DNA of 64,000 bases from assembly GCA_903822595.1 (NCBI GenBank), contig CAIJPS010000083.1:62001-126000 (forward strand), given 5' to 3'. Shown here one piece after another: positions 1 through 64,000 of this stretch. Made by a program: the position numbers and the translations under genes. Under the pieces are notes generated by a model. The model was given only the letters and a program-made list of their open reading frames with translations. It was not told where the DNA came from and made no database searches. The DNA comes from an uncultured Chlorobiaceae bacterium (GTDB lineage: Bacteria; Bacteroidota; Chlorobiia; Chlorobiales; Chlorobiaceae). Numbering within the stretch: position 1 is the first letter of the stretch; every line of letters begins with the position of its first letter.

Positions 1-2
1 TC

Positions 3-233
3 GGCCATTTAAACACCCAATGGCTCTACATCTCCTTTACCATTGGGCTCTCTCTGATCGGTATTGTTATGTTCGGAACACTCACCGGATCGATGCTCCC
101 CCTGCTGCTGAAGCGGCTCGGCCTCGACCCGGCGGTCTCCTCGGCACCCTTTGTTGCAACACTTGTCGATGTAACCGGTATTGTCATCTACTTCAGCGTC
201 GCATCACTTCTTCTGGGCGGGATACTTCTCTGA
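3..233 (+). CDS. mgtE: MgtE-type magnesium transporter, C-terminal end only
   Basis: The reading frame is open from the left edge and ends at TGA 231-233. About 76 residues are visible. They form two or three hydrophobic helices with the closing pattern of the MgtE membrane domain: a stretch [18 protein letters not shown], then IVIYF and a final hydrophobic helix. In MgtE these residues line the Mg2+ pore at the cytoplasmic membrane. The start and the cytosolic CBS domains lie outside the window. The next gene begins 17 bases later on the same strand, so the two may be cotranscribed. Confidence 0.8.
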
Positions 234-250
234 AAAAACAGCTTGATCGT

Positions 251-1888
251 ATGGAACAGGAACGCGAATCACTCGAATTTGACATTGTCTATGTCGGCGC
301 AGGCCCGGCAAACCTCGCCTCCGCCATCCACCTCCAGCATCTGATCAAGCGCCACAACGCCCAATCAGCCAATCCTCTGGAGCCCTCCATAGCCGTTATC
401 GAGAAAGGACGATACACCGGTGCCCACCTGCTCTCAGGCGCTCTGCTTGACCCGAGAGCCCTCGATGAATTTTTTCCCGACTATCGCAAGCAAGGCTGCC
501 CGATTGAAGCTACGGTCACAAAGGAAACACTCTCGTTGCTGCAAAGTAAACGGAAATTCCCGATTCCCTTTCTCCCCGAAACATTCAGCAACAAAAATTC
601 GCTGCTCGTCTCGCTCAGCCGCCTCGGAGCATGGATGGCTGAAAAAGCAGAAGCGGAAGGAGTACAGCTTTTCGACAACACCGCCGCATCAGCACCCTTT
701 ATCGAAAACGGCAGACTTGCAGGCATCATTACTGACGACAAGGGGCTCGACCGGGAAAGAAACGCCAAAGCCAACTTTGAACCGGGGCTTCTGCTCAAAA
801 GCAACGTTACGGTGATCGGAGAAGGCTCCGACGGCTCACTCTTCCGCCAACTCTCTTCACTCTTTCTTTCAGAGAACCCCGGGCAGCGCTACGAAACCGG
901 GGTAAAAGAGACCTGGCGGATAACGGAAGGGCGCCTCAAGGCCGGAGAGGTGCACCAGTTTTTCGGCTACCCTCTGTCAGCGGAAAGCTACGGCGGCGGA
1001 TGGCTCTACGCCTTCTCCCCGACACTCATCTCCATCGGATTCATCTCCTCATTGGGGCCCGATTCGCCCCTGTGTGACCCCCATCTCAACCTCCAGCGCT
1101 TCAAACTTCACCCGCAGCTTGCAAAAATCCTCATCGGAGGAACAATGGTTGAAGCAGGAGCAAGAACCATCAGCTCCGGTGGCCTTGACGCCATGCCGCA
1201 GCTCCACGGGCCAGGCTTTCTCGTCACCGGCGAATCAGCCGGGATGGTCAACATGCAGCGACACAAAGGGATACACCTCGCCATGAAGTCCGGCCTCCTT
1301 GCCGCAGAAACCCTCTTTGATGCGCTGCTGCACGATGATTTTTCAACCGAACGGCTGAAAGGCTACAGTGAGCGGTTCAGAAACTCATGGGCCTTCGAAG
1401 AGCTGCACGCCGCCCGGAACTACCGCAAAGCCTTCGATAAAGGGCTCTATGCCGGACTCGTTCAGGCAGGCCTTCAGCTCAGCTTTCCCGGCCTCTCCCT
1501 CACCGCCAAAGCAGAGCCGAAAAAGCAGAAAAAGCTTGTTGATGGCGAAGAGACGTTCAGGCCGGATGGCCAGCTCACCTTCAGCAAAGAGCGGAGCCTC
1601 TTCAATTCAGGCGTCATGCACGAAGAGAACCAGCCCTGCCACCTGCGCATCAAACCGGAAGATATCGCAGCGATCTGCCTGAAAAAATGCCTTGTGGAGT
1701 TCGGCAACCCCTGCAAGCACTTCTGCCCCGCAACAGTCTACGAAATCACCACCGAACCCCTTCTGGCGCTCAAACTCAACCCCTCCAACTGCCTCCACTG
1801 CAAAACCTGCGAAGTAGCCGACCCCTACGGCATCATCACCTGGACAACACCCGAAGGCGGCGGCGGACCGGGGTACAAACTAAGCTAA
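251..1888 (+). CDS. Electron transfer flavoprotein-quinone oxidoreductase (ETF-QO)
   Basis: A 545-residue flavoprotein expected to pass electrons from reduced ETF to the membrane quinone pool. An FAD dinucleotide-binding motif (VGAGPANLASAIHL) lies near the N-terminus, and the C-terminus carries the ferredoxin-like [4Fe-4S] segment with NCLHCKTCEVADP followed by the family's PEGGGGPGY ending. Length matches the usual 540-600. The frame stays open upstream to base 20, but that part overlaps the mgtE end in another frame, so I place the start at ATG 251. In green sulfur bacteria the acceptor would be menaquinone or chlorobiumquinone; that is inference. No ETF genes are adjacent. Confidence 0.85.
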   Translation: MEQERESLEFDIVYVGAGPANLASAIHLQHLIKRHNAQSANPLEPSIAVIEKGRYTGAHLLSGALLDPRALDEFFPDYRKQGCPIEATVTKETLSLLQSKRKFPIPFLPETFSNKNSLLVSLSRLGAWMAEKAEAEGVQLFDNTAASAPFIENGRLAGIITDDKGLDRERNAKANFEPGLLLKSNVTVIGEGSDGSLFRQLSSLFLSENPGQRYETGVKETWRITEGRLKAGEVHQFFGYPLSAESYGGGWLYAFSPTLISIGFISSLGPDSPLCDPHLNLQRFKLHPQLAKILIGGTMVEAGARTISSGGLDAMPQLHGPGFLVTGESAGMVNMQRHKGIHLAMKSGLLAAETLFDALLHDDFSTERLKGYSERFRNSWAFEELHAARNYRKAFDKGLYAGLVQAGLQLSFPGLSLTAKAEPKKQKKLVDGEETFRPDGQLTFSKERSLFNSGVMHEENQPCHLRIKPEDIAAICLKKCLVEFGNPCKHFCPATVYEITTEPLLALKLNPSNCLHCKTCEVADPYGIITWTTPEGGGGPGYKLS

Positions 1889-2026
1889 AAACAAACCTCA
1901 ACAACAGTCATCGAGAGAGATACTCTTTACACCGGCTTTGGTACTGAATGAAAAAAATCTGTTATCTTGATTGAGAAAAGTACCTTGATCCTTATGACCA
2001 CCGTCCCCAAACGAGAACGAAGCACC

Positions 2027-2329
2027 ATGCGCCTGACAACAAAGCAAATAAACACCATCGTCACCACCTGCCGCACCTTTGCGGGAGCGAGTGCGCTCGT
2101 CTGGCTCTATGGCTCACGGCTTGATGACACTCGTCATGGTGGAGATATTGACCTGCTGATTGAACCTCAAGTGAGCATCAATTTGCTGCTCCGTGCTCGC
2201 ATCAAAACCATTCTGGAACAAACGCTCAGCCTTCCTGTTGATGTGATGGTCAAAAACCCTGGTGCACCCGAAAATCCCTTTCTCTCAATCGTTCGTGCTC
2301 AAGCAAAACCACTGGAAATCACGCCATGA
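2027..2329 (+). CDS. mntA: MNT-domain nucleotidyltransferase, MntA-type antitoxin
   Basis: A small (100-residue) minimal nucleotidyltransferase. It has the family signature GS, nine residues, then DID (GSRLDDTRHGGDID), which binds metal and nucleotide. In characterised MntA/HepT pairs this enzyme silences the HEPN toxin by AMPylating a tyrosine beside its active site. The stop overlaps the start of the HEPN gene by four bases (ATGA), the usual arrangement. An in-frame ATG at 1994 and a TTG at 1967 would give longer proteins. I prefer 2027 because the conserved fold begins right after it, but no strong ribosome binding site decides the matter. Confidence 0.8.
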   Translation: MRLTTKQINTIVTTCRTFAGASALVWLYGSRLDDTRHGGDIDLLIEPQVSINLLLRARIKTILEQTLSLPVDVMVKNPGAPENPFLSIVRAQAKPLEITP

Positions 2330-2862
2330 GGTCAACGACATCGGAATTATTATTTTCAGAAAAGCAGCACTTGGCCAACCTGCTTGAAGCAATTCAGCTA
2401 TGCGTTTACTTCCTCAACGCATCACAAAAAAGCATTGACTGGCCACTCACAAGCTCGGTGCTGACTCTGCAAAAAAAAGACAACAACCTTTTCGAAGCCT
2501 TGGCCGCAATCAACCAACGCTTTGCCAAGCTCCAGGACACATTGGGCTCAGCCATGCGCCACAGCTTGTTACTCTCAGGCGAGCAGGCTGACAGCTTCAT
2601 TAAAGTGCTGGCAATCTTCGAAAAGAACCAGGTTATTCATTCCGTTGAAGAGTGGCAAGTAGCCCGAACTGCCAGAAATCTGGCTGCTCACGACTACGAA
2701 ATCGACTATAGCGACGTTGCAGACCACTTCAACACCCTGCACACCCTTACCATCAACCTCTATCAGATAGCGCGACGCTTTGTCATTTACTGTGAACAAG
2801 AGCTTGGGATATGCCCCCGCACTTCCGATTTTTCTGATGAGTTTTACCTGATTACCAAATAA
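2326..2862 (+). CDS. hepT: HEPN-domain ribonuclease toxin, HepT-like
   Basis: A 178-residue, mainly helical protein. Near residue 120 it carries RNLAAHDY, an exact RX4HXY motif. In HEPN toxins the Arg and His form the RNase site, and the Tyr is the residue AMPylated by the partner MntA. It is translationally coupled to the preceding nucleotidyltransferase. Cells lacking the antitoxin would be expected to suffer RNA cleavage. It is somewhat longer than the shortest HepT proteins (about 140 residues), with an N-terminal helical extension. The pair sits beside the CRISPR island, as defence genes often do. Confidence 0.8.
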   Translation: MRSTTSELLFSEKQHLANLLEAIQLCVYFLNASQKSIDWPLTSSVLTLQKKDNNLFEALAAINQRFAKLQDTLGSAMRHSLLLSGEQADSFIKVLAIFEKNQVIHSVEEWQVARTARNLAAHDYEIDYSDVADHFNTLHTLTINLYQIARRFVIYCEQELGICPRTSDFSDEFYLITK

Positions 2863-2954
2863 AGCTGAACCGATCGCAGGAACCCCTCTTCTACCAGAAT
2901 GGCGTACTACACCTTCATGCAGTCGCCCGACTCAACCACACAAAGGGAAGAATG

Positions 2955-3833
2955 TCAACTTCCAAGCGCCCCACACTGCATGAAGAAATCACGCAACCGG
3001 TGGGTGCCATAAAGCGGAGCAATGAAATCAACCCGGCTGAGCGTCGTCGCAAAAAGCGCAACATCGTGCACATCGCGATTGAAGAGACCAACTGCCGCAA
3101 CCAGCCCGTCAGCCGCCCAAAGTGGCAGAGGAAACACGATGGGCTTTGTTTGGGCAATTTCCATAGCCAGATCAACCATTTCAAGGTAAGTGAAGACCTC
3201 AGGCCCGCCCACTTCAACATCTTTGGCCGTTCCATCGACCGCATCAACGCAAACCTTTGACAGGTCAGCGCCATGAACGGGATTCGAGCGCTGGTAACCA
3301 TCCCCGACCATCAGCATGAACCCTTTGCGTGCCCTCGCAACAAACTGCCCGATCTCCGAATAGTAGCCAGTCGGGCGGATAATGGCTGATTCAATATTGG
3401 CCGCTTTCAGCTCCCGGACAAACTTCTCGTGAGCCTGCACATTCGGAATATTCATCATCCGATGCGCATCGAAAACCGAGACATAAACAAACTTCTTGAC
3501 CTTCGCCTTCAGCGCCACATCCAGCAGATTCATGTTCGCCTGATAATCCACCTCAAAAATGGTATGCACAAAATCAGGCTTGATCATGCCAAGCGACGAA
3601 AAAACAACATCGATGCCATCACATGCCGCAGCAATGGTTTCCGGCTTCGTTGCATCACCCACGATCACCTCGTCAACCAGATCCTCGATAGCTGGCGCAA
3701 AATATGGGCCGGGTTGCCCGACCTTGTCCGGGTTACGCACCAGAGCACGCACCCAATAGCCACGATTTTTGAACTCCTGCACTGCAAAGCGGCCAAGATA
3801 ACCGGTCGACCCGGCAACAAGTACTCTCTTCAT
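2955..3833 (-). CDS. NAD(P)-binding short-chain dehydrogenase, NmrA/atypical SDR type
   Basis: A 292-residue Rossmann-fold protein. The N-terminus has the cofactor glycine motif GSTGYLGRF, an Arg-rich segment (RALVRNP) that usually favours NADP(H), and DVVFSSLG after strand 4. A Tyr-Lys catalytic pair is not evident, as in atypical SDRs that act as isomerases, reductases or redox sensors. The start at 3833 leaves out eight upstream codons that begin with a non-ATG codon. It lies only 27 bases downstream of cas6 on the same strand and could be read through from the cas operon. The substrate is unknown. Related SDRs in phototrophs act in pigment or quinone metabolism, but nothing here decides that. 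Confidence 0.75.
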   Translation of the reverse strand: MKRVLVAGSTGYLGRFAVQEFKNRGYWVRALVRNPDKVGQPGPYFAPAIEDLVDEVIVGDATKPETIAAACDGIDVVFSSLGMIKPDFVHTIFEVDYQANMNLLDVALKAKVKKFVYVSVFDAHRMMNIPNVQAHEKFVRELKAANIESAIIRPTGYYSEIGQFVARARKGFMLMVGDGYQRSNPVHGADLSKVCVDAVDGTAKDVEVGGPEVFTYLEMVDLAMEIAQTKPIVFPLPLWAADGLVAAVGLFNRDVHDVALFATTLSRVDFIAPLYGTHRLRDFFMQCGALGS

Positions 3834-3860
3834 GGTAATGGCAAAAATAATTGACAAATA

Positions 3861-4694
3861 TTATTGAACTGACTCCATCAGCTCCTCCTCTTCTTCAAAA
3901 AGCCTAAAATAAGGCTTTACCATTCCAAAACCCATCGAGTTCTTTTCGCCAAAGCCGCACTCATACCCGATCTCCATCAGCTCACGGGGAGCCCTCAGCC
4001 TGAACGGTGCAAGCGTCCCCTTGATCTTCGTCTCATCCGAACGCCCCTCCTTCAGCGTAATCAGCTTCTGAACCTTCCCATGCATCCGCTCCACATAAGC
4101 CTCATCAATGGCAAAATCAAACTGCCCGCTCTCGCACGAAAACGACCGCCCATGCAGCGTCTGATACTTCCTGCAAAGATTTTCAAGCAGCACCCTTTCA
4201 AACTCCTGATCTCCCGGATAAAGATACTGCGGATACTGATCAGGCTCCCGCTTCGTGGTACAAACCAGCGGCGAAAGCATAATAAACTCCATATCGCCAG
4301 TCAATTCAGGCTGATCAAGCTTCCGAACCGTCTCAACCCGGAACCGCTCATTGCCGATCCAGACATAGGGCTCCTGCAACAAGCCAATAACCAGATGCTC
4401 GATAAACTCCTCCTTCGGAGAAGAGATCGTAACATGCAGCAACGCCTCAGCGGTACTCATTGTCCCGTTTTCATGCATCACCCACTTCCGACGATTCCCC
4501 GGATAAAGCGGTGAAAAGGTAAACAGCTTGAACGCCCTGTTCTGAAGCCTGTACCCCTGATTATGCAACCGCTCCGCATACTCGCTTGAGCTTTTATCAA
4601 CGATGTTGTAGATCAGGGAGGAGGTGAGATGGCTGTTGTTTATTGGCAACGTCACCGTCCGCTTGCGGTGGGAGAGTTCGAGGGTTATGCGCAT
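3861..4694 (-). CDS. cas6: CRISPR pre-crRNA endoribonuclease Cas6
   Basis: A 277-residue RAMP protein and the last cas gene of the operon. The C-terminus has the glycine-rich loop typical of Cas6 (CGFGEKNSMGFGMVKPYF, about residues 247-264). The N-terminus begins with the beta strand of the first ferredoxin-like fold. Cas6 cuts the array transcript within each repeat to leave an eight-base 5' tag. The repeats here end in ATTGAAAC, the classic tag, so the array would be processed in the plus direction. Since Cas6 is separate here, the RT-Cas1 protein lacks the fused Cas6 domain seen in some RT-Cas1 proteins. Confidence 0.9.
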   Translation of the reverse strand: MRITLELSHRKRTVTLPINNSHLTSSLIYNIVDKSSSEYAERLHNQGYRLQNRAFKLFTFSPLYPGNRRKWVMHENGTMSTAEALLHVTISSPKEEFIEHLVIGLLQEPYVWIGNERFRVETVRKLDQPELTGDMEFIMLSPLVCTTKREPDQYPQYLYPGDQEFERVLLENLCRKYQTLHGRSFSCESGQFDFAIDEAYVERMHGKVQKLITLKEGRSDETKIKGTLAPFRLRAPRELMEIGYECGFGEKNSMGFGMVKPYFRLFEEEEELMESVQ

Positions 4695-4709
4695 AGCACA
4701 AGCTTGTGA

Positions 4710-5600
4710 TCAGTATTTATCTATGATTCTTCGCTTGAATTCCTGTTTCTTCAGCACATCATCTACTATTCCTGCAGGAGGAGCAAACTGAAGTGAAGTA
4801 ACAACAGGATAATACTTTTCTTTTGAATCATTATTTCTATCAGCCTTTATAGCGGACACATAAGTCGGTGATGCAAACCGCGGGCTGTCACAGCCATTTG
4901 CACAAGTTACATTAAGATGAGATGATTCGCCGATCATTTTAACCAGCTCATCTGCCGAGTACACTTTATTTCCTATGACTATTTCTTTTATATATGGATA
5001 ATCGCATGTGTATTTACTCAAAAAACGCAAAGATATCTGATCAGTCAATGGGTCATAGATATAATCGTTATTGATTGTATTTATACATTTAACAAGATCC
5101 TCAGAGCATTTCGGAAACCCGAATTCTTCACCATCTTTCTTTAAAATTCTCACACTTCCGAACCCTCTTCGACTCCTTTTTCCAAATCCACCCAATAAAC
5201 ATACAAGCACAAAAAGAGACTCAAGCATACTGATATTAAAGCCATAATTCTCAATCGACAATGATAAGAATACAACAAATTTTTGACCAACATTAAAAGC
5301 CTTTGATTTAGCCTTTTGCTTATGCGGCAATAGGTATTCATAGAAATTGTCATTCCATACGGGATGTGTTGTTCTAACAATTACGTTACTGCGTTTCGCG
5401 ACCTTACCCCCACATCCAAAAATATTTTCTTCCTGCCGCCTTAATTCCTTGATATCCAAATTCCCATTCATAGCACGCCACCAGAAACGTAGCGAGCCCT
5501 TGATTGAAGATGGTCGAATCTCTGGGTACCTGCCATCAGCACCAGCAAGAAACATGGGGGTAATGATTTCGCACTCAAACATAATGGTTTTCATATCCAT
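4710..5600 (-). CDS. cmr1: Type III-B effector subunit Cmr1
   Basis: A 296-residue RAMP protein. The N-terminus has the Cmr1 pattern TPMFLAGADG, then RPSSIKGSLRFWWRAM, and there is a glycine/arginine loop GGFGKRSRRGFGSVRI near residues 140-155. In Cmr complexes Cmr1 sits at the 3' end of the crRNA and helps capture target RNA. It lies 15 bases upstream of cas6 and 5 bases downstream of cmr6, so translation is likely coupled. Codon use is more AT-rich than in the flanking host genes. An alternative ATG lies two codons downstream. Confidence 0.9.
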   Translation of the reverse strand: MDMKTIMFECEIITPMFLAGADGRYPEIRPSSIKGSLRFWWRAMNGNLDIKELRRQEENIFGCGGKVAKRSNVIVRTTHPVWNDNFYEYLLPHKQKAKSKAFNVGQKFVVFLSLSIENYGFNISMLESLFVLVCLLGGFGKRSRRGFGSVRILKKDGEEFGFPKCSEDLVKCINTINNDYIYDPLTDQISLRFLSKYTCDYPYIKEIVIGNKVYSADELVKMIGESSHLNVTCANGCDSPRFASPTYVSAIKADRNNDSKEKYYPVVTSLQFAPPAGIVDDVLKKQEFKRRIIDKY

Positions 5601-5605
5601 TCTCC

Positions 5606-6700
5606 TTACCCGTGATTCTTGATGTATCCATATCCAACAGCTGTTTTTGCACCTATCCCATGATCTTCAAGCGCTTTTTTAAGCCATTCAGCAATCACTT
5701 CTGATGGCTTTTTCCCATTAAAATAAGGTAAATCAATTTCATGGTCATTACATTTTTTAACTCCGCATAAAAAGCGAAAAGTTGCATTTTGAACAGTCAA
5801 AAAATTGATCGGAATGGGTTCAAGGTAGTCTGCGGGTGGCACGATTTTAAGACCATTCTCCTCAGGCATGTAATAAGCTCCATAATGAGGATTCATGATA
5901 TCAACGCAGATTTCAGGAGCTTCCAACGGAAACGCATCAAAGAAATATACTTTGCCTCTGAAAGAATCACCCAAGGCTGTTGGCTCAAGGTGAAATTTCT
6001 CTTTCACTGGTATGTTGTTTTCAAAACAAATCTTTTTCACTTTGGCAGGACAACCGAAAATGTGGCAGAACCCCTTATCCTGTAAAGCTCGGGATTCAGC
6101 ATTCACAAGGGGGTACTCTTTTTCTTTTGGTGGAACCATGCCAGAATCCAGATCACCGAATATCTCAGTAATCATCCAGCTTCTGACAACTCCTTTTATC
6201 GCACTGCCTGGAATATACGGGATACCATAGACATGATGCAGCGTCATAGATGTTTCATGGACCGACTCGTTACCCAAACCGACGATCATACGCCAATCAC
6301 ATTTTGCCTCATGCTGTATGATGGAAAGCCCCAATGAGCAAATACTTTTCTTATGTCGATCGGCTATACCATGGATATCAATATCACCGTAGAAAGGGAT
6401 CGGATAAAAGATGACACGATGACGATCAGCCTTGTAAAAAAGAAACTTCTCCCCATCAAACCGAGCCGCCTTGTTGAGCTTCAGTGAAAAATTATCTATG
6501 AGAATACCGCCCACAGAAGATGCTCCTTTCAAAGCATCCCTCGTATCGGAAGGCATATAGGTTTGCCCGTCCACCGAGTTATTATCTATGCAATCTTTGT
6601 GTTGCAAACAATCCTCCCGGTTTTCTTCATTTTTTTCTGCAGATACCTCTATACCGATCTTTAGAGCCCCTTCCAAGAGTTGTTTTTTCCAATCCCCCAT
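5606..6700 (-). CDS. cmr6: Type III-B effector subunit Cmr6
   Basis: A 364-residue RAMP protein. The core signature GIPYIPGSAIKGVVRSW lies about midway, and the C-terminus has the glycine-rich RAMP loop GIGAKTAVGYGYI. The first 90 residues or so are poorly conserved and may be a linker. Cmr6 belongs to the backbone cap near Cmr1, holding the 3' part of the crRNA. It lies between cmr1 and the longer Cmr5-like gene, with gaps of 5 and 12 bases. Confidence 0.9.
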   Translation of the reverse strand: MGDWKKQLLEGALKIGIEVSAEKNEENREDCLQHKDCIDNNSVDGQTYMPSDTRDALKGASSVGGILIDNFSLKLNKAARFDGEKFLFYKADRHRVIFYPIPFYGDIDIHGIADRHKKSICSLGLSIIQHEAKCDWRMIVGLGNESVHETSMTLHHVYGIPYIPGSAIKGVVRSWMITEIFGDLDSGMVPPKEKEYPLVNAESRALQDKGFCHIFGCPAKVKKICFENNIPVKEKFHLEPTALGDSFRGKVYFFDAFPLEAPEICVDIMNPHYGAYYMPEENGLKIVPPADYLEPIPINFLTVQNATFRFLCGVKKCNDHEIDLPYFNGKKPSEVIAEWLKKALEDHGIGAKTAVGYGYIKNHG

Positions 6701-6712
6701 TTCACAGAAATC

Positions 6713-7405
6713 TTACATTGATAATTGAGAATGTTCGACAGTCAAACCTTCCGAAAAACGGCATAACCACCCCAAAAACACAAGCGCCTCAAGAGTAAGC
6801 ACTCGAGTTTTGGATGAATCCAGCTTCAATCTGAAATTCTCAATCAAATCGCCATTATCGCCTTCCAATAAAGGTTCGACAGCCATCAGCCTTCCACCAA
6901 GATGATCAAAAAGCAAACGATAGTATTTTAAATTTTTCTTTTTTTTATGCTTACCGATAAATGCCAGCGATGCACCAAGACCATTTGTACGAATCATCAT
7001 CTGCAGACTCTTAACGGCATTTGTATAATCTTTCTTGCCTGATGATGCCCCTCTTACTGCACATTGCCATGCCACCAGTTCGCATTCACCCTGGAATTCA
7101 ATGTCGTTTTCCGCAGTTTTTTGTGCGCCCTCTGCTGGTGCTATAGGCCCCGCATTTACCCGAGATCCGGCTGGGGCATGACGAAGACTCAGATGAGGCG
7201 AAACAGAAAAAACCTCTCCACCAATGCGCAGAGAAATAATTTGACCATTTTCTTTTTCGACATTGCAAGGCTTTTCGTGATGCAAGGTCTTGTCAAGTAA
7301 ATCGCGAATTCCAAAGGGCACGGCTTCGCCTTTAGCATGTGTATCTGCTGTATCAGGTTTAAGCCGCCAGATTCCTTTGTTGTCACAATACAATGTCGCC
7401 ATCAT
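6713..7405 (-). CDS. Second Cmr5-like protein with a unique N-terminal extension
   Basis: About 230 residues. The C-terminal 120 resemble Cmr5 and its neighbour: NGLGASLAFIG matches SGLAATLAFMF in the upstream gene, and LEALVFLGWLCRFSEGL matches GEALAFVTWLRRFADGM. Both arms frame a small helical bundle. The first 110 residues (charged, with short beta-like segments and an Ala/Pro-rich linker near 80-100) have no counterpart in the ordinary Cmr5, and I do not recognise them. The gene overlaps the end of the canonical cmr5. An ATG at 7414 is also possible, but the AAGGAG sits too close to it, so 7405 (or 7402) is better placed. It probably arose by tandem duplication. Confidence 0.75.
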   Translation of the reverse strand: MMATLYCDNKGIWRLKPDTADTHAKGEAVPFGIRDLLDKTLHHEKPCNVEKENGQIISLRIGGEVFSVSPHLSLRHAPAGSRVNAGPIAPAEGAQKTAENDIEFQGECELVAWQCAVRGASSGKKDYTNAVKSLQMMIRTNGLGASLAFIGKHKKKKNLKYYRLLFDHLGGRLMAVEPLLEGDNGDLIENFRLKLDSSKTRVLTLEALVFLGWLCRFSEGLTVEHSQLSM

Positions 7406-7805
7406 GCACTCCATTCTCCTTCTTCTTGATCATGCCATCCGCAAAACGTCGCAACCAGGTGACAAAAGCGAGAGCTTCACCAGTTACAACCCGATATTCC
7501 CCATTTTCCAGCATTATCACCTGATGAACAAGTTCATTTTGTTCGGAATGCACTCTCAGCAAATGCAACTTCCTGAGCCAGTCGGCAAGCTGTGAATACA
7601 ACAGATCATGCTCATTTTTCCCTTTCTTAGAAAACATAAACGCAAGCGTAGCAGCAAGACCACTTGATTTAATTCTCATGGGGGTTTTCCTGACAAGCGA
7701 CTTGTATTCTTCCGCATATGACTCGTTGTTTGCGTCAGTGACACATTGAAACGCCTCGTTCGCTCGTTTTCGCTCGTGTTGTAATCGACTGCTGATAGCC
7801 GACAT
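7383..7805 (-). CDS. cmr5: Type III-B small subunit Cmr5
   Basis: 140 residues, helical, the normal size of Cmr5. It has the family pattern of an N-terminal Arg-rich helix, a central RIKSSGLAATLAFMF, and a C-terminal helix GEALAFVTWLRRFADGM. Cmr5 lines the belly of the Cmr complex beside the target RNA and does not cut it. A strong site (GAGGGAG) precedes the ATG. It lies 17 bases downstream of cmr4, and its end overlaps the start region of the second Cmr5-like gene. Confidence 0.85.
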   Translation of the reverse strand: MSAISSRLQHERKRANEAFQCVTDANNESYAEEYKSLVRKTPMRIKSSGLAATLAFMFSKKGKNEHDLLYSQLADWLRKLHLLRVHSEQNELVHQVIMLENGEYRVVTGEALAFVTWLRRFADGMIKKKENGVHDGDIVL

Positions 7806-7822
7806 GATGTTCTCCCTCTGGT

Positions 7823-8860
7823 TTACTTGATCGGTATCGTTCTTACAAGTCCTTTTCCTAGCGTAGCATTTCCACCTATCTGTACCACTTCAGGAAGATT
7901 CGTGATAAAGAAATCGGTAACAAGTACTGTTTCTGCCTGAGAATTTGATGGGCTTTCAGAGTTAGTGAAAAGTTTCTTTTTTTCGTCCGGCAGAAACACT
8001 GGCCCTGAAAAAACCAGCGAATAGAGAATACTTTCCGCAGGCAGATACTCTTCGGTGAAAAGCGCCCCGTCTTCAACTGTCCCTTTTGCGTTATCAATCT
8101 TTGTCCTGGTTATAACCTCGGTAGAAAGGTTAACAAAATCGGTGAAATCATCATTGTGAAGAATAACCAGAGCACTCGTTATATGATTTCGCCAGAATGC
8201 ATAGGTATCATTACCTTCACTGGGGGTTTTAAATAACCATTCGGCAAGAGTTTCTGCCAGTGCTTTGCAATAAGTTGTATCAACACTAGCCTTAAAGGAA
8301 TACTCTTCAAGAACAATCTTCTTCTTTGTAGCGTTCTCTTCCTGTGTATTGACTATAAGATCTGAGCTTGAAACAAGGCTTTCGCCCGACTTAATTTCAG
8401 GAACATTACTCTGGAGAATTGATTTCAATTTGCCAGCAGGCACCGTAACAATATTGAGTGACAGGTCCCTTCTGAACTGTTCCAGAACTTTTGGGGATGT
8501 AATCCAAGCATATACGCCCCGCATTGATTTGACAGGAAACAGTAGCAACCGTGCATCGGTGAACCCTATCGCTCCCTGAAACTGTTTGCATTCAGCAAAA
8601 TATGCTTTAACGTTGTCATTCTTTTTCTCATCATCATACCCGAAAGCAAGATGGATCTTTTTGCGATCATCATCATTTTCTGACAATACATTTTCAAATG
8701 CCTCCCGAAGGCTTCCCTTCAGGCTTGAACTTTCAATTTTGGGAAAAGACGTGTGCCGCTCACGCTGTATAGGGAGATCGACAACCCCAAGATCGCTGCC
8801 GCTTCCGGCATGCAGAGCAGTTTCGCAGACCATAAACAACGGTGTGGCTTTTTTATACAT
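7823..8860 (-). CDS. cmr4: Type III-B backbone subunit and target-RNA nuclease Cmr4
   Basis: A 345-residue RAMP protein. The N-terminal motif ALHAGSGSDLGVVDLPIQRE contains Asp28, at the position of the catalytic Asp that cuts target RNA every six bases in known Cmr4 proteins. KIESSSLKGSLREAF follows, and the closing glycine-rich loop is GGNATLGKGLVRT. With the catalytic Asp present, RNA cleavage should be intact. Several copies would form the complex backbone. It lies 12 bases from the CARF gene upstream and 17 from cmr5 downstream. Confidence 0.92.
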   Translation of the reverse strand: MYKKATPLFMVCETALHAGSGSDLGVVDLPIQRERHTSFPKIESSSLKGSLREAFENVLSENDDDRKKIHLAFGYDDEKKNDNVKAYFAECKQFQGAIGFTDARLLLFPVKSMRGVYAWITSPKVLEQFRRDLSLNIVTVPAGKLKSILQSNVPEIKSGESLVSSSDLIVNTQEENATKKKIVLEEYSFKASVDTTYCKALAETLAEWLFKTPSEGNDTYAFWRNHITSALVILHNDDFTDFVNLSTEVITRTKIDNAKGTVEDGALFTEEYLPAESILYSLVFSGPVFLPDEKKKLFTNSESPSNSQAETVLVTDFFITNLPEVVQIGGNATLGKGLVRTIPIK

Positions 8861-8872
8861 GGCTATTTCTCA

Positions 8873-10291
8873 TTAAATCAATTGAAAAACGTCTTTCTCT
8901 GAAACAGGACTTTGCATAAATGTCTGGAGAACAGGGGGAGCAAACATAATAAAAAGCCTGAAGTTTACGCCTGAATCCTCAAAAACAGAAAACAACTCTT
9001 TTGCCCAACACATCACTTCTTCCCTGATAAGCATGTTTTCTCCTCTTGTTAACTTCGTCGCCAAAACGCAACAATGAAACGCTGAAGCAAATTTAGCAAT
9101 GTATAATCTTTTGGCTATTACATCTGGCATTTCATCCTTTTTCATGAATTGTGTATAGGTTTTGCATTCGCACACCATAAAATCACACTCCTGCTCCACA
9201 ACCAGATCAAGTTCATTTGCATCAACCGTGTAACTGTTCCCATTGAGAATAACAGATGTTTTTTCCAACCCATGAAACACTTTTCGTGTCAACGGTTGAT
9301 GATGGTAATATTCAAACCATTTGTACTCGGCAAAGTAGCCATTCAACGTACTATCATGGCTCTTCCTCACCCATTTTTTAACCTCTTTTTGGCTCTTTGT
9401 ATAGGCAACCGCAAAAGATGCATAAAGCTCACCGACCTCTGTCACATTATAACCTTCATGATTTTTTACAAGCAACCCATTATCAAAAAATGGCATAAAC
9501 GTGTTATCATCGTCAACATTATCAACAGGAAATTGAAGTTCCCTTGATTTCAGTTTTTTGGAAACTTTTAAAAAGGCTTCTACATACCCCCAATCAAAGT
9601 TGATGGGAAGCTGTGGAAGTTGCAATAGTTGGCTACTCTCCTCATACAGATAGAAAACAGGGATTTTTTTGATCTGTGCAAGAAGAGTCAAAAACGGGAT
9701 CAAGGCCTTGTAACCACCGGATATATTCATAACGACATCCTCAATCGGAGTATTATCAACAATATTGATAACCGCATCGACCAGATGACCCAATCCCTGT
9801 TCTTTGAACCTTTTGTAATTTTTTATGTCAAGTTGTTTTACAGGCACAATATCAATTTCAATCCCATCAAGTGTAGGCGATTCCCGCATTATCTCTGCCG
9901 AAAGAACGGATAAAAGCGTATCTGTACAGAGGAAAACCACTTTTTCGATATTTCCCCATTGCCGTTGAATTTTTACCAGTGTGCTGATTTCCGCAGAAAC
10001 ATCGACATTACTAACTTTTTCATCAACTCTTGTCCAGCATCGTAGCCCATCATTCCATTGGACACCTTTTAACCACTTGCTTTCTATCACCTTTCTGACG
10101 TGTTGGCAGTAAACCTGAAGCGTTGGTTCAGAAACTGCGCCCGCATCAAAAGCATCTGCATCCTGCTGTGGATCAAGATCATTAATATCATCATCAATAG
10201 AGTCATATTCATCACCGAAAAAATTTCTTACTTCCAATCTCTGATAGTTGGTCAACACCGATGTACCTACTGTTGTTATCACTGTTTTCAT
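8873..10291 (-). CDS. CARF-domain effector with C-terminal PD-(D/E)XK nuclease
   Basis: 472 residues. Residues 1-235 resemble the CARF family that includes ring nucleases and Csm6/Csx1-like sensors: TVGTSVLTN at 7-15, the NISGGYKALIPFL loop near 189, and YLYEES near 215. An acidic insert (about 25-50) is unusual. Residues 260-300 could be a small winged helix (GLLVKNHEGYNVTEVGELY). The C-terminal part has a PD-(D/E)XK signature: Glu322, Asp362, then Glu375-Cys-Lys377. It is therefore probably a cyclic-oligoadenylate-activated DNA or RNA nuclease, comparable in logic to Can1 and Can2/Card1 but longer and with a different CARF subtype. Its stop region overlaps nothing; its start overlaps the end of cmr3 by four bases, so it is translated with the complex. 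Confidence 0.8.
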   Translation of the reverse strand: MKTVITTVGTSVLTNYQRLEVRNFFGDEYDSIDDDINDLDPQQDADAFDAGAVSEPTLQVYCQHVRKVIESKWLKGVQWNDGLRCWTRVDEKVSNVDVSAEISTLVKIQRQWGNIEKVVFLCTDTLLSVLSAEIMRESPTLDGIEIDIVPVKQLDIKNYKRFKEQGLGHLVDAVINIVDNTPIEDVVMNISGGYKALIPFLTLLAQIKKIPVFYLYEESSQLLQLPQLPINFDWGYVEAFLKVSKKLKSRELQFPVDNVDDDNTFMPFFDNGLLVKNHEGYNVTEVGELYASFAVAYTKSQKEVKKWVRKSHDSTLNGYFAEYKWFEYYHHQPLTRKVFHGLEKTSVILNGNSYTVDANELDLVVEQECDFMVCECKTYTQFMKKDEMPDVIAKRLYIAKFASAFHCCVLATKLTRGENMLIREEVMCWAKELFSVFEDSGVNFRLFIMFAPPVLQTFMQSPVSEKDVFQLI

Positions 10292-11448
10292 TTGCCGATT
10301 CCAAGTAATGTGATGCCATAACCTTCTTTGCTGTTACAAAAAGCTGGATTTGCAATGGATTTGCAGTGAAATGCTTCACTCAATTGATCGAAGCATGCTC
10401 CAACAGTAACCCCATCCTTCAGTTCAAAATAATAGACGCTTCCTGCCGGAACGGCTCGTTTCATTGATTTTGGCCTGCCATGCTTCATATCAAAACCCCC
10501 GAGATACAGAGGTCGACCAATAGCAGCCCCTATTAGTTCAAAACGGATATCGTTGTAGACCCCTTTAAGCATCCAGTCTGCCACCCATCCCTTGTCAAAA
10601 ATGGCTGGCGTCATGAGATACAGTTTAAACCGACGGCTCTCAGAATGGCGTAGCTCCGATATATTGAATTCGGGCATTTCCACAAGCCTGTAGGCAACAC
10701 ATTTACCCTCGGCACCCATTCGCAGTATGCCGCTGTCAGGAATATTAAGTTTATCATAGACAACAGCCAGATCAATCCTGGCCCCTGAACCACGAGACGA
10801 GGGCCTCACCATCCCTACACGGTAAAGCTTTCCCGTGTCTCCCGATGTACGTGTCTGGTCATCTCTGCCAATTCCCACCTTCGACTCAGAACAAATGTAG
10901 TCGGACAATTTTCTGACCTTATATGAAAAACCTGAAATCACTTGAGACCCATTTTTGAGATAGGTTATCAAATCCGATTTCGCCATCAAGCCCATTTCAA
11001 CGGGCTCTACTCGATTGTCGGTTTTGAGCATATGCAACCTTTCATCAAGTGAAGAACAACCCCCATTTTGCAATGTCAGAGAAAGAAGTTCAACTGAATA
11101 TCTTTTTTCGTTGGATTCTTTTAGTCTGATTTCATCATTTTTGTCTGTTCTCTCAACAAGATCAAGCGGCGCAGGAAAACAACTTATATTGCCGGGCATT
11201 ATCCGGTAAAACATCGCCATTATCACCAGAGCGGCTGTAAGGTCAGCAACCGAGTCTACTTTTGTGAGTTCGTCAATATGCTGGGTTAGGTACCCAGTCC
11301 TCAAAGCACCATAAACTACCGACGGTGATGGCGGAAAGATACCGTTGGCCCAGGTCTCATCTCCCATGGAAAACGGTCGTCCGTCACGAAAAAACAATGT
11401 GTCGAATGCCTCAATTATGATAGTGGTCGATGATTTATTCCCGCTCAT
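10288..11448 (-). CDS. cmr3: Type III-B effector subunit Cmr3
   Basis: A 386-residue RAMP protein. The N-terminal signature DTLFFRDGRPFSMG, followed by GIFPPSPSVVYGALRT, is diagnostic of Cmr3, and the C-terminus ends in a glycine-rich loop (KEGYGITLLGIGK). Cmr3 binds the 5' tag of the crRNA at the foot of the complex, next to Cmr2. It lies 12 bases downstream of cmr2 and overlaps the CARF gene by ATGA. Length is normal. Confidence 0.9.
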   Translation of the reverse strand: MSGNKSSTTIIIEAFDTLFFRDGRPFSMGDETWANGIFPPSPSVVYGALRTGYLTQHIDELTKVDSVADLTAALVIMAMFYRIMPGNISCFPAPLDLVERTDKNDEIRLKESNEKRYSVELLSLTLQNGGCSSLDERLHMLKTDNRVEPVEMGLMAKSDLITYLKNGSQVISGFSYKVRKLSDYICSESKVGIGRDDQTRTSGDTGKLYRVGMVRPSSRGSGARIDLAVVYDKLNIPDSGILRMGAEGKCVAYRLVEMPEFNISELRHSESRRFKLYLMTPAIFDKGWVADWMLKGVYNDIRFELIGAAIGRPLYLGGFDMKHGRPKSMKRAVPAGSVYYFELKDGVTVGACFDQLSEAFHCKSIANPAFCNSKEGYGITLLGIGK

Positions 11449-11460
11449 AATCCTAATACC

Positions 11461-13470
11461 TTAGTCAGTTTCGCGCATGATAAAGTTGCATATGTTGAGG
11501 GCTGACAAAAACACTGACAGTGACTTGACCTTTGAACTTTTCTTTTTCGTATCCGGATCATAGATAAAAGCTCCATCATAAAGCTGACGTACATGGCGAT
11601 TGACAATCTCAACTTCTTTTTCTCTCTCATAGCGGGACAAATCGTTGCTACATGAACGTGCAATCAATCGTGGCAACTCAATATCAATAAACCCACTATG
11701 CGTGAACTTGCCATCACTGTCAGAAAGCTGCCTAAATTCCAGTTCGAGAGTCTTTATAAAATTATTCGATACCCTTTTGATCGCAAGTTCACGGATCAAA
11801 ACCCCAAAATCATCAGTCACCCATTCAGTACCATTCTTCCACTTGTACCTTGCTTCCTCAATCTCCCCTGAATGCTTCATGACCGCAATGGAAAAGGCGT
11901 CTTTATCTTCATCGATTTGTTTTGCTTTGTGCTCCATGTCACGAGCCCGCCTCAGGACTTCTTGAAGAGGAGTCTTGTAATGCGCCACGGTAACCCCCGC
12001 TGAAAAGGTCAGATTCCTTCCTGAACCGAGATAATGCTGAAGTGGCTTGCTGACAAGGGTATCGTATGCCTCGCGCAAGCCTTTCATAAGAGAAAAAAGG
12101 CTGTTCAAATTGACAAAACCGAGAAAATCATCTCCCCCGGCATAAACACATTTACCTTTCGCCCTGTACACCGAATCACCCCGAAGAACGATAGTACTGA
12201 TATAATCCTTATAAGCAGGGTCATCTCTAACCGCATCACTAAGCTCTTCAAGCGTACCATCAAGGAATGCGCTTGCATATTCTGCAAAAATGCCAAGCCG
12301 CTCTGCAAGTTCCTGTTGAAATTTCTGAAGCCCTATGGACATATTCGACTGAAACTCCTCTATCTGATCAGTAACAGCAATCATATCACCCGACCACGTA
12401 CTGCCCATGCTATCACCATCGAAAACCAGCAAAGCGTAGTATTTCGACATTTTTTTCTTGCCATCACGAACCATTTTGGCAATTTCTTCCTGAACACCAC
12501 GGATCTTCGGAAGAACTCCTTTATCTACAAGTTCATGGTAACCCTGCTTTCTGAAATATCCCTCGCTAAGATTTTCCTCGAAATACAACTGCTCATTGAC
12601 AACATTGCCGTAACCGCTGAAAAAACTTTTAAAATCTTGCCCTTTCTTAGAGCTTTCTATATCACCAATCACATTCAGTAATGCAATTCTCGGTGTTGAG
12701 GGGAAATCGCACGCCTTCGCAAAATATCTTTTCACCAGCGAAACAGCACACAGACCTTCTCCTACATCCATAAGCGGTTTTTCCGTCAATAATACCGCGC
12801 CACTTTGAAGATGTTTTTCGCGAACCTCTTTATCCTGACTACTTGTATCCATCCCAGCTGGCCGATAATAGAGAGCATTATGCTCCCCATCAAGAGAACA
12901 TTTTCTTGCGGGAGGTTCATCAATCTGATTGAACTTGCGAGTATTTTTGATTGCAGAAATCGATTGTTGTATATCGTTATGCGTCTTCCGGTAACCAGCA
13001 ACTGATTCATCGACAGGAATGAGAACCCAGAAAATTTCAAGGAGATTGTCTATCTGCACCTTTGCGCCACAAGGTCTGACAGAGGCAAGGGCCTCATTAT
13101 CAAATTTATATCCCTGTTCTTCATCAAATCCATTTGTTCGGGGTTTATTACTTATTCCAGCATCATGAAATGATCGTAATGCTATACTAGTCCATCTCGA
13201 TCGTGCAATCCTTTCTATTTTTTTGCCAAAATCAGAGGGGTCATCAGTGTATATTCTTGCAAGTAACCTGTTCGGTTTTGCTTTTAGACAAGGATTTGGT
13301 ACAATTATTTTATTGCCTGTATTCAAACTTATTGTTGTATGGATAGCCACCTCGATAATCTCAGCTAAAATAGCACTACCCGCATACAAATCGCGTGTTT
13401 TGCGTGCTTGGGCTATGAAGCTCTGGACGGGACCGATGGTAAAGAGAAAAAGGTACTGCGTACTGGACAT
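11461..13470 (-). CDS. cmr2: Cas10/Cmr2, cyclase-active, lacking the HD domain
   Basis: A 669-residue large subunit of the type III-B complex. It begins directly with TIGPVQSFIAQARKTRD, which in most Cmr2 proteins follows an HD nuclease domain of about 200 residues. No HD motif is present here. The first palm has LVFDGDSMG near 349-356, and the second palm has AGGDDF with GGDD at 445-448, the signature for making cyclic oligoadenylates from ATP. DNA cleavage by Cas10 is therefore not expected, while second-messenger synthesis is. This is the first gene of the cmr operon. It uses ATG 13470; no obvious upstream extension exists in frame. Confidence 0.92.
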   Translation of the reverse strand: MSSTQYLFLFTIGPVQSFIAQARKTRDLYAGSAILAEIIEVAIHTTISLNTGNKIIVPNPCLKAKPNRLLARIYTDDPSDFGKKIERIARSRWTSIALRSFHDAGISNKPRTNGFDEEQGYKFDNEALASVRPCGAKVQIDNLLEIFWVLIPVDESVAGYRKTHNDIQQSISAIKNTRKFNQIDEPPARKCSLDGEHNALYYRPAGMDTSSQDKEVREKHLQSGAVLLTEKPLMDVGEGLCAVSLVKRYFAKACDFPSTPRIALLNVIGDIESSKKGQDFKSFFSGYGNVVNEQLYFEENLSEGYFRKQGYHELVDKGVLPKIRGVQEEIAKMVRDGKKKMSKYYALLVFDGDSMGSTWSGDMIAVTDQIEEFQSNMSIGLQKFQQELAERLGIFAEYASAFLDGTLEELSDAVRDDPAYKDYISTIVLRGDSVYRAKGKCVYAGGDDFLGFVNLNSLFSLMKGLREAYDTLVSKPLQHYLGSGRNLTFSAGVTVAHYKTPLQEVLRRARDMEHKAKQIDEDKDAFSIAVMKHSGEIEEARYKWKNGTEWVTDDFGVLIRELAIKRVSNNFIKTLELEFRQLSDSDGKFTHSGFIDIELPRLIARSCSNDLSRYEREKEVEIVNRHVRQLYDGAFIYDPDTKKKSSKVKSLSVFLSALNICNFIMRETD

Positions 13471-13821
13471 AACGAAAGCGTTAAGGTGTACTTCAGTAAA
13501 GCAAGGCGACTACATACGGGAGCATTGGAGGGAGCGATACCGGCAACCCGACAAAGCTTTGTTACGAGAACTCAGTCAATCGGAGGGCAGGATCATGCGT
13601 TATGTCAGGGGAATAGTCAACATATCAGATCATCAGACATTACTTTGAGTGTACTGAATTTTTTTTGATAGTCAATATAAAAAATGGTTTTGACCGTAAA
13701 TCAATAAAAATAGTACCGTAAACTTATGGGTATATTGGGTTGGCAAGGCGCGCAAAATGAGGGGAATTCGTCACAAAATGTCGGTCGAAGCTTTGAAAAG
13801 ACTCAACACTGAAGAGCTAAT
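13471..13821. promoter_or_regulatory. Intergenic region upstream of the cmr operon, candidate promoters
   Basis: 351 bases with no convincing gene. On the minus strand two weak sigma70-like candidates read toward cmr2. One is TTGACT (complement of 13670-13675) and TACACT (complement of 13648-13653) with 16 bases between. The other is TTGACT (13615-13620) and CATGAT (13592-13597) with 17 between. Both boxes match the consensus only partly. The part from 13660 to 13820 is AT-rich. A short open frame on the plus strand runs through the first half but has no recognisable content. Confidence 0.3.
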
Positions 13822-14091
13822 TTAAATAGCAAGCTCCCTTTTCAGTCGGTCAATATCCTCTTCAGTCGCATAATGGCCAAGCTGTAAACACATATTCCTT
13901 TTCGAAATCTGCTGTATCACCTCTTTACGGAATCTCTTTTTTTGTGCCTTGCCATGTTTGGGAAGCCGGGGAATGTGAAAAATTGAACCGATGTTGGCCA
14001 TTTTTTTTGCAAAGGCGGCTATCAAATTCTCTTGCATTATAAAAGCAGTTATCGTGTTAATGATCTTTCTATGGTTCATGCTGCGGTACAT
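13822..14091 (-). CDS. Small basic helical protein of unknown function
   Basis: About 89 residues, rich in Lys and Arg in the middle (KHGKAQKKRFRKEVIQQISKR) and ending in an acidic helix (ATEEDIDRLKREL). No family recognised. The ATG at 14091 lies inside the end of the preceding membrane-protein gene; another ATG is at 14079, also overlapping, so the two genes are probably translationally coupled. It stands between cas2 and the cmr operon, on the same strand as both. A role as partner of the membrane protein is inferred from coupling alone. Confidence 0.55.
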   Translation of the reverse strand: MYRSMNHRKIINTITAFIMQENLIAAFAKKMANIGSIFHIPRLPKHGKAQKKRFRKEVIQQISKRNMCLQLGHYATEEDIDRLKRELAI

Positions 14092-14509
14092 CAAACTGCT
14101 CAATCTCCTCTCTGCTGCAGGGGATGACCAGATTTTCTTCCTGATTGGAGGTTTGAATCCTGTTCAGCTCCTGAAAAAACGATGATGAATTCAAGTAGCT
14201 CAATACAAAGAACTCGCTTTTATTCTTCCTTGGAATCATGCCTATGCGGCCAAGCAACTCGGCTCTGGTCAGCTCAAGCCGTCGTAGGTGCACCGGTAGT
14301 AAAATTTGACGCTTGGAGACATTCTCCGTGAGAATAATCTTTATCCGGCTGTTCATCCGCTCTTTTTCCTTCGTCATTTGCTTGCTGTTAATCTTTGCCT
14401 GCGTCCACGCAAAAAAAGCGAAAACAGATCCGATCACGCTCAGTACATCGGCAAAAAAACCAAAGTGGAACGTGCCGTTGAACAAGGTGACAATGTTAGT
14501 AAAATCCAT
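14069..14509 (-). CDS. Small membrane-anchored protein of unknown function in the cas locus
   Basis: 146 residues. One hydrophobic segment near the N-terminus (about residues 14-35, FGFFADVLSVIGSVFAFFAW) should anchor it in the membrane. The rest is soluble and charged, with LPVHLRRLELTRAELLGRIGMIP in the middle (arginine-rich, helical) and an acidic tail. I do not recognise the family. It begins 36 bases downstream of cas2 on the same strand and overlaps the small basic gene that follows. Membrane proteins are common type III accessories, so an ancillary role is plausible but unproven. Confidence 0.6.
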   Translation of the reverse strand: MDFTNIVTLFNGTFHFGFFADVLSVIGSVFAFFAWTQAKINSKQMTKEKERMNSRIKIILTENVSKRQILLPVHLRRLELTRAELLGRIGMIPRKNKSEFFVLSYLNSSSFFQELNRIQTSNQEENLVIPCSREEIEQFDVPQHEP

Positions 14510-14545
14510 CTTGATCCATTATTGGTTTATGTAAAATATCGCCCG

Positions 14546-14830
14546 TCAAGAAATAATAAACGGGCTTTCAACTGCGAAGTCGCGGTTGCCGTCAATATCG
14601 ACTCGTTCGACGCAGTTCCGGCAGAGCACGTAGTAGCGGACGGAGTCGATCGGGTGTTTGGGGTCGAGGAGTTTTTGAAGGCGCAGGCGCATCATGGCGT
14701 ATTCCTCTTCGGAGATAAAGCATTCGAAGACGCTGTACTGCACCGCCAAACCATACCCTTCAAGGAGTTTATGGATTTTCGTCCTGCGGCGGTCGTTTTC
14801 GATATCGTAGGTCACCAGAATGAATTGCAT
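14546..14830 (-). CDS. cas2: CRISPR adaptation protein Cas2
   Basis: 94 residues, the usual size. The ferredoxin-fold start MQFILVTYDIENDRRRTK contains the conserved Asp after the first strand (TYDI), followed by the LEGYGLAVQYSVFEC helix-strand unit typical of Cas2. With Cas1 it forms the spacer integration complex. Unusually, it lies on the opposite strand from the RT-Cas1 gene and is separated from it by two non-cas genes, so the adaptation genes are not in one operon. It reads toward the cmr genes and may share a transcript with the two small genes that follow. Confidence 0.92.
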   Translation of the reverse strand: MQFILVTYDIENDRRRTKIHKLLEGYGLAVQYSVFECFISEEEYAMMRLRLQKLLDPKHPIDSVRYYVLCRNCVERVDIDGNRDFAVESPFIIS

Positions 14831-14978
14831 GATGTTTCTTGTTCAACACGGTCCAATAGCTTTGAACTGTAACAAACTGGCCAGCCTCAATAACTGCTTG
14901 TTTTTTGCTCACCGTAAGACGATATTCTTTAATATTACTTTTTTCAACAAATTTTCCACCATAGTTAAATCTGGAGTC

Positions 14979-15212
14979 ATGCCAAAAATCACTGGCATTT
15001 CAGATCAATACCAGTTTCATTTTTTTAGTAATGAATCAAGCGGTGGACAGCATGAACCAATTCATGTGCATATCCGCAAAGACAAGAACAAAGCAAAATT
15101 CTGGCTTGACGGCAACGTTGCTTATAACAAAGGGTTTAGTTTAAAAGAGTTGCAGCACATACAAAAACTGATTGAAACCAATAAGGTCAAGAATCGAGGA
15201 GGTATGGAATGA
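14979..15212 (+). CDS. DUF4160 protein, putative toxin-antitoxin partner
   Basis: 77 residues. The pattern FHFFSNESSGGQHEPIHVHI followed by AKFWLDG is that of DUF4160 proteins, small proteins usually paired with DUF2442. Such pairs are predicted toxin-antitoxin modules, but the biochemical activity is not known to me. The frame is open 53 codons upstream, but the conserved part starts at ATG 14979, with GGAG only two bases before it. The stop overlaps the next gene by four bases. It diverges from cas2 across 148 bases that must hold promoters for both directions. Confidence 0.75.
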   Translation: MPKITGISDQYQFHFFSNESSGGQHEPIHVHIRKDKNKAKFWLDGNVAYNKGFSLKELQHIQKLIETNKVKNRGGME

Positions 15213-15529
15213 ACATTTCGGTGAGCAATGAACCGCAGGCGTTGCGTCTCTCGTTTGGTGAACATCGCTTTGATGTAGAACTCAGGGATGGGCGCATTCT
15301 CTCTATCCCCTATACGTGGTTTCCGCGATTGATTGGCGCCTCGCCTGAATTACTGAATCATTACGAACTCTCCGGAGAGGGCGAAGGAATTCATTGGTAC
15401 GATCTTGATGAAGATATTTCGGTCAAAGGGCTACTTGCTGGCAATGTTGACCAAACCAACTTTGCAAAAAAATACTGGCAGGCGCATCCCGAGCACTCCC
15501 CTTTTAATGCAACAGAAAGCGCGGCGTAG
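15209..15529 (+). CDS. DUF2442 protein, partner of the DUF4160 gene
   Basis: 106 residues. The family core is clear: LRLSFGEHRFDVELRDGR near the start, WFPRL, then GEGIHWYDLDEDISVKGLL near 70-90. An excellent ribosome binding site (GAGGAGG) precedes the ATG by eight bases. It overlaps the DUF4160 gene and stops 30 bases before the RT-Cas1 start on the same strand, so the pair probably forms the front of the adaptation operon. If it is a toxin-antitoxin pair, loss of the operon could be penalised; that is inference. Confidence 0.8.
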   Translation: MNISVSNEPQALRLSFGEHRFDVELRDGRILSIPYTWFPRLIGASPELLNHYELSGEGEGIHWYDLDEDISVKGLLAGNVDQTNFAKKYWQAHPEHSPFNATESAA

Positions 15530-15559
15530 AAAGGTACACTCACTAACCCGGAGTAACCT

Positions 15560-17743
15560 ATGGGATGGCTTTACAACCAGATGGCATTGCCTGAAACACT
15601 CTTTCAGGCGTGGAACAAGGTGGTTTCGAACGACGGCATGGCCGGGTACGACAAGCAGTCGATTACTGACTACTCGTGGCGCATTGAGGAGCATCTTGCC
15701 GACCTTGGCAGGCAGCTTTTGACCGGCACCTACGAGCCGCAGCCGCTTCTGAAGCTCGTCATGCTGAAACCAAGCGGGAAACTGCGTACCCTCCTGATTC
15801 CAACCGTGATGGACCGGGTTGCGGAAACTGCCGCCGCGATCGTGCTGACCCCTCTGGTGGAGTCGGAACTTGGAGCCAATACCTTCGCCTACCGCCCGGG
15901 GTTATCGCGCTTGACGGCAGCACATGAAATTGAGAGGCTGCGAAACCTTGGTTATAACTGGGTTGTTGATGCCGACATCAGCAGCTTTTTCGATACCGTT
16001 GACCACCCGCTGCTTTTTCAGCGCTTTCGTGAACTCTGTGACGACGAAGAGCTGCTGAAGCTGATTGCACGATGGCTGACCGCAGAGATTGTTGATGGGC
16101 AAAACCCCAAGGTAAAGAACAGTTCCGGCCTGCCGCAGGGCTGCCCCATTTCGCCAATGCTTGCCAACCTCTATCTCGACAAGTTCGATGAACGCATGGA
16201 AAAGGAGGGGTTCAAGCTGGTGCGGTTTGCCGATGATTTTCTCATTCTCTGCAAAACCAAACCAAACGCTGAAGCGGCCCTCCAGCTCTCCGAAAGCGCA
16301 CTTGCTGAACTGAAGCTGCAACTCAACAACGAAAAGACAAGAATCACCACCTTTTCGGAGGGGTTCAAATACCTCGGCTACCTTTTTATTCGCTCGCTGG
16401 TACTGCCCACCAAAATGCACCCGGAAGAGTGGTACGACAAACTCGGCAAGCTGAAACTCCGCAAAGCCCCGAAAAACCTGCTGCACCCTGCGGATAGCGA
16501 TGAGGATGAGTATGAACTGCAAACCGGCGACTCCGGCACCGTAACGGTGACGAAAGAGACGCTCCAGAAAACCGAATTCGGCGAAAAACTGCTGCAAAGC
16601 CTTGAAAAACAGCAGATTGATGTCGATCAGTTCCTTGCAAAAACGGCCAAAGAGGATGCCCAGCGGCAAAAAGAGAAGCACGAAGCGCTTAATAAACTTT
16701 ACTCTCCGCTGCTCAACACCCTTTACTTGCAGGAACAGGGCAGCATTCTGCGCAAAGATGGCGAACGGTTCAGCGTTGAAAAAGAGGGCAAGCAACTCAA
16801 CGACATTATTGTCCGCCGGGTAGACCAGATTCTGGTGCTTGGCAACATCACGCTCACCACGCCAGCCATGCAGTACTGCATGAAAAGCAACATTCCCGTT
16901 ACCTTTGTTTCGCAGCATGGCAGCTACTTTGGCCGACTCGAAGCCACCACGGCCGACAACTCGGCGGTCGAGCGCTTTCAATACCTTCGCTCACTCGATG
17001 AGCCCTTTGCCTTCAGCATTGCCAGCCGCATTGTGGAGGCAAAAATCAGAAACTCACGCACCATGATCCAGAAGCGCAAAGCCATGGCATGGGAGAGCAA
17101 CGGAGAGCTGAAAGAAAAATTCGACACCACCCTCTCCCTCATGACGTCGCTTTCCGAACACACCAAAAACTGCGAAAACATGGAGGCGCTCCGGGGACTT
17201 GAAGGCAAAGCCGCCGCACTCTACTTTGAACTTTTCGGACTCCTCTTCAAAAAAGAGCTTCCCTTTTACACTAATGCATTCCGGCGGGTTCGTCGCCCGC
17301 CAACCGACCCGGTCAACAGCCTGCTCAGCTTCGGCTATACCCTGCTGCACAACAACATCTTCTCCCTCGCGCGCATGAAAGGGCTCAACCCCTACATCGG
17401 CTTTCTGCACGCCGAAGACAAGGGAAACCCGGCACTGATCAACGACCTCGTCGAAGAGTTCAGAACCATTATCGACTCCATGACGCTCTACACCCTCAAC
17501 AAAGGAGTTTTACGAAACAAGGATTTTTATTATCGTAAAGACAAAGCAGGATGCTTTCTCAGCGATGAAGCCCGAAAAAAGTTTTTGGAACTCTTTGAAC
17601 AGCGGATGTGGGAAGAGTCGCTCGACCCGTTGAGCGGTAAAACCATGAACATCCGGCGCCACATTGAATCGCAGGTGGTCAAAATCAGCGAAGTGCTTGC
17701 CGGAACAAGAGCTGTTTATGAACCCTGGCGGACAGAATGGTAA
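15560..17743 (+). CDS. cas1: Reverse transcriptase-Cas1 fusion protein
   Basis: 727 residues. Residues 60-280 are a group II intron-like reverse transcriptase: DADISSFFD with catalytic Asp139, SGLPQGCPISPMLANLYLD at 189-207, the active-site box FADD at 223-226 (Phe replaces the usual Tyr), and LNNEKT. A charged helical linker follows (290-380). Residues 385-727 are Cas1, with metal ligands Glu548 (GLEGKAAALYF), His617 (GFLHAED) and Glu near 632-633 (DLVEEFR). Such fusions capture spacers from RNA as well as DNA. No Cas6 domain is fused at the N-terminus. A CGGAG site precedes the ATG. The array leader begins at the stop codon. Confidence 0.95.
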   Translation: MGWLYNQMALPETLFQAWNKVVSNDGMAGYDKQSITDYSWRIEEHLADLGRQLLTGTYEPQPLLKLVMLKPSGKLRTLLIPTVMDRVAETAAAIVLTPLVESELGANTFAYRPGLSRLTAAHEIERLRNLGYNWVVDADISSFFDTVDHPLLFQRFRELCDDEELLKLIARWLTAEIVDGQNPKVKNSSGLPQGCPISPMLANLYLDKFDERMEKEGFKLVRFADDFLILCKTKPNAEAALQLSESALAELKLQLNNEKTRITTFSEGFKYLGYLFIRSLVLPTKMHPEEWYDKLGKLKLRKAPKNLLHPADSDEDEYELQTGDSGTVTVTKETLQKTEFGEKLLQSLEKQQIDVDQFLAKTAKEDAQRQKEKHEALNKLYSPLLNTLYLQEQGSILRKDGERFSVEKEGKQLNDIIVRRVDQILVLGNITLTTPAMQYCMKSNIPVTFVSQHGSYFGRLEATTADNSAVERFQYLRSLDEPFAFSIASRIVEAKIRNSRTMIQKRKAMAWESNGELKEKFDTTLSLMTSLSEHTKNCENMEALRGLEGKAAALYFELFGLLFKKELPFYTNAFRRVRRPPTDPVNSLLSFGYTLLHNNIFSLARMKGLNPYIGFLHAEDKGNPALINDLVEEFRTIIDSMTLYTLNKGVLRNKDFYYRKDKAGCFLSDEARKKFLELFEQRMWEESLDPLSGKTMNIRRHIESQVVKISEVLAGTRAVYEPWRTEW

Positions 17744-17993
17744 AACCGGAGGATAATTGCAAAACTGACAAAAAAGCAGGGAAAACAGGCTTATCCTTTT
17801 ATTGAGTAATGCGTTACAGGAGACTAAAAAAACCATTATGCTCCGGTTTTTGCATAACTCATCATTATTTCATAACATGCAAACTGTCGATCAATCACGA
17901 ATCAGTACAATGTCCCTTGACATGACTGAAAAATACCGAACCTCCGGTTTTTGCGCCACCAGCCCTTATCAGGCGCAGGTTTCCAGAGGTAGG
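17744..17993 (+). promoter_or_regulatory. CRISPR leader with a repeated CTCCGGTTTT motif
   Basis: 250 bases between the RT-Cas1 stop and the first repeat, with no gene. CTCCGGTTTTTGC occurs twice in direct orientation (17841-17853 and 17942-17954), and its core is present inverted as AAAACCGGAG at 17742-17751. A 6-bp inverted repeat, TGCGCC at 17952-17957 with GGCGCA at 17972-17977, lies just before the first repeat. These elements are candidates for the promoter-proximal integration signals. Orientation is supported by repeat decay at the far end of the array and by the ATTGAAAC repeat end. Confidence 0.75.
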
Positions 17994-20900
17994 CACCATA
18001 TCTAATTGCACGCACAGCGGATTGAAACCTTTCGTCTCCTTTTTTTGATTGTTGTTGGTTCATACACCATATCTAATTGCACGCACAGCGGATTGAAACG
18101 CGGATGCGACCGCTATCGGTAAGCCTCTTCCATGCACCATATCTAATTGCACGCACAGCGGATTGAAACCGATTTCATCAAGGACATCATCAACATCACT
18201 TTTTCACCATATCTAATTGCACGCACAGCGGATTGAAACACAGTAACACGCCGCTTCAATATACGCCCAGCGTCGTCCAACACCATATCTAATTGCACGC
18301 ACAGCGGATTGAAACTTTTTTTATTGGAAAATTCAGGCACTCCTCTCAGTCACCATATCTAATTGCACGCACAGCGGATTGAAACTCATCAGCCATGGCT
18401 TCTTGATATATCCTGGCAATCACCATATCTAATTGCACGCACAGCGGATTGAAACTCAAAGCCCTTGAGCTCTTGACTGCAAACACCGAGCCACCATATC
18501 TAATTGCACGCACAGCGGATTGAAACCAATAGTTTTTTCTTTAATCATGACAGGTTTGCCGATCACCATATCTAATTGCACGCACAGCGGATTGAAACTA
18601 TTTCCAATATACTGGGTAGCAGCAATTGTACTTACACCATATCTAATTGCACGCACAGCGGATTGAAACAGGGGGTGTTCCAGCGGAGCCACTTGCCTTA
18701 CTTGCCACCATATCTAATTGCACGCACAGCGGATTGAAACACAATGGATCCACCCGTCAGTCCCAATTCCTTAATCGCCACCATATCTAATTGCACGCAC
18801 AGCGGATTGAAACATAGCAAGAGATGGGGGAGCAATCTCGTCCAGCATCATCACCATATCTAATTGCACGCACAGCGGATTGAAACAAAGTACGGTTTCA
18901 TAATTTTCCTTTGGAAAAGTTAGCACCATATCTAATTGCACGCACAGCGGATTGAAACTGAGGGCAATTGGGGCCGCATGATAACCGACATAGCACCATA
19001 TCTAATTGCACGCACAGCGGATTGAAACTTGAGATTATCGTATGCGAGATTTCCAAGCAGGACACACCATATCTAATTGCACGCACAGCGGATTGAAACT
19101 TTGTTTAATTTTGAAGGAGTTGGCTACTCCAAAAAAACACCATATCTAATTGCACGCACAGCGGATTGAAACAAATTGTGGAAAGATTTCAAACTTTGGT
19201 TTACCATACACCATATCTAATTGCACGCACAGCGGATTGAAACTTGCCTTGCTTGTGCGGTTTACACGGCTGGTGGCTGCGACACCATATCTAATTGCAC
19301 GCACAGCGGATTGAAACGGAATAACCTTCTCAGTAATTGTTTTGTTCAAGTCATTCACCATATCTAATTGCACGCACAGCGGATTGAAACGGGAATTATT
19401 TCCTCCTTCCAGACCCAATCCAACTCACACCATATCTAATTGCACGCACAGCGGATTGAAACTTCATCCGTAAACCTCCTTTTCAAAAGTTGTGTTCCAG
19501 CACCATATCTAATTGCACGCACAGCGGATTGAAACGTTTGTCGCGGTGCAGCGACGAATCGGAACAGCCGCACCATATCTAATTGCACGCACAGCGGATT
19601 GAAACTTTTTTTAGAGCAAGGGCGCTTTCATTAAACGCGCCCTTCACCATATCTAATTGCACGCACAGCGGATTGAAACGCGACCGCAGGGAGCCACTGG
19701 TCCCAAGTACCAGTCACCATATCTAATTGCACGCACAGCGGATTGAAACAAAGACGGCTTCTACAAGACCAACTTCCTTGTAGACACCATATCTAATTGC
19801 ACGCACAGCGGATTGAAACTTACAAGCCTCACACTCAAGTGAGGTTACTGGCTTCCACCATATCTAATTGCACGCACAGCGGATTGAAACAACATGCCGT
19901 CATAGGAATCGTAATGCGTGACAATCACCATATCTAATTGCACGCACAGCGGATTGAAACCAAATAAAATACCTTTCCAGAACGTACCGTATCCTAAACA
20001 CCATATCTAATTGCACGCACAGCGGATTGAAACTGTTACAGAACAAACCCATCCGATAGATGGCCTCCACACCATATCTAATTGCACGCACAGCGGATTG
20101 AAACTCCATCTCCGATTACGTAAGACGAGGCCCCATTGAAACACCATATCTAATTGCACGCACAGCGGATTGAAACCAAGGCTCGATGGCGTCCATGGAA
20201 GCCATCCGTTCACCATATCTAATTGCACGCACAGCGGATTGAAACTCCATCCGGAACATGCTCGGATGTTCAGGCTCGCTTCCGACACCATATCTAATTG
20301 CACGCACAGCGGATTGAAACTTTACCACCTCCCCACGTATTCATTTGATGCCGATGGACCGCAAAGTCCATCACACCATATCTAATTGCACGCACAGCGG
20401 ATTGAAACAAAAGCTTTCATGGAGGTGTTAATTTCCCTCCGGTTTGCCACCATATCTAATTGCACGCACAGCGGATTGAAAACAAACAATTTCCCTGTAA
20501 CTTTCTCTGAGGTTGGCAGTTCCACCATATCTAATTGCACGCACAGCGGATTGAAACTGAGAAATGATCATCAGGTCATTATTCTGTTTCTTAAACACCA
20601 TATCTAATTGCACGCACAGCGGATTGAAACTGTGCAGCGCCCGAAGCAGTAGTAATGCTGTCAATCACCATATCTAATTGCACGCACAGCGGATTGAAAC
20701 AAAAAAATTTCCACTCCTTGCTTGAGCATCCGCTAACTGCACCATATCTAATTGCACGCACAGCGGATTGAAACGATGGCGATATACCAAGATTTCATTT
20801 TTACTGCGTATCACCATATCTAATTGCACGCACAGCGGATTGAAACAGTAAAAACCAAGCTCCCGAAGGAGCTGCTCTGTATCACCATATCTAATTGCAC

Positions 20901-21645
20901 GCACAGCGGATTGAAACTAGGATCTTGGAAAGTTGCCACATTGCCATTATGCGTAAACCACCATATCTAATTGCACGCACAGCGGATTGAAACTTGCAGG
21001 TAGTTGACTCCCAACACCACACCACCGACCACCATATCTAATTGCACGCACAGCGGATTGAAACTTTTTAATGCCAGCAGAATAATCAACTTTTTTTGTT
21101 GCACCATATCTAATTGCACGCACAGCGGATTGAAACGATTAATGAAAGTCTCCCTCGTTTTGCCGGTGTACACACCATATCTAATTGCACGCACAGCGGA
21201 TTGAAACGCCTGATGAGCAGTCCGTGAGCTTCATATATGGAACGGCTGGCACCATATCTAATTGCACGCACAGCGGATTGAAACCATTTGAGACAAAAAA
21301 CAACATAATAATTTAGACTACACCATATCTAATTGCACGCACAGCGGATTGAAAGTGGAAGTCTCTCGTTCCTCCGTCCGGCGGCGGTCGCCGTCACCAT
21401 ATCTAATTGCACGCACAGCGGATTGAAAGTCAATGCCTCAGTGCTTGAAGTGGCGCATACCGGTAAAGACACCATATCTAATTGCACGCACAGCGGATTG
21501 AAACTTTGATGGATTTATGATAATTCCACGATGAGCTGGACACCATATCTAATTGCACGCACAGCGGATTGAAACGTCGATTTCAGGGTAATACCGATTT
21601 CCCTCGACAACCATAATATCTAATTGCAAGCATAGCGGCTGATAC
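17994..21645 (+). CRISPR. CRISPR array: 50 intact repeats, one decayed terminal repeat, 50 spacers
   Basis: The repeat is 35 bases. It starts CACCATATCTAATTG and ends GCGGATTGAAAC. The first repeat is at 17994-18028 and the last intact one at 21541-21575. A decayed copy at about 21609-21645 has several substitutions and ends the array. Spacers are mostly 33-42 bases; the one at 20321-20373 is 53. The repeat at 20448 has an extra A near its end. Those at 21321 and 21395 end in G instead of C. The tag ATTGAAAC at the repeat end and decay at the distal side put the leader on the left, next to RT-Cas1. Several spacers contain perfect short inverted repeats. Confidence 0.98.
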
Positions 21646-21651
21646 TACGGA

Positions 21652-21672
21652 GGGCATCCACGAGGGATGCCC
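21652..21672. repeat. REP-like palindrome just after the array
   Basis: GGGCATCC (21652-21659) pairs perfectly with GGATGCCC (21665-21672) across a five-base loop, followed by CTACATTTTATTG on the plus strand. It could end array transcription. The flanks GAGGGCA and TGCCCCTACA resemble those of the palindrome at 41786-41805 (GAGGGCA and TGCCCCTGCA), so both may belong to one dispersed intergenic repeat family. The bases between this palindrome and csx3 (about 130) hold nothing else I recognise. Confidence 0.6.
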
Positions 21673-21805
21673 CTACATTTTATTGTTCGTATTGCGAATT
21701 GCGACATTCGGCAATAGTGGACTTGCAACAAAAAAACGGACACCCTAAGAAACCATATCTCCGGGGGCTTGATGCTAACCGGATAATCACGAAAACAAAC
21801 CAATC

Positions 21806-22117
21806 ATGAGCATCTATACTATTGCTGTGGAAGGGGATAATGTGCTGCGGCTGGGGTTTGGGGATACTCCGGCACAAAATGATGCACTGGTGAAGGAGGC
21901 TGCACAACAATTGAAGGAGTTGATTGATGGCGGGGTAATCAGAGGGGGGGAACTGATTAAGCTGAACGGCCCGGCAACGTTGCCGATTGCTTTTGTGCTG
22001 GCTCACAAGCTTAATCACCTTTATCAGGCGGTTGCGGTCTATGATCCTAAATTATCAAAGTATGTGGTGGCTATTGCGCATGGGGGCAAGTACCGCGTGG
22101 GTGATCTTGTTGAGTGA
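21806..22117 (+). CDS. csx3: Csx3, type III CRISPR ring nuclease
   Basis: 103 residues. The C-terminal half matches Csx3: IKLNGPATLPIAFVLAHKL, His67 and His71 in the LAHKLNH segment, AVAVYDPKL with Asp80, and VVAIAHGGKYRVGDLVE. Csx3 proteins degrade cyclic tetra-adenylate, the type III alarm molecule, working as small oligomers. Here it would switch off the CARF nuclease encoded in the cmr operon. It lies 160 bases past the array on the plus strand, separate from the operon, so its expression may be independent. No strong ribosome binding site precedes the ATG. A broken second copy lies at 23553-23693. Confidence 0.85.
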   Translation: MSIYTIAVEGDNVLRLGFGDTPAQNDALVKEAAQQLKELIDGGVIRGGELIKLNGPATLPIAFVLAHKLNHLYQAVAVYDPKLSKYVVAIAHGGKYRVGDLVE

Positions 22118-22208
22118 GCGGGGTTCAGGTGCGGAGCTTTCTACTGCTCGAGGTTTAGCAGAACAGGTGTTTGGGTCATTTTGAAAACCGTTGCGGTGAG
22201 TTTCGGTT

Positions 22209-23399
22209 CTATAACGAAGGGAAGAGGTTCGGAAACAAGAGTTCAACCGCATCGACAGAGAATCGAAGTGACAAGGCACCTTTTGGAGTGTCAGATCCAA
22301 GTATGCCGTTTTCGGTTAATGAGGAGAGCAATGTCCTGGCGGTTCTTTCTTTCAACCCGGTGATTCGGCTCACCTCTCCACGGGGGATCTCACCTTTAAG
22401 CAAGGTCATTTCAAGAATGGCGAATGCCTCGGGCTTCCATGCCTGCCGGTCACAATAGTATTTCAGCCTTTTGGCAAGAGAATCAAGCTCAAACAGGCTT
22501 TCCATAAAGGTTACCTGATCAAGACAGATGTTCAGAAACCAGATGATAAAGGTATTGAGTGCTTTGAGAGAGAGGTTTCCCCGCCCGTCAAGATCTCCCT
22601 GACGAGGCATGTCGGCGTGATCCATCATCCTCATATAATCCTGCCGACTTTCCAGTCCCCGGGCAAGACCTCTTGAGACTGACCAGAGGCCGTGAGCGCC
22701 AATACCGGCCTGAAGCGCCATTGCATGGCTCATGAGACGACTGACACGACCATTGCCGTCAGGAAAGGGATGGATATAATTGAACCGGTGATGTGCAGCC
22801 GCCATAGCAGCCAGGCGCATTCCTTTTCCAAGAGCCCCGAAGTTATAGCGCTTTTCAAAATAAGCCATAGATGACTCAACGACACTGCTCTCTGGAGGAA
22901 GATGCCGACCTACAGAGACATCATGTATCGGTTCACTCCTGAACGCTCCCGGAACGATAAGAATTTTGACCTCTTTTCTTTCCAGATACCGCATTGACTC
23001 AGGAATATCTTTATAAAACTCCCGGTGCAACCAGTGGATAAATTGGCTCGAAGCTGCGCCTGCAAGAGCTCCGGAAGCGTACATGGCATCAATTTCGCGC
23101 TGTACACGAATATGGGCGACTGCTTCTATTTGAAGATTGTGTCTCTCGTTGTTTGTGTTGAACAGGTTCTGAAGCGCCGCTTCAATGTCTCGTGGTTTAG
23201 TATTGTGTCCCTCAATAAGATTGGAGTAATAGCAATTCATTACTCTGACCAAGTCAGCCAGACTTGCCGCAGTTTTTAGGTGGAGTCGGTTCCCTAATTT
23301 TTCGGCTGATGTTGAAAGTACCGCGATAAGGTCTACAATTTCTGGATCCAACGAGTCCGGAAGGCACGGCTCGATTCTTGGCGGTGTTTCAGTGATCAT
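22209..23399 (-). CDS. Fic-domain AMP transferase with N-terminal inhibitory helix
   Basis: 396 residues. The Fic catalytic loop [12 protein letters not shown] lies at about 210-221, with the His base. The N-terminal inhibitory motif is S59-NLI-E63-G64, the (S/T)xxxE(G/N) pattern of class II Fic proteins whose Glu blocks ATP binding. A winged-helix-like region near the C-terminus ([24 protein letters not shown]) resembles the DNA-binding end of many Fic proteins. It should AMPylate a protein target under self-control. The frame also opens at a GTG 18 bases upstream. The gene lies between csx3 and a csx3 remnant, on the opposite strand. Confidence 0.88.
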
Positions 23400-23552
23400 G
23401 GTTTTGCCGGTTGTCACATAATTTTGTCTCTTTTATTATAATATTTTATAAAGAAATATTCACATAATTTGCCGATGTTTTTGCCGATGTTGCTTTATCA
23501 TGCAGCATTGCCGGGGCTTATTTCAAACCGGATAATCATGGAGAAAACGATT

Positions 23553-23693
23553 ATGAGCATCTATACCATTGCTAATGGGGGATAAAGTGCTACTTCTATG
23601 AGACGCTCGGCGGTCTATGATCCTGAATTATCGAAGTATGTGGTGGTTATTGCCCACGGGGGCAAGTACCGCGTGGGTGATCTTGTTGAGTGA
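23553..23693 (+). pseudogene. csx3: Remnant of a second csx3 copy with internal deletion
   Basis: The first ten codons (ATGAGCATCTATACCATTGC) nearly repeat the start of the intact csx3 and then hit TAA. After a deletion of roughly 170 bases the sequence resumes as a close copy of the csx3 end: VYDPELSKYVVVIAHGGKYR, then the final VGDLVE and TGA at 23691. Similarity also extends upstream (CCGGATAATCA before both copies). It is therefore a duplicated segment that has decayed, with the fic gene between the two copies. It is not expected to make a functional protein. Confidence 0.9.
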
Positions 23694-23835
23694 GCGGAAC
23701 CTGGAAACGCAGTTCCATGCGGAAATAAACCGGTGCTGCTGAAAGCGGGATTTTCGGAAAAACCAGAAAAAATAATGTAATTTTCAGCATGTCTGAGCAG
23801 AGTTAATACTTTTTTTTTCAAAAAAGGAGGCTGTC

Positions 23836-25257
23836 ATGCGGAACAGAACCATTGATGTTCATTGTCATTTTTTCAACATTTCGTTTGCGTTTGCAGAAAT
23901 GCTGGAAATCGGGTGGCGCTGGATTCACAGCGACTATCCCTATACAAGTGATGAGCGGGGACTTCTGAAAGGTGTCGGGATTATTCCGCCGGAGCTCAAG
24001 AAAGTGGCTCGCTATGTCGCATCGTATTTTGCCTCAGTCGTCAGGAAGCCTGGGGAGCATTATACCTATGAGCAGGGCTGCTGCCAGCAGAGTCAGTGGC
24101 ATGTTGCGCAGCCTTTGATTACGGTGCCGTTGATGATGGATATCTTTTTTTTGTTTGACAAGGGTGAGATGGAACAGCGGAGAGGAGTGATGCCTTCTTT
24201 ACACGGAGGAGCGGGAAAAGATGCGCTGAATGCAACGACCATTTCAGAAGAGAATGCTGATGCTTTTGACGCGTTTGCGCAGATCATGAAAACGGCATTT
24301 ATCCCTGTTTATAAAAAAAGGGCCTCTACAAAAGAGTTTGCCTCGGCATTTTCTGCAAAAAAAATGACGGATATCGGCTGCGATCTGGATCAGGTTATTG
24401 CGGAGTTCAAGGTTGGCCATGCGAAAGAAGGAGTTCGAAGCGTGGCACAACGTTCTGTGAAGAGGAGCGTACAGATGACCAGGGGATATAGCAAGCATCT
24501 GGAGGAGCTGCAAGAGTTGCAAAGGGATAACCCTGAGACGGTACTCCCCTTTTTGGCGGTTGATCCGCGCAGAATCGGAATTGAAGAGCTGGTGAGGGAG
24601 CAGGTTGTTGATGGTGCGTTCAAGGGAGTGAAGCTCTACCCCCCGCTGGGTTATCTGCCGACACACCCGAACCTCTATCCAATTTACAGGCTTTGCGTCA
24701 AGCACAACATTCCCGTTACGGTGCATACCTCCAAGGGTGGCTTGCTCTCCCTGTGCGACACCATAAAGACGCGAAGCCAAAAGAGAGATGGAACCGTTGT
24801 GCCCGTAACGTTTGATAAAAAGTTGGGGAAGACGGCTGACCTCTTTTTTGCAAATCCGGCGGGATGGCTTGAGATTCTTGAAAACAGTGAGTTCAGCGGG
24901 TTGCATCTCAATTTTGCCCATTTCGGCGGTGAGGAGCATATCGGCAATCTTGCCAATCAAAAACCGGGTGAGCCTGATCATCCTGAAAACTGGACTGGTC
25001 AGATTATCGGCCTGATGGAGAGATTCAGGAATGTCTATGCCGATTTTGCCTACTGCCCCAATAACGGGATGCTCGACAACATCATGAAAATCGCCAAACG
25101 CTATCCTGTTGTACAACAACGGCTCATGTTCGGGACTGACTATAATATGGTGATGAAGGAATCCGTTCTTGTTGATGACCTTAAAAATTATTTCGATAGC
25201 TATACCGGCATTTTTCCTGAGATGCTGACCGTTAATCCTGCGGCATTCCTGGGGTAG
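23836..25257 (+). CDS. Amidohydrolase-family metal-dependent hydrolase
   Basis: 473 residues of the amidohydrolase 2 type (TIM barrel). Metal-binding signatures are visible in order: DVHCHFFN near residue 8 (the HxH motif), VTVHTS near 295, LNFAHFGG near 360, and FGTDYN near 435 with the closing Asp. The barrel has an unusual helical insert at about 50-230. The substrate is unknown; relatives include decarboxylases and lactone or amide hydrolases. A very strong site (AAAGGAGG) precedes the ATG. The gene appears to be alone in its transcript. Confidence 0.8.
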   Translation: MRNRTIDVHCHFFNISFAFAEMLEIGWRWIHSDYPYTSDERGLLKGVGIIPPELKKVARYVASYFASVVRKPGEHYTYEQGCCQQSQWHVAQPLITVPLMMDIFFLFDKGEMEQRRGVMPSLHGGAGKDALNATTISEENADAFDAFAQIMKTAFIPVYKKRASTKEFASAFSAKKMTDIGCDLDQVIAEFKVGHAKEGVRSVAQRSVKRSVQMTRGYSKHLEELQELQRDNPETVLPFLAVDPRRIGIEELVREQVVDGAFKGVKLYPPLGYLPTHPNLYPIYRLCVKHNIPVTVHTSKGGLLSLCDTIKTRSQKRDGTVVPVTFDKKLGKTADLFFANPAGWLEILENSEFSGLHLNFAHFGGEEHIGNLANQKPGEPDHPENWTGQIIGLMERFRNVYADFAYCPNNGMLDNIMKIAKRYPVVQQRLMFGTDYNMVMKESVLVDDLKNYFDSYTGIFPEMLTVNPAAFLG

Positions 25258-25353
25258 CATGCACAGGCAAATCGGAATATACAATTTGAATAGGTCGGCT
25301 ATTTTCCTACATTCTGACTTGTAAGAATTTACAACAACCAAAGGAGTGAGCGG

Positions 25354-25578
25354 ATGCAAATCGCCAGAATAACAGCCAAAGGCCAGACGACCATTCCTGT
25401 CTCCATCCGCAAGGCAGCCCATATTAACGCAGGTGATACTCTTGCATTTGAAATCAAAGGGGATTATGTAATTGTCAGAAAAATCAAGTCACCGACTGAT
25501 ACCTATCTAAAGGGCATCGAGGAAACATGTAATGAATGGTCCTCGCCTGAAGATGAGGAGGCATGGAGTGGACTTTAA
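25354..25578 (+). CDS. mazE: AbrB/MazE-type antitoxin
   Basis: 74 residues. The swapped-hairpin DNA-binding fold is clear from ITAKGQTTIPVSIRKA followed by GDTLAFEI. The acidic C-terminus (CNEWSSPEDEEAWSGL) is the part that usually wraps the toxin. It should repress its own operon and neutralise the MazF-like protein. AAGGAG lies seven bases before the ATG. Its end overlaps the toxin start by eleven bases. Confidence 0.85.
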   Translation: MQIARITAKGQTTIPVSIRKAAHINAGDTLAFEIKGDYVIVRKIKSPTDTYLKGIEETCNEWSSPEDEEAWSGL

Positions 25579-25906
25579 ACCATTTGATGTTGTCGTTGTT
25601 CCTTTTCCTTTTACGGATAAACTTGCCGAAAAACGTCGACCAGCGCTGATCGTTTCCGGCAATGTGTTTAATGAACAGCACGATCATCTTGTTCTGGCCA
25701 TGATCACCACAGCAAAAAGCAGTGTGTGGAGCAGTGATATTCAACTGAATGATTGGAAGCAAGCAAATTTGGCGGTACCCTGCAAAGTGCGCTTCAAACT
25801 TTTCACGCTTGACCGGCAGCTTATTACTCTCCGCCTTGGCTCTTTATCGAAATCAGACAAAGATGCCGTTAAAAGCGCCATGAAGCTTTTTATTGCAACT
25901 GATTGA
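25568..25906 (+). CDS. mazF: MazF/PemK-type endoribonuclease toxin
   Basis: 112 residues. The family opening PFDVVVVPFPFTD is followed by KRRPALIVS, and the Ser/Thr of the MITTAKSS strand matches the usual catalytic region. MazF toxins cut mRNA at short sequence motifs. I start it at GTG 25568 because AGGAGG ends six bases before it. An in-frame ATG at 25553 has no such spacing and sits in front of that site. It is coupled to the antitoxin by overlap. A plain type II system; the cut site cannot be predicted from the sequence. Confidence 0.85.
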   Translation: MDFKPFDVVVVPFPFTDKLAEKRRPALIVSGNVFNEQHDHLVLAMITTAKSSVWSSDIQLNDWKQANLAVPCKVRFKLFTLDRQLITLRLGSLSKSDKDAVKSAMKLFIATD

Positions 25907-25955
25907 TGATCCTGCATCCTCAGAAATCGTCTGCATTACAATTTACAGGTAACCT

Positions 25956-27032
25956 ATGAGTGTACAGAAAAAAGTTGTTGTTGGTATCTCGGGCGGGGTT
26001 GATTCTGCCGTGTCGGCTTGTCTGCTTGTGGAGCAGGGCTATGCGGTGACCGGTTTGAATATCAGGGTGCTTGATTCTCTTGATGAAAGTCCTTCGCTTC
26101 AGCCCTCACCGCTTGTGATCAGCGACCATCCTGATTTTCAGATTCCGGTTTTTACCCTGAACCTGAGCCGCAAGTTCAAGGATGATGTTATCGGCTATTT
26201 TCATGAGGACTATCTTGGCGGGAGAACGCCGAATCCCTGCATGGTCTGCAACAAGAAGATCAAGTGGTTTGGCCTGTTTGAGGGGTTGAAGCTGCTTGAT
26301 GCGGAGTTTGTTGCTACGGGCCACTTTGCGGCTACCTCCTTCAGCGACGGCAGGTACCGGCTTTATAAAGGGGCTGACCCGGAAAAGGATCAGAGCTACT
26401 TTCTCTGGATGCTTACGCAGGGTGACCTGTCGAGAACCCTCTTTCCGCTTGGAGAACTGACGAAACCGGAGGTTCGCACACTTGCCCGCTCTTTTGGCGT
26501 CAGGGCGGCTGAAAAGAAGGAGAGCCAGGAGATTTGCTTTGTCCCGCAGGACGACTACTGCGGCTACCTTGCCGGGGCCATCCCGGGACTGGCTGAAAGG
26601 GTTGCGGATGGTGATATTGTGGATGAATCGGGCAGGGTGATCGGCAAGCACCGGGGCTATCCCTTTTATACCATCGGCCAGCGCCGTGGGCTTGGCGTTT
26701 CGGCCAAAGAGCCGCTCTATGTCACGGCACTTGACACGGAGCATAACCGGATTGAGGTGGGGAAAAAGTCCTCTCTTGAGTGCCGCTCGCTTGTCGCATC
26801 GGGGATGAACTGGATAGGTATCGAGGGGCTTGAGGCTCCGATGGAGGCATCCGGAAAAATTCGCTATCGTGACCGGGAGACACCCTGCACCCTTGAGCCT
26901 CTCAGCGAAAGCTCCGCAACAGTTTCATTTAGTTCACCAAAAAGCGCCGTGGCAAAGGGGCAGGCGGCGGTCTTTTACCGCGACCGCGAAGTGCTTGGCG
27001 GCGGCTTCATTACCGGGGTCATTCATCAATAA
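25956..27032 (+). CDS. mnmA: tRNA-specific 2-thiouridylase MnmA
   Basis: 358 residues. It adds sulfur at C2 of the wobble uridine (U34) of Lys, Glu and Gln tRNAs. The ATP-pyrophosphatase loop SGGVDS is near residues 11-16. The catalytic cysteines are in NPCMVCNKKIKW (about 92-95) and ESQEICFVP (about 193), and the tRNA-binding C-terminal domain includes GQRRGLGVSAKEPLYV. Length is normal. It lies 49 bases after the MazF gene and 25 bases before an esterase, so it may share a transcript with the latter. Confidence 0.95.
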   Translation: MSVQKKVVVGISGGVDSAVSACLLVEQGYAVTGLNIRVLDSLDESPSLQPSPLVISDHPDFQIPVFTLNLSRKFKDDVIGYFHEDYLGGRTPNPCMVCNKKIKWFGLFEGLKLLDAEFVATGHFAATSFSDGRYRLYKGADPEKDQSYFLWMLTQGDLSRTLFPLGELTKPEVRTLARSFGVRAAEKKESQEICFVPQDDYCGYLAGAIPGLAERVADGDIVDESGRVIGKHRGYPFYTIGQRRGLGVSAKEPLYVTALDTEHNRIEVGKKSSLECRSLVASGMNWIGIEGLEAPMEASGKIRYRDRETPCTLEPLSESSATVSFSSPKSAVAKGQAAVFYRDREVLGGGFITGVIHQ

Positions 27033-27057
27033 CAGCAGTAACCATATTTTCTTTACA

Positions 27058-27732
27058 ATGCTTCAACGTCACCACCTTTCGCTCACCTATCTTGATCTTG
27101 CACCGGCTGAACCGGAAAACGCTCCGCTCATGATTATGCTGCACGGCTATGGCAGCAACGAAAAAGATCTTATCCAGCTCGCTCCGTCGCTGAGGCCGGA
27201 GTTCCGTTACATCAGTGCACGGGCACCTCGGGAAATGGATTTTGGCATGTATGGCTGGTTCCCTCTTGAGTTTACCCCGACCGGTATCAAGGTGGATTAT
27301 GTGGCCGCACAGCAGGCTCTTGAGCAGTTTATCACGTTCATCGGCGAAATTATTGCCGAGTACCGTCCTGCGGGCAACAAGGTTTTTCTGATGGGGTTCA
27401 GCCAGGGGACGGTGATGAGCTATCTGACCGCCTTTCATGCACCGGAACTGCTGCACGGTGTCATTGCCTGTTCCGGGCAGTTGCCTGAAAAAACCGTACC
27501 GCACGAGGCGCTGAAACCGGCACTGCGCAAGCTCCCCTTTCTGGTGATGCATGGAAGCTTTGACGATGTTCTGCCGATTGCAAAGGGACGGGCGGCAAAG
27601 GCGTGGCTGGAGGAGCATGTGGAGGATCTCACCTGGCGCGAATACCCGATAGCGCACCAGATCGCCGACAGCGGGATCGAGCTGATCAGCTCCTGGCTTG
27701 CCGAGAGGTTGCCCCTGCCTGAAAAGAGCTGA
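27058..27732 (+). CDS. Phospholipase/carboxylesterase of the alpha/beta-hydrolase fold
   Basis: 224 residues, cytosolic. The nucleophile elbow GFSQG puts the catalytic Ser at 115; Asp lies in HGSFDDVLP and His in PIAHQIAD. The oxyanion segment MLHGYGSNEKDL is near residue 30. This is the YpfH/acyl-protein-thioesterase-like family with broad short-chain ester activity. The frame extends back into mnmA, but the start is placed at ATG 27058 just after its stop. The physiological substrate is unknown. Confidence 0.85.
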   Translation: MLQRHHLSLTYLDLAPAEPENAPLMIMLHGYGSNEKDLIQLAPSLRPEFRYISARAPREMDFGMYGWFPLEFTPTGIKVDYVAAQQALEQFITFIGEIIAEYRPAGNKVFLMGFSQGTVMSYLTAFHAPELLHGVIACSGQLPEKTVPHEALKPALRKLPFLVMHGSFDDVLPIAKGRAAKAWLEEHVEDLTWREYPIAHQIADSGIELISSWLAERLPLPEKS

Positions 27733-27866
27733 CAGTGGCTCTGCAAGAAAAGCAATTCCCTGATGCAGTGATCGCTTGAGGAGTGTTCCTGAAAGAACGG
27801 AATTACTCGCTGATGCACTATATTCTCTTTTTTTAACCTCCGCCACGCCTTAACCATACAAGACGA

Positions 27867-30800
27867 ATGAAGGACACTCTACTCAACAGCCTCGAACAGC
27901 GCATCCTGGTGCTTGACGGTGCGATGGGCACCATGATCCAGCGCCATAAATTACAGGAGGCGGACTACCGGGGCACACGTTTTGCAAGCCACTCGCATCC
28001 GCTTATCGGGAACAACGATATGCTGGTGCTGACGCGCCCGGATATCATTTATGCGCTCCATTGCGACTTTCTTGAAGCAGGTTCCGACATTATCGAAACG
28101 AACACCTTCAATGCCAACCCGATTTCACAGGCTGACTATAATGCATCTGAGCTGGTGAAGGAGCTGAATGTTGAAGCGGCCCGTCTTGCAAGGAGGGCGG
28201 CGGATGAGTATACGGCGAGAACTCCTGACAAGCCGCGCTTTGTTGCCGGTTCCATCGGCCCGACCAACAAGACGCTGTCGCTTTCGCCGGATGTGAACAA
28301 TCCCGGCTTCAGGGCGGTCACCTTCCAGGAGGTGGTTGATAACTACACCCTGCAGCTTGAGGGGCTTATGGAGGGTGGCGTTGACCTGCTGCTGGTTGAA
28401 ACGGTCTTTGATACCCTGAACTGCAAGGCTGCGCTCTTTTCGATTGAAGAGTTTTTCAACCGTACCGGTGTGCGTATACCGGTCATGGTTTCCGGCACGG
28501 TTGTGGACGCCAGCGGTCGTACCCTGTCGGGACAGACAACCGAGGCCTTCTGGATCTCCATTGCCCATACGCCTGACCTGCTCTCGATCGGGCTCAATTG
28601 TGCGCTTGGTTCGAAACAGATGCGCCCCTTCATCCAGGCAATGGCCGGGATTGCTGAAAGTTATGTGAGCGTCTATCCGAATGCCGGTCTGCCGAACGAG
28701 TTCGGAGAGTATGATGACTCCCCTGAATACATGGCCACGCAGATTGCCGACTTCGCCACCTCCGGATTTGTCAATATTGTCGGAGGGTGCTGCGGTACCA
28801 CTCCGGGGCATATCAAGGCGATTGCCGAGGCGGTCAAAAACCTGAAGCCGCGTCAGCGCCCTCTGAAAAAGCATGAGCTGCAGCTCTCCGGCCTTGAACC
28901 GCTCTTTGTGAACCGCACGACCGGCTTCATCAACGTTGGCGAACGCACCAATGTGACCGGATCGAAAAAATTTGCCCGTCTCATCAAGGAGGGGAACTAC
29001 GACGAAGCGCTCTCGATTGCCCGCCAGCAGGTTGAGAGTGGCGCACAGGTGATTGACGTCAATGTGGATGAGGGGATGCTCGACTCCGAACAGGTGATGA
29101 AGGAGTTCCTCAACCTGATCGGCTCCGAACCGGAAATTTCGCGCGTACCAGTGATGATCGACAGTTCGAAATGGTCAGTCATCGAGAGCGGTTTGCGCTG
29201 CGTTCAGGGCAAAAGCATTGTCAACTCTATCAGTCTCAAGGAGGGCGAGGAGCTTTTCAGGGAGAGGGCCCGCAAGGTGCTGCAATACGGTGCGGCCACG
29301 GTTGTCATGGCTTTCGACGAAGCGGGACAGGCCGACAGCTACTGGCGCCGCATCGAGATCTGCAAACGCGCCTACGATATTCTGACCCTTGAGGTTGGCT
29401 TTCCCCCCGAGGATATTATTTTCGATCCTAATGTGCTGACCGTTGCCACCGGCATTGAAGAGCATAACAACTACGCTGTCGATTTTATCCAGACCGTTCT
29501 GTGGATCAAGGAGAACCTGCCTCATGCGAAGGTCTCCGGCGGCATCAGCAATGTCTCCTTCTCTTTCCGCGGCAACGAAGCGGTTCGGGAGGCGATGCAC
29601 GCCGCCTTCCTCTATCACGCCATTAAAGCCGGGCTCGACATGGGTATTGTCAATGCGGGCCAGCTTGCCATCTATGAAGATATTGATCCTGAGCTTCTGG
29701 TGCGGGTTGAAGATGTGCTGCTCAACCGCCGCCCGGACGCAACCGAGCGCCTTGTCAGCTTTGCTGAAACCATTCAGGATGGCGGGGAGAAAATTGAAGC
29801 GAAGGCGGCTGAATGGAGAAGCCTGCCGGTTGAGGAGCGGCTGCGCCACGCACTGATCAAAGGGATTGTTGACCATATTGAAGAGGACACGGAAGAGGCT
29901 CGCCTGCTCTATCCAAGTCCGCTCCAGGTGATTGAGGGGCCGTTGATGAACGGGATGAACGCTATTGGCGACCTCTTTGCCGAAGGAAAAATGTTCCTGC
30001 CGCAGGTGGTCAAAAGCGCCCGCGTGATGAAGCGTTCGGTTGCCGTCCTTCTGCCTTACATTGCAGCAGAGAAGGCGCTGAACAAGGATACCCGTGCTGC
30101 GGCCAAGGTGCTGCTTGCAACGGTCAAGGGGGATGTGCATGATATCGGCAAGAATATTGTCGCCGTCGTGCTTGCCTGCAACAACTATGATGTGGTCGAT
30201 ATCGGCGTCATGATGCCGTGCGACAAGATTCTTGAAGCGGTAGAACGCGAAAAAGCTGACCTGCTTGGTCTGAGCGGCCTCATCACCCCTTCTCTGGACG
30301 AAATGGTGCATGTAGCAAGCGAAATGGAGCGGCTTGGCATGAAAATTCCGCTGCTCATCGGAGGTGCTACCACGTCAAGAATGCATACTGCGGTGAAAAT
30401 TGCGCCGGTCTATTCAGGCGCTGTCGTCCAGGTGCTCGATGCCTCGCGGAGCGTTCCGGTGGTCAACAGCCTGCTCAATCCGGCGCTCAGCCCCGCTTAC
30501 ATCGCCCAGCTCAAAATGGAACAGGCCGGACTGCGGGAAAGCCACGCTTCACGCACCTCCTCTGTCAAGTATCTCCCGATCAGTGAGGCACGCAACAATC
30601 GCCCGGCACTTGAGAGCGCAATCTACAAACCTCTGAAACCGGGAATTACCCTGTTTGAGGATGTTCCCGTTGGAGAGCTGCGTTCCTATATCGACTGGAC
30701 GCCCTTTTTCATGGCCTGGGAGCTGCATGGCCGCTACCCGCAGATTCTCGACGATGCGAAGTATGGCAGCGAAGCAAAAAAACTTTTAGACGACGCCAAC

Positions 30801-31595
30801 AGCCTGCTTGACCGCATTGACAAAGAGCAACTGCTCGGCCTGAAAGGTGTTGCCGCTCTCTTCCCGGCCAACAGTTCGGGTGATGACATTGAGGTTTATA
30901 CCGACGAGAGCCGGACAAGCGTCTTCACCATCCTGCACACCCTTCGCCAGCAGCAGGAGAAGAGCGCAGGTGAGCCGAATCTCGCCCTGGCGGACTTTAT
31001 CGCTCCCGTAAACTCGGGTCTGGCTGACTACATCGGAGGTTTTGCTGTGACCGCCGGGCTTGGTATTGAAAAGGTGCTCAAAGAGTTCAGTGACCAGCAG
31101 GACGACTACCACCGCATCATGACGCAGGCACTGGCCGACCGCCTGGCAGAAGCCTTTGCCGAGATGCTGCACGAGGTTGTGCGGCGTGAGCTTTGGGGTT
31201 ATGAATCAGCGGAAAAGAGGCAAAACAGCAAAAAATGCACCTGTCATCCTGACCCGCAATGCCAGCCACACGCTATCCATGAGCTGCTTGCAGAAAAATA
31301 TCAGGGCATCCGCCCCGCTCCCGGCTACCCTGCCTGTCCCGATCATACGGAGAAAGCGGAGCTTTTCACCTTGCTTAACGCAGAAACCAATACCGGTATT
31401 ACACTCACCGAAACCTTCGCCATGAGCCCGGCAGCCTCGGTCTGCGGCCTCTACTTTGCACACCCGCAGGCAAAGTATTTTGTCCTCGGCAAAATCGGAC
31501 GAGACCAGGTTGGGGATTACGCAGAGCGCAAAGGAATGGGCCTGAAGGATGCCGAGAAATGGCTTGCTCCGGCATTGAATTACGATCCGGAATAA
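27867..31595 (+). CDS. metH: Cobalamin-dependent methionine synthase
   Basis: 1242 residues, full four-module MetH. It moves a methyl group from 5-methyltetrahydrofolate to homocysteine through B12. The order is: homocysteine domain (1-340) with zinc ligands in GLNC and in GGCCGTT (Cys308, Cys309); pterin domain (about 345-640) with [12 protein letters not shown]; cobalamin cap and B12 domain with DVHDIGKN placing the axial His at 758; and the AdoMet reactivation domain (from about 930) with [16 protein letters not shown] strong terminator follows. No B12 riboswitch is evident in the 130 bases upstream. Confidence 0.97.
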
Positions 31596-31621
31596 GGAGG
31601 CTTTCCGCCGTTACAATATTC

Positions 31622-31665
31622 AAAACCCGGAGCACTGGTGACGACACCATGCTCCGGGTTTTTCA
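31622..31665 (+). terminator. Rho-independent terminator after metH
   Basis: AAAACCCGGAGC (31622-31633) pairs with GCTCCGGGTTTT (31651-31662), and inside it TGGTG pairs with CACCA. The hairpin ends in a run of T. It lies 27 bases after the metH stop. It also sits between convergent genes and could serve the minus-strand HD gene, since the left arm begins with AAAA. Confidence 0.9.
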
Positions 31666-31687
31666 TTTCATGACGCTGTTCCCATCG

Positions 31688-32245
31688 CTACCACTTCATC
31701 ATGGGCAGGGGGCTGAACGGATGGCTCTTCAATCGTACAATGGAGAGTGCAAGAAGCTTTTTATGGAATCCTGCGTTTGGAAAGGCATCAAGAACATCCG
31801 ACACAAAATCATCCGGTAGACGATAGCGAATCAGGCCACCTGACAGGTCGATCAAGTCGGCCTTTCTGAACGGTTCAACCAGCCATGAGGGATTTGCCCG
31901 ATAGCGGGTCAGCTTGTGGTGCTCGCCGATCATGGCATCTATTTCCTTGCTCCATGATGCTTTAAAACTTTTTTCAAGATAACGGCGAGCGAGAAGTTGG
32001 GAGGGAATGAGATAGTCAAAGGTCTTTTCTGTCCATATCCCAAGATCATGAAAAACGGCGGCAATGGCTATTTTACCCTCTACCGCTGTGCTCTCGCCTG
32101 CAAGAGCACAGCAAAAATTGAAAACGCGCATGCAGTGGTTGCGGTAGGCATCATAATCGACACCAAGCAGCGTCCTGTAGCCTGCAAGCACATCGTCAAG
32201 CAGAGTGGAGTGAGAGACAACAAACTCAATTTTTGTATTATTCAT
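31688..32245 (-). CDS. HD-domain phosphohydrolase
   Basis: 185 residues. HD superfamily residues are visible: His in YRNHCMRVFNF, the His-Asp pair in AAVFHDLGIW, and a further HH in IGEHHKLTRY. Such small cytosolic HD proteins hydrolyse phosphate esters, often of nucleotides; the substrate here is unknown. The ATG at 32245 overlaps the end of the lipoprotein gene by eight bases, so the two are cotranscribed. The longer open frame upstream lies inside the lipoprotein gene and is rejected. Confidence 0.75.
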   Translation of the reverse strand: MNNTKIEFVVSHSTLLDDVLAGYRTLLGVDYDAYRNHCMRVFNFCCALAGESTAVEGKIAIAAVFHDLGIWTEKTFDYLIPSQLLARRYLEKSFKASWSKEIDAMIGEHHKLTRYRANPSWLVEPFRKADLIDLSGGLIRYRLPDDFVSDVLDAFPNAGFHKKLLALSIVRLKSHPFSPLPMMKW

Positions 32246-32975
32246 TACCACTTTTACCCGGGCGTGCCATCTCTTTTTCCAGATCAACCTCTTTAATGGT
32301 ATACCCTGCAGGTACCTCAAATTTTGCAGCCGGGACAGAGGCATTTTCCTCGATCTTGGCCGCCTTGATTGTGATGCCGCCCATTTGGGTCGAAAGGGCT
32401 ATTTTTTTATAGAGCACACCGTAAACCCTTTGATCTTTTTTCTCCTTGTTGAGTGAGATGGAATATTTTGTACCGGTAACCCCTGCAACAACTTCAGTTC
32501 CCTCTTCACGATAGTCGAAATCCTTTTTCATCTGTTCACCAATCTCCGCACCCATCTGCATGGCCATCTTCCGGATCTTTTTCAGGTCTGTTTTTGTGGC
32601 AACTTTGCTGGTCTCGTCCTTACCGTTGACCACTTTTTCAACTTCGTAGGAGATGAGGTAATCGCCATCGGTGATATCCACCTTTTTCTCATGCGACTTC
32701 ATGCCCATGATGTTCGAGTCCGTCACGGTTTCCCTTGCCTCCCTGCTCCCGTAATCATCAAAATAAAGTGTTGATACGCTTTTTATCCCCATGATCACCA
32801 TTGGTTCATAGCTGACTATGGCTGACTGCAACTCGTAACGTTTGGGGGTTGCAATGGATGATGATTGCGCAGGGCTTCCTGTTTTCTCCGAGTCTGATTT
32901 TTTGGAGCAGCCAGACACAAGAGTCAGTGTTGACAAGAGTAAAACCCCTGTGGTTCGTTTCAAGATTGAGTTCAT
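32238..32975 (-). CDS. Lipoprotein of unknown function
   Basis: 245 residues. It has a lipoprotein signal peptide with the lipobox LVSGC near residue 23, then a Ser-rich linker and a soluble domain with several beta-like segments. The mature part should sit in the periplasm, tethered to a membrane. It has no recognisable catalytic motif. It precedes and overlaps the HD gene. The alternating charged and hydrophobic pattern resembles DUF4412-type lipoproteins, but I am not sure of that. Confidence 0.65.
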   Translation of the reverse strand: MNSILKRTTGVLLLSTLTLVSGCSKKSDSEKTGSPAQSSSIATPKRYELQSAIVSYEPMVIMGIKSVSTLYFDDYGSREARETVTDSNIMGMKSHEKKVDITDGDYLISYEVEKVVNGKDETSKVATKTDLKKIRKMAMQMGAEIGEQMKKDFDYREEGTEVVAGVTGTKYSISLNKEKKDQRVYGVLYKKIALSTQMGGITIKAAKIEENASVPAAKFEVPAGYTIKEVDLEKEMARPGKSGNE

Positions 32976-33094
32976 CGATGTACATGATGTTATGTTAAGA
33001 GAGACTCTCCCGGGACAACATACACATATCCACAGGCATTAGTAAAATATTGCAGGTAACGAACAAACATTCATTGGCCCGATGCTCCTCGCCC

Positions 33095-33640
33095 TTACCG
33101 GACAAGGTGCAGAGCTCTGTTGCCAAAAATTCTGACCTCTGAGATGGCATAGAGCCGATCACCGCCATGTCCCGATACCCTGAGATATCTGGCTCGCATT
33201 GGCATAAACCGCAACCCCGGAAAATAGTGTCGACTGCCTCTGTCGGTACTGACCGTCTGCATACCCCAGCCAATTTCGCCAATTTGACTGCCCATAAACA
33301 GCATTCTTGCAAAATGACGGCCATCAAGTGAAGCTTCAATCAGATAGTTGTCGTTGTTGTCGGCCTGCATGTCTATGCCGTCAACACGGTAGACTCCACC
33401 AAGATCAATCTCGAATGAGACACTCGGATCAGACCAGTGAACGCAGTCCGGTCCATCCCATGCGGAACCCTGATCAGGCATGTAGCCATCAATAAGCAAT
33501 TGAGCATCATTGCTGTAATCTCCCTCTCCTATGATGTCAACCGGGTGAATCGTTGCTGCCTGAAGCCGTGAAGGGGCCATGAGGGCAAAACAGATGAGCG
33601 TGATCCTGGTAATAAATTTTCCAAATGCATGGTGTTGCAT
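33095..33640 (-). CDS. Secreted discoidin-like (F5/8 type C) domain protein
   Basis: 181 residues. A signal peptide ends near SRLQAA. The rest is a single beta-sandwich with SFEIDLGGVYRVDGIDMQAD and ARYLRVSGHGGDRLYAISEV, the pattern of galactose- or carbohydrate-binding discoidin domains. It probably binds a surface polysaccharide outside the inner membrane. GGAGG lies seven bases before ATG 33640, which decides the start over a longer frame. It is not close to any enzyme it might target. Confidence 0.7.
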   Translation of the reverse strand: MQHHAFGKFITRITLICFALMAPSRLQAATIHPVDIIGEGDYSNDAQLLIDGYMPDQGSAWDGPDCVHWSDPSVSFEIDLGGVYRVDGIDMQADNNDNYLIEASLDGRHFARMLFMGSQIGEIGWGMQTVSTDRGSRHYFPGLRFMPMRARYLRVSGHGGDRLYAISEVRIFGNRALHLVR

Positions 33641-33913
33641 GAGAAACCTCCATTGAATTTGATAAAAATAAGAGCCTCTCCTTACGGTAACTGCCAACAA
33701 TCGCAAGAATATGAACTGGAGAAACGGCCATTTCTCTTGACGTTGGGTGATGAACTACCCCAAAAATAAAATACTTTTCCGCAAAATCCTTCAGTAAAAA
33801 CAAGAGCTCTCCGCCGTAAAGCTTCCGGGATTATTTCAAGCGATGTACAGCAATATTTTTCCGTCAGATGGAACCTGCCTGATGCTGATGCCGACCGATT
33901 GGCGGTTTAAAAC

Positions 33914-36900
33914 TTAAAACTCTATAGTGAATTGCTCCCGATCGCTTTCCCGCTGCTCCTTGTTCTTCTTCATAGCCTCTTTATGCGCCTTGATTTCAGC
34001 TTCAAGCTGCTTCTGCTGTTCGATTTTCATGCGCAGTACATCTTTTGTCTCCCTTGCCCGTTTTTCCTCCATCTTCCGTTGTTTCTGATAGATTACTCTC
34101 GATCGCTCGCGCAATCTTTCAAGTTCCTCCCTCTCTGCGAAGGCCTTTTCACCTGAAACCGGAATCGCATGTTTCGGCATGTCGGCCATCAACAGGAATT
34201 GGTCAATCTGCGGCCACACCCGATCATGTGAGAACTCATAAATCAGCGGAAGGTTTAATGCCTGGTAGAGGGGAATCCATCCCTGCTTGCCATCAGAGCT
34301 GGAAGAACGCACCGAAAGTTTCGGGTTGAATTGGTACCATCCTTGTGCCATGCGTAAAAACAGGGCCCGGTTATAGGCATAGTCGCGCGATACCTCGTTG
34401 CGGGCAAGAACTCCGGAGAGGTATTGCCGCCTGTTGCGTTCCGGATAGACAACATTGGCTGGCATCCCTGCCCATGCATCAAGAATGGAACGGGTCTCAA
34501 ACGCTGCGTAGCCAGAACGCATCCGATGGGTAAAGCGTGATTTGAAGAGCACCCAGAGCGTCTGAAAAAGGAAGTATTCAGAGAGGTGTCGGTCAAGACG
34601 TACGAGACGGTCACCGGTCTTGACGTCAATGCAGGGCGGAGCAAGCAGTTCAAAGAGTACGGCAAACTTTTCCCCTGCATACTGCGGGTCACGGAAGGCC
34701 TTGCGCATGGCCCAGTGCAGGGCGTTGTATCCATACTGGTCGGTTTTCTCCCTGTCCGCACCCCGTTCAAGCAGCGCCTCAATCAACACAATATTGCCAG
34801 CGGCAGCAGCAGCCATAAGCGGCGTCTGGTTCATGGGAAGGCGGTGATCGATACCATACTGGTCACATTGCTTCAGAACAGGTCTCGACTGCAGACTGAA
34901 ATAGGGCAGATAACTTTTCCTCCCAAGGGTATCGAGTTGCTCGGTAAAGCTTCCCCGTGGATCAAAGTGTGCGTCATGGAAAAGCTGTGAGGCAAGAAAA
35001 GGCTCATCATGACAGGTTGCATATTCATACAGTTGCTGTTTCTGTTTGTTGCCCGGCACCCGCTCACGGAATACCTTGACCAGCGCCTCTCGTACACGGG
35101 ATTCATCAAAGATTGGCCAGGGCGGTGGAGTCTGCTTCAGAAGAGTACGGCGAATCGCCTCTGCCTGCTCCTGCTTGCCCTGAAGTTCAAGCTTTCTTGC
35201 CTCTTTCTGCCACTCTTCCAGCGACGATTGTGCTGCTTCAACATTCACTTTTCCTCCAATTGCAAGGTCAAGCAGCGTGAAGAGCCGGTGGCCGGTATCA
35301 GATTCAATAATGTAGAGGTTCTTGATTGCCCTTGTCAAAGCAACATAGATCGCGTTGACAAAAAACTTGTAGACTTCAAGCGACTTGTCACCCTTCTCTT
35401 TTGCCCGGCAATACTCAAGGGTTTCGACGGCAAGATCCTCCTTGCTCACGCCGTCAACAATGTCGTTAAACTCGCTCCGATGACCGGAAACAAAGCGAAA
35501 AAGCACAATATTGTCATACTCCAGCCCCTTGGCCTCATGAATGGAGAACAGTAGAGGTGTTGAAAAGTGCTTGCGCGCCTCCTGCTTGTCTTCGTCGCGC
35601 ATCACCAGCACGGCAAATCGGGTGGACTGTTTTGTTTTTTTGTCGAGCTCACGCTTTGCGCCGTCATTATCAGCCATCAGCGCCACCTGCCCAGCCTCAC
35701 CCCCTACTGCCTGCACGAGGAAGTTGCTCTCCCGATCAATAGAACCGAAACGCTGATGCTTGATTTTCAGTAGTTGGTTTGCAATACGGGTCGCCTCCGT
35801 TCCGTTACGGAAATTGGCGGTGAGCACACTCATCTGCTGCTTTCCGGCCAGTTTCGGGTCATGCCAGAAAAGCGTTTTTACCTGACTCCATGAGAAAAAA
35901 TTGGGATGAACAATCTGGTTGGAATCGCCGCAGAGCAGAAAGTTTCCAGGCTTTTTCAGCGTCTTGAGTATCAGGGAGAGCTGCACGATAGTCAAATCCT
36001 GCACCTCGTCAATAACCACAAAATCGTACCGGGGAGCTGCTGGCCACTCATGAGCAACAAGATTCAGATCGAAAAGCCCTTCATCTGTCAGCCACTGCCG
36101 GTATTTTCCGTACAGGTCATAGAGCTTGTCTCGCTGATTTTCTGCAAATATGGATTGGCGGACACCAAGCGAACGGTATTCCTCCCTGCCGAGAATCCCG
36201 CCCGCGCTGGCAGTAATAACACCACGGATCTCCTCAAAGGCCTGATGGGCATCAATGCCCTTGAAAACATTCTGCATTCGCAAAAACCACGCAGCAAAAT
36301 CGCGCCACGTTGCCTCACGACCCGCTGGCACACGAATGGACTCAACAAACTCCCGGTATGAGAGAAACTGCGCCTCCTGCCCGGTATGCTCAAAACCATT
36401 CGCATAGTAGATATTGCGAGCATTCTGGGCAAGATAGACCGAGTGGGTAACGTAGAGCACCTCGCCTTCAGCATGTTTGAGTTTTTCAAGCGTCAAGGCG
36501 GTTTTGCCGCTACCGGCACTTCCGACAATGATCAAGGGGTGCTGCTGCCGGTAAATGGCCTCCTGGGTATCATCAAAAGAGATCGGCTTGTCGAGCAGGT
36601 GAATTGCGGTATGCTCCGGGTGCAGGTAACGTAACTGCTCAGCATCATGTATCGCCTCACGGGCATCAATATCGGGGATTTTTGATTCATCAATGATGGC
36701 TCCCCGCAAAAAGCGCGATTTGTCATAATTGTGTTGCGTAATGACCTCAAGCATCAAGGCACACATCTCATCACCATGGCGCACCAGCTTAAAGAGCAGC
36801 CGATCAGCATCATCCAGCTTTGCGCGGTAAAACTTTCCATGGGTGAGGTTTACAAGTTTCTTGACCTGGGCCGCACGAAAATCGTCACGAGCAATCGCTT

Positions 36901-36967
36901 CGATCACCTTACAATAGCTGGCTCTGACGCTGGAGACATCAAGACCGATATATTCAAGAATTTTCAT
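33914..36967 (-). CDS. RelE-like/UvrD-like helicase/ankyrin fusion protein
   Basis: 1017 residues. Residues 40-90 (KFYRAKLDDADRLLFKLV, LEVITQHNYDKSRF) look like a RelE/ParE-type toxin fold. Residues 140-560 are a superfamily 1 helicase: Walker A GSAGSGKT at 149-156, Walker B DEVQD at 320-324, and later SIHEAKGLEYDNIVLFRF and YVALTRA. An ankyrin pair lies near 735-790 (TPLMAAAAAGNIVLIEALL). The last 90 residues are a charged coiled coil. The combination suggests a large standalone helicase, possibly for defence or RNA/DNA repair. It stands alone on its strand and I know no assigned function. Confidence 0.75.
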   Translation of the reverse strand: MKILEYIGLDVSSVRASYCKVIEAIARDDFRAAQVKKLVNLTHGKFYRAKLDDADRLLFKLVRHGDEMCALMLEVITQHNYDKSRFLRGAIIDESKIPDIDAREAIHDAEQLRYLHPEHTAIHLLDKPISFDDTQEAIYRQQHPLIIVGSAGSGKTALTLEKLKHAEGEVLYVTHSVYLAQNARNIYYANGFEHTGQEAQFLSYREFVESIRVPAGREATWRDFAAWFLRMQNVFKGIDAHQAFEEIRGVITASAGGILGREEYRSLGVRQSIFAENQRDKLYDLYGKYRQWLTDEGLFDLNLVAHEWPAAPRYDFVVIDEVQDLTIVQLSLILKTLKKPGNFLLCGDSNQIVHPNFFSWSQVKTLFWHDPKLAGKQQMSVLTANFRNGTEATRIANQLLKIKHQRFGSIDRESNFLVQAVGGEAGQVALMADNDGAKRELDKKTKQSTRFAVLVMRDEDKQEARKHFSTPLLFSIHEAKGLEYDNIVLFRFVSGHRSEFNDIVDGVSKEDLAVETLEYCRAKEKGDKSLEVYKFFVNAIYVALTRAIKNLYIIESDTGHRLFTLLDLAIGGKVNVEAAQSSLEEWQKEARKLELQGKQEQAEAIRRTLLKQTPPPWPIFDESRVREALVKVFRERVPGNKQKQQLYEYATCHDEPFLASQLFHDAHFDPRGSFTEQLDTLGRKSYLPYFSLQSRPVLKQCDQYGIDHRLPMNQTPLMAAAAAGNIVLIEALLERGADREKTDQYGYNALHWAMRKAFRDPQYAGEKFAVLFELLAPPCIDVKTGDRLVRLDRHLSEYFLFQTLWVLFKSRFTHRMRSGYAAFETRSILDAWAGMPANVVYPERNRRQYLSGVLARNEVSRDYAYNRALFLRMAQGWYQFNPKLSVRSSSSDGKQGWIPLYQALNLPLIYEFSHDRVWPQIDQFLLMADMPKHAIPVSGEKAFAEREELERLRERSRVIYQKQRKMEEKRARETKDVLRMKIEQQKQLEAEIKAHKEAMKKNKEQRESDREQFTIEF

Positions 36968-37432
36968 TCAACTATGAGCTATTACACTCCCTGTCATCCA
37001 GCGCACGAAAAGAGCAAATTGCGAGGAAAAGAGAAGATTGTTGGCAATGAGAAAAAGAAGTTATTGCTCAGGAAAAATAACAAAAGAGCAAACAAGATCA
37101 CCAACAAGCTTTTTAAAGGGCGGAGGGCCGAATCAGGTAACCTTGCCATTATGGAAAAACTTCTGAATGAAACTCCCCGCCGCAAGCAGTGGGGTATCTG
37201 TTTTTAGAAATGCTAACTTTCGCCGCAAGCGGCGGGGAATATGACCCGTAGAGATTAAAGTTACCTAAAATGGGGCTTCTGCCGGATTTATTGCTTGGAT
37301 TCAAGGAATACTTTGTATTTTGCGGTATAGGATAATTCTGAAACTTGTTGTTAGTTCCGGCAAAGAGCCTGAAAGTCAACGGAATCCATTTTCACCAACG
37401 TACATTTCAATAAACCTTAAATAATAAACATC
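36968..37432. other. Intergenic region upstream of the chlorosome gene
   Basis: 465 bases between a minus-strand and a plus-strand gene, so promoters for both must lie here. The first part is A- and G-rich without coding signal. The middle holds a palindromic element at 37174-37238. The last 190 bases are AT-rich and should hold the promoter of the chlorosome protein gene, but no clear -35/-10 pair stands out. No tRNA or small RNA is recognised. Confidence 0.5.
37174..37238. repeat. GC-rich palindromic intergenic element
   Basis: TCCCCGCCGC (37174-37183) pairs perfectly with GCGGCGGGGA (37229-37238). The right arm also folds on itself (CGCCGC, AA, GCGGCG at 37221-37234), and the left half has a nearly complete local hairpin (CCCCGCCGC with GTGGGG). 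It looks like a mobile intergenic palindrome of the REP or MITE-like kind. It contrasts sharply with its AT-rich surroundings. Confidence 0.6.
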
Positions 37433-37693
37433 ATGGCAAACGAATCAATCAACGATTTCTCAGTTGCGCTCAACAATCTTCTGAAAACAGTCGGCACACT
37501 TGCCCAGCAGCAGGTTGATCTTTTGGGCCTCGGAATCAAGGCAGCAGGAGAGGTTATTGAGCCTCTTGTTAAAACATCTTCTGAGTTGGTCGGCAACGCA
37601 GTAAAATTCTCTTCCGATCTTTGTGGCAACCTTGTGAACACCGTCGGACAGGTTTTCCAGAACGTAACCTCGGCTCTTGCTCCTAAAAAGTAA
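37433..37693 (+). CDS. Chlorosome envelope protein of the CsmB/CsmF family
   Basis: 86 residues. The amphipathic pattern, the segment QQVDLLGLGIKAAGEVIEPL, and the ending TSALAPKK are those of CsmB/CsmF, small proteins in the lipid monolayer of chlorosomes, the bacteriochlorophyll c antenna sacs of green sulfur bacteria. I cannot decide between the two paralogues. The gene is monocistronic, preceded by an AT-rich region and followed by a strong terminator, as expected for an abundant structural protein. It is the clearest taxonomic marker in the window. Confidence 0.85.
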   Translation: MANESINDFSVALNNLLKTVGTLAQQQVDLLGLGIKAAGEVIEPLVKTSSELVGNAVKFSSDLCGNLVNTVGQVFQNVTSALAPKK

Positions 37694-37710
37694 GTTGTCG
37701 TTTTTGTTGA

Positions 37711-37750
37711 AAAAGCACCTTATGCCTTAGGGCACAAGGTGCTTTTTTTG
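37711..37750 (+). terminator. Rho-independent terminator after the chlorosome gene
   Basis: AAAAGCACCTT (37711-37721) pairs with AAGGTGCTTTT (37736-37746), and the T run continues. It lies 17 bases after the stop codon. Because the A run on the left mirrors the T run, it may also end transcripts from the convergent minus-strand SRPBCC gene. Confidence 0.9.
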
Positions 37751-37772
37751 TTTAAGCACGCGACCTGATCAA

Positions 37773-38243
37773 TTACAGTGTTCTGAAGCTCTCCTGCAGG
37801 TTGGCAAGATAGCGTTCGATCATCCCGGTAAATTCCATAACAACGAGCGGAGAGACAATAAACTCCAAAAAAGAGGGGAAATCAACGGTCAGATCGCCTT
37901 TGGTTTTGATGGAGACCGTTGTACCACCTGCTTTCGGGGTTATGCTCCACTCTCCTTGCACAATGGCGTTGCCAACTCCCGGAATGGGCGTCCATGCAAC
38001 TTTCAGGGTAGCAGGGTCCGATGTGTAGCGACATGCATAGATTGTCTGCTGCAGGGTATAGCCGCCGATACCGATTTTTTCCATCTCCCAACGAAACGAG
38101 TTGCCACCAAGATCAACAAGCTGATCTACTTTCGGGAAATGAGAGGCGGAACGGGGAACATCGGCAAGCAATCCAAAAACTTTTTCGGGCGTACAGAGGG
38201 TCTGGAACTCCTTTTCAACGTTAATTGCGACAGAAAATGCCAT
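37773..38243 (-). CDS. SRPBCC-fold (START-like) protein
   Basis: 156 residues. The helix-grip fold is suggested by VEKEFQTLCTPEKVFGLLADV at the start, FRWEMEKIGIGGYTLQQTI in the sheet, and a long C-terminal helix. Members bind hydrophobic ligands (polyketide cyclase/dehydrase and lipid transport relatives). The ligand is unknown; in a phototroph it could be a pigment or quinone precursor, which is a guess. It starts four bases after the L,D-transpeptidase gene and should share its transcript. Confidence 0.75.
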   Translation of the reverse strand: MAFSVAINVEKEFQTLCTPEKVFGLLADVPRSASHFPKVDQLVDLGGNSFRWEMEKIGIGGYTLQQTIYACRYTSDPATLKVAWTPIPGVGNAIVQGEWSITPKAGGTTVSIKTKGDLTVDFPSFLEFIVSPLVVMEFTGMIERYLANLQESFRTL

Positions 38244-38247
38244 AATG

Positions 38248-39912
38248 TTAGAAGCCGCAGCTTTCCATTTTAAATTGAGGAAGAGGTCTGTCGAGTGCTT
38301 TCAATAATTTGTCATCACGGTTGTACACATCATCACGGAAGTGAAGTTCGTCACCTTCAGCGGTAGCGGTCAGGTAAAGGAGATAGACCGGAATCCGTTT
38401 AGGAAGCGGGACCGTCCTTGTTTTTCCTGTCTTGATTGCTGCAAGAATCTTTTCTCTGCTCCACCGGACGCTGTCCTGCAAAACCAGAGTTGCAAGAGCT
38501 ACGGGGTTTTGCACCCTGACACACCCGGAACTGAAGGTTCTTCTGCTTGCGGCAAAGAGCCCTTTGTCTGGCGTATCATGCAGGTAAACGATATAGCGGT
38601 TCGGCAGCAAAAACTTTACCCTGCCGAGTGCGCCATGATCTCCGGCACTCTGCTGCAGGTGGTAAGGAAAGTCTGTGCCTGAATATTGTGACCAGTTGAC
38701 CGATGCGGGGTCAACCACAGCACCGTTCTTGTCGATAACATTCAGCTTTTTATGGCCAAGATATGAGCTGCTTTTACGAAGAGCGGGGAGCGCATCTTTG
38801 GCAAGAATGGTTGGCGGAATGACCCACTGGGGATTCAGGATAATGTACTGCATGTCTGCTCGGAAGAGCGGGGTTTCTCGCTTGGGTTTTCCAACAATGA
38901 CCCGTGTACTCCACCGGTTGTGCCCATTTTCGACATAGTCAAGAGTAAAGCCTGCAATGTTCACCAGGATAGCGGTCGGTTCGAGGTCATGTAAAAACCA
39001 CCGGTACCGTTCAAGATTGAGACGAATCTCGTCCATGCGACGCTCAACAGGTATATTCATGACACGGATGGTAGAAGTTCCAAGTACACCATCAGATTCC
39101 ATACCGTTTCGCTTCTGAAACCGCTTGACAGCATCAACCAGCTCTTTGCTGTAGACCGTTGACGTATCAGCATGCAGTGCGGCTATATCTCCCGATGCTT
39201 TAAGACGTTGACGCAGTACAGCGACACGACGCGCCCTTGCTCCCTCTTGCAGCTTCGCTCCTTCCGCCAAAATCGGCCAGCCACCTTCACGCGAAATGGT
39301 GCGATAGCGTGCAAGACCTTTTTTGAGCTGATCATAGCCGGGGTGCTGTAATCGAAGTTCTTTCAAAACAATTGCAATCTGTCCGTTGACAATGGCTTGC
39401 TGGAGCTTGTACTCAAAAGTGGTGCTACTCTTTGTATTACCGATGTTCCAGTGCGTATCAAGGGTTTCGGGATTAACCTTTCCGTAACGGAGATGAGTTG
39501 CAAGGGTAAGAAAGGAATCGGTCAAGAGCAGGTCGTAACAGGATGCCTGCTCAGAAGTTACGGTTGGCTTGCTGTAAAGCGTCCTGATCTCCCGGATATG
39601 ATAGTCCGCCGGATCAAGACCATCATCGGCTGATTCCTCAACAGCATGTATCAGTTCAGCAACCATCGCCCGCTTTGTCCATACAGGCTGAAAGCCCCTC
39701 GCGGCGTAAAACCGCTCAAGTCGGATGTTGAAGAGGGCCCTTTCAGTGCTGACTGCCGGATTTTTCTGCCGAAGTAACCCGTGAATTTTTTCTGCTATGC
39801 CGACCAGAGGCTCTTTCTGAGGCTGAAACTGTTCCGGCTGTGTGACCGCAGGCTTTACCGGAACAGGTTGCAATGGACTGAAGGCGAGCCAGACAAGAAA
39901 AATCCCGATCAT
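38248..39912 (-). CDS. L,D-transpeptidase of the YcbB/LdtD type
   Basis: 554 residues. It has a short N-terminal membrane or signal segment, a long N-terminal domain, a peptidoglycan-binding repeat near 245-285 (VDAVKRFQKRNGMESDGVLG), and a YkuD catalytic domain with LHDTPDKGLF and the active-site SSGCVRVQNP (Cys near 475). It crosslinks peptidoglycan stem peptides by 3-3 bonds in the periplasm and would be resistant to most penicillins. It follows another YkuD-type gene by 15 bases, so the two act in one operon. Confidence 0.88.
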   Translation of the reverse strand: MIGIFLVWLAFSPLQPVPVKPAVTQPEQFQPQKEPLVGIAEKIHGLLRQKNPAVSTERALFNIRLERFYAARGFQPVWTKRAMVAELIHAVEESADDGLDPADYHIREIRTLYSKPTVTSEQASCYDLLLTDSFLTLATHLRYGKVNPETLDTHWNIGNTKSSTTFEYKLQQAIVNGQIAIVLKELRLQHPGYDQLKKGLARYRTISREGGWPILAEGAKLQEGARARRVAVLRQRLKASGDIAALHADTSTVYSKELVDAVKRFQKRNGMESDGVLGTSTIRVMNIPVERRMDEIRLNLERYRWFLHDLEPTAILVNIAGFTLDYVENGHNRWSTRVIVGKPKRETPLFRADMQYIILNPQWVIPPTILAKDALPALRKSSSYLGHKKLNVIDKNGAVVDPASVNWSQYSGTDFPYHLQQSAGDHGALGRVKFLLPNRYIVYLHDTPDKGLFAASRRTFSSGCVRVQNPVALATLVLQDSVRWSREKILAAIKTGKTRTVPLPKRIPVYLLYLTATAEGDELHFRDDVYNRDDKLLKALDRPLPQFKMESCGF

Positions 39913-39927
39913 AGGTCACTCTCTACG

Positions 39928-40653
39928 TTATGAAACGTGGTCAGAAACAAGATGGCGCCGGGCAAGGTCAGGTGCGAGAAGAGCAGTCTTGCTTGCGTAC
40001 CCTTTGCCTTCGTGGTAAATAAAGAGACAACTTCCTCCTTTGATGAGATCAATGACCTGCTGAAAACTGTCAAAAGAGATGGCAGGACACCCTTCACTTC
40101 TGCCAAGACGCCCATACCTTTTGATGAATTCCTGAGAAACATAGTCCGCACCATGAATAACAATACTTCTTGATTCGGCATTATCGTTAATCCCTCTCTC
40201 CATACCCTGAAGCCTGAGCGAATAGCCATTTTTGCCGTCATAGGTATCTCCTGTTGTATAAAATCCAAGGCTGCTCTGACGGGAACCGGGTACATTGGAA
40301 AAACTTTGGGCATAAATATCGCCGCTGGCTCTGCCGTGCGCAACAAGCCCGGAATAAAGCAATCGGCCACGGTTGACGTCAATAACAAATAGGCGTTCAT
40401 TAACCGAGGGTTTGTCGAAATCGATAACCGTCAGAATACCCTCACGGCTTACTTTTCCCTGATCTATGAGAGAGTGATATCCCTCAAGCGCCATACTGAG
40501 CACCTTCGAACTGATCTTGTCTCTGAGTTCAGGAAATTGGGCAAATATGGTACTGTTTTTCGGGAAAAGATTTATGTCAAAATTCAGCGAGTAAACCGGC
40601 ACGGGAAAAGCCATCATAAGCATCATAACAAGCACCATCATCCATCGAATCAT
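39928..40653 (-). CDS. Murein L,D-transpeptidase catalytic domain protein
   Basis: 241 residues. A Met-rich signal peptide ends near VPVYS. The catalytic region has SIVIHGADYVS (His) and LGRSEGCPAIS (Cys), the HxxG and SxGCP pattern of the short L,D-transpeptidase family. It should act on peptidoglycan in the periplasm. I start it at ATG 40653; a TTG two codons upstream is in frame. It leads the three-gene minus-strand operon that continues with the larger L,D-transpeptidase and the SRPBCC gene. Confidence 0.82.
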   Translation of the reverse strand: MIRWMMVLVMMLMMAFPVPVYSLNFDINLFPKNSTIFAQFPELRDKISSKVLSMALEGYHSLIDQGKVSREGILTVIDFDKPSVNERLFVIDVNRGRLLYSGLVAHGRASGDIYAQSFSNVPGSRQSSLGFYTTGDTYDGKNGYSLRLQGMERGINDNAESRSIVIHGADYVSQEFIKRYGRLGRSEGCPAISFDSFQQVIDLIKGGSCLFIYHEGKGYASKTALLAPDLARRHLVSDHVS

Positions 40654-40921
40654 AAGCAATAAGTATAAGGCGTTAAACCAGCACAGTCACTGAACGTTTG
40701 GCTGGCAGATACAATCACATAAACAAAGCGTTATCAACCCATCACAAAGAACGCAATCAACCCCGTCTGAGGGTTACAACAACTCTCACCACGCCCGTTG
40801 TGCACCAAGGAAAAAAAGAGCTGAACGACAGAGCATCAAGATAATTTTTTTTTTCGTACGGTCAAATCGACCGATCTCCTGCTGCACCGCCGGAAAGAGC
40901 CTCCGATGGCTGCTGAAACAA

Positions 40922-41650
40922 TTACCTGACGGCAGGCGAAGCGAGGAAATGCCAGCGTGAATTAACGGTGACGACAATCTCCTGCTCGGAAGGAGCAATT
41001 TCAGTCGGAGCCGGAGCTGCCGGGGCTGCCCTCATGACCATCATATCCATGGCAGGTCTGCCGACGTACTGTGGTTGACTGACGCTGACCTCAATCAACT
41101 GACCAAGATGTCCACCTGCCGCCTCGGCCATGATTGCGGCATCCCTTCGGGCATTGCCAACCGCCACTGCAAGCGCCTGCTGACGAAGCGCTTCGTAACT
41201 GCTCGATGAAAAGCTGATACTCTGCACCTCATCAGCACCGGCCTGTACGACGGCATCAATGGCCCGGCCAACGATGCTGAGGTTACGCACCTTCACCATG
41301 ATCGTGTGCAGTGCACTGTAGCCTTTCAGCAAGCTCTTCCCCAGCGACTGATCCCACTCCCAGCGGGGAGAAACCGTATAGCTTGCCGTAGGCGCATCGT
41401 CAAAGGGAATACCTGCCGTCCGGAGTGCGCCCTGCACACGGCGATACTTCTCCGCAGTATCGGCAGCAGCCTTATCCGCACTTTTTGCATCCGACTTTAC
41501 CACAACACCGAACTGCGCCATATCAGGCTTTACCGAAACCGTCCCGGAGGCCGAAACCACAACCTGACTCTCTTCAGCACGAGCGGTCAGAGAGAGAGCT
41601 GATATTGCGAAAAACAGCCAGACACTGAAAAACAACAGCTTTGTTTTCAT
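40922..41650 (-). CDS. Periplasmic SIMPL-domain (DUF541/BP26-like) protein
   Basis: 242 residues. A clear signal peptide (to SLTARA) is followed by VVVSASGTVSVKPDMAQFGVVV, the hallmark of the SIMPL/Omp28 family, and SSSSYEALRQQALAVAVGNARRDA in the second half. Family members form ring-like periplasmic oligomers; the function is unclear. It is monocistronic. The 262 bases between it and the L,D-transpeptidase gene hold nothing I recognise. Confidence 0.82.
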   Translation of the reverse strand: MKTKLLFFSVWLFFAISALSLTARAEESQVVVSASGTVSVKPDMAQFGVVVKSDAKSADKAAADTAEKYRRVQGALRTAGIPFDDAPTASYTVSPRWEWDQSLGKSLLKGYSALHTIMVKVRNLSIVGRAIDAVVQAGADEVQSISFSSSSYEALRQQALAVAVGNARRDAAIMAEAAGGHLGQLIEVSVSQPQYVGRPAMDMMVMRAAPAAPAPTEIAPSEQEIVVTVNSRWHFLASPAVR

Positions 41651-41785
41651 TGATACTTTTTTGATTACTGTCAGAAATTCTTCCGTAACTCTTTGTTTTT
41701 ATTGTAATTGCACAAATCTTTTGTGCTTGTTTTTATTGTATTACAGAATCAATTGCTATGGAGAGAGAGGGGCGCACCGTGAAGA

Positions 41786-41805
41786 GGGCACGCCTTGGCG
41801 TGCCC
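41786..41805. repeat. REP-like palindrome or terminator
   Basis: GGGCACGCC (41786-41794) pairs perfectly with GGCGTGCCC (41797-41805) around two bases. It lies 17 bases past the stop of the minus-strand membrane protein gene and may end its transcript. Flanks (GAGGGCA, TGCCCCTGCA) resemble those of the palindrome after the CRISPR array, so this is probably a dispersed element. Confidence 0.6.
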
Positions 41806-41821
41806 CTGCAGGGTTGTGTTG

Positions 41822-42352
41822 TTAATTCTGGTACAGCTCTTTCACCTGGAACAAAATGTACCAGCCAATAATAGCTCCGAAGATTCCACTGATAATACCA
41901 CTCAAAGAAAGAATACTCCCAATCAAACTGACAACGCTTGCATAAAAAAGCAATCTCCAGGCACCTTTGGTGCGTTTGAATAATCCCGGTACGGCAATAA
42001 TTTCCATGATAAGCGTAATAACCGAAACGGCAAGCCCGACAATTGCAGCATACCCCCATCCAAATCCATATCCATACCCATAACCTCCCATCATCGCAAA
42101 TGGAGAAAGAATTGCCGTAAGCCCCAAAGCCGCAAATATAACAGGCAACGCCATAACCGCAAAAATAATAACCAGATATGGTGACACCTTAACAATAAAC
42201 TCCTTGACTTCCGGCGGCAAGGCAAATGGCGCTTTATTCACCAGATACTCATCAAGCAGTGCCTCGAGCTGAGACAATATCCCCGTCACATCGGACGATT
42301 GAGCCTTTTGCCCGGAACCCTTGTTTTCCTCACTGAATTTGTTTTCTGACAT
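41822..42352 (-). CDS. Membrane protein with a glycine/tyrosine-rich loop, unknown function
   Basis: 176 residues. A soluble N-terminus (about 50 residues) is followed by three or four transmembrane helices (VSPYLVIIFAVMALPVIFAAL, AIVGLAVSVITLIMEIIAV, LLFYASVVSLIGSILSLSG and a last one). Between the first and second is the unusual loop GGYGYGYGFGWGY. The frame is open far upstream, but the first proper start is ATG 42352. It lies downstream of another membrane protein gene on the same strand with a 136-base gap. No family recognised. Confidence 0.65.
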   Translation of the reverse strand: MSENKFSEENKGSGQKAQSSDVTGILSQLEALLDEYLVNKAPFALPPEVKEFIVKVSPYLVIIFAVMALPVIFAALGLTAILSPFAMMGGYGYGYGFGWGYAAIVGLAVSVITLIMEIIAVPGLFKRTKGAWRLLFYASVVSLIGSILSLSGIISGIFGAIIGWYILFQVKELYQN

Positions 42353-42488
42353 AAGTTTGCAGTTTAGAGTTGAAGAAAGATGATGTTGAAAACCTGTTAA
42401 TTTACCTTTTTCGCGATGACCCTCATCATGACGATTTGTGCTCACACCGCTCCACAACAAAGCTTGAGCGATGTAACCCGAACGCACT

Positions 42489-43145
42489 CTACCACTCTTT
42501 CGAGTACAGACCAATAATATCCTTGTAGGCAATTGCTGCAGCACAGGTTGTAACGGGAATACTGACCAGAAGACCAATACCAAAAGCAAGGATTCCAAGA
42601 AGGTTAATGGCAAAAAGAGCGAAGGCAAAACCAAAAAAGGCAAACCAGTTTTTGGTAATGATTTTCCGGCTTGTCTCCATCGCCTGCCAGAACTCCATCT
42701 TGTAATCAAGAATAAAAAAAGTGGTAAACATATAGGCTACCGCAAGGTAAACACCTGGAAAAATCAGCAGAAAAAAACCGATGCCAACCAGAAAACTGCC
42801 AGCAAGACTGGCAAGAAACAGAGGCAGGAAATAGTTAAATCCCTTGAAAAAATCAGCAAACCCGAACTGCTGCCCGCTCAACAGCCGGAATGCCGCAATA
42901 CTGTACCCGGCAGAGAGCGACGCAACAACCGCAGAAATAAGTAACGAACCGGCAAAAGCCAATTTCGAGCTTAAGGCAGATGCAACGAAAAGAATAAGGG
43001 TGAATCCGATAAATTCACCGACATGCTCCTTGAACATCTCCCACCCCTGCTTGATGTAATCCTGCACATTGAGGGTGCAGGAAGCATTGAGCTGGCGATC
43101 GAAAACCTGCGGATCGAATTTAACACCGAAATCAAAAGCTGCCAT
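42489..43145 (-). CDS. Multi-pass membrane protein, DUF975-like
   Basis: 218 residues. After a soluble start come about five or six hydrophobic segments with a pattern of paired helices (FIGFTLILFVASALSS, FLVGIGFFLLIFPGVYLAVAY, NWFAFFGFAFALFAINLLG). The segment IFPGVYLAVAYMFTTFFILD is typical of the DUF975/glycerophosphodiester-phosphodiesterase membrane-domain group. It probably works in envelope processes. I use ATG 43145; a TTG two codons upstream is in frame. Confidence 0.65.
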   Translation of the reverse strand: MAAFDFGVKFDPQVFDRQLNASCTLNVQDYIKQGWEMFKEHVGEFIGFTLILFVASALSSKLAFAGSLLISAVVASLSAGYSIAAFRLLSGQQFGFADFFKGFNYFLPLFLASLAGSFLVGIGFFLLIFPGVYLAVAYMFTTFFILDYKMEFWQAMETSRKIITKNWFAFFGFAFALFAINLLGILAFGIGLLVSIPVTTCAAAIAYKDIIGLYSKEW

Positions 43146-43347
43146 TGACAAACCCCTCCACTCTTTTAATTAGGCGCAAGTGACAACCGTCCACGGCAAG
43201 AAATAAATCATTCCCATAAACCAGAACGAGCTGACCAACGGAAACGTGTGTGACTTGCTGATATTATACCCTCAAGTTACAAAAGAAGAAGGATATACAC
43301 CAATCAAAATAAGATGCTCAAAAATAAAGTTACCAGAGAATCATTTT

Positions 43348-44043
43348 TCAATACAGTGGTTCCGGTGCCGTTACCTCTCCATCCGGAGGTCGGACACAAA
43401 AGCTGTCCGGGAAAAAGCTCTGGGTTTTGAATTTGCATAAAAATGCAGCCACTGTTTTGTTGCGCCGCTGCACAATCACCGCGCCATCCTGCCATATCCC
43501 GTTTTCCTGGTACCAGCGGCTGTGGGGTGGGTCTCCCTGATTCTGGTGAATATTGTGCACCCCATGCCCCCGTCTGAATGGTTCTCCAAAAATATAAAGC
43601 TTCCTCGAATAGAGCAGAAGGGGTTCAAGATCGCGGAAGGCGGCTGGCCCTGTGCCATATTTCCAGGAAGCGTACAATGCCCCTTCAGCAATGGCCGCGG
43701 AGTTTGAGGAATCATGCAATGCTTCCATGCACTCTCCGGTCGGCTGAAGCTCCGGACTGCGGTAGTAATCGAGGGCACCTGAACCGGGTTCTGACGCAAG
43801 CGAATGCCACCCCTCACGAAGGTGGAGTACCTGTTGCAGTGCATCGGGTTCAAGCTCAACCACGCGCCAGTGCATTCCGTCAGCATCTTTCTTGCTGTCA
43901 AGGTCTACCGGACAGCGAAAAACTCTGGCTGCGACGCGCACCTTGAGATTGCAGTGGTAATACTCCGTATCGCTGAAGGTATGATCGCAATAATAGTTAT
44001 GCAGGGTGCCGACCAGAACACCATAACCGTCGTCAAGTGGCAT
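43348..44043 (-). CDS. DUF2278 (YukJ-like) protein
   Basis: 231 residues. It starts GYGVLVGTLHNYY and contains VHNIHQNQGDP and WYQENGIWQDGAVIV, the core features of DUF2278. Function is unknown; the His-rich motif suggests metal binding or hydrolysis. It diverges from pgl, separated by about 200 bases. The 196 bases between this gene's end and the DUF975-like gene contain nothing I recognise. Confidence 0.78.
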   Translation of the reverse strand: MPLDDGYGVLVGTLHNYYCDHTFSDTEYYHCNLKVRVAARVFRCPVDLDSKKDADGMHWRVVELEPDALQQVLHLREGWHSLASEPGSGALDYYRSPELQPTGECMEALHDSSNSAAIAEGALYASWKYGTGPAAFRDLEPLLLYSRKLYIFGEPFRRGHGVHNIHQNQGDPPHSRWYQENGIWQDGAVIVQRRNKTVAAFLCKFKTQSFFPDSFCVRPPDGEVTAPEPLY

Positions 44044-44249
44044 AAAAAGCTCTTTGCGCTGTTGAAAAAGCCCCGGTTATTGAAAAAGGAGAGTGCAAGT
44101 TACGCAACCACTTCAGTGAAGCCAAGCAGAATAACCGCCAAAGGAACCTTTCCGACGTTGCCTGCGGTTCATTGAGAACAATTCGAGAACAATTCGGGCC
44201 ACTCCCCTTGCCCATTCATGCCACCTATTTGTGAACAGTGAACCAACCG

Positions 44250-45056
44250 ATGAAGCATGCAGACCGAAAATTCTTTTACAGCGGCAATGAACGGGAGATA
44301 ACGGAGCGTGCTGCTGCGCTGATTATTGCCGAGGCCTATCGTGCCGTAGCAGATCATGGACGATTTTCACTGGTGCTTGCTGGTGGCAACTCTCCGAGGC
44401 TCCTTTATCAGCAACTTGCACAAGGGGTTCCCACCGGGCTTTTTGAGCGCTATGCCCTTGCGGTGCCAGGTAAAAGCTCAAAAGGCAAGCAGCTTCTCCA
44501 CTCTCTTCCGCCGGATACCTGGCTTTTTCAGGGGGATGAACGGTGCGTTCCGCCGGAACATCCTGACAGCAATTACCGGATGATCAAGGAGAGTCTGCTC
44601 CGGGACTCCGACATTGCCAATGATCATCTCTTCAGAATGGCGGCTGAAGAGCGTGATACGGAACAGGCCGCCAAAGAGTATGAAGCGGCTATCAGCACGT
44701 TTTTTTTTACCGAAGGGAGCTTGCCGCTCCATGAATTTCCCTGCTTTGACGTTATTCTGCTCGGCCTTGGTGGAGATGGCCATACCGCATCACTCTTTGC
44801 GGAGAACCCCGACGCGCTCAAGGAGAGATGTCGATGGGTGCTTCCGGTCAACGCGCTACGGGCAAAGCCTCCGGGAATGCGGCTGACCCTCACCCTGCCG
44901 GTCATCAACCATGCCCGAAACGTGCTTTTTTTTATCACTGGCGACGAAAAGAGCGAGCTGGCAAAAAAGATATTTCTCGAAGAGGAGAAGAACGTGCCAG
45001 CAAGCCTCGTTGACCCCGAAAACGGAAATCTGTACTGGTTTGCGGCTCAGCCGTAA
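44250..45056 (+). CDS. pgl: 6-phosphogluconolactonase
   Basis: 268 residues. It hydrolyses 6-phosphogluconolactone in the oxidative pentose phosphate pathway. The family's blocks are present: [15 protein letters not shown] near 43, [19 protein letters not shown] near 95, and [14 protein letters not shown] near 170. A GTG twelve bases upstream is also in frame; no ribosome binding site decides. Its end overlaps the convergent zwf end by ten bases. With zwf and gnd it completes the oxidative branch. Confidence 0.93.
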
Positions 45057-46483
45057 AGGTCCTCCACCGACTGCGGGCCCCATGAATGAATCGGATAGGT
45101 TTCGGGCGGATGGTCGCCAACGGCCTCCCTGATGGCATCAACAATTGCCCATGAGTATTCGACGCTGTCCTGGCGGATAAAGTTCATCTGTTCACCGGCC
45201 ATGGCATCAAGCAACAGACGATGATAGGGGGTCACACCAACCTCGGCAAACGATGTCTTGTAATCGAATTTCATATAGACTGGATCGGTAATCACCGCTT
45301 CACCCGGACGTTTTGCTCCGAACTTGATGGCGATGGTCTCTTCCGGCTGTATACGCAGAATAACCTGGTTGGCCGAATAGCTGCAACTCTCGGCAGGGCC
45401 GAAATAGTTCTGGGGCGGGCACTTGAAGGTAATGACGATTTCGGTCACCGTTTCGGCCAGATTCTTTCCCGCCTTGACATAAAAGGGCACATCTTTCCAG
45501 CGCCAGTTATCGACAAAAAATTTTATTGCCGCAAAGGTCTCAACCGTTGAGTCCGGGGCAACATTTTTTTCAGAGTGGTACCCTTCATACTGGCCGAGAA
45601 CTACCGTTTGCGCAGCATATTCCGGAGTAAAATGGCGAATTGAGCGGAGAAGCTTTGCTTTTTCGTCACGCACCGATTCGGCTGAAAAATCGACCGGCGG
45701 CTCCATGGCAACCGATGCAAGAAGCTGCAGCGCGTGATTCTGCATGATGTCGCGCAGCAGACCGGCCTCTTCGTAGAAGGCACCCCGGTCACGGATACCA
45801 AACGCTTCGGCAATGGTAATGGTTACGCTGGCAATGTTCTGGCGGTTCCACAAGGGCTCAAAAATACCGTTTGAAAAGCGGAAGACCATGATGTTCTGAA
45901 CCGTCTCCTTGCCGAGGTAGTGGTCAATACGGAAAATGCGCTCTTCATGAAAGACCTCACCGATGATGGTATTGAGTTCACGCGCTGTCTGCAAATTCCT
46001 TCCGTATGGCTTTTCAACAATGATTTTCCGCCAACTGCCCGAAGAACAACCCCTTTCTCCAAGACCAACATGCTGCAGGTTCCTGACAATGACTGGCGCC
46101 AAAGCAGGCGGGGTTGCCAGATAGAAAAGAAGATTCCGACAGACAGCAGACTCTCCGGATCCCTCCATAAGCTCTTTTTTCAGAGCATGATACTCCTCGC
46201 ACTGGGCAAAGTCGACCCTCACATAAAAAAGTCTGGCGGAGAAGGATCGAAAACCGGCTTCATCCTGCAGGGATTCAGGGAAGAGAGTGGCCATCTTTTC
46301 GTGCACCTTTACGCGAAACTCTTCGTGAGAAAGAGCAGCACGCCCGACACCAACTATGCGGTACTCATCGGGAAGATGACCCCAAAGGGCAAGCTCATAG
46401 AGTGAAGGAAAGAGTTTGCGGGCAGCCAGGTCGCTGTGTGCACCAAAAATAATAATGGTGCAAGTATCGGGTTTTAGCCGCAT
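45047..46483 (-). CDS. zwf: Glucose-6-phosphate 1-dehydrogenase
   Basis: 478 residues. It oxidises glucose 6-phosphate to the lactone and makes NADPH. The cofactor motif [16 protein letters not shown] is at the start, the substrate and catalytic motif RIDHYLGKE lies near residue 180, and the C-terminal domain is complete. Length is standard. It lies 12 bases after gnd on the same strand, so gnd and zwf form an operon, convergent with pgl. Confidence 0.95.
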
Positions 46484-46495
46484 GATGGTGCCCGG

Positions 46496-47395
46496 TTATG
46501 GTTTGTTGATGAAGGCGTGTCCTCCGAACTCATGGCGCAAAGCGGCAACAGCCCGGTCGGATAAATTTTCGTCGGAACGTGAACGGTATCGGTTGAAAAG
46601 CGAGGCGGCAATCACCGGAATCGAAACCTCATGCTCAAGGGCGGCCTCAACCGTCCATCGTCCCTCCCCTGAATCAGCAATGGAACCTTTCAAATAACCA
46701 AGCTTTGGATCTTTCTGCAGTGCCTGCACCATCAGATCCATCAGCCAGCCACGGATCACCGAACCGTGTGCCCAGACCCGTGAAACCTCTGCAAGGTCAA
46801 AATCATAACCACTTGCATCAAGCAGGTTGAACCCTTCACCCATTGCCTGCATCATACCGTACTCAATACCATTGTGAACCATTTTTGCGAAGTGACCGGA
46901 ACCGGAACGGCCCATGTAGCCATACCCGTTTTCCACACAAAGATCAACCAGCAAAGGCTCAAGAAGATCATAAGCTGCTTTTTCGCCACCAACCATGATG
47001 CAGGCACCATGCCGTGCTCCTTCAAGACCTCCACTTGTACCCGCATCAAGAAAGGTTATCCCCTCTTCCCTGAGGCGATCCGCCCTCCGTTCTGAATCCT
47101 TGTAATGTGAATTTCCTCCATCGACAATAATATCGCCCGGCCCAAGCAGAGGAATAAGCTGTTCAAGAGTACTGTCAACCGGGGCACCGGCAGGCACCAT
47201 CAACCAGATCAAACGGGGGGTATCGAGCATACCGGCAAGCTCCTGCAGGGAACCGGCTGCAATTGCCCCTTTTTCCGCCATGGAGGCAACCGCCTGTTCT
47301 GCAAGATCAAAAGCCACAAGCTTGTGACCGCATTCAAGCAGATGCTCCGCCATATTGAAACCCATTTTTCCCAACCCCACAATTCCTGCTTTCAT
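46496..47395 (-). CDS. gnd: 6-phosphogluconate dehydrogenase, short (YqeC/GndA-like) form
   Basis: 299 residues. It decarboxylates 6-phosphogluconate to ribulose 5-phosphate. The Rossmann motif GLGKMGFNMAEHLLECGHKL, the DGGNSHYKDS box, SGGLEGARHG, and the catalytic KMVHNGIEYGMMQ are all present. At about 300 residues it belongs to the short, typically NAD-preferring group, in contrast to the 470-residue NADP enzymes. It leads the gnd-zwf operon. Confidence 0.93.
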   Translation of the reverse strand: MKAGIVGLGKMGFNMAEHLLECGHKLVAFDLAEQAVASMAEKGAIAAGSLQELAGMLDTPRLIWLMVPAGAPVDSTLEQLIPLLGPGDIIVDGGNSHYKDSERRADRLREEGITFLDAGTSGGLEGARHGACIMVGGEKAAYDLLEPLLVDLCVENGYGYMGRSGSGHFAKMVHNGIEYGMMQAMGEGFNLLDASGYDFDLAEVSRVWAHGSVIRGWLMDLMVQALQKDPKLGYLKGSIADSGEGRWTVEAALEHEVSIPVIAASLFNRYRSRSDENLSDRAVAALRHEFGGHAFINKP

Positions 47396-47434
47396 AACGC
47401 TCCGTCAACATTATCACCCAAAATGGCCAACTTC

Positions 47435-48601
47435 TCACCCCTCAACAGCACTCAACACCTCTACATCAGCACTCCTTCCTGAACGATCAACCATCTCCTG
47501 GTACCGATCAATCACAAAGCCGTTGACTGAAGACCATGACTGGGTCTCCGCATAGGCCAAGCCGCAAGCCTTCAATTCCTGATACCGGAGAGAATCGTCA
47601 AGCAATTCAAGGCACTTGCAATAAAAATCACAAACCTTCCCTTCATGAACAACAACTCCTCCAGCCGAACGGTCAACAATGTCCCGACAACCACCGGCAT
47701 CTGAAACAACAACAGGCAAGCCTGACGCAAGAGCTTCGAGCGCAACATTGCAAAAAGCCTCTGTTGTAGAAGGAAAAAGAAAAATATCTCCGGATGCATA
47801 GGCTTCAGGTAACGCCTCTCCTGTGAGATAACCGGTAAAAACCGCTTCTGGCATTCTTCGCTTCATCTCCTCCTCTTCTGGACCGGAACCAATCATGACG
47901 AAGCGTACCTTGTCGGCATATTCGCCCTGCATAAAACGGTCGTACACCCTCATAACAACCTCGATATCTTTGTAGAGGACAAAGCGTCCGGCATAGACAA
48001 TAACAGTTCGGCCTGTCGCATTCCACACAGAGCGAAGTTTTTCAGAACGACGGCGTGGATCAAAAAGCTCCTTGTCAACTCCCCTCGACCAGATTTCGAT
48101 GTTTCTGATATGATAATCGGCCAGCTTCAAACGGACACTCTCGTTAGGGGCCAGCACAATATTGCTGCTGTTGTAAAACCAGGTCAGATATTTCCAGGCC
48201 GGCCTCACGGCAAAACCAAGGCTGTAGTAACTGAAATAGGAGGGGAAATCGGTATGAAAAGCGGAGGCTACCGGAATATCTCTTTTTCTGGCGTAGAGAA
48301 GAAACTCCCGCCCGACAATATCAGGAGTCGAAATATGCACCATATCGGGCGCAAACAGCTCAATCTGTCGACGGATTTCACGCGTGAAAAAGCCAAGTTT
48401 ATAGTCAGGATAAAGAGGAATCGGCACAGAAGGCACCCTGTGCACGGTCAAACCGTTGTGGTTATCCCCCTTTGAAACATCGGGCGACCACACGACTACC
48501 TTGTGACCATTTTTCCTTAATGAAGAAACAAGCTGATAGATGGATTTTACAGCACCGTCCTTGTCCCTGACATAAGTCCCCGAGTATAAGGCAATCTTCA
48601 T
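47435..48601 (-). CDS. Glycosyltransferase family 4
   Basis: 388 residues. GT-B fold. The N-terminal domain opens MKIALYSGTYVRDKDGAV and carries HISTPDIVG and AFHTDFPSYF; the C-terminal domain carries YAGRFVLYKDIEVVMRVY and the nucleotide-sugar motif FPSTTEAFCNVALEALASGLPVV (E-x7-E type). Close relatives include mannosyl- and sulfoquinovosyl-lipid synthases. Lipid or polysaccharide glycosylation is likely; the acceptor is unknown. The start is ATG 48601; a TTG three codons upstream also keeps the frame. Confidence 0.85.
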   Translation of the reverse strand: MKIALYSGTYVRDKDGAVKSIYQLVSSLRKNGHKVVVWSPDVSKGDNHNGLTVHRVPSVPIPLYPDYKLGFFTREIRRQIELFAPDMVHISTPDIVGREFLLYARKRDIPVASAFHTDFPSYFSYYSLGFAVRPAWKYLTWFYNSSNIVLAPNESVRLKLADYHIRNIEIWSRGVDKELFDPRRRSEKLRSVWNATGRTVIVYAGRFVLYKDIEVVMRVYDRFMQGEYADKVRFVMIGSGPEEEEMKRRMPEAVFTGYLTGEALPEAYASGDIFLFPSTTEAFCNVALEALASGLPVVVSDAGGCRDIVDRSAGGVVVHEGKVCDFYCKCLELLDDSLRYQELKACGLAYAETQSWSSVNGFVIDRYQEMVDRSGRSADVEVLSAVEG

Positions 48602-48732
48602 AAGAGACAAAAATACAGACTAAAGCAATTCGGTTTTCATACTGCCCGGATCATGAAAAAAAATGGTGACCTGCCAGCAATCCTGAATCAAAGGTAACAT
48701 TTCCCCTGAAAAACCCATCATCCCCAGCCCAT

Positions 48733-49203
48733 TCACTTCAATACAAGAGAGAGCTTTGCCACCTTTGGATGTACCAGCCTCTTGTAACTTTCGTAGGAGA
48801 GCCGCAGCAGTTCCGTATGGGCACCAGCGTTAAAGGCTATTTCATCATCGTCTTCAAGCTCTTCCGATACATAGACCTCCATACCGTAAAGATTGCCGAA
48901 AGGCGGCATGGCACCAATCTCGCATTCAGGAAACAATCCGGCAAATTCTTTCTCTCCGGCAAGCTCCACATCCCTTGTTCCGGTCAACTCACGTAAAAGT
49001 TCAAAGTCAAGCTGACGGGAAGCAGGCAGAACAACCATAGCCATTTTTCCGGCAATAGTGACGATGACTGTTTTCGCCAGCTCTTTTCCCGGAACATGAG
49101 CGGCTGCGGCTATCTCCTGTGCTGTATAGGCAGGAGAGTGGCTGACCACAAAATACTTGACGGCGTGGTTGTCAAGAAACTCCCTCAATTTGCGGATAGG
49201 CAT
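48733..49203 (-). CDS. YbaK/ProX-type aminoacyl-tRNA deacylase
   Basis: 156 residues. The fold is recognised by KYFVVSHSPAYTAQEIAAAAHV, GKELAKTVIV and LPPSRQLDF-like VLPASRQLDF. Members remove wrongly attached amino acids from tRNAs (usually Ala or Cys from tRNA-Pro, or related cases). The conserved Lys of the GKELAKTV motif is present. It probably stands alone. Confidence 0.85.
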   Translation of the reverse strand: MPIRKLREFLDNHAVKYFVVSHSPAYTAQEIAAAAHVPGKELAKTVIVTIAGKMAMVVLPASRQLDFELLRELTGTRDVELAGEKEFAGLFPECEIGAMPPFGNLYGMEVYVSEELEDDDEIAFNAGAHTELLRLSYESYKRLVHPKVAKLSLVLK

Positions 49204-49285
49204 GGTACCCTCCTTGATTAAACAGTTACAAGATTTCCACTACTCATAAAGTAACACATTACTGCAATTCGACAAAGCCGCACCA

Positions 49286-50047
49286 CTACCTCTTTGCGTC
49301 TATCCATGTTTTAAGCGCAGGAAAAGCCGTCTGGTAACCAGCCTCAATGATATCCGGGATCTGACCGAAATCAATCAGATTAAATGTTGATAGATTTGGG
49401 GTGATACATAAATCCGCATCCGCCATCTGTATGGCTGTCATGTTGGTAAGTGAGCTGTAGAAGGCGTTCAGCAGAACTCCGATAATATTATCCGGCTTTT
49501 TAAAGGCATGACAGGCCAGAAGATCGACACTGATAATTGATTCGGCACCGCTTTCGAGCAGCGGGGAAACCGGTACATTTTCCACAAGCATTCCATCGAC
49601 AAGAAGCGATCCCAAATAGTCGACTGGTCGGAAAAGACCGGGAATACAACTGCTTGCCATCACAGCGGCGGCCACATCACCTCCACTGAAAACCACTTTT
49701 TTGCCCGTCCCGATATCGGTCGCAACCATTGAGAGCGGTATTTGGGCCTCACTGATATCTCGCTCTCCGAGCAGTTCAGTGACCATGGCTCCAAATTTTT
49801 TGTTCGTCAGGATACCATACTGCGAAAGCGACAGGCTCGACAGATCAAACCAGTCAATATCAAAGGCAATATCCCGAATATCCTGCCAGCTTTTGCCAAA
49901 AGCGTAAAGCGCTGCAATAAATGCACCGATACTGGTACCGCTGACCATCGAAACCGTGATCTGCAATTCGGTCAGTGCCCTGAGCACACCAACATGGGCA
50001 GCACCAAGAACCGCACCACCCCCGAGTGCAAGAGCTGTTTTTTTCAT
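49286..50047 (-). CDS. Patatin-like phospholipase (RssA type)
   Basis: 253 residues. It has the oxyanion glycines [14 protein letters not shown], the nucleophile elbow GTSIG with Ser39, and the dyad Asp151 in [12 protein letters not shown]. It should hydrolyse lipid acyl groups at or near the cytoplasmic membrane. It overlaps the aldehyde dehydrogenase end by four bases (ATGA). The pair could clean up lipids and the fatty aldehydes they yield, which is inference. Confidence 0.88.
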
Positions 50048-51435
50048 ACCTGAAAAAAAGTAACAAGGCGTTTAAGAAAGCTGAATTTGCGGCGGCTGTA
50101 GGGAGGATAACGCAGATCGGGATCGGGAAAGAGCGAGCGGCGCAAAAGGCTTCGTTGAAAGGAAAAGGTTTCAAACCCCGCCTTGCCATGGCAAGTACCA
50201 AATCCGCTCTGGCCAAACCCTCCGAAAGGAAGTTTGTGCATTGCCGCCTGGAAAAGAAGATCATTGATGCACACTCCGCCTGAACGGGAGTGACGCACAA
50301 CCCGATCCTGTACAGCCGGGTCGGACGAAAAAAGATAGAGTGCAAGCGGATCATCTACGCGACGAATAATATCCAGTGCTTCTGAAAGCTCCGTATAGAC
50401 AATGACTGGCAGAAGAGGCCCAAAAATCTCCGACTCCATGACCGGAGACATTGGCGTCACTCCCCGAAGAATGGTTGGAGCAATGTAACGCTCTTCCAAT
50501 TCGCTCTTACCCCCGCTCCAGGCCGGAGAACCGACAAGAAGTTTTTCGAGCCGCAAAAAATGATCCTGGTTGATAATGCGGGGATAATCGGGGCTCAGGC
50601 GGGGATCATCACCGTAAAAGTGTGTAATGGCTTCCTGCATCTGACGGAGCAACTCCGCCTCGCACCTCTCATGAACCAGAACATAATCCGGTGCAAGGCA
50701 GGTCTGACCACCGTTTAAAAACTTGGCCCACACAATTCTGCGGGCCGCCACCCTGAGGTCACTCCTCTCTTCGACAATACAGGGACATTTCCCTCCGAGT
50801 TCGATTGTCAAAGGAGTAAGATGGCGGGCTGCGGCAAGCATCACCTCCCGACCTGTCGAGCGGCTTCCGGTAAAGAAGAGATAGCCAAAACGCTCGGCAA
50901 GCAGTGCCTTTGCCTCTTCCACACCTCCCTCAATCACCGTGATCGCACTCCGGTCAAGATAGTGGCCCAGCCCTTCGGCAATGAGCGCAGCACTGCGGGG
51001 AGCGTGTTCAGAAGGTTTGACAACCGCACAGTTACCGGCAGCAATGGCGCTGATAAGGGGAGCAAGACAAAGATTAAAGGGGTAATTCCATGCCCCGATG
51101 ATGAGTACGACTCCAAAGGGTTCACGGGAACAGGAGCCTGTTGCAGGCTGATAGATCAAGGGCACAAAAACCTTTCGCGGCTTCATCCACGATTTCAGAT
51201 GCTTCAGGGCAAAGCGAATTTCGCCACGAAGATATCCCGTTTCGGTTAAAAAAGTCTCAGCCGGGGACTTCCGGAAATCATCATGCACAGCAGCAGCAAT
51301 CTCCCCTTCACGTTCAATGAGAAATCGTTCAAGTGCCAGAAGCTGCGACCGCCTCCACCGGAGATCGCGGGTTTTACCGCTCTCAAACGTCTCTCTTAAT
51401 ACCGCCAACTCAGGAAAAGCCTGATCTTTTTGCAT
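50044..51435 (-). CDS. Aldehyde dehydrogenase, class 3-like
   Basis: 463 residues, shorter than the common 490-500 and typical of the class 3 (fatty or aromatic aldehyde) group. The catalytic Glu212 is in IELGGKCP and Cys246 in [14 protein letters not shown]-binding segments GAWNYPFNL and [11 protein letters not shown] are present. The last 20 residues are basic and hydrophobic ([16 protein letters not shown]), which may hold it to the membrane as in fatty aldehyde dehydrogenases. It is translationally coupled to the patatin gene. Confidence 0.92.
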
Positions 51436-51612
51436 GAGGATGGAATAAAATCATCCGAAAAAAGCTTCTGCCCACAATGTAACGATAAAAAACGGCTTCC
51501 GCCGAGCCGGTTCCTCCTTGCTGCATCTGGTGTTTTGCCGGGCACTATCTGTTGAGTACATTACTTTACAAATTGCGCTTTTACAAAAATCTTTACCCTA
51601 ATAGCACTCTTT

Positions 51613-52371
51613 ATGGAATGGATTACGCAGCCGGAAGCCTGGATTGCCCTGGCAACCTTAACGGCTCTTGAAATTGTTCTCGGCATCGACAACATTATCT
51701 TTCTCTCTATTATCGTCGGGCGGCTGCCGGAACAGCAGCGTGGAAAGGGAAGAATTATCGGGCTTGGTCTTGCCATGCTGACCAGAATCGCCCTCTTGCT
51801 CTCAATTACCTGGGTTATGGGACTTACAGGCGATCTGTTTACCGTACTGAATCACCATGTATCAGGACGTGACCTGATTCTGATTGGCGGGGGACTTTTC
51901 CTGCTTGCAAAAAGTACACAGGAAATTCACCAGAGCCTTGAGGGAGCTGAAGAAGAGACAAAAAAAAGCGGTTCAAAAGGAAGCTTTATCTTCATTATGC
52001 TGCAGATTGCCGTTATCGATATTGTTTTTTCGCTTGACTCGGTCATTACTGCCGTGGGCCTTGCCAAAGATGTCGAAGTGATGATCATCGCCATCATGAT
52101 CTCTATCGCCATCATGATGCTTGCCGCCAAATCGATCAGTGAGTTCGTTGAAGCACACCCGACCATCAAGATGCTTGCCCTGAGCTTTCTTATTCTTGTC
52201 GGAGTCACCTTGCTTGCCGAGGGTGCCGGTTTTGAAATCCCGAGAGGGTACATCTATTTTGCCATGGCATTTTCCGTCTCGGTTGAAATGCTCAATATCC
52301 GTCTGCGCAAAAAAGCCGAGAAACCTGTCCACCTTCATCCCACCATGAATATTGACGGCGACGGTGCCTGA
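51613..52371 (+). CDS. TerC-family integral membrane protein
   Basis: 252 residues, about seven transmembrane helices. Family blocks are clear: [18 protein letters not shown] near the start and [17 protein letters not shown] in the middle, both with membrane-embedded acidic residues thought to bind metal ions. TerC proteins are linked to tellurite resistance and, more generally, to manganese homeostasis. A terminator follows 24 bases after the stop, so it is monocistronic. Confidence 0.93.
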
Positions 52372-52394
52372 ACAATCTCCCTGTTCTAAAGTTT

Positions 52395-52434
52395 AAACCC
52401 CTGCAAAACGATCGTTATGTTGCAGGGGTTTTGT
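52395..52434 (+). terminator. Rho-independent terminator after terC
   Basis: AAACCCCTGCAA (52395-52406) pairs with TTGCAGGGGTTT (52420-52431), then a further T. A 13-base loop separates the arms. It lies between the terC-like gene and the Lon-related gene, both on the plus strand. Confidence 0.9.
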
Positions 52435-52496
52435 ACATTACGGGAAGGAGACAGAACCCGCAAAAGATCAACCTCATTGCAAAGGAACGATCAGAT

Positions 52497-54920
52497 ATGG
52501 CTCTACCTGCAAAACTCACTCCAGAAAAACTTTACAGAACCTGTAACCCACAGGAGTTCAGTTTCGAGACTACTGCGGAGCTGGACGGCCATGTCAACGC
52601 TACCGGTCAGGAACGTGCTATCGATGCCATAACTTTCAGCATGGGCATCCGGCATGATGGCTTCAACCTCTTTGCCCTCGGCCCCAACGGTACAGGCAAG
52701 CAGAGCTCTATCATGCACTTTCTTGCAGATATTGCCCCCAATGCACCGACCCCTTCCGACTGGTGCTATGTCAACAATTTTGAAAACCCCCGTAAGCCCA
52801 AGGCACTGAAACTCCCTGCGGGAAAAGGCTCCTCCCTTTCCCGTGATATGGAACACCTTGTCGAAGCACTTTTTACCGTCATACCGGCGGCGTTCAGCAG
52901 TGAAGAGTACCAGGCCCAGGAAAAAGATATCCGTGAAACATTTCAGGAACAGCAGGGAGAATCGATCGGCGAACTCGAAAAAAAAGCTGTCGAAAACAAT
53001 ATTGCACTCATCAGAACACCAGCCGGATTTGCCTTTGCTCCCATGAAAAACGGAGAAGTGGTTAAACCCGAAGAGTTCATGCTGCTGAAACAGGAGGAAC
53101 GGGATGCTATCGATGAAGAGATCACCACACTGAAAACCGCGATGCAGTCCATCCTGGCCCAGATACCCAAATGGCAACGTGAAACCCAGGAAAAGATCAA
53201 GGAGCTGAACCGCAACATAGCGAGTTTTGCCGTAAAGCCACTGATTGCTGAACTCAGAAACAGCTATGAGTCACTCCAAGAGGTGACAACCTATCTGGAT
53301 GCGCTGGAAAACGACGTTATCGAAAACTTTGACAAGTTTCTGGAAAAAGAGAGTGATCAACGGGAGTTGTTTCCTGGAATGGCTCCCGACAGATTCTTGC
53401 AAGGAGGTTCATCGTTTAACCGTTACCGGGTCAACGTCATTGTCGACAACAGCAAAAGCGAAGGCGCTCCCGTCGTCTATGAAGACAAACCTGCATGTTA
53501 TAACCTCGTTGGTGACATTGAGCATATTTCGCAGATGGGTACACTGGTCACCGACTTCACCCTGATCAAGCAGGGAGCGCTCCACCGGGCCAACGGCGGC
53601 TATCTGCTCATCGATGCAAGGCGGCTGCTGATGGAACCCCTTGCCTACGAGGCGCTGAAAAAAGCCCTGCGAACACGCCATATTCGCATTGAATCGCTGG
53701 CGCAGCTCTACAGCCTTGTCAGCACGGTCTCACTTGAACCCGAACCGATTCCGCTCGATGTCAAGGTCATTTTGCTCGGAGAGCGCAGCCTCTACTACCT
53801 CCTCACGGTGTATGACCCGGACTTTACCGAACTCTTCAAGGTGGCAGCGGATTTTGAAGATGAACTGCCGGTCGACAATGCAGGAAAACTCTTTTATGCC
53901 TACATTATCAGTTCGATTGCCAAAAAAGATGGCCTTCGTCATTTTGACAGGGGCGCTGTGGCAAGGGTGGTCGAACATGGCTGCCGGATCTCGGGTGACT
54001 CCACAAAACTGACGGCACATCTGCAGAGTATCTGTGATCTGGTTCATGAGGCCGAGTACTATGCCACATCGGAAAAGAGAGAGCATGTGGAAGCACGAGA
54101 TGTCCAGCACGCCATTGACGCAAAAACAGTACGCGCCTCACGAATCCGTGAAAAGATCAGGGAGGCAACGCTGAAAAACGCCATTCTTATCGATACGGCG
54201 TCAGAAAAAATTGGACAGATCAACGGCCTTGCCATTTACTCACCCGGCGGGCAGAGCTTCGGACATCCGGGAAGAATCACGGCAAGAGTGCGGCTCGGAA
54301 AAGGTGAGGTTATTGACATTGAGCGCGAAGTTGAAATGGGAGGGCCTATCCACTCAAAAGGGGTGATGATCCTTTCCGGTTTTCTCGGCGCACGGTTTGG
54401 CATCAATCAACCGCTCTCGCTCACCGCCTCGCTGGTCTTCGAACAATCATACAGCGGCGTGGAAGGCGACAGCGCATCCTCTACCGAGTTATATGCCCTG
54501 CTCTCAGCCATCTCAGGAGCTCCTATAGGGCAATGGTTTGCCGTAACCGGCTCAGTCAACCAGTTTGGTGAGGTACAGGCAATTGGAGGGGTCAACGAAA
54601 AAATCGAAGGCTTTTTCGACCTCTGCCAGGCGAGAGGACTCTCCGGAAAGCAGGGTGTGCTCATACCGGCATCAAACGTTGAAAATCTCATGCTCCGCAG
54701 TGACGTGATTGAAGCCGTCAGAAACGGACTTTTCGCAGTGTTCCCCGTAACCCATGTTGATGAAGGGATTGAAATTCTGACCGGCATCCCCGCCGGGGAA
54801 CTCGATTCAAGCGGCAACTATCCTCCCGACAGCATCAACGGCATGGCTGTTGCACGACTCGGCGAGATGGCTGAAAAACTCAAACAATTCAGCGAATCAT
54901 CCAGCGAAGATGAAGAGTAA
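52497..54920 (+). CDS. Lon-related (LonB-like) ATP-dependent protease
   Basis: 807 residues. The Walker A motif GPNGTGKQS is near residue 65. A long insert with coiled-coil character spans about 130-290. The C-terminal protease domain has the Ser-Lys dyad: Ser659 in EGDSASS and Lys702 in [10 protein letters not shown], 43 residues apart, the same spacing as in Lon. It is a cytosolic AAA+ protease that degrades damaged or regulatory proteins. I start at ATG 52497, with AAGGAACGA upstream; the longer frame begins inside the terminator region. Its end overlaps the USP gene by 11 bases. Confidence 0.93.
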
Positions 54921-55740
54921 CCTGATCCGCCATATCGCCGTTGCTCTCGACTGTTCACCGCACAGCATCGCATCTCTGGCAGCCGCTGCTGAACTTGCCC
55001 GGTGGATGCACGCCGATCTGAGAGGAATTTTTGTTGAAGACATCAACCTGCTGCGGATGGCCGAACTACCCTGCAGCCATGAAATCCGCATCTATACCGC
55101 CGAAGCTGAAAAAATGGAGCTGCTGCCGCTTGAACGCTCACTGAAACGACAGGCACGAGAGGCCGAAAGTGCATTGCAGCGCATAGCCGAAGAGCTCATG
55201 GTGGAACACTCGTTCAGGGTATACCGCGGATTGGTGCCCGCAGAGGTCATTCTCGCCGCCCATGAAGCAGACCTGCTTGTCCTCGGTCGCAGCGGACGGT
55301 CACCCTCCTGCCGCAAAGGACTCGGCTCAACGGCAAGAAAAGCGCTCGCCGAAGGAAAAAGACCGCTGCTGCTCATGCGTACCGGTTTTACCGCAAAAGA
55401 GTGGCCGGTGCTGGTGCTCTATGATGGCTCCAAAGGATCACAACAGGCTCTCGCCACCGCCCTCGATCTGGCACAACCCGGCATCACACTCAACATACTG
55501 ATCCTTGGAGAGACCCCCGAAGAGGCACTGGTGATGGAGCAAGAACTTTCCTCCACCATAACGCTACCGGATACCGTTATTGAGTACCACCACCTCCCTC
55601 TTCATGACGGAAAAACGCTGGCCCGATACATCCGCTTGGCCGATTCAGGCCTGCTCGTGCTGAGCGACAGGATGAAACTGCCGGTAGAAACCGTGCACAA
55701 CCTCATTAATGAAATTGATTATCCTGTGCTGCTGGTGTAA
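54910..55740 (+). CDS. Universal stress protein, two tandem UspA domains
   Basis: 276 residues. The first domain (1-155) opens [25 protein letters not shown] and carries the nucleotide-binding tail VLGRSGRSP; the second domain (about 165-276) is shorter and less complete. USPs bind ATP or act as stress chaperones in the cytosol. Its start lies inside the end of the Lon-like gene, so the two are translated together. That suggests a shared role in stress. Confidence 0.82.
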
Positions 55741-56024
55741 TGCGGTTTCTCTCAAAATAAAATCAGTGCTGTAATGCATGAAAACATTGTTTTTGTCATA
55801 TTTAAAAACAACAACATGAGGCTTTTTATTTTCTTTAGCCTCAAAAGTGCCGGCAATTACAGCGTTTTGCATAAGCGCTCAACAAGAATAGATTCCGTAA
55901 TAAAAAGACCATACAGTAAACAGATTATCAGTTAAACAATGGCTTGTTTCGGTAAGGATTACCGATTGACTTGTTGTTGAGAGCTTATTACTCAGAATAA
56001 TTAATCTTAAAACGAGGAAGATGC

Positions 56025-56855
56025 ATGAACATCAAAGTGTTACTTACATCGCTAGTATTGGCGGCATTCATTCCTGATGGCGTTGGGACAACGATGGCAA
56101 AAGGTAAGTTACACATAACTCATAAATCCGATCAAGCAACAAATAAATACTTAATTCCAGAATCTTTTAATACCGAATTATCTACACTTCCAGTTGGTTA
56201 TACCGGGGAAAATATAGACGCTCTTTACAAACACTTATCTCAGTTAATTCCACCAAAAGATGAGTTTGAGAAAACCGAAGCATACCTGCAGCGACTGAAC
56301 ACAAACACACCAAAGCAACTATTCGCTTTTTTGAATAATTCTTATGATGTCTTCAACTCTTTAACATATAACCCAGATAGCGAAACTGTAACCGTATCCA
56401 TAAATCAATTAGGATGTATTGTCGGAAGCCCATCAATTGAAATTAAAAATATAACATCAAGTGTTGAAAAATATAAAACAAGAAATAAATTTGGAGCAAA
56501 TTTTGTCGCTACCAGTTATACCATATTTGATTACGCTATTTATCCTGTTAATTATTATAGTATTCGAGACATTTGCTTTAAAATAAACACAGATGAAGCG
56601 CGAGATTTAAAACAAAACTACGGAATTTTATATATTTGCAAAATAACACCATCAAACCCAACACCTCATAACAGAAAATCTCAGCAAATTAGCTGGAGTA
56701 ACAGCGACATGACTTATAGTGATGCAACTTTTTCACGCCCCGATAGACACATTAATTTTATTTTTTCAATAAATATCACTCTTTACCAGATATGGGTTTT
56801 TAACAAAAAAACTGGCATCATTTATGCGAAAGATGTAATTGCACCATTATTGTAA
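56025..56855 (+). CDS. Secreted or periplasmic orphan protein in an AT-rich insert
   Basis: 276 residues. A signal peptide (about 1-25) ends near TTMAKG. The mature part is Asn- and Tyr-rich with many beta-like stretches and two widely spaced Cys residues near the middle. No family recognised. The AT content is far higher than that of the flanking Lon and methyltransferase genes, and codon choice differs, so it was probably acquired. A GAGGA site precedes the ATG. The 284 bases upstream and 240 downstream hold no gene; a 7-bp hairpin (TGAGGCT with AGCCTCA, 55817-55843) lies upstream. Confidence 0.6.
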   Translation: MNIKVLLTSLVLAAFIPDGVGTTMAKGKLHITHKSDQATNKYLIPESFNTELSTLPVGYTGENIDALYKHLSQLIPPKDEFEKTEAYLQRLNTNTPKQLFAFLNNSYDVFNSLTYNPDSETVTVSINQLGCIVGSPSIEIKNITSSVEKYKTRNKFGANFVATSYTIFDYAIYPVNYYSIRDICFKINTDEARDLKQNYGILYICKITPSNPTPHNRKSQQISWSNSDMTYSDATFSRPDRHINFIFSINITLYQIWVFNKKTGIIYAKDVIAPLL

Positions 56856-57095
56856 ACGATCACTAATAATCCGTTCCATAATCCTAACCGAAACGGATCA
56901 ATATTTAGCCAACATATTTTTCAAGAGTTTAAACATTTTTTCATGATTTACATATGTATCTTTTTTTCTCAGAGCCAATTCATGCAGAGTGTTTATGCAA
57001 AGCTATTAGTAACTATTCTTCCTTAACAAACCTCAAAACACAATACTACTGGGTTTTTTGCTATAAAAATTCAACAAAAACAACAATATTACCTT

Positions 57096-57656
57096 ATGAA
57101 TTCATTAATTGAATTGATTAAAAAAACATGGCATGACCCTGTCTGGAGCAAAGTCATTTCATTTGTTATTCTTAGTGGTATAGGTTCGACCTTTATTTTT
57201 TTGAAAGGATGGTGGCCAATCACAAAAGAAAACATGCCTTTATTATACTTGTTTCTTACTAAAAACAATAATATACCAAATTGGACATTGATACTCGTGT
57301 ATACACTTATCGTTATAGAAAGTGGATTTATAGGTCGAAAAATATACATTGGATATAACAGAAAAATCCGAATGTGCACTTGGAAAAATTACACTACTGA
57401 TACTTTTTTTGGCCTCAAATGGCACTAGGAATATGATTATCAAAATAAAATCGCTAGTCTTTATTCCTGTTGTCCAAAATGCCAATATCAAGCATATCCA
57501 AGATATGACTATTTTAATTATGAAGTTATAGCTGAATGTGAAGCGTGTAGCAATGTTATAAGTATAATTCAAAATCAAAACCTTAATGACCGAGTGATAT
57601 TATCAATTCAGCAAAAACTCCGATCATGTAATTGGTTCGCTACAAATTCACTCTAA
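57096..57656 (+). pseudogene. Zinc-ribbon membrane protein gene broken by one in-frame TAG
   Basis: The frame starts at ATG 57096, runs 110 codons and hits TAG at 57426-57428. It then continues open in the same frame for 75 more codons to TAA 57654. The second half carries a zinc-ribbon pattern (CCPKC, about 25 residues, CEAC), and the stop falls inside GLKWH-EYDYQ, where a Trp codon (TGG) would fit. The first half has two hydrophobic helices. It is most simply a gene inactivated by one base change. Stop-codon readthrough or a sequencing error are alternatives. Confidence 0.75.
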
Positions 57657-57707
57657 ATATCCGTCTTATCTTTTTACTACAGAATCAAGTCTTATTGATA
57701 GCTTATT

Positions 57708-58406
57708 ATGGATACAATTTATAACATATTTGATTTTCTGAATGATAACTCAGGCTCATTTAATATTATTTTTTCATGTGTTGTCGCATTTTCTACGATT
57801 GTATATGCTTATTTAACAAAAAGATTAGTGGATGAGACGCAAAGAATGAGAGAGGCACAAACCGAGCCAAGAATTGAGGTTTTTTATCGATCTCATGATG
57901 AATTTATTAACATAATAATGATTGTAATAAAAAACATTGGATCAGGTGCAGCTTATGATATTCATATAGACACCACAGGCCTTGATTGCGTAGACGGAAA
58001 AAAAATCGTAGATCGATTACGAGAATATGGAGCTTTTGAATCCGGAATAAAATGTCTTATGCCAGGACAAGAATATTCAAATTTATTAATGAATGCGATA
58101 GAAGAATATAGCGGAGTCATAGACAAGAAATTGATTTTTTTTACAAAATATAGTGGGCTAACAAATAAAACATATAAATCAGAGCATTTTATTAATATGA
58201 AGGAATTAAAAGGAATTCGGAAAATAGGAACTCACCCATTAATAAGCATATCGAATTCGCTAGAAAAGATCCAAAAAGATATTAATTATTGGACTTCTGG
58301 ATTTCACAATTTAAAGGTAGATATTTTTGATAATGATGATAGAGATCGAATAGAAAAAGAAACACAAGAATATATTGAACAGCAAAAAGCAGCAAGAGAA
58401 CAATAA
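57708..58406 (+). CDS. Membrane-anchored orphan protein
   Basis: 232 residues. One transmembrane helix near residues 18-38 (FNIIFSCVVAFSTIVYAYL) is followed by a basic/acidic helix (TKRLVDETQRMREAQTEP) and a soluble beta-rich domain with IVIKNIGSGAAYDIHI. This architecture is common in AT-rich accessory regions of many bacteria; no activity is known to me. The C-terminus is a charged helix. It forms the right end of the AT-rich insert. Confidence 0.6.
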   Translation: MDTIYNIFDFLNDNSGSFNIIFSCVVAFSTIVYAYLTKRLVDETQRMREAQTEPRIEVFYRSHDEFINIIMIVIKNIGSGAAYDIHIDTTGLDCVDGKKIVDRLREYGAFESGIKCLMPGQEYSNLLMNAIEEYSGVIDKKLIFFTKYSGLTNKTYKSEHFINMKELKGIRKIGTHPLISISNSLEKIQKDINYWTSGFHNLKVDIFDNDDRDRIEKETQEYIEQQKAAREQ

Positions 58407-58451
58407 TAAGTCATCATTATTAGAAACCGGCAGGAAACACTCGAGCTTTCA

Positions 58452-59258
58452 TCATAGCGCCATACGCTCCATGAGAATGGCGGCGGAAACTGCGGCGTTG
58501 AGCGATTCAACCCGCACGCTTGCGCCGCCGTGGGGTATGCGCACGAGCCGGTCGGCCAGCGCTCTAACTGGTTCACTGATGCCGTTGGCTTCATTGCCGA
58601 TCACCAGCACCTGTTTTGCGGGCCAGGAGCTGAACTCACGGAAATCCTTTCCCTCAAGCGATGAAGAGACGATGGAATAGCCCAGCTTCTTAAGACGGAG
58701 GAGTTCAAGGTCAAGACAATCAACACCGTAATGACGGATTGCAAAGATGCTTCCTGCGCATGAACGTACCGCCTTTGCATTGTATCGGTCGGCTGTGCCG
58801 GAACTGCAAATCAGGACATCAGCCCCGAACCAGACAGCCGTTCTCAGGATGGTACCCACATTGCCCGGATCCTGAACATCATCGAGCGCCACCATGAATG
58901 ATCTGTCCGACTTTGCCAAACCAGCTTCTGCAGCAGGCTCAAACGGACGCTGCTGGCGGAAAACGCCGAAAATCCCCTGTGAGGTGGAGGTTTCGGCAAG
59001 CTGCGAGCACTCTTTTTCGTTTATGGAAAAGAGCTTTTCTTTCCAGGGTTGAGCAAAACGGGCCGCATCCGCTTCTCCCTCCCTGACGAGCAGGGCGACA
59101 AGCATCTCTTCACCTGGCAGGTTCATACAGAGCTCCCTGACCGTACGAAGTCCCTCGGCAAGAAAGAGGCCTTCCTGATCCCTGAACTTTTTTTGATGAA
59201 GTCGAGCGTACTTCTGAAGCTTCGCTTTGCTTAACGGTGTTATTGCAACGGGCTTCAT
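58452..59258 (-). CDS. SpoU-family (TrmH-like) rRNA/tRNA 2'-O-methyltransferase
   Basis: 268 residues. An N-terminal L30e-like substrate-binding domain (1-100) is followed by the trefoil-knot SpoU domain: VQDPGNVGTILRTAVWFGAD, then IGNEANGISEPVRALAD and IPHGGASVRVESLNAAVSAAI, which form the knot and bind S-adenosylmethionine. It methylates a ribose 2'-OH in rRNA or tRNA; the site is not predictable. It overlaps the gene upstream by four bases (ATGA). Confidence 0.9.
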   Translation of the reverse strand: MKPVAITPLSKAKLQKYARLHQKKFRDQEGLFLAEGLRTVRELCMNLPGEEMLVALLVREGEADAARFAQPWKEKLFSINEKECSQLAETSTSQGIFGVFRQQRPFEPAAEAGLAKSDRSFMVALDDVQDPGNVGTILRTAVWFGADVLICSSGTADRYNAKAVRSCAGSIFAIRHYGVDCLDLELLRLKKLGYSIVSSSLEGKDFREFSSWPAKQVLVIGNEANGISEPVRALADRLVRIPHGGASVRVESLNAAVSAAILMERMAL

Positions 59259-60061
59259 GAGGGCGATCCCGCTCTTTTCAGACTTGAAATCACCGATTTC
59301 GGATCATGGGAAAAATCCGCCGGAGGGGTACCTGTACCGCGTGAGAGAGCGGCACCGTCAAGTTCAACGGAAAAACCTTGATCCGCGCTCTCCGGGTCCT
59401 CCTCTGAACCGCTCATACTGCGACGGATATAGTCATCGAAACTCTCTCTCTCCATGGAATAGCCCTCAAGAATGCAGGGCTTCTGGCCGGCAGCCCCGTC
59501 CGAAAAAGCATGCTCATCAATCATGCAGGTAATCTTGAGCATCACCTCCTGTCGTGAAAGATTACCCAAGCCGGCTTTTTGCACCAGCCGACCAAACGAG
59601 GCCTCATCAATCTTTTCCATCAGTTGCAGCAACGGCCCAAGCCCCCCGTGCATCTCGGCATGGACTCTGATTGCCTCTTCAATCGAGACGGTCACCGAAG
59701 CTGTCGAATGATTGCTGCTGCGCAATTGTTCAGAGAAAGCGGATGCGGAAGCACTCCCTTTTGGACGTTTCACCTCTTTTGTGCAAAGAAACTCCTCATC
59801 AACATCGTACTCCTTTAGTCGATCCTGCATGATACCTCCGCGCTTCTGCATTGCACGCCGCATTGAAACCGAATCAATCTGCGTCCGTTCTCCAAGCAAA
59901 AGCCGCACGACAAATGCAATGCCGGTCAAAGCCGCGACAACAATAAAGCAGAGAAGAATCAGCTCGAGTCGCAGCCCGAAAAGCACAACGACCAGCACTT
60001 CAGCCGCAATGAGCCCGGCAAAAAGCACCAACAGCAGTTTCAGAAAAACACGTTCATTCAT
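59255..60061 (-). CDS. Two-helix membrane protein with a long soluble tail, unknown
   Basis: 268 residues. Two hydrophobic helices at the start (VFLKLLLVLFAGLIAAEVLVV and ELILLCFIVVAALTGIAFVV) anchor a soluble, charged and partly disordered tail of about 200 residues. A short helical region near 125-190 is the only ordered-looking part. No family recognised. It is translationally coupled to the SpoU methyltransferase gene that follows. Confidence 0.6.
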   Translation of the reverse strand: MNERVFLKLLLVLFAGLIAAEVLVVVLFGLRLELILLCFIVVAALTGIAFVVRLLLGERTQIDSVSMRRAMQKRGGIMQDRLKEYDVDEEFLCTKEVKRPKGSASASAFSEQLRSSNHSTASVTVSIEEAIRVHAEMHGGLGPLLQLMEKIDEASFGRLVQKAGLGNLSRQEVMLKITCMIDEHAFSDGAAGQKPCILEGYSMERESFDDYIRRSMSGSEEDPESADQGFSVELDGAALSRGTGTPPADFSHDPKSVISSLKRAGSPS

Positions 60062-60219
60062 AATCCCTGTATGTGTTTGATATCGTTATGGAGCACCTGC
60101 AGCAAGAACGGAAACATTGGATCGTCATGATTCGCAGTTCCTGCTGTTGATCATTTACAGCGCATGGAAGCGTTCCTGGGGAAAGAGGTGCAACAAAATA
60201 TGGCATATATACATCACGC

Positions 60220-60885
60220 TCAAATCATTGGAGTAGTAATAATCGCTTGTCGCATGCCCTGTGGGCGCCGCTCGAATACAACGACACTGTCGTAAAAGGC
60301 AATGCAATCCGTAGATCTGGTAAAGGTTGAAACCGGGAGCGCATTTCGCGAATAGAGAGCATTTAATTCGTCCATTTTATGCTTGGCATATTCGATAAAG
60401 GTGTTCGGGAGCTTTAAGCCACCACCATATTCAGGCCAATAGCAGGTGTGGGTATCCTCCACCATATAGATCCCGTTTGGTTGAACCCTTTCGTACATCA
60501 ACTCGAAAGAGGCGACCATGTGGTGCATGATATGACTCCCGTCATCAAGAACAATATCAACCCATGGGTACTTATCGAATATCTGCTGAATCAGAGCAGG
60601 ATCATTCTGGCTGCCAATAAATATTTCTACGCCATCAGACTCGTGTACCTTGCATTCGGGGTTAATGTCAATTCCGATGATCTTTGCATCCTTGCCAAAA
60701 AATTCTTTCCACATTGCCAGCGATCCGCCACCAAAAACACCGATTTCAATCATGACAGGTGCCTTGCCTCTGAATCTTGAGAAGTGGCGCTCATAAATAT
60801 CGAAATAGTGAAGCCACTTATGCAGTCGCTTCGCTGAATTATTGAGGAAATACTTGTGCAAGAAGCCGTCGCTGGAATCAGTCAT
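60220..60885 (-). CDS. Class I S-adenosylmethionine-dependent methyltransferase
   Basis: 221 residues. Motif I is IEIGVFGGGSLAMWKEFF, the acidic loop of strand 2 is GIDINPEC, and the strand 4 motif is DIVLDDGSHIMHHM. This pattern is that of the macrocin O-methyltransferase/cephalosporin hydroxylase-like group, which modifies sugars or small molecules. The substrate is unknown. It is monocistronic, on the opposite strand from the carboxylase genes. Confidence 0.8.
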   Translation of the reverse strand: MTDSSDGFLHKYFLNNSAKRLHKWLHYFDIYERHFSRFRGKAPVMIEIGVFGGGSLAMWKEFFGKDAKIIGIDINPECKVHESDGVEIFIGSQNDPALIQQIFDKYPWVDIVLDDGSHIMHHMVASFELMYERVQPNGIYMVEDTHTCYWPEYGGGLKLPNTFIEYAKHKMDELNALYSRNALPVSTFTRSTDCIAFYDSVVVFERRPQGMRQAIITTPMI

Positions 60886-61470
60886 CGCCTTGATGTTGAC
60901 AATATTGTTGAATCAAGAATAGTGTATTCAGGTTTTTTTCGGAGCTGGTGATCTCTGTCTAACCGACTTCTCCTTGAACATAAATCAAACAGAAGCATAA
61001 ATCCAATTCATCACTGTATTTCCCTTCCCTTTTAACCAGATCGTCTCTTTAATAAATTTACTCTCTTCAAAACAAAGGGTGACGGAACTGAAAAAGGGCT
61101 GTTATTTCCGGATTCCTGTTTCAGCTTTTTCTGATTGCATTATTCAGCATGAAAGCAGCGTTAGAAATGCAAAAATATTGATTTTTTTTCCTTGTCTCCA
61201 TCGGGCAAAATACATCATATTTCATTATATAAAAACGCGTTACAATGTATTAGGTGCAATTTATTTACATCAAATAGCACGCATTATTCTCGTTCCGGTT
61301 TATTATATTGCCGCCTTGCAGAGCTGACCTGAAATTTCAGCTAAAAAAGTTGCATTATCGGCACAATAGCCTGATGTTTTTCGGGCTATTTTGTACACGG
61401 TTTCCGGTGATGCAATGGCTGATTCTCTCTGCTTTACAGGAACATCCGGCTTGTTTTCGCCGGTTTCAGA
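60886..61470. other. Long intergenic region upstream of the carboxylase genes
   Basis: 585 bases, AT-rich, without a convincing gene. An 82-codon frame at 61079-61327 lacks family features and a good start signal. Two hairpins lie near the right end: AGCTGA (61322-61327) with TCAGCT (61337-61342) followed by A residues, and AATAGCC (61365-61371) with GGCTATT (61384-61390) followed by TTG. Together they could form a leader or attenuator for the gene at 61471. No riboswitch class is recognised. Confidence 0.5.
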
Positions 61471-63012
61471 ATGGCATTATTGTCCAATTTAACATCATCA
61501 AGTGGAGTGACCATAAATCGAATCATTGATATTACCGAGCTTGCTCTGCGGGACGCACACCAGAGCCTGATAGCTACACGGCTTGGAATTGAAGATATGA
61601 CCGGAGCCTGCCAGGACCTCGATGAGGCTGGCTACTGGTCACTGGAGTGCTGGGGTGGAGCAACATACGACTCATGCATCCGCTTTCTGAACGAGGATCC
61701 ATGGGAACGCTTGCGCACCTTCAAAAGGCTCATGCCTAAAACCCCGCTGCAGATGCTTTTGCGCGGACAGAATCTTCTGGGGTATCGCCACTATCAGGAT
61801 GAGGTGGTGGAACGCTTCTGCAACAAGTCGGCAGAAAACGGTATTGACATCTTCCGCATTTTCGATGCACTCAATGACCTGCGTAATATTGAGACCTCGG
61901 TACGGGCGGTCAAGAAGGCTGGCGCACATGCTCAAGGGACAATCTCCTATACGGTCAGCCCCATTCATACCACGGCTCTCTTTGTTGATCAGGCAAAGAG
62001 ATTGCAGGATATGGGCGTAGACTCACTCTGCATAAAGGATATGGCGGCTCTTATCAAGCCTCAGGCAGCCTATGATATTGTAAAGGGCATTAAGGAGGCT
62101 TGCGGAAAGGAGATGCGGGTGCATCTTCATGCCCATGCCACCACCGGCGTGACGCTGGTAAGCCTGATGAAGGCGGTTGAGGCTGGTGTGGATTGCGTCG
62201 ATACTGCAATCAGTTCCATGAGTCTGGGACCGGGACACAACCCGACGGAAAGCTTCATTGAGATGCTGGAAGGCACTGGTTACACTACCCGTGTCGACCT
62301 CGAAAAGGTCTATAAGGTAAAAAAACACTTCATGACGATGCTTGGCCGATACAGCGAGTTTCTCTCGCAGGTTACCGGTGTGGAAACAGAGATCTTCAAG
62401 AGCCAGATTCCCGGCGGTATGCTCTCGAACATGGAGAGCCAACTCAAGCAACAGGGGGCTGGCGATCGGATGAAAGAGGTACTGGAGGAAATCCCCCTTG
62501 TCCGCAAGGATACCGGGTATGTTCCCCTTGTGACCCCCAGCAGCCAGATCGTGGGCACACAGGCGGTACTGAATGTGCTCATGGGAAGATACAAGGTACT
62601 GACCGGCGAGTTCGCCGACCTTATGCTTGGATACTATGGCGCAGTACCGGGCGAAAAAAATCCCGACGTGGTGAAAATGGCACACGAACACGCCCACAAG
62701 AAGCCGATCCACTGCCGCCCGGCAAATCTCCTGAAACCGGAGTGGGACAAACTCCGCTCGGCAGCCCTTGCCCTGCCAGGATGCAACGGTACAACTGAAG
62801 ATGTGCTGACTTATGCCATGTTCCCGCAGGTGGCACCCAAATTTTTTGCCGAACGTCATGAAGGACCTCGCAATCTTGGACGGAACCCTGTGACCGGTGA
62901 GTCGGAAACAAAACCTGCAGAAGGACATCAGGGAACAATCACCGGCCCCATCACCTACTCCGTGACCCTGAGTGGCCGGCAGCATAAGGTGACGGTAACG
63001 CCTTACCAATAA
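61471..63012 (+). CDS. Pyruvate/oxaloacetate carboxyltransferase subunit (OadA/5S type)
   Basis: 513 residues. The HMGL-like barrel opens ELALRDAHQSLIATRL, has CIKDMAALIKP with the carboxylated-Lys region, and HLHAHATTGV with the metal-binding histidines. It ends where the biotin-carrier domain would begin in fused OadA proteins (a VTLSGRQHKVTV strand), so the biotin carrier must be a separate protein. It transfers carboxyl groups between biotin and pyruvate. The start could also be GTG 61507. It is followed by an acyl-CoA carboxyltransferase gene. Confidence 0.9.
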   Translation: MALLSNLTSSSGVTINRIIDITELALRDAHQSLIATRLGIEDMTGACQDLDEAGYWSLECWGGATYDSCIRFLNEDPWERLRTFKRLMPKTPLQMLLRGQNLLGYRHYQDEVVERFCNKSAENGIDIFRIFDALNDLRNIETSVRAVKKAGAHAQGTISYTVSPIHTTALFVDQAKRLQDMGVDSLCIKDMAALIKPQAAYDIVKGIKEACGKEMRVHLHAHATTGVTLVSLMKAVEAGVDCVDTAISSMSLGPGHNPTESFIEMLEGTGYTTRVDLEKVYKVKKHFMTMLGRYSEFLSQVTGVETEIFKSQIPGGMLSNMESQLKQQGAGDRMKEVLEEIPLVRKDTGYVPLVTPSSQIVGTQAVLNVLMGRYKVLTGEFADLMLGYYGAVPGEKNPDVVKMAHEHAHKKPIHCRPANLLKPEWDKLRSAALALPGCNGTTEDVLTYAMFPQVAPKFFAERHEGPRNLGRNPVTGESETKPAEGHQGTITGPITYSVTLSGRQHKVTVTPYQ

Positions 63013-63046
63013 TTATATATAAAAATCAGTGCACAGTCGGGACACC

Positions 63047-64000
63047 ATGAATATTGAAGAGATAGTACAGGATCTGAACCAACGCAAAGAGAAGTTACAA
63101 TTGGGTGGCGGGCAGGAGAAGCTCGACCGCCAGCACGAGGCAGGCAGTCTCAGCGCACGCGAACGTATCAGCGCTCTCCTCGATCAGGACAGTTTTCAGG
63201 AAACGGGACTTTTTGCCAAACACCGCTGCACCAACTTCGGCATGACGGACAAGGAGATGGCAGCGGATGGTGTGGTCACCGGGGCCGGAAGCATCAACGG
63301 TCGGCTGGTGCATATTGCCAGCCAGGATTTCACCGTCGTCGGCGGATCGGCCGGTGAAGCCCACTGCAATAAAATTGTGCAGATGATGCAGTCTTCGCTG
63401 AAGACAGGCTCGCCCTTTGTCATGATCAACGACTCGGGTGGCGCCCGTATTCAGGAGGGTATCGACAGCCTCTCCGGCTATGGAAAGGTTTTCTACAACA
63501 ATGTCATGCTTTCCGGAGTTGTGCCGCAGGTCTCCATCATCTGCGGCCCTTGCGCCGGTGGTGCTGCCTACAGCCCGGCTTTGACCGACTTTATCATTCA
63601 GACCAGGGCGGCACGGATGTTCATTACCGGCCCCTCGGTCATCAAGGCTGTAACCGGCGAAGTGGTTACAGCCGAAGAGCTTGGAGGGCCGATAGCCCAG
63701 ATGAATAACTCAGGGGTTGTTCACTTTATCGCCGAGGATGATCTGGATGCTGTTGCCATCTGCAAACGCCTGTTGTCATTTCTCCCTTCCAATAATCTGG
63801 AGGATTCACCCCAGTTGGAGGCAGACGAGGTTATTATTCCGGACAAGCGCTTGAACTCGGTCATTCCTCTCGACCCGAAACAGAAATACGACGTCAGGGA
63901 GGTTATCGGCCATATCGTCGATAAAGCCGATTTCATGGAGGTACAGTCCTCCTTCGCCCCCAACATTGTCATCGGTTTTGCCCGGATTCAGGGACGTGCG
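63047..64000 (+). CDS. Acyl-CoA carboxylase/transcarboxylase carboxyltransferase subunit, partial
   Basis: 318 codons are visible from ATG 63047 to the right edge, with no stop. The family landmarks are SARERISALLD near residue 37, INDSGGARIQEG near 127 and CGPCAGGAAYSPALTDF near 165, which form the acyl-CoA and biotin sites of crotonase-fold carboxyltransferases (PccB/MmdA/12S group). With the upstream pyruvate carboxyltransferase it could form a transcarboxylase or part of a propionyl-CoA carboxylase. Full length is normally about 510 residues. The gap to the upstream gene is 34 bases. Confidence 0.88.
   Translation, partial: MNIEEIVQDLNQRKEKLQLGGGQEKLDRQHEAGSLSARERISALLDQDSFQETGLFAKHRCTNFGMTDKEMAADGVVTGAGSINGRLVHIASQDFTVVGGSAGEAHCNKIVQMMQSSLKTGSPFVMINDSGGARIQEGIDSLSGYGKVFYNNVMLSGVVPQVSIICGPCAGGAAYSPALTDFIIQTRAARMFITGPSVIKAVTGEVVTAEELGGPIAQMNNSGVVHFIAEDDLDAVAICKRLLSFLPSNNLEDSPQLEADEVIIPDKRLNSVIPLDPKQKYDVREVIGHIVDKADFMEVQSSFAPNIVIGFARIQGRA

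Follow-up and report, generated by a model that had tools for sequence, protein, structure and literature searches.

Perfect inverted repeats in the spacers of a green sulfur bacterium's RT-Cas1 array, and a weak RT-linked bias towards long hairpins

Which molecules supply the spacers of CRISPR arrays whose Cas1 integrase is fused to a reverse transcriptase (RT), and does folded RNA supply more than its share? The spacer source of RT-Cas1 arrays has been termed 'enigmatic' (PMC5513706). A 64,000-nt stretch of DNA from an uncultured Chlorobiaceae bacterium (hereafter the window) raises the question anew, since an initial annotation of its sequence had reported too many perfect inverted repeats among the spacers of an RT-Cas1 array and had proposed structured RNA, such as transcript-end hairpins, as a preferred source. 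The locus of this green sulfur bacterium proved to be an unexceptional RT-Cas1 array of type III-B, composed as follows:

3861–13470, minus strand: type III-B operon, with the genes from cas6 to cas10/cmr2 below, each assigned with Pfam and NCBIfam
3861–4694, minus strand: cas6
4710–5600, minus strand: cmr1
5606–6700, minus strand: cmr6
6713–7414, minus strand: gene for a second Cmr5-domain protein
7383–7805, minus strand: cmr5
7823–8860, minus strand: cmr4
8873–10291, minus strand: gene for a CARF/APE2256 protein
10288–11448, minus strand: cmr3
11461–13470, minus strand: cas10/cmr2
14603–14824, minus strand: cas2 (PF09827, E 7.6e-23; G000:C83:76603-76824), divergent from RT-Cas1
15560–17743, plus strand: RT-Cas1 fusion gene, 727 aa (Pfam: RVT_1 at residues 70–274, Cas1 at 388–681)
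17744–17993, plus strand: putative leader, between the RT-Cas1 stop and the first repeat
17994–21645, plus strand: CRISPR array, 50 repeats of 35 nt and 50 spacers of 34–53 nt
21806–22117, plus strand: csx3-like gene (PF09620, E 3e-6), directly downstream of the array

RVT_1 and Cas1 occupy a single 727-aa frame whose best RT model is group_II_RT_mat, which identifies an RT-Cas1 module, and the translation retains intact RT motifs (SGLPQGCPISP and FADD), including the Y/F-x-D-D active-site motif. Cmr1, Cmr2, Cmr3, Cmr4, Cmr5 and Cmr6 were all matched (NCBIfam/Pfam), placing the effector in type III-B. The locus resembles that of Marinomonas mediterranea MMB-1 (PMC5576922, PMC11014452), where RT-Cas1 and Cas2 also stand by a type III-B Cmr effector and arrays and where spacers are likewise about 35 nt long. 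Unlike in MMB-1, cas6 stands as a gene of its own and the fusion showed no N-terminal Cas6 domain, the operon for the effector lies on the opposite strand and includes a CARF gene, and the array is followed by the csx3-like gene, which possibly encodes a ring nuclease. The genes at 6713–7414 and 7383–7805 overlap in tandem and carry a Cmr5 domain each, one of them with about 110 additional N-terminal residues. Several relatives (L049, G056:C126, G015:C58, G040:C83) have pieces of RT-Cas1 that cover the C-terminal part of Cas1, in some cases on a contig that also carries an intact copy, as though the gene's 3' end had been left behind again and again. The 64-kb window holds no tRNA genes.

The repeat of the array (CACCATATCTAATTGCACGCACAGCGGATTGAAAC, 35 nt, Rfam CRISPR-DR38) occurs in 50 copies and is followed by one degenerate terminal repeat at 21612–21645; this degenerate copy lies at the far, old end, so spacer 1 would be the youngest. 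The CRISPR repeat was also the only known RNA family that Rfam detected within the array. Nine perfect stems are present exactly where the initial annotation had placed them, in spacers 13, 23, 24, 25, 26, 31, 32, 33 and 40:

18904–18918: spacer 13, TTTTCC/GGAAAA, loop of 3
19618–19644: spacer 23, AAGGGCGC/GCGCCCTT, loop of 11, 3' arm flush with the spacer 3' end
19696–19714: spacer 24, ACTGGT/ACCAGT, loop of 7, flush with the spacer 3' end
19760–19784: spacer 25, TCTACAAG/CTTGTAGA, loop of 9, flush with the spacer 3' end
19827–19844: spacer 26, CCTCAC/GTGAGG, loop of 6
20185–20206: spacer 31, GATGGC/GCCATC, loop of 10
20248–20268: spacer 32, CATCCG/CGGATG, loop of 9
20353–20372: spacer 33, GATGGAC/GTCCATC, 7 bp, loop of 6, ending 1 nt short of the spacer 3' end
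20858–20873, minus strand: spacer 40, a stem with a UUCG loop and then TGGTTTTT, an intrinsic-terminator-like hairpin with its U-tract in antisense

Spacer 23 begins with seven T residues, and spacer 32 contains an additional, overlapping stem (GAACAT/ATGTTC, 20254–20271). Spacer 33 (20321–20373) is an outlier in length, with 53 nt against 34–42 nt for all the others.

The over-representation of stems in this array was borne out. Against the nine hairpin spacers observed among 50, dinucleotide shuffles yielded 2.5 (sd 1.5, p ~0.001) and length-matched real chromosomal DNA 2.4 (p 0.0005), so that the earlier estimate by hand, about two in 50, had been a good one; with loops of up to 25 allowed, the nine compare with 3.9 expected (p ~0.01). 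The hairpin spacers also cluster, as had been remarked, forming five adjacent pairs where 1.5 were expected (p 0.003–0.004), and seven of the nine fall within spacers 23–33; their position side by side perhaps points to a single acquisition burst. Such clustering was absent from the other RT arrays and is confined to the window. Because the window was noticed for its many stems, these p values are post hoc. It has the top hairpin rate among 73 arrays of at least 12 spacers, and the array ranked second, a type I-B array (L097:282-8130), has no RT and carries hairpins in 19 of its 118 spacers. Folding z-scores in the window's spacers average -0.33 +/- 0.18 and do not differ from those of other RT arrays (-0.18) or of type I-C arrays (-0.24). 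We infer that the local excess is mostly a high draw by chance, with a weak but real bias beneath it. The type I-B array of L097 nearly equals the window in its rate on a larger sample, and its stems include terminal ones of 9 and 11 bp.

If the RT were responsible for the short stems, other RT arrays should share them. By the criterion of the initial annotation (perfect stem of at least 6 bp, loop 3–11), we compared 526 spacers from other Chlorobi/Bacteroidota RT-Cas1 loci with 2823 spacers from non-RT loci, namely type I-C, type I-B with Cas1b-Cas2-Cas4, and others; in the more distant loci the presence of an RT was settled by domain search, and L133 and L134, which have none, were placed in the non-RT set. 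An RT-specific excess did not appear: with the window left out, 32/526 RT spacers (6.1%) and 164/2823 non-RT spacers (5.8%) carry such a stem (OR 1.05, p 0.76). The same measure did not separate the two classes in a second set, of 348 spacers from plasmid RT or RT-Cas1 loci, mostly cyanobacterial (36/348 RT against 33/407 non-RT, p 0.31). Spacers at large, with or without RT, exceed shuffles in stems, including those of type I-B non-RT arrays. The type I-B Cas1b arrays of Chlorobi/Bacteroidota (L091-L098, L136-L175), served by Cas1b-Cas2-Cas4 without RT, are like the window in having more perfect stems than shuffles, if only mildly so, and differ from RT arrays in that long stems are rarer. 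Folding energy shows no mean difference between RT and non-RT spacers, and the idea of a higher folding energy in RT spacers was rejected on that ground.

A difference between the classes emerges with long stems. In the first set, stems of at least 8 bp were found in 11 of 576 RT spacers, the window included, where real DNA would give 4.0 (p 0.003), and in 21 of 2823 non-RT spacers against 15.2 expected, at a cut-off that was picked after this set had been seen and with several thresholds tried. Before the second set was collected the endpoints were fixed: the primary one counted stems of 8 bp or more that lie flush with a spacer end, the secondary one all stems of that length regardless of position. 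For the secondary endpoint, 11 of the 348 RT spacers scored, against 1.1 in shuffles and 3.2 in the DNA of the same plasmids (p 5e-4). Non-RT arrays on cyanobacterial plasmids gave 3/407 (p 0.016 against the 11/348), and the type III arrays among the non-RT ones 1/247 (p 0.035), in a comparison where the non-RT arrays may differ from the RT arrays in host or prey.

Pooling the sets, with a few further loci added, gave 990 RT and 3230 non-RT spacers from 126 arrays, of which 22/990 (2.2%) and 24/3230 (0.7%), respectively, carry a stem of 8 bp or more. In a model that allows loops of 3–25 and adjusts for length, GC and group, the OR for such stems is 2.7 (1.4–5.3), or 2.5 (1.3–5.0) once the window is removed. 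It climbs with the minimum stem length, from 1.36 at 6 bp through 1.7 at 7 and 2.7 at 8 to 4.4 at 9 (1.3, 1.7, 2.5 and 4.7 with the window removed), which argues for real structure rather than an effect of composition. Permuting the RT labels among arrays within groups, again without the window, gave p values of 0.05, 0.006 and 0.0018 for minima of 6, 7 and 8 bp. The loops of long stems in RT arrays are mostly of 3–6 nt, like those of real RNA hairpins, and loops as tight are also found on many non-RT long stems. Since thresholds were explored, we regard the long-stem excess as a lead with moderate support: in this exploratory analysis, RT-linked arrays as a class hold about 2.5 times more spacers with hairpins of at least 8 bp and hardly more with short stems. 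The proposal that RT-Cas1 prefers structured RNA thus survives in part, in the greater share of long stems in RT arrays (2.5–2.7-fold after adjustment in the pooled data, and again seen in the second set), and loses both its excess at 6 bp and above and its transcript-end hairpins, as terminators occur at expectation. What is newly measured is a weak RT-linked bias towards long hairpins, and we take it to hint, weakly, at more frequent copying of folded RNA by RT-Cas1 systems.

The reading that we favour, and to which we give about an even chance of being right, is that the window holds an ordinary RT-Cas1 array with a stem count that is high by chance, within a class that has a weak bias towards long hairpins acquired via stable RNA fragments. 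RT-Cas1 would sample fragments of RNA decay, among which those with a stable hairpin would be shielded from exonucleases, and cuts by RNase III at structured RNA would leave the 3'-OH that RT-Cas1 needs to add a short DNA tail. Stably folded mRNA fragments, mostly internal ones and not terminators, would then enter the array somewhat more often. The RT-Cas1 of Marinomonas extends the 3' ends of RNA with short stretches of DNA and then integrates the tailed RNA, and RNase III products with a 3'-OH have been named as its likely substrates (PMC11014452); given tailing and such fragments, an over-sampling of stable structured pieces would be a natural consequence. At the same time, spacers acquired in Marinomonas are spread evenly along genes, with no RNA region favoured (PMC11014452), and this caps how large such a bias could be. 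The Marinomonas text that was searched contains no discussion of a hairpin bias in its spacers, and the account of the RT-linked type III-B array of Arthrospira/Spirulina, which is like ours in that spacer sources are almost never found, mentions neither spacer hairpins nor Chlorobi (PMC5513706). The effect is small (2.2% against 0.7% of spacers). If true, it would provide a mark of RNA-derived acquisition that can be read from sequence alone and used on thousands of genomes, and stable RNA fragments would be what RT-Cas1 systems remember.

The strongest competitor, which we consider distinctly less probable and still a serious contender, is that nothing but chance and a look-elsewhere effect is at work, the window having been picked for its stems and the class difference having arisen from the choice of threshold and from host differences. 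It would explain why RT and non-RT arrays have equal rates under the original criterion (OR 1.05), why the runner-up of the 73 arrays (19/118) has no RT, why spacers generally exceed shuffles whether RT is present or not, and why the adjacency of hairpin spacers is confined to the window. It does not account for the difference in long stems between RT and non-RT arrays, which persists without the window, nor for the second set, which exceeds its own DNA in long stems.

A third possibility concerns stems at spacer ends. The cDNA or RNA could fold back at its 3' end and be extended by the RT, so that the terminal inverted repeat would be newly made and missing from the source. Some RT-Cas1 spacers, for example 23, 24, 25 and 33, would then be unfaithful copies in which snap-back DNA synthesis made both the terminal repeat and a 3' DNA end for integration. 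Snap-back products are made in vitro by Marinomonas RT-Cas1/Cas2, although the authors argue that snap-back would not yield the tailed duplex that integrates (PMC11014452). The 3' arm of the stem is flush with the spacer end in spacers 23, 24 and 25 and one base off in spacer 33; among the 11 long stems of Chlorobi/Bacteroidota RT arrays, 7 coincide exactly with a spacer end, where real DNA gives 31% (p 0.04), and two spacers of 51 and 44 nt (L011:361 and L038:7115) open directly with a perfect 10-bp hairpin whose loop is 3 nt. However, the primary endpoint was missed in the second set, with two terminal long stems against 1.0 expected in real DNA (p 0.27), and long stems near spacer ends occur in non-RT arrays too. 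In type I-B arrays, 15 stems stood at the spacer 3' end against 3.6, an excess that shrank to 22 against 13.6 in a larger set. Overlapping spacers between arrays, a natural test of terminal repeats, yielded one pair, which was uninformative on this point. We judge snap-back improbable, both in general and for these four spacers.

Searches for the sources of the spacers bear on the remaining explanations. The window array had no credible blastn match in phage and plasmid records, and a full protospacer was found for none of the hairpin spacers in those records, in 98 Chlorobi genomes or in IMG/VR; for two cyanobacterial RT arrays the search returned only self, other-array and simple-repeat matches. 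Of the hairpin spacers, only 24 and 25 found partial matches in exact scans of IMG/VR. Spacer 24 has 22 nt in common with collagen-like coding repeats of viral contigs and resembles them over its first 24 nt, and spacer 25 has 20 nt or slightly more in common with one viral contig, which may be a chance match; coding sequence is thus a plausible source of both. That the block of spacers 23–33 derives from a single invader whose genome is extensively folded (an RNA or ssDNA phage, for instance) would fit the seven of nine hairpin spacers in the block and their adjacency (p 0.004), yet with no credible phage or plasmid match for the array, and with spacer 24 resembling the coding repeats of viral contigs, we consider it very unlikely. 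Least credible of all are intrinsic terminators (transcript-end hairpins) as the preferred source, an idea suggested by the minus-strand hairpin of spacer 40 with its UUCG loop and T-tract and by spacer 48, which covers the last codons and stop of purH, and rejected because terminator motifs are at expectation in the 526 other RT spacers (8 observed, 8.1 expected; non-RT 42/2823) and not significantly above it in the window (GC-rich stem then T-run, 2/50 against 0.7, p 0.17), with the T-run of spacer 23 on the wrong side of its stem and the likeness of spacer 24 to coding repeats also speaking against it.

When the concatenated spacers were compared with the 98 Chlorobi genomes, spacer 48 (21430–21469) alone gave a good match, being antisense to the end of purH (final codons and stop) in most of the genomes searched. 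The match reaches 32/32 nt in the best relative, the purH of the home genome differs from the spacer (97% over a 30-nt match), and the first eight bases of the spacer match no aligned relative. It is a spacer against a housekeeping gene, as expected if host-type mRNA is captured, and possibly a self-targeting one. The first spacer bases offer an indirect sign of acquisition from RNA. Cyanobacterial RT arrays show a weaker and non-significant bias towards an initial T, and in Chlorobi/Bacteroidota, the window's array included, 48% of RT spacers begin with T against 33% of non-RT spacers (TT in 27% against 12%, p 2e-17), starts that fit dA tails on the 3' end of the other strand.
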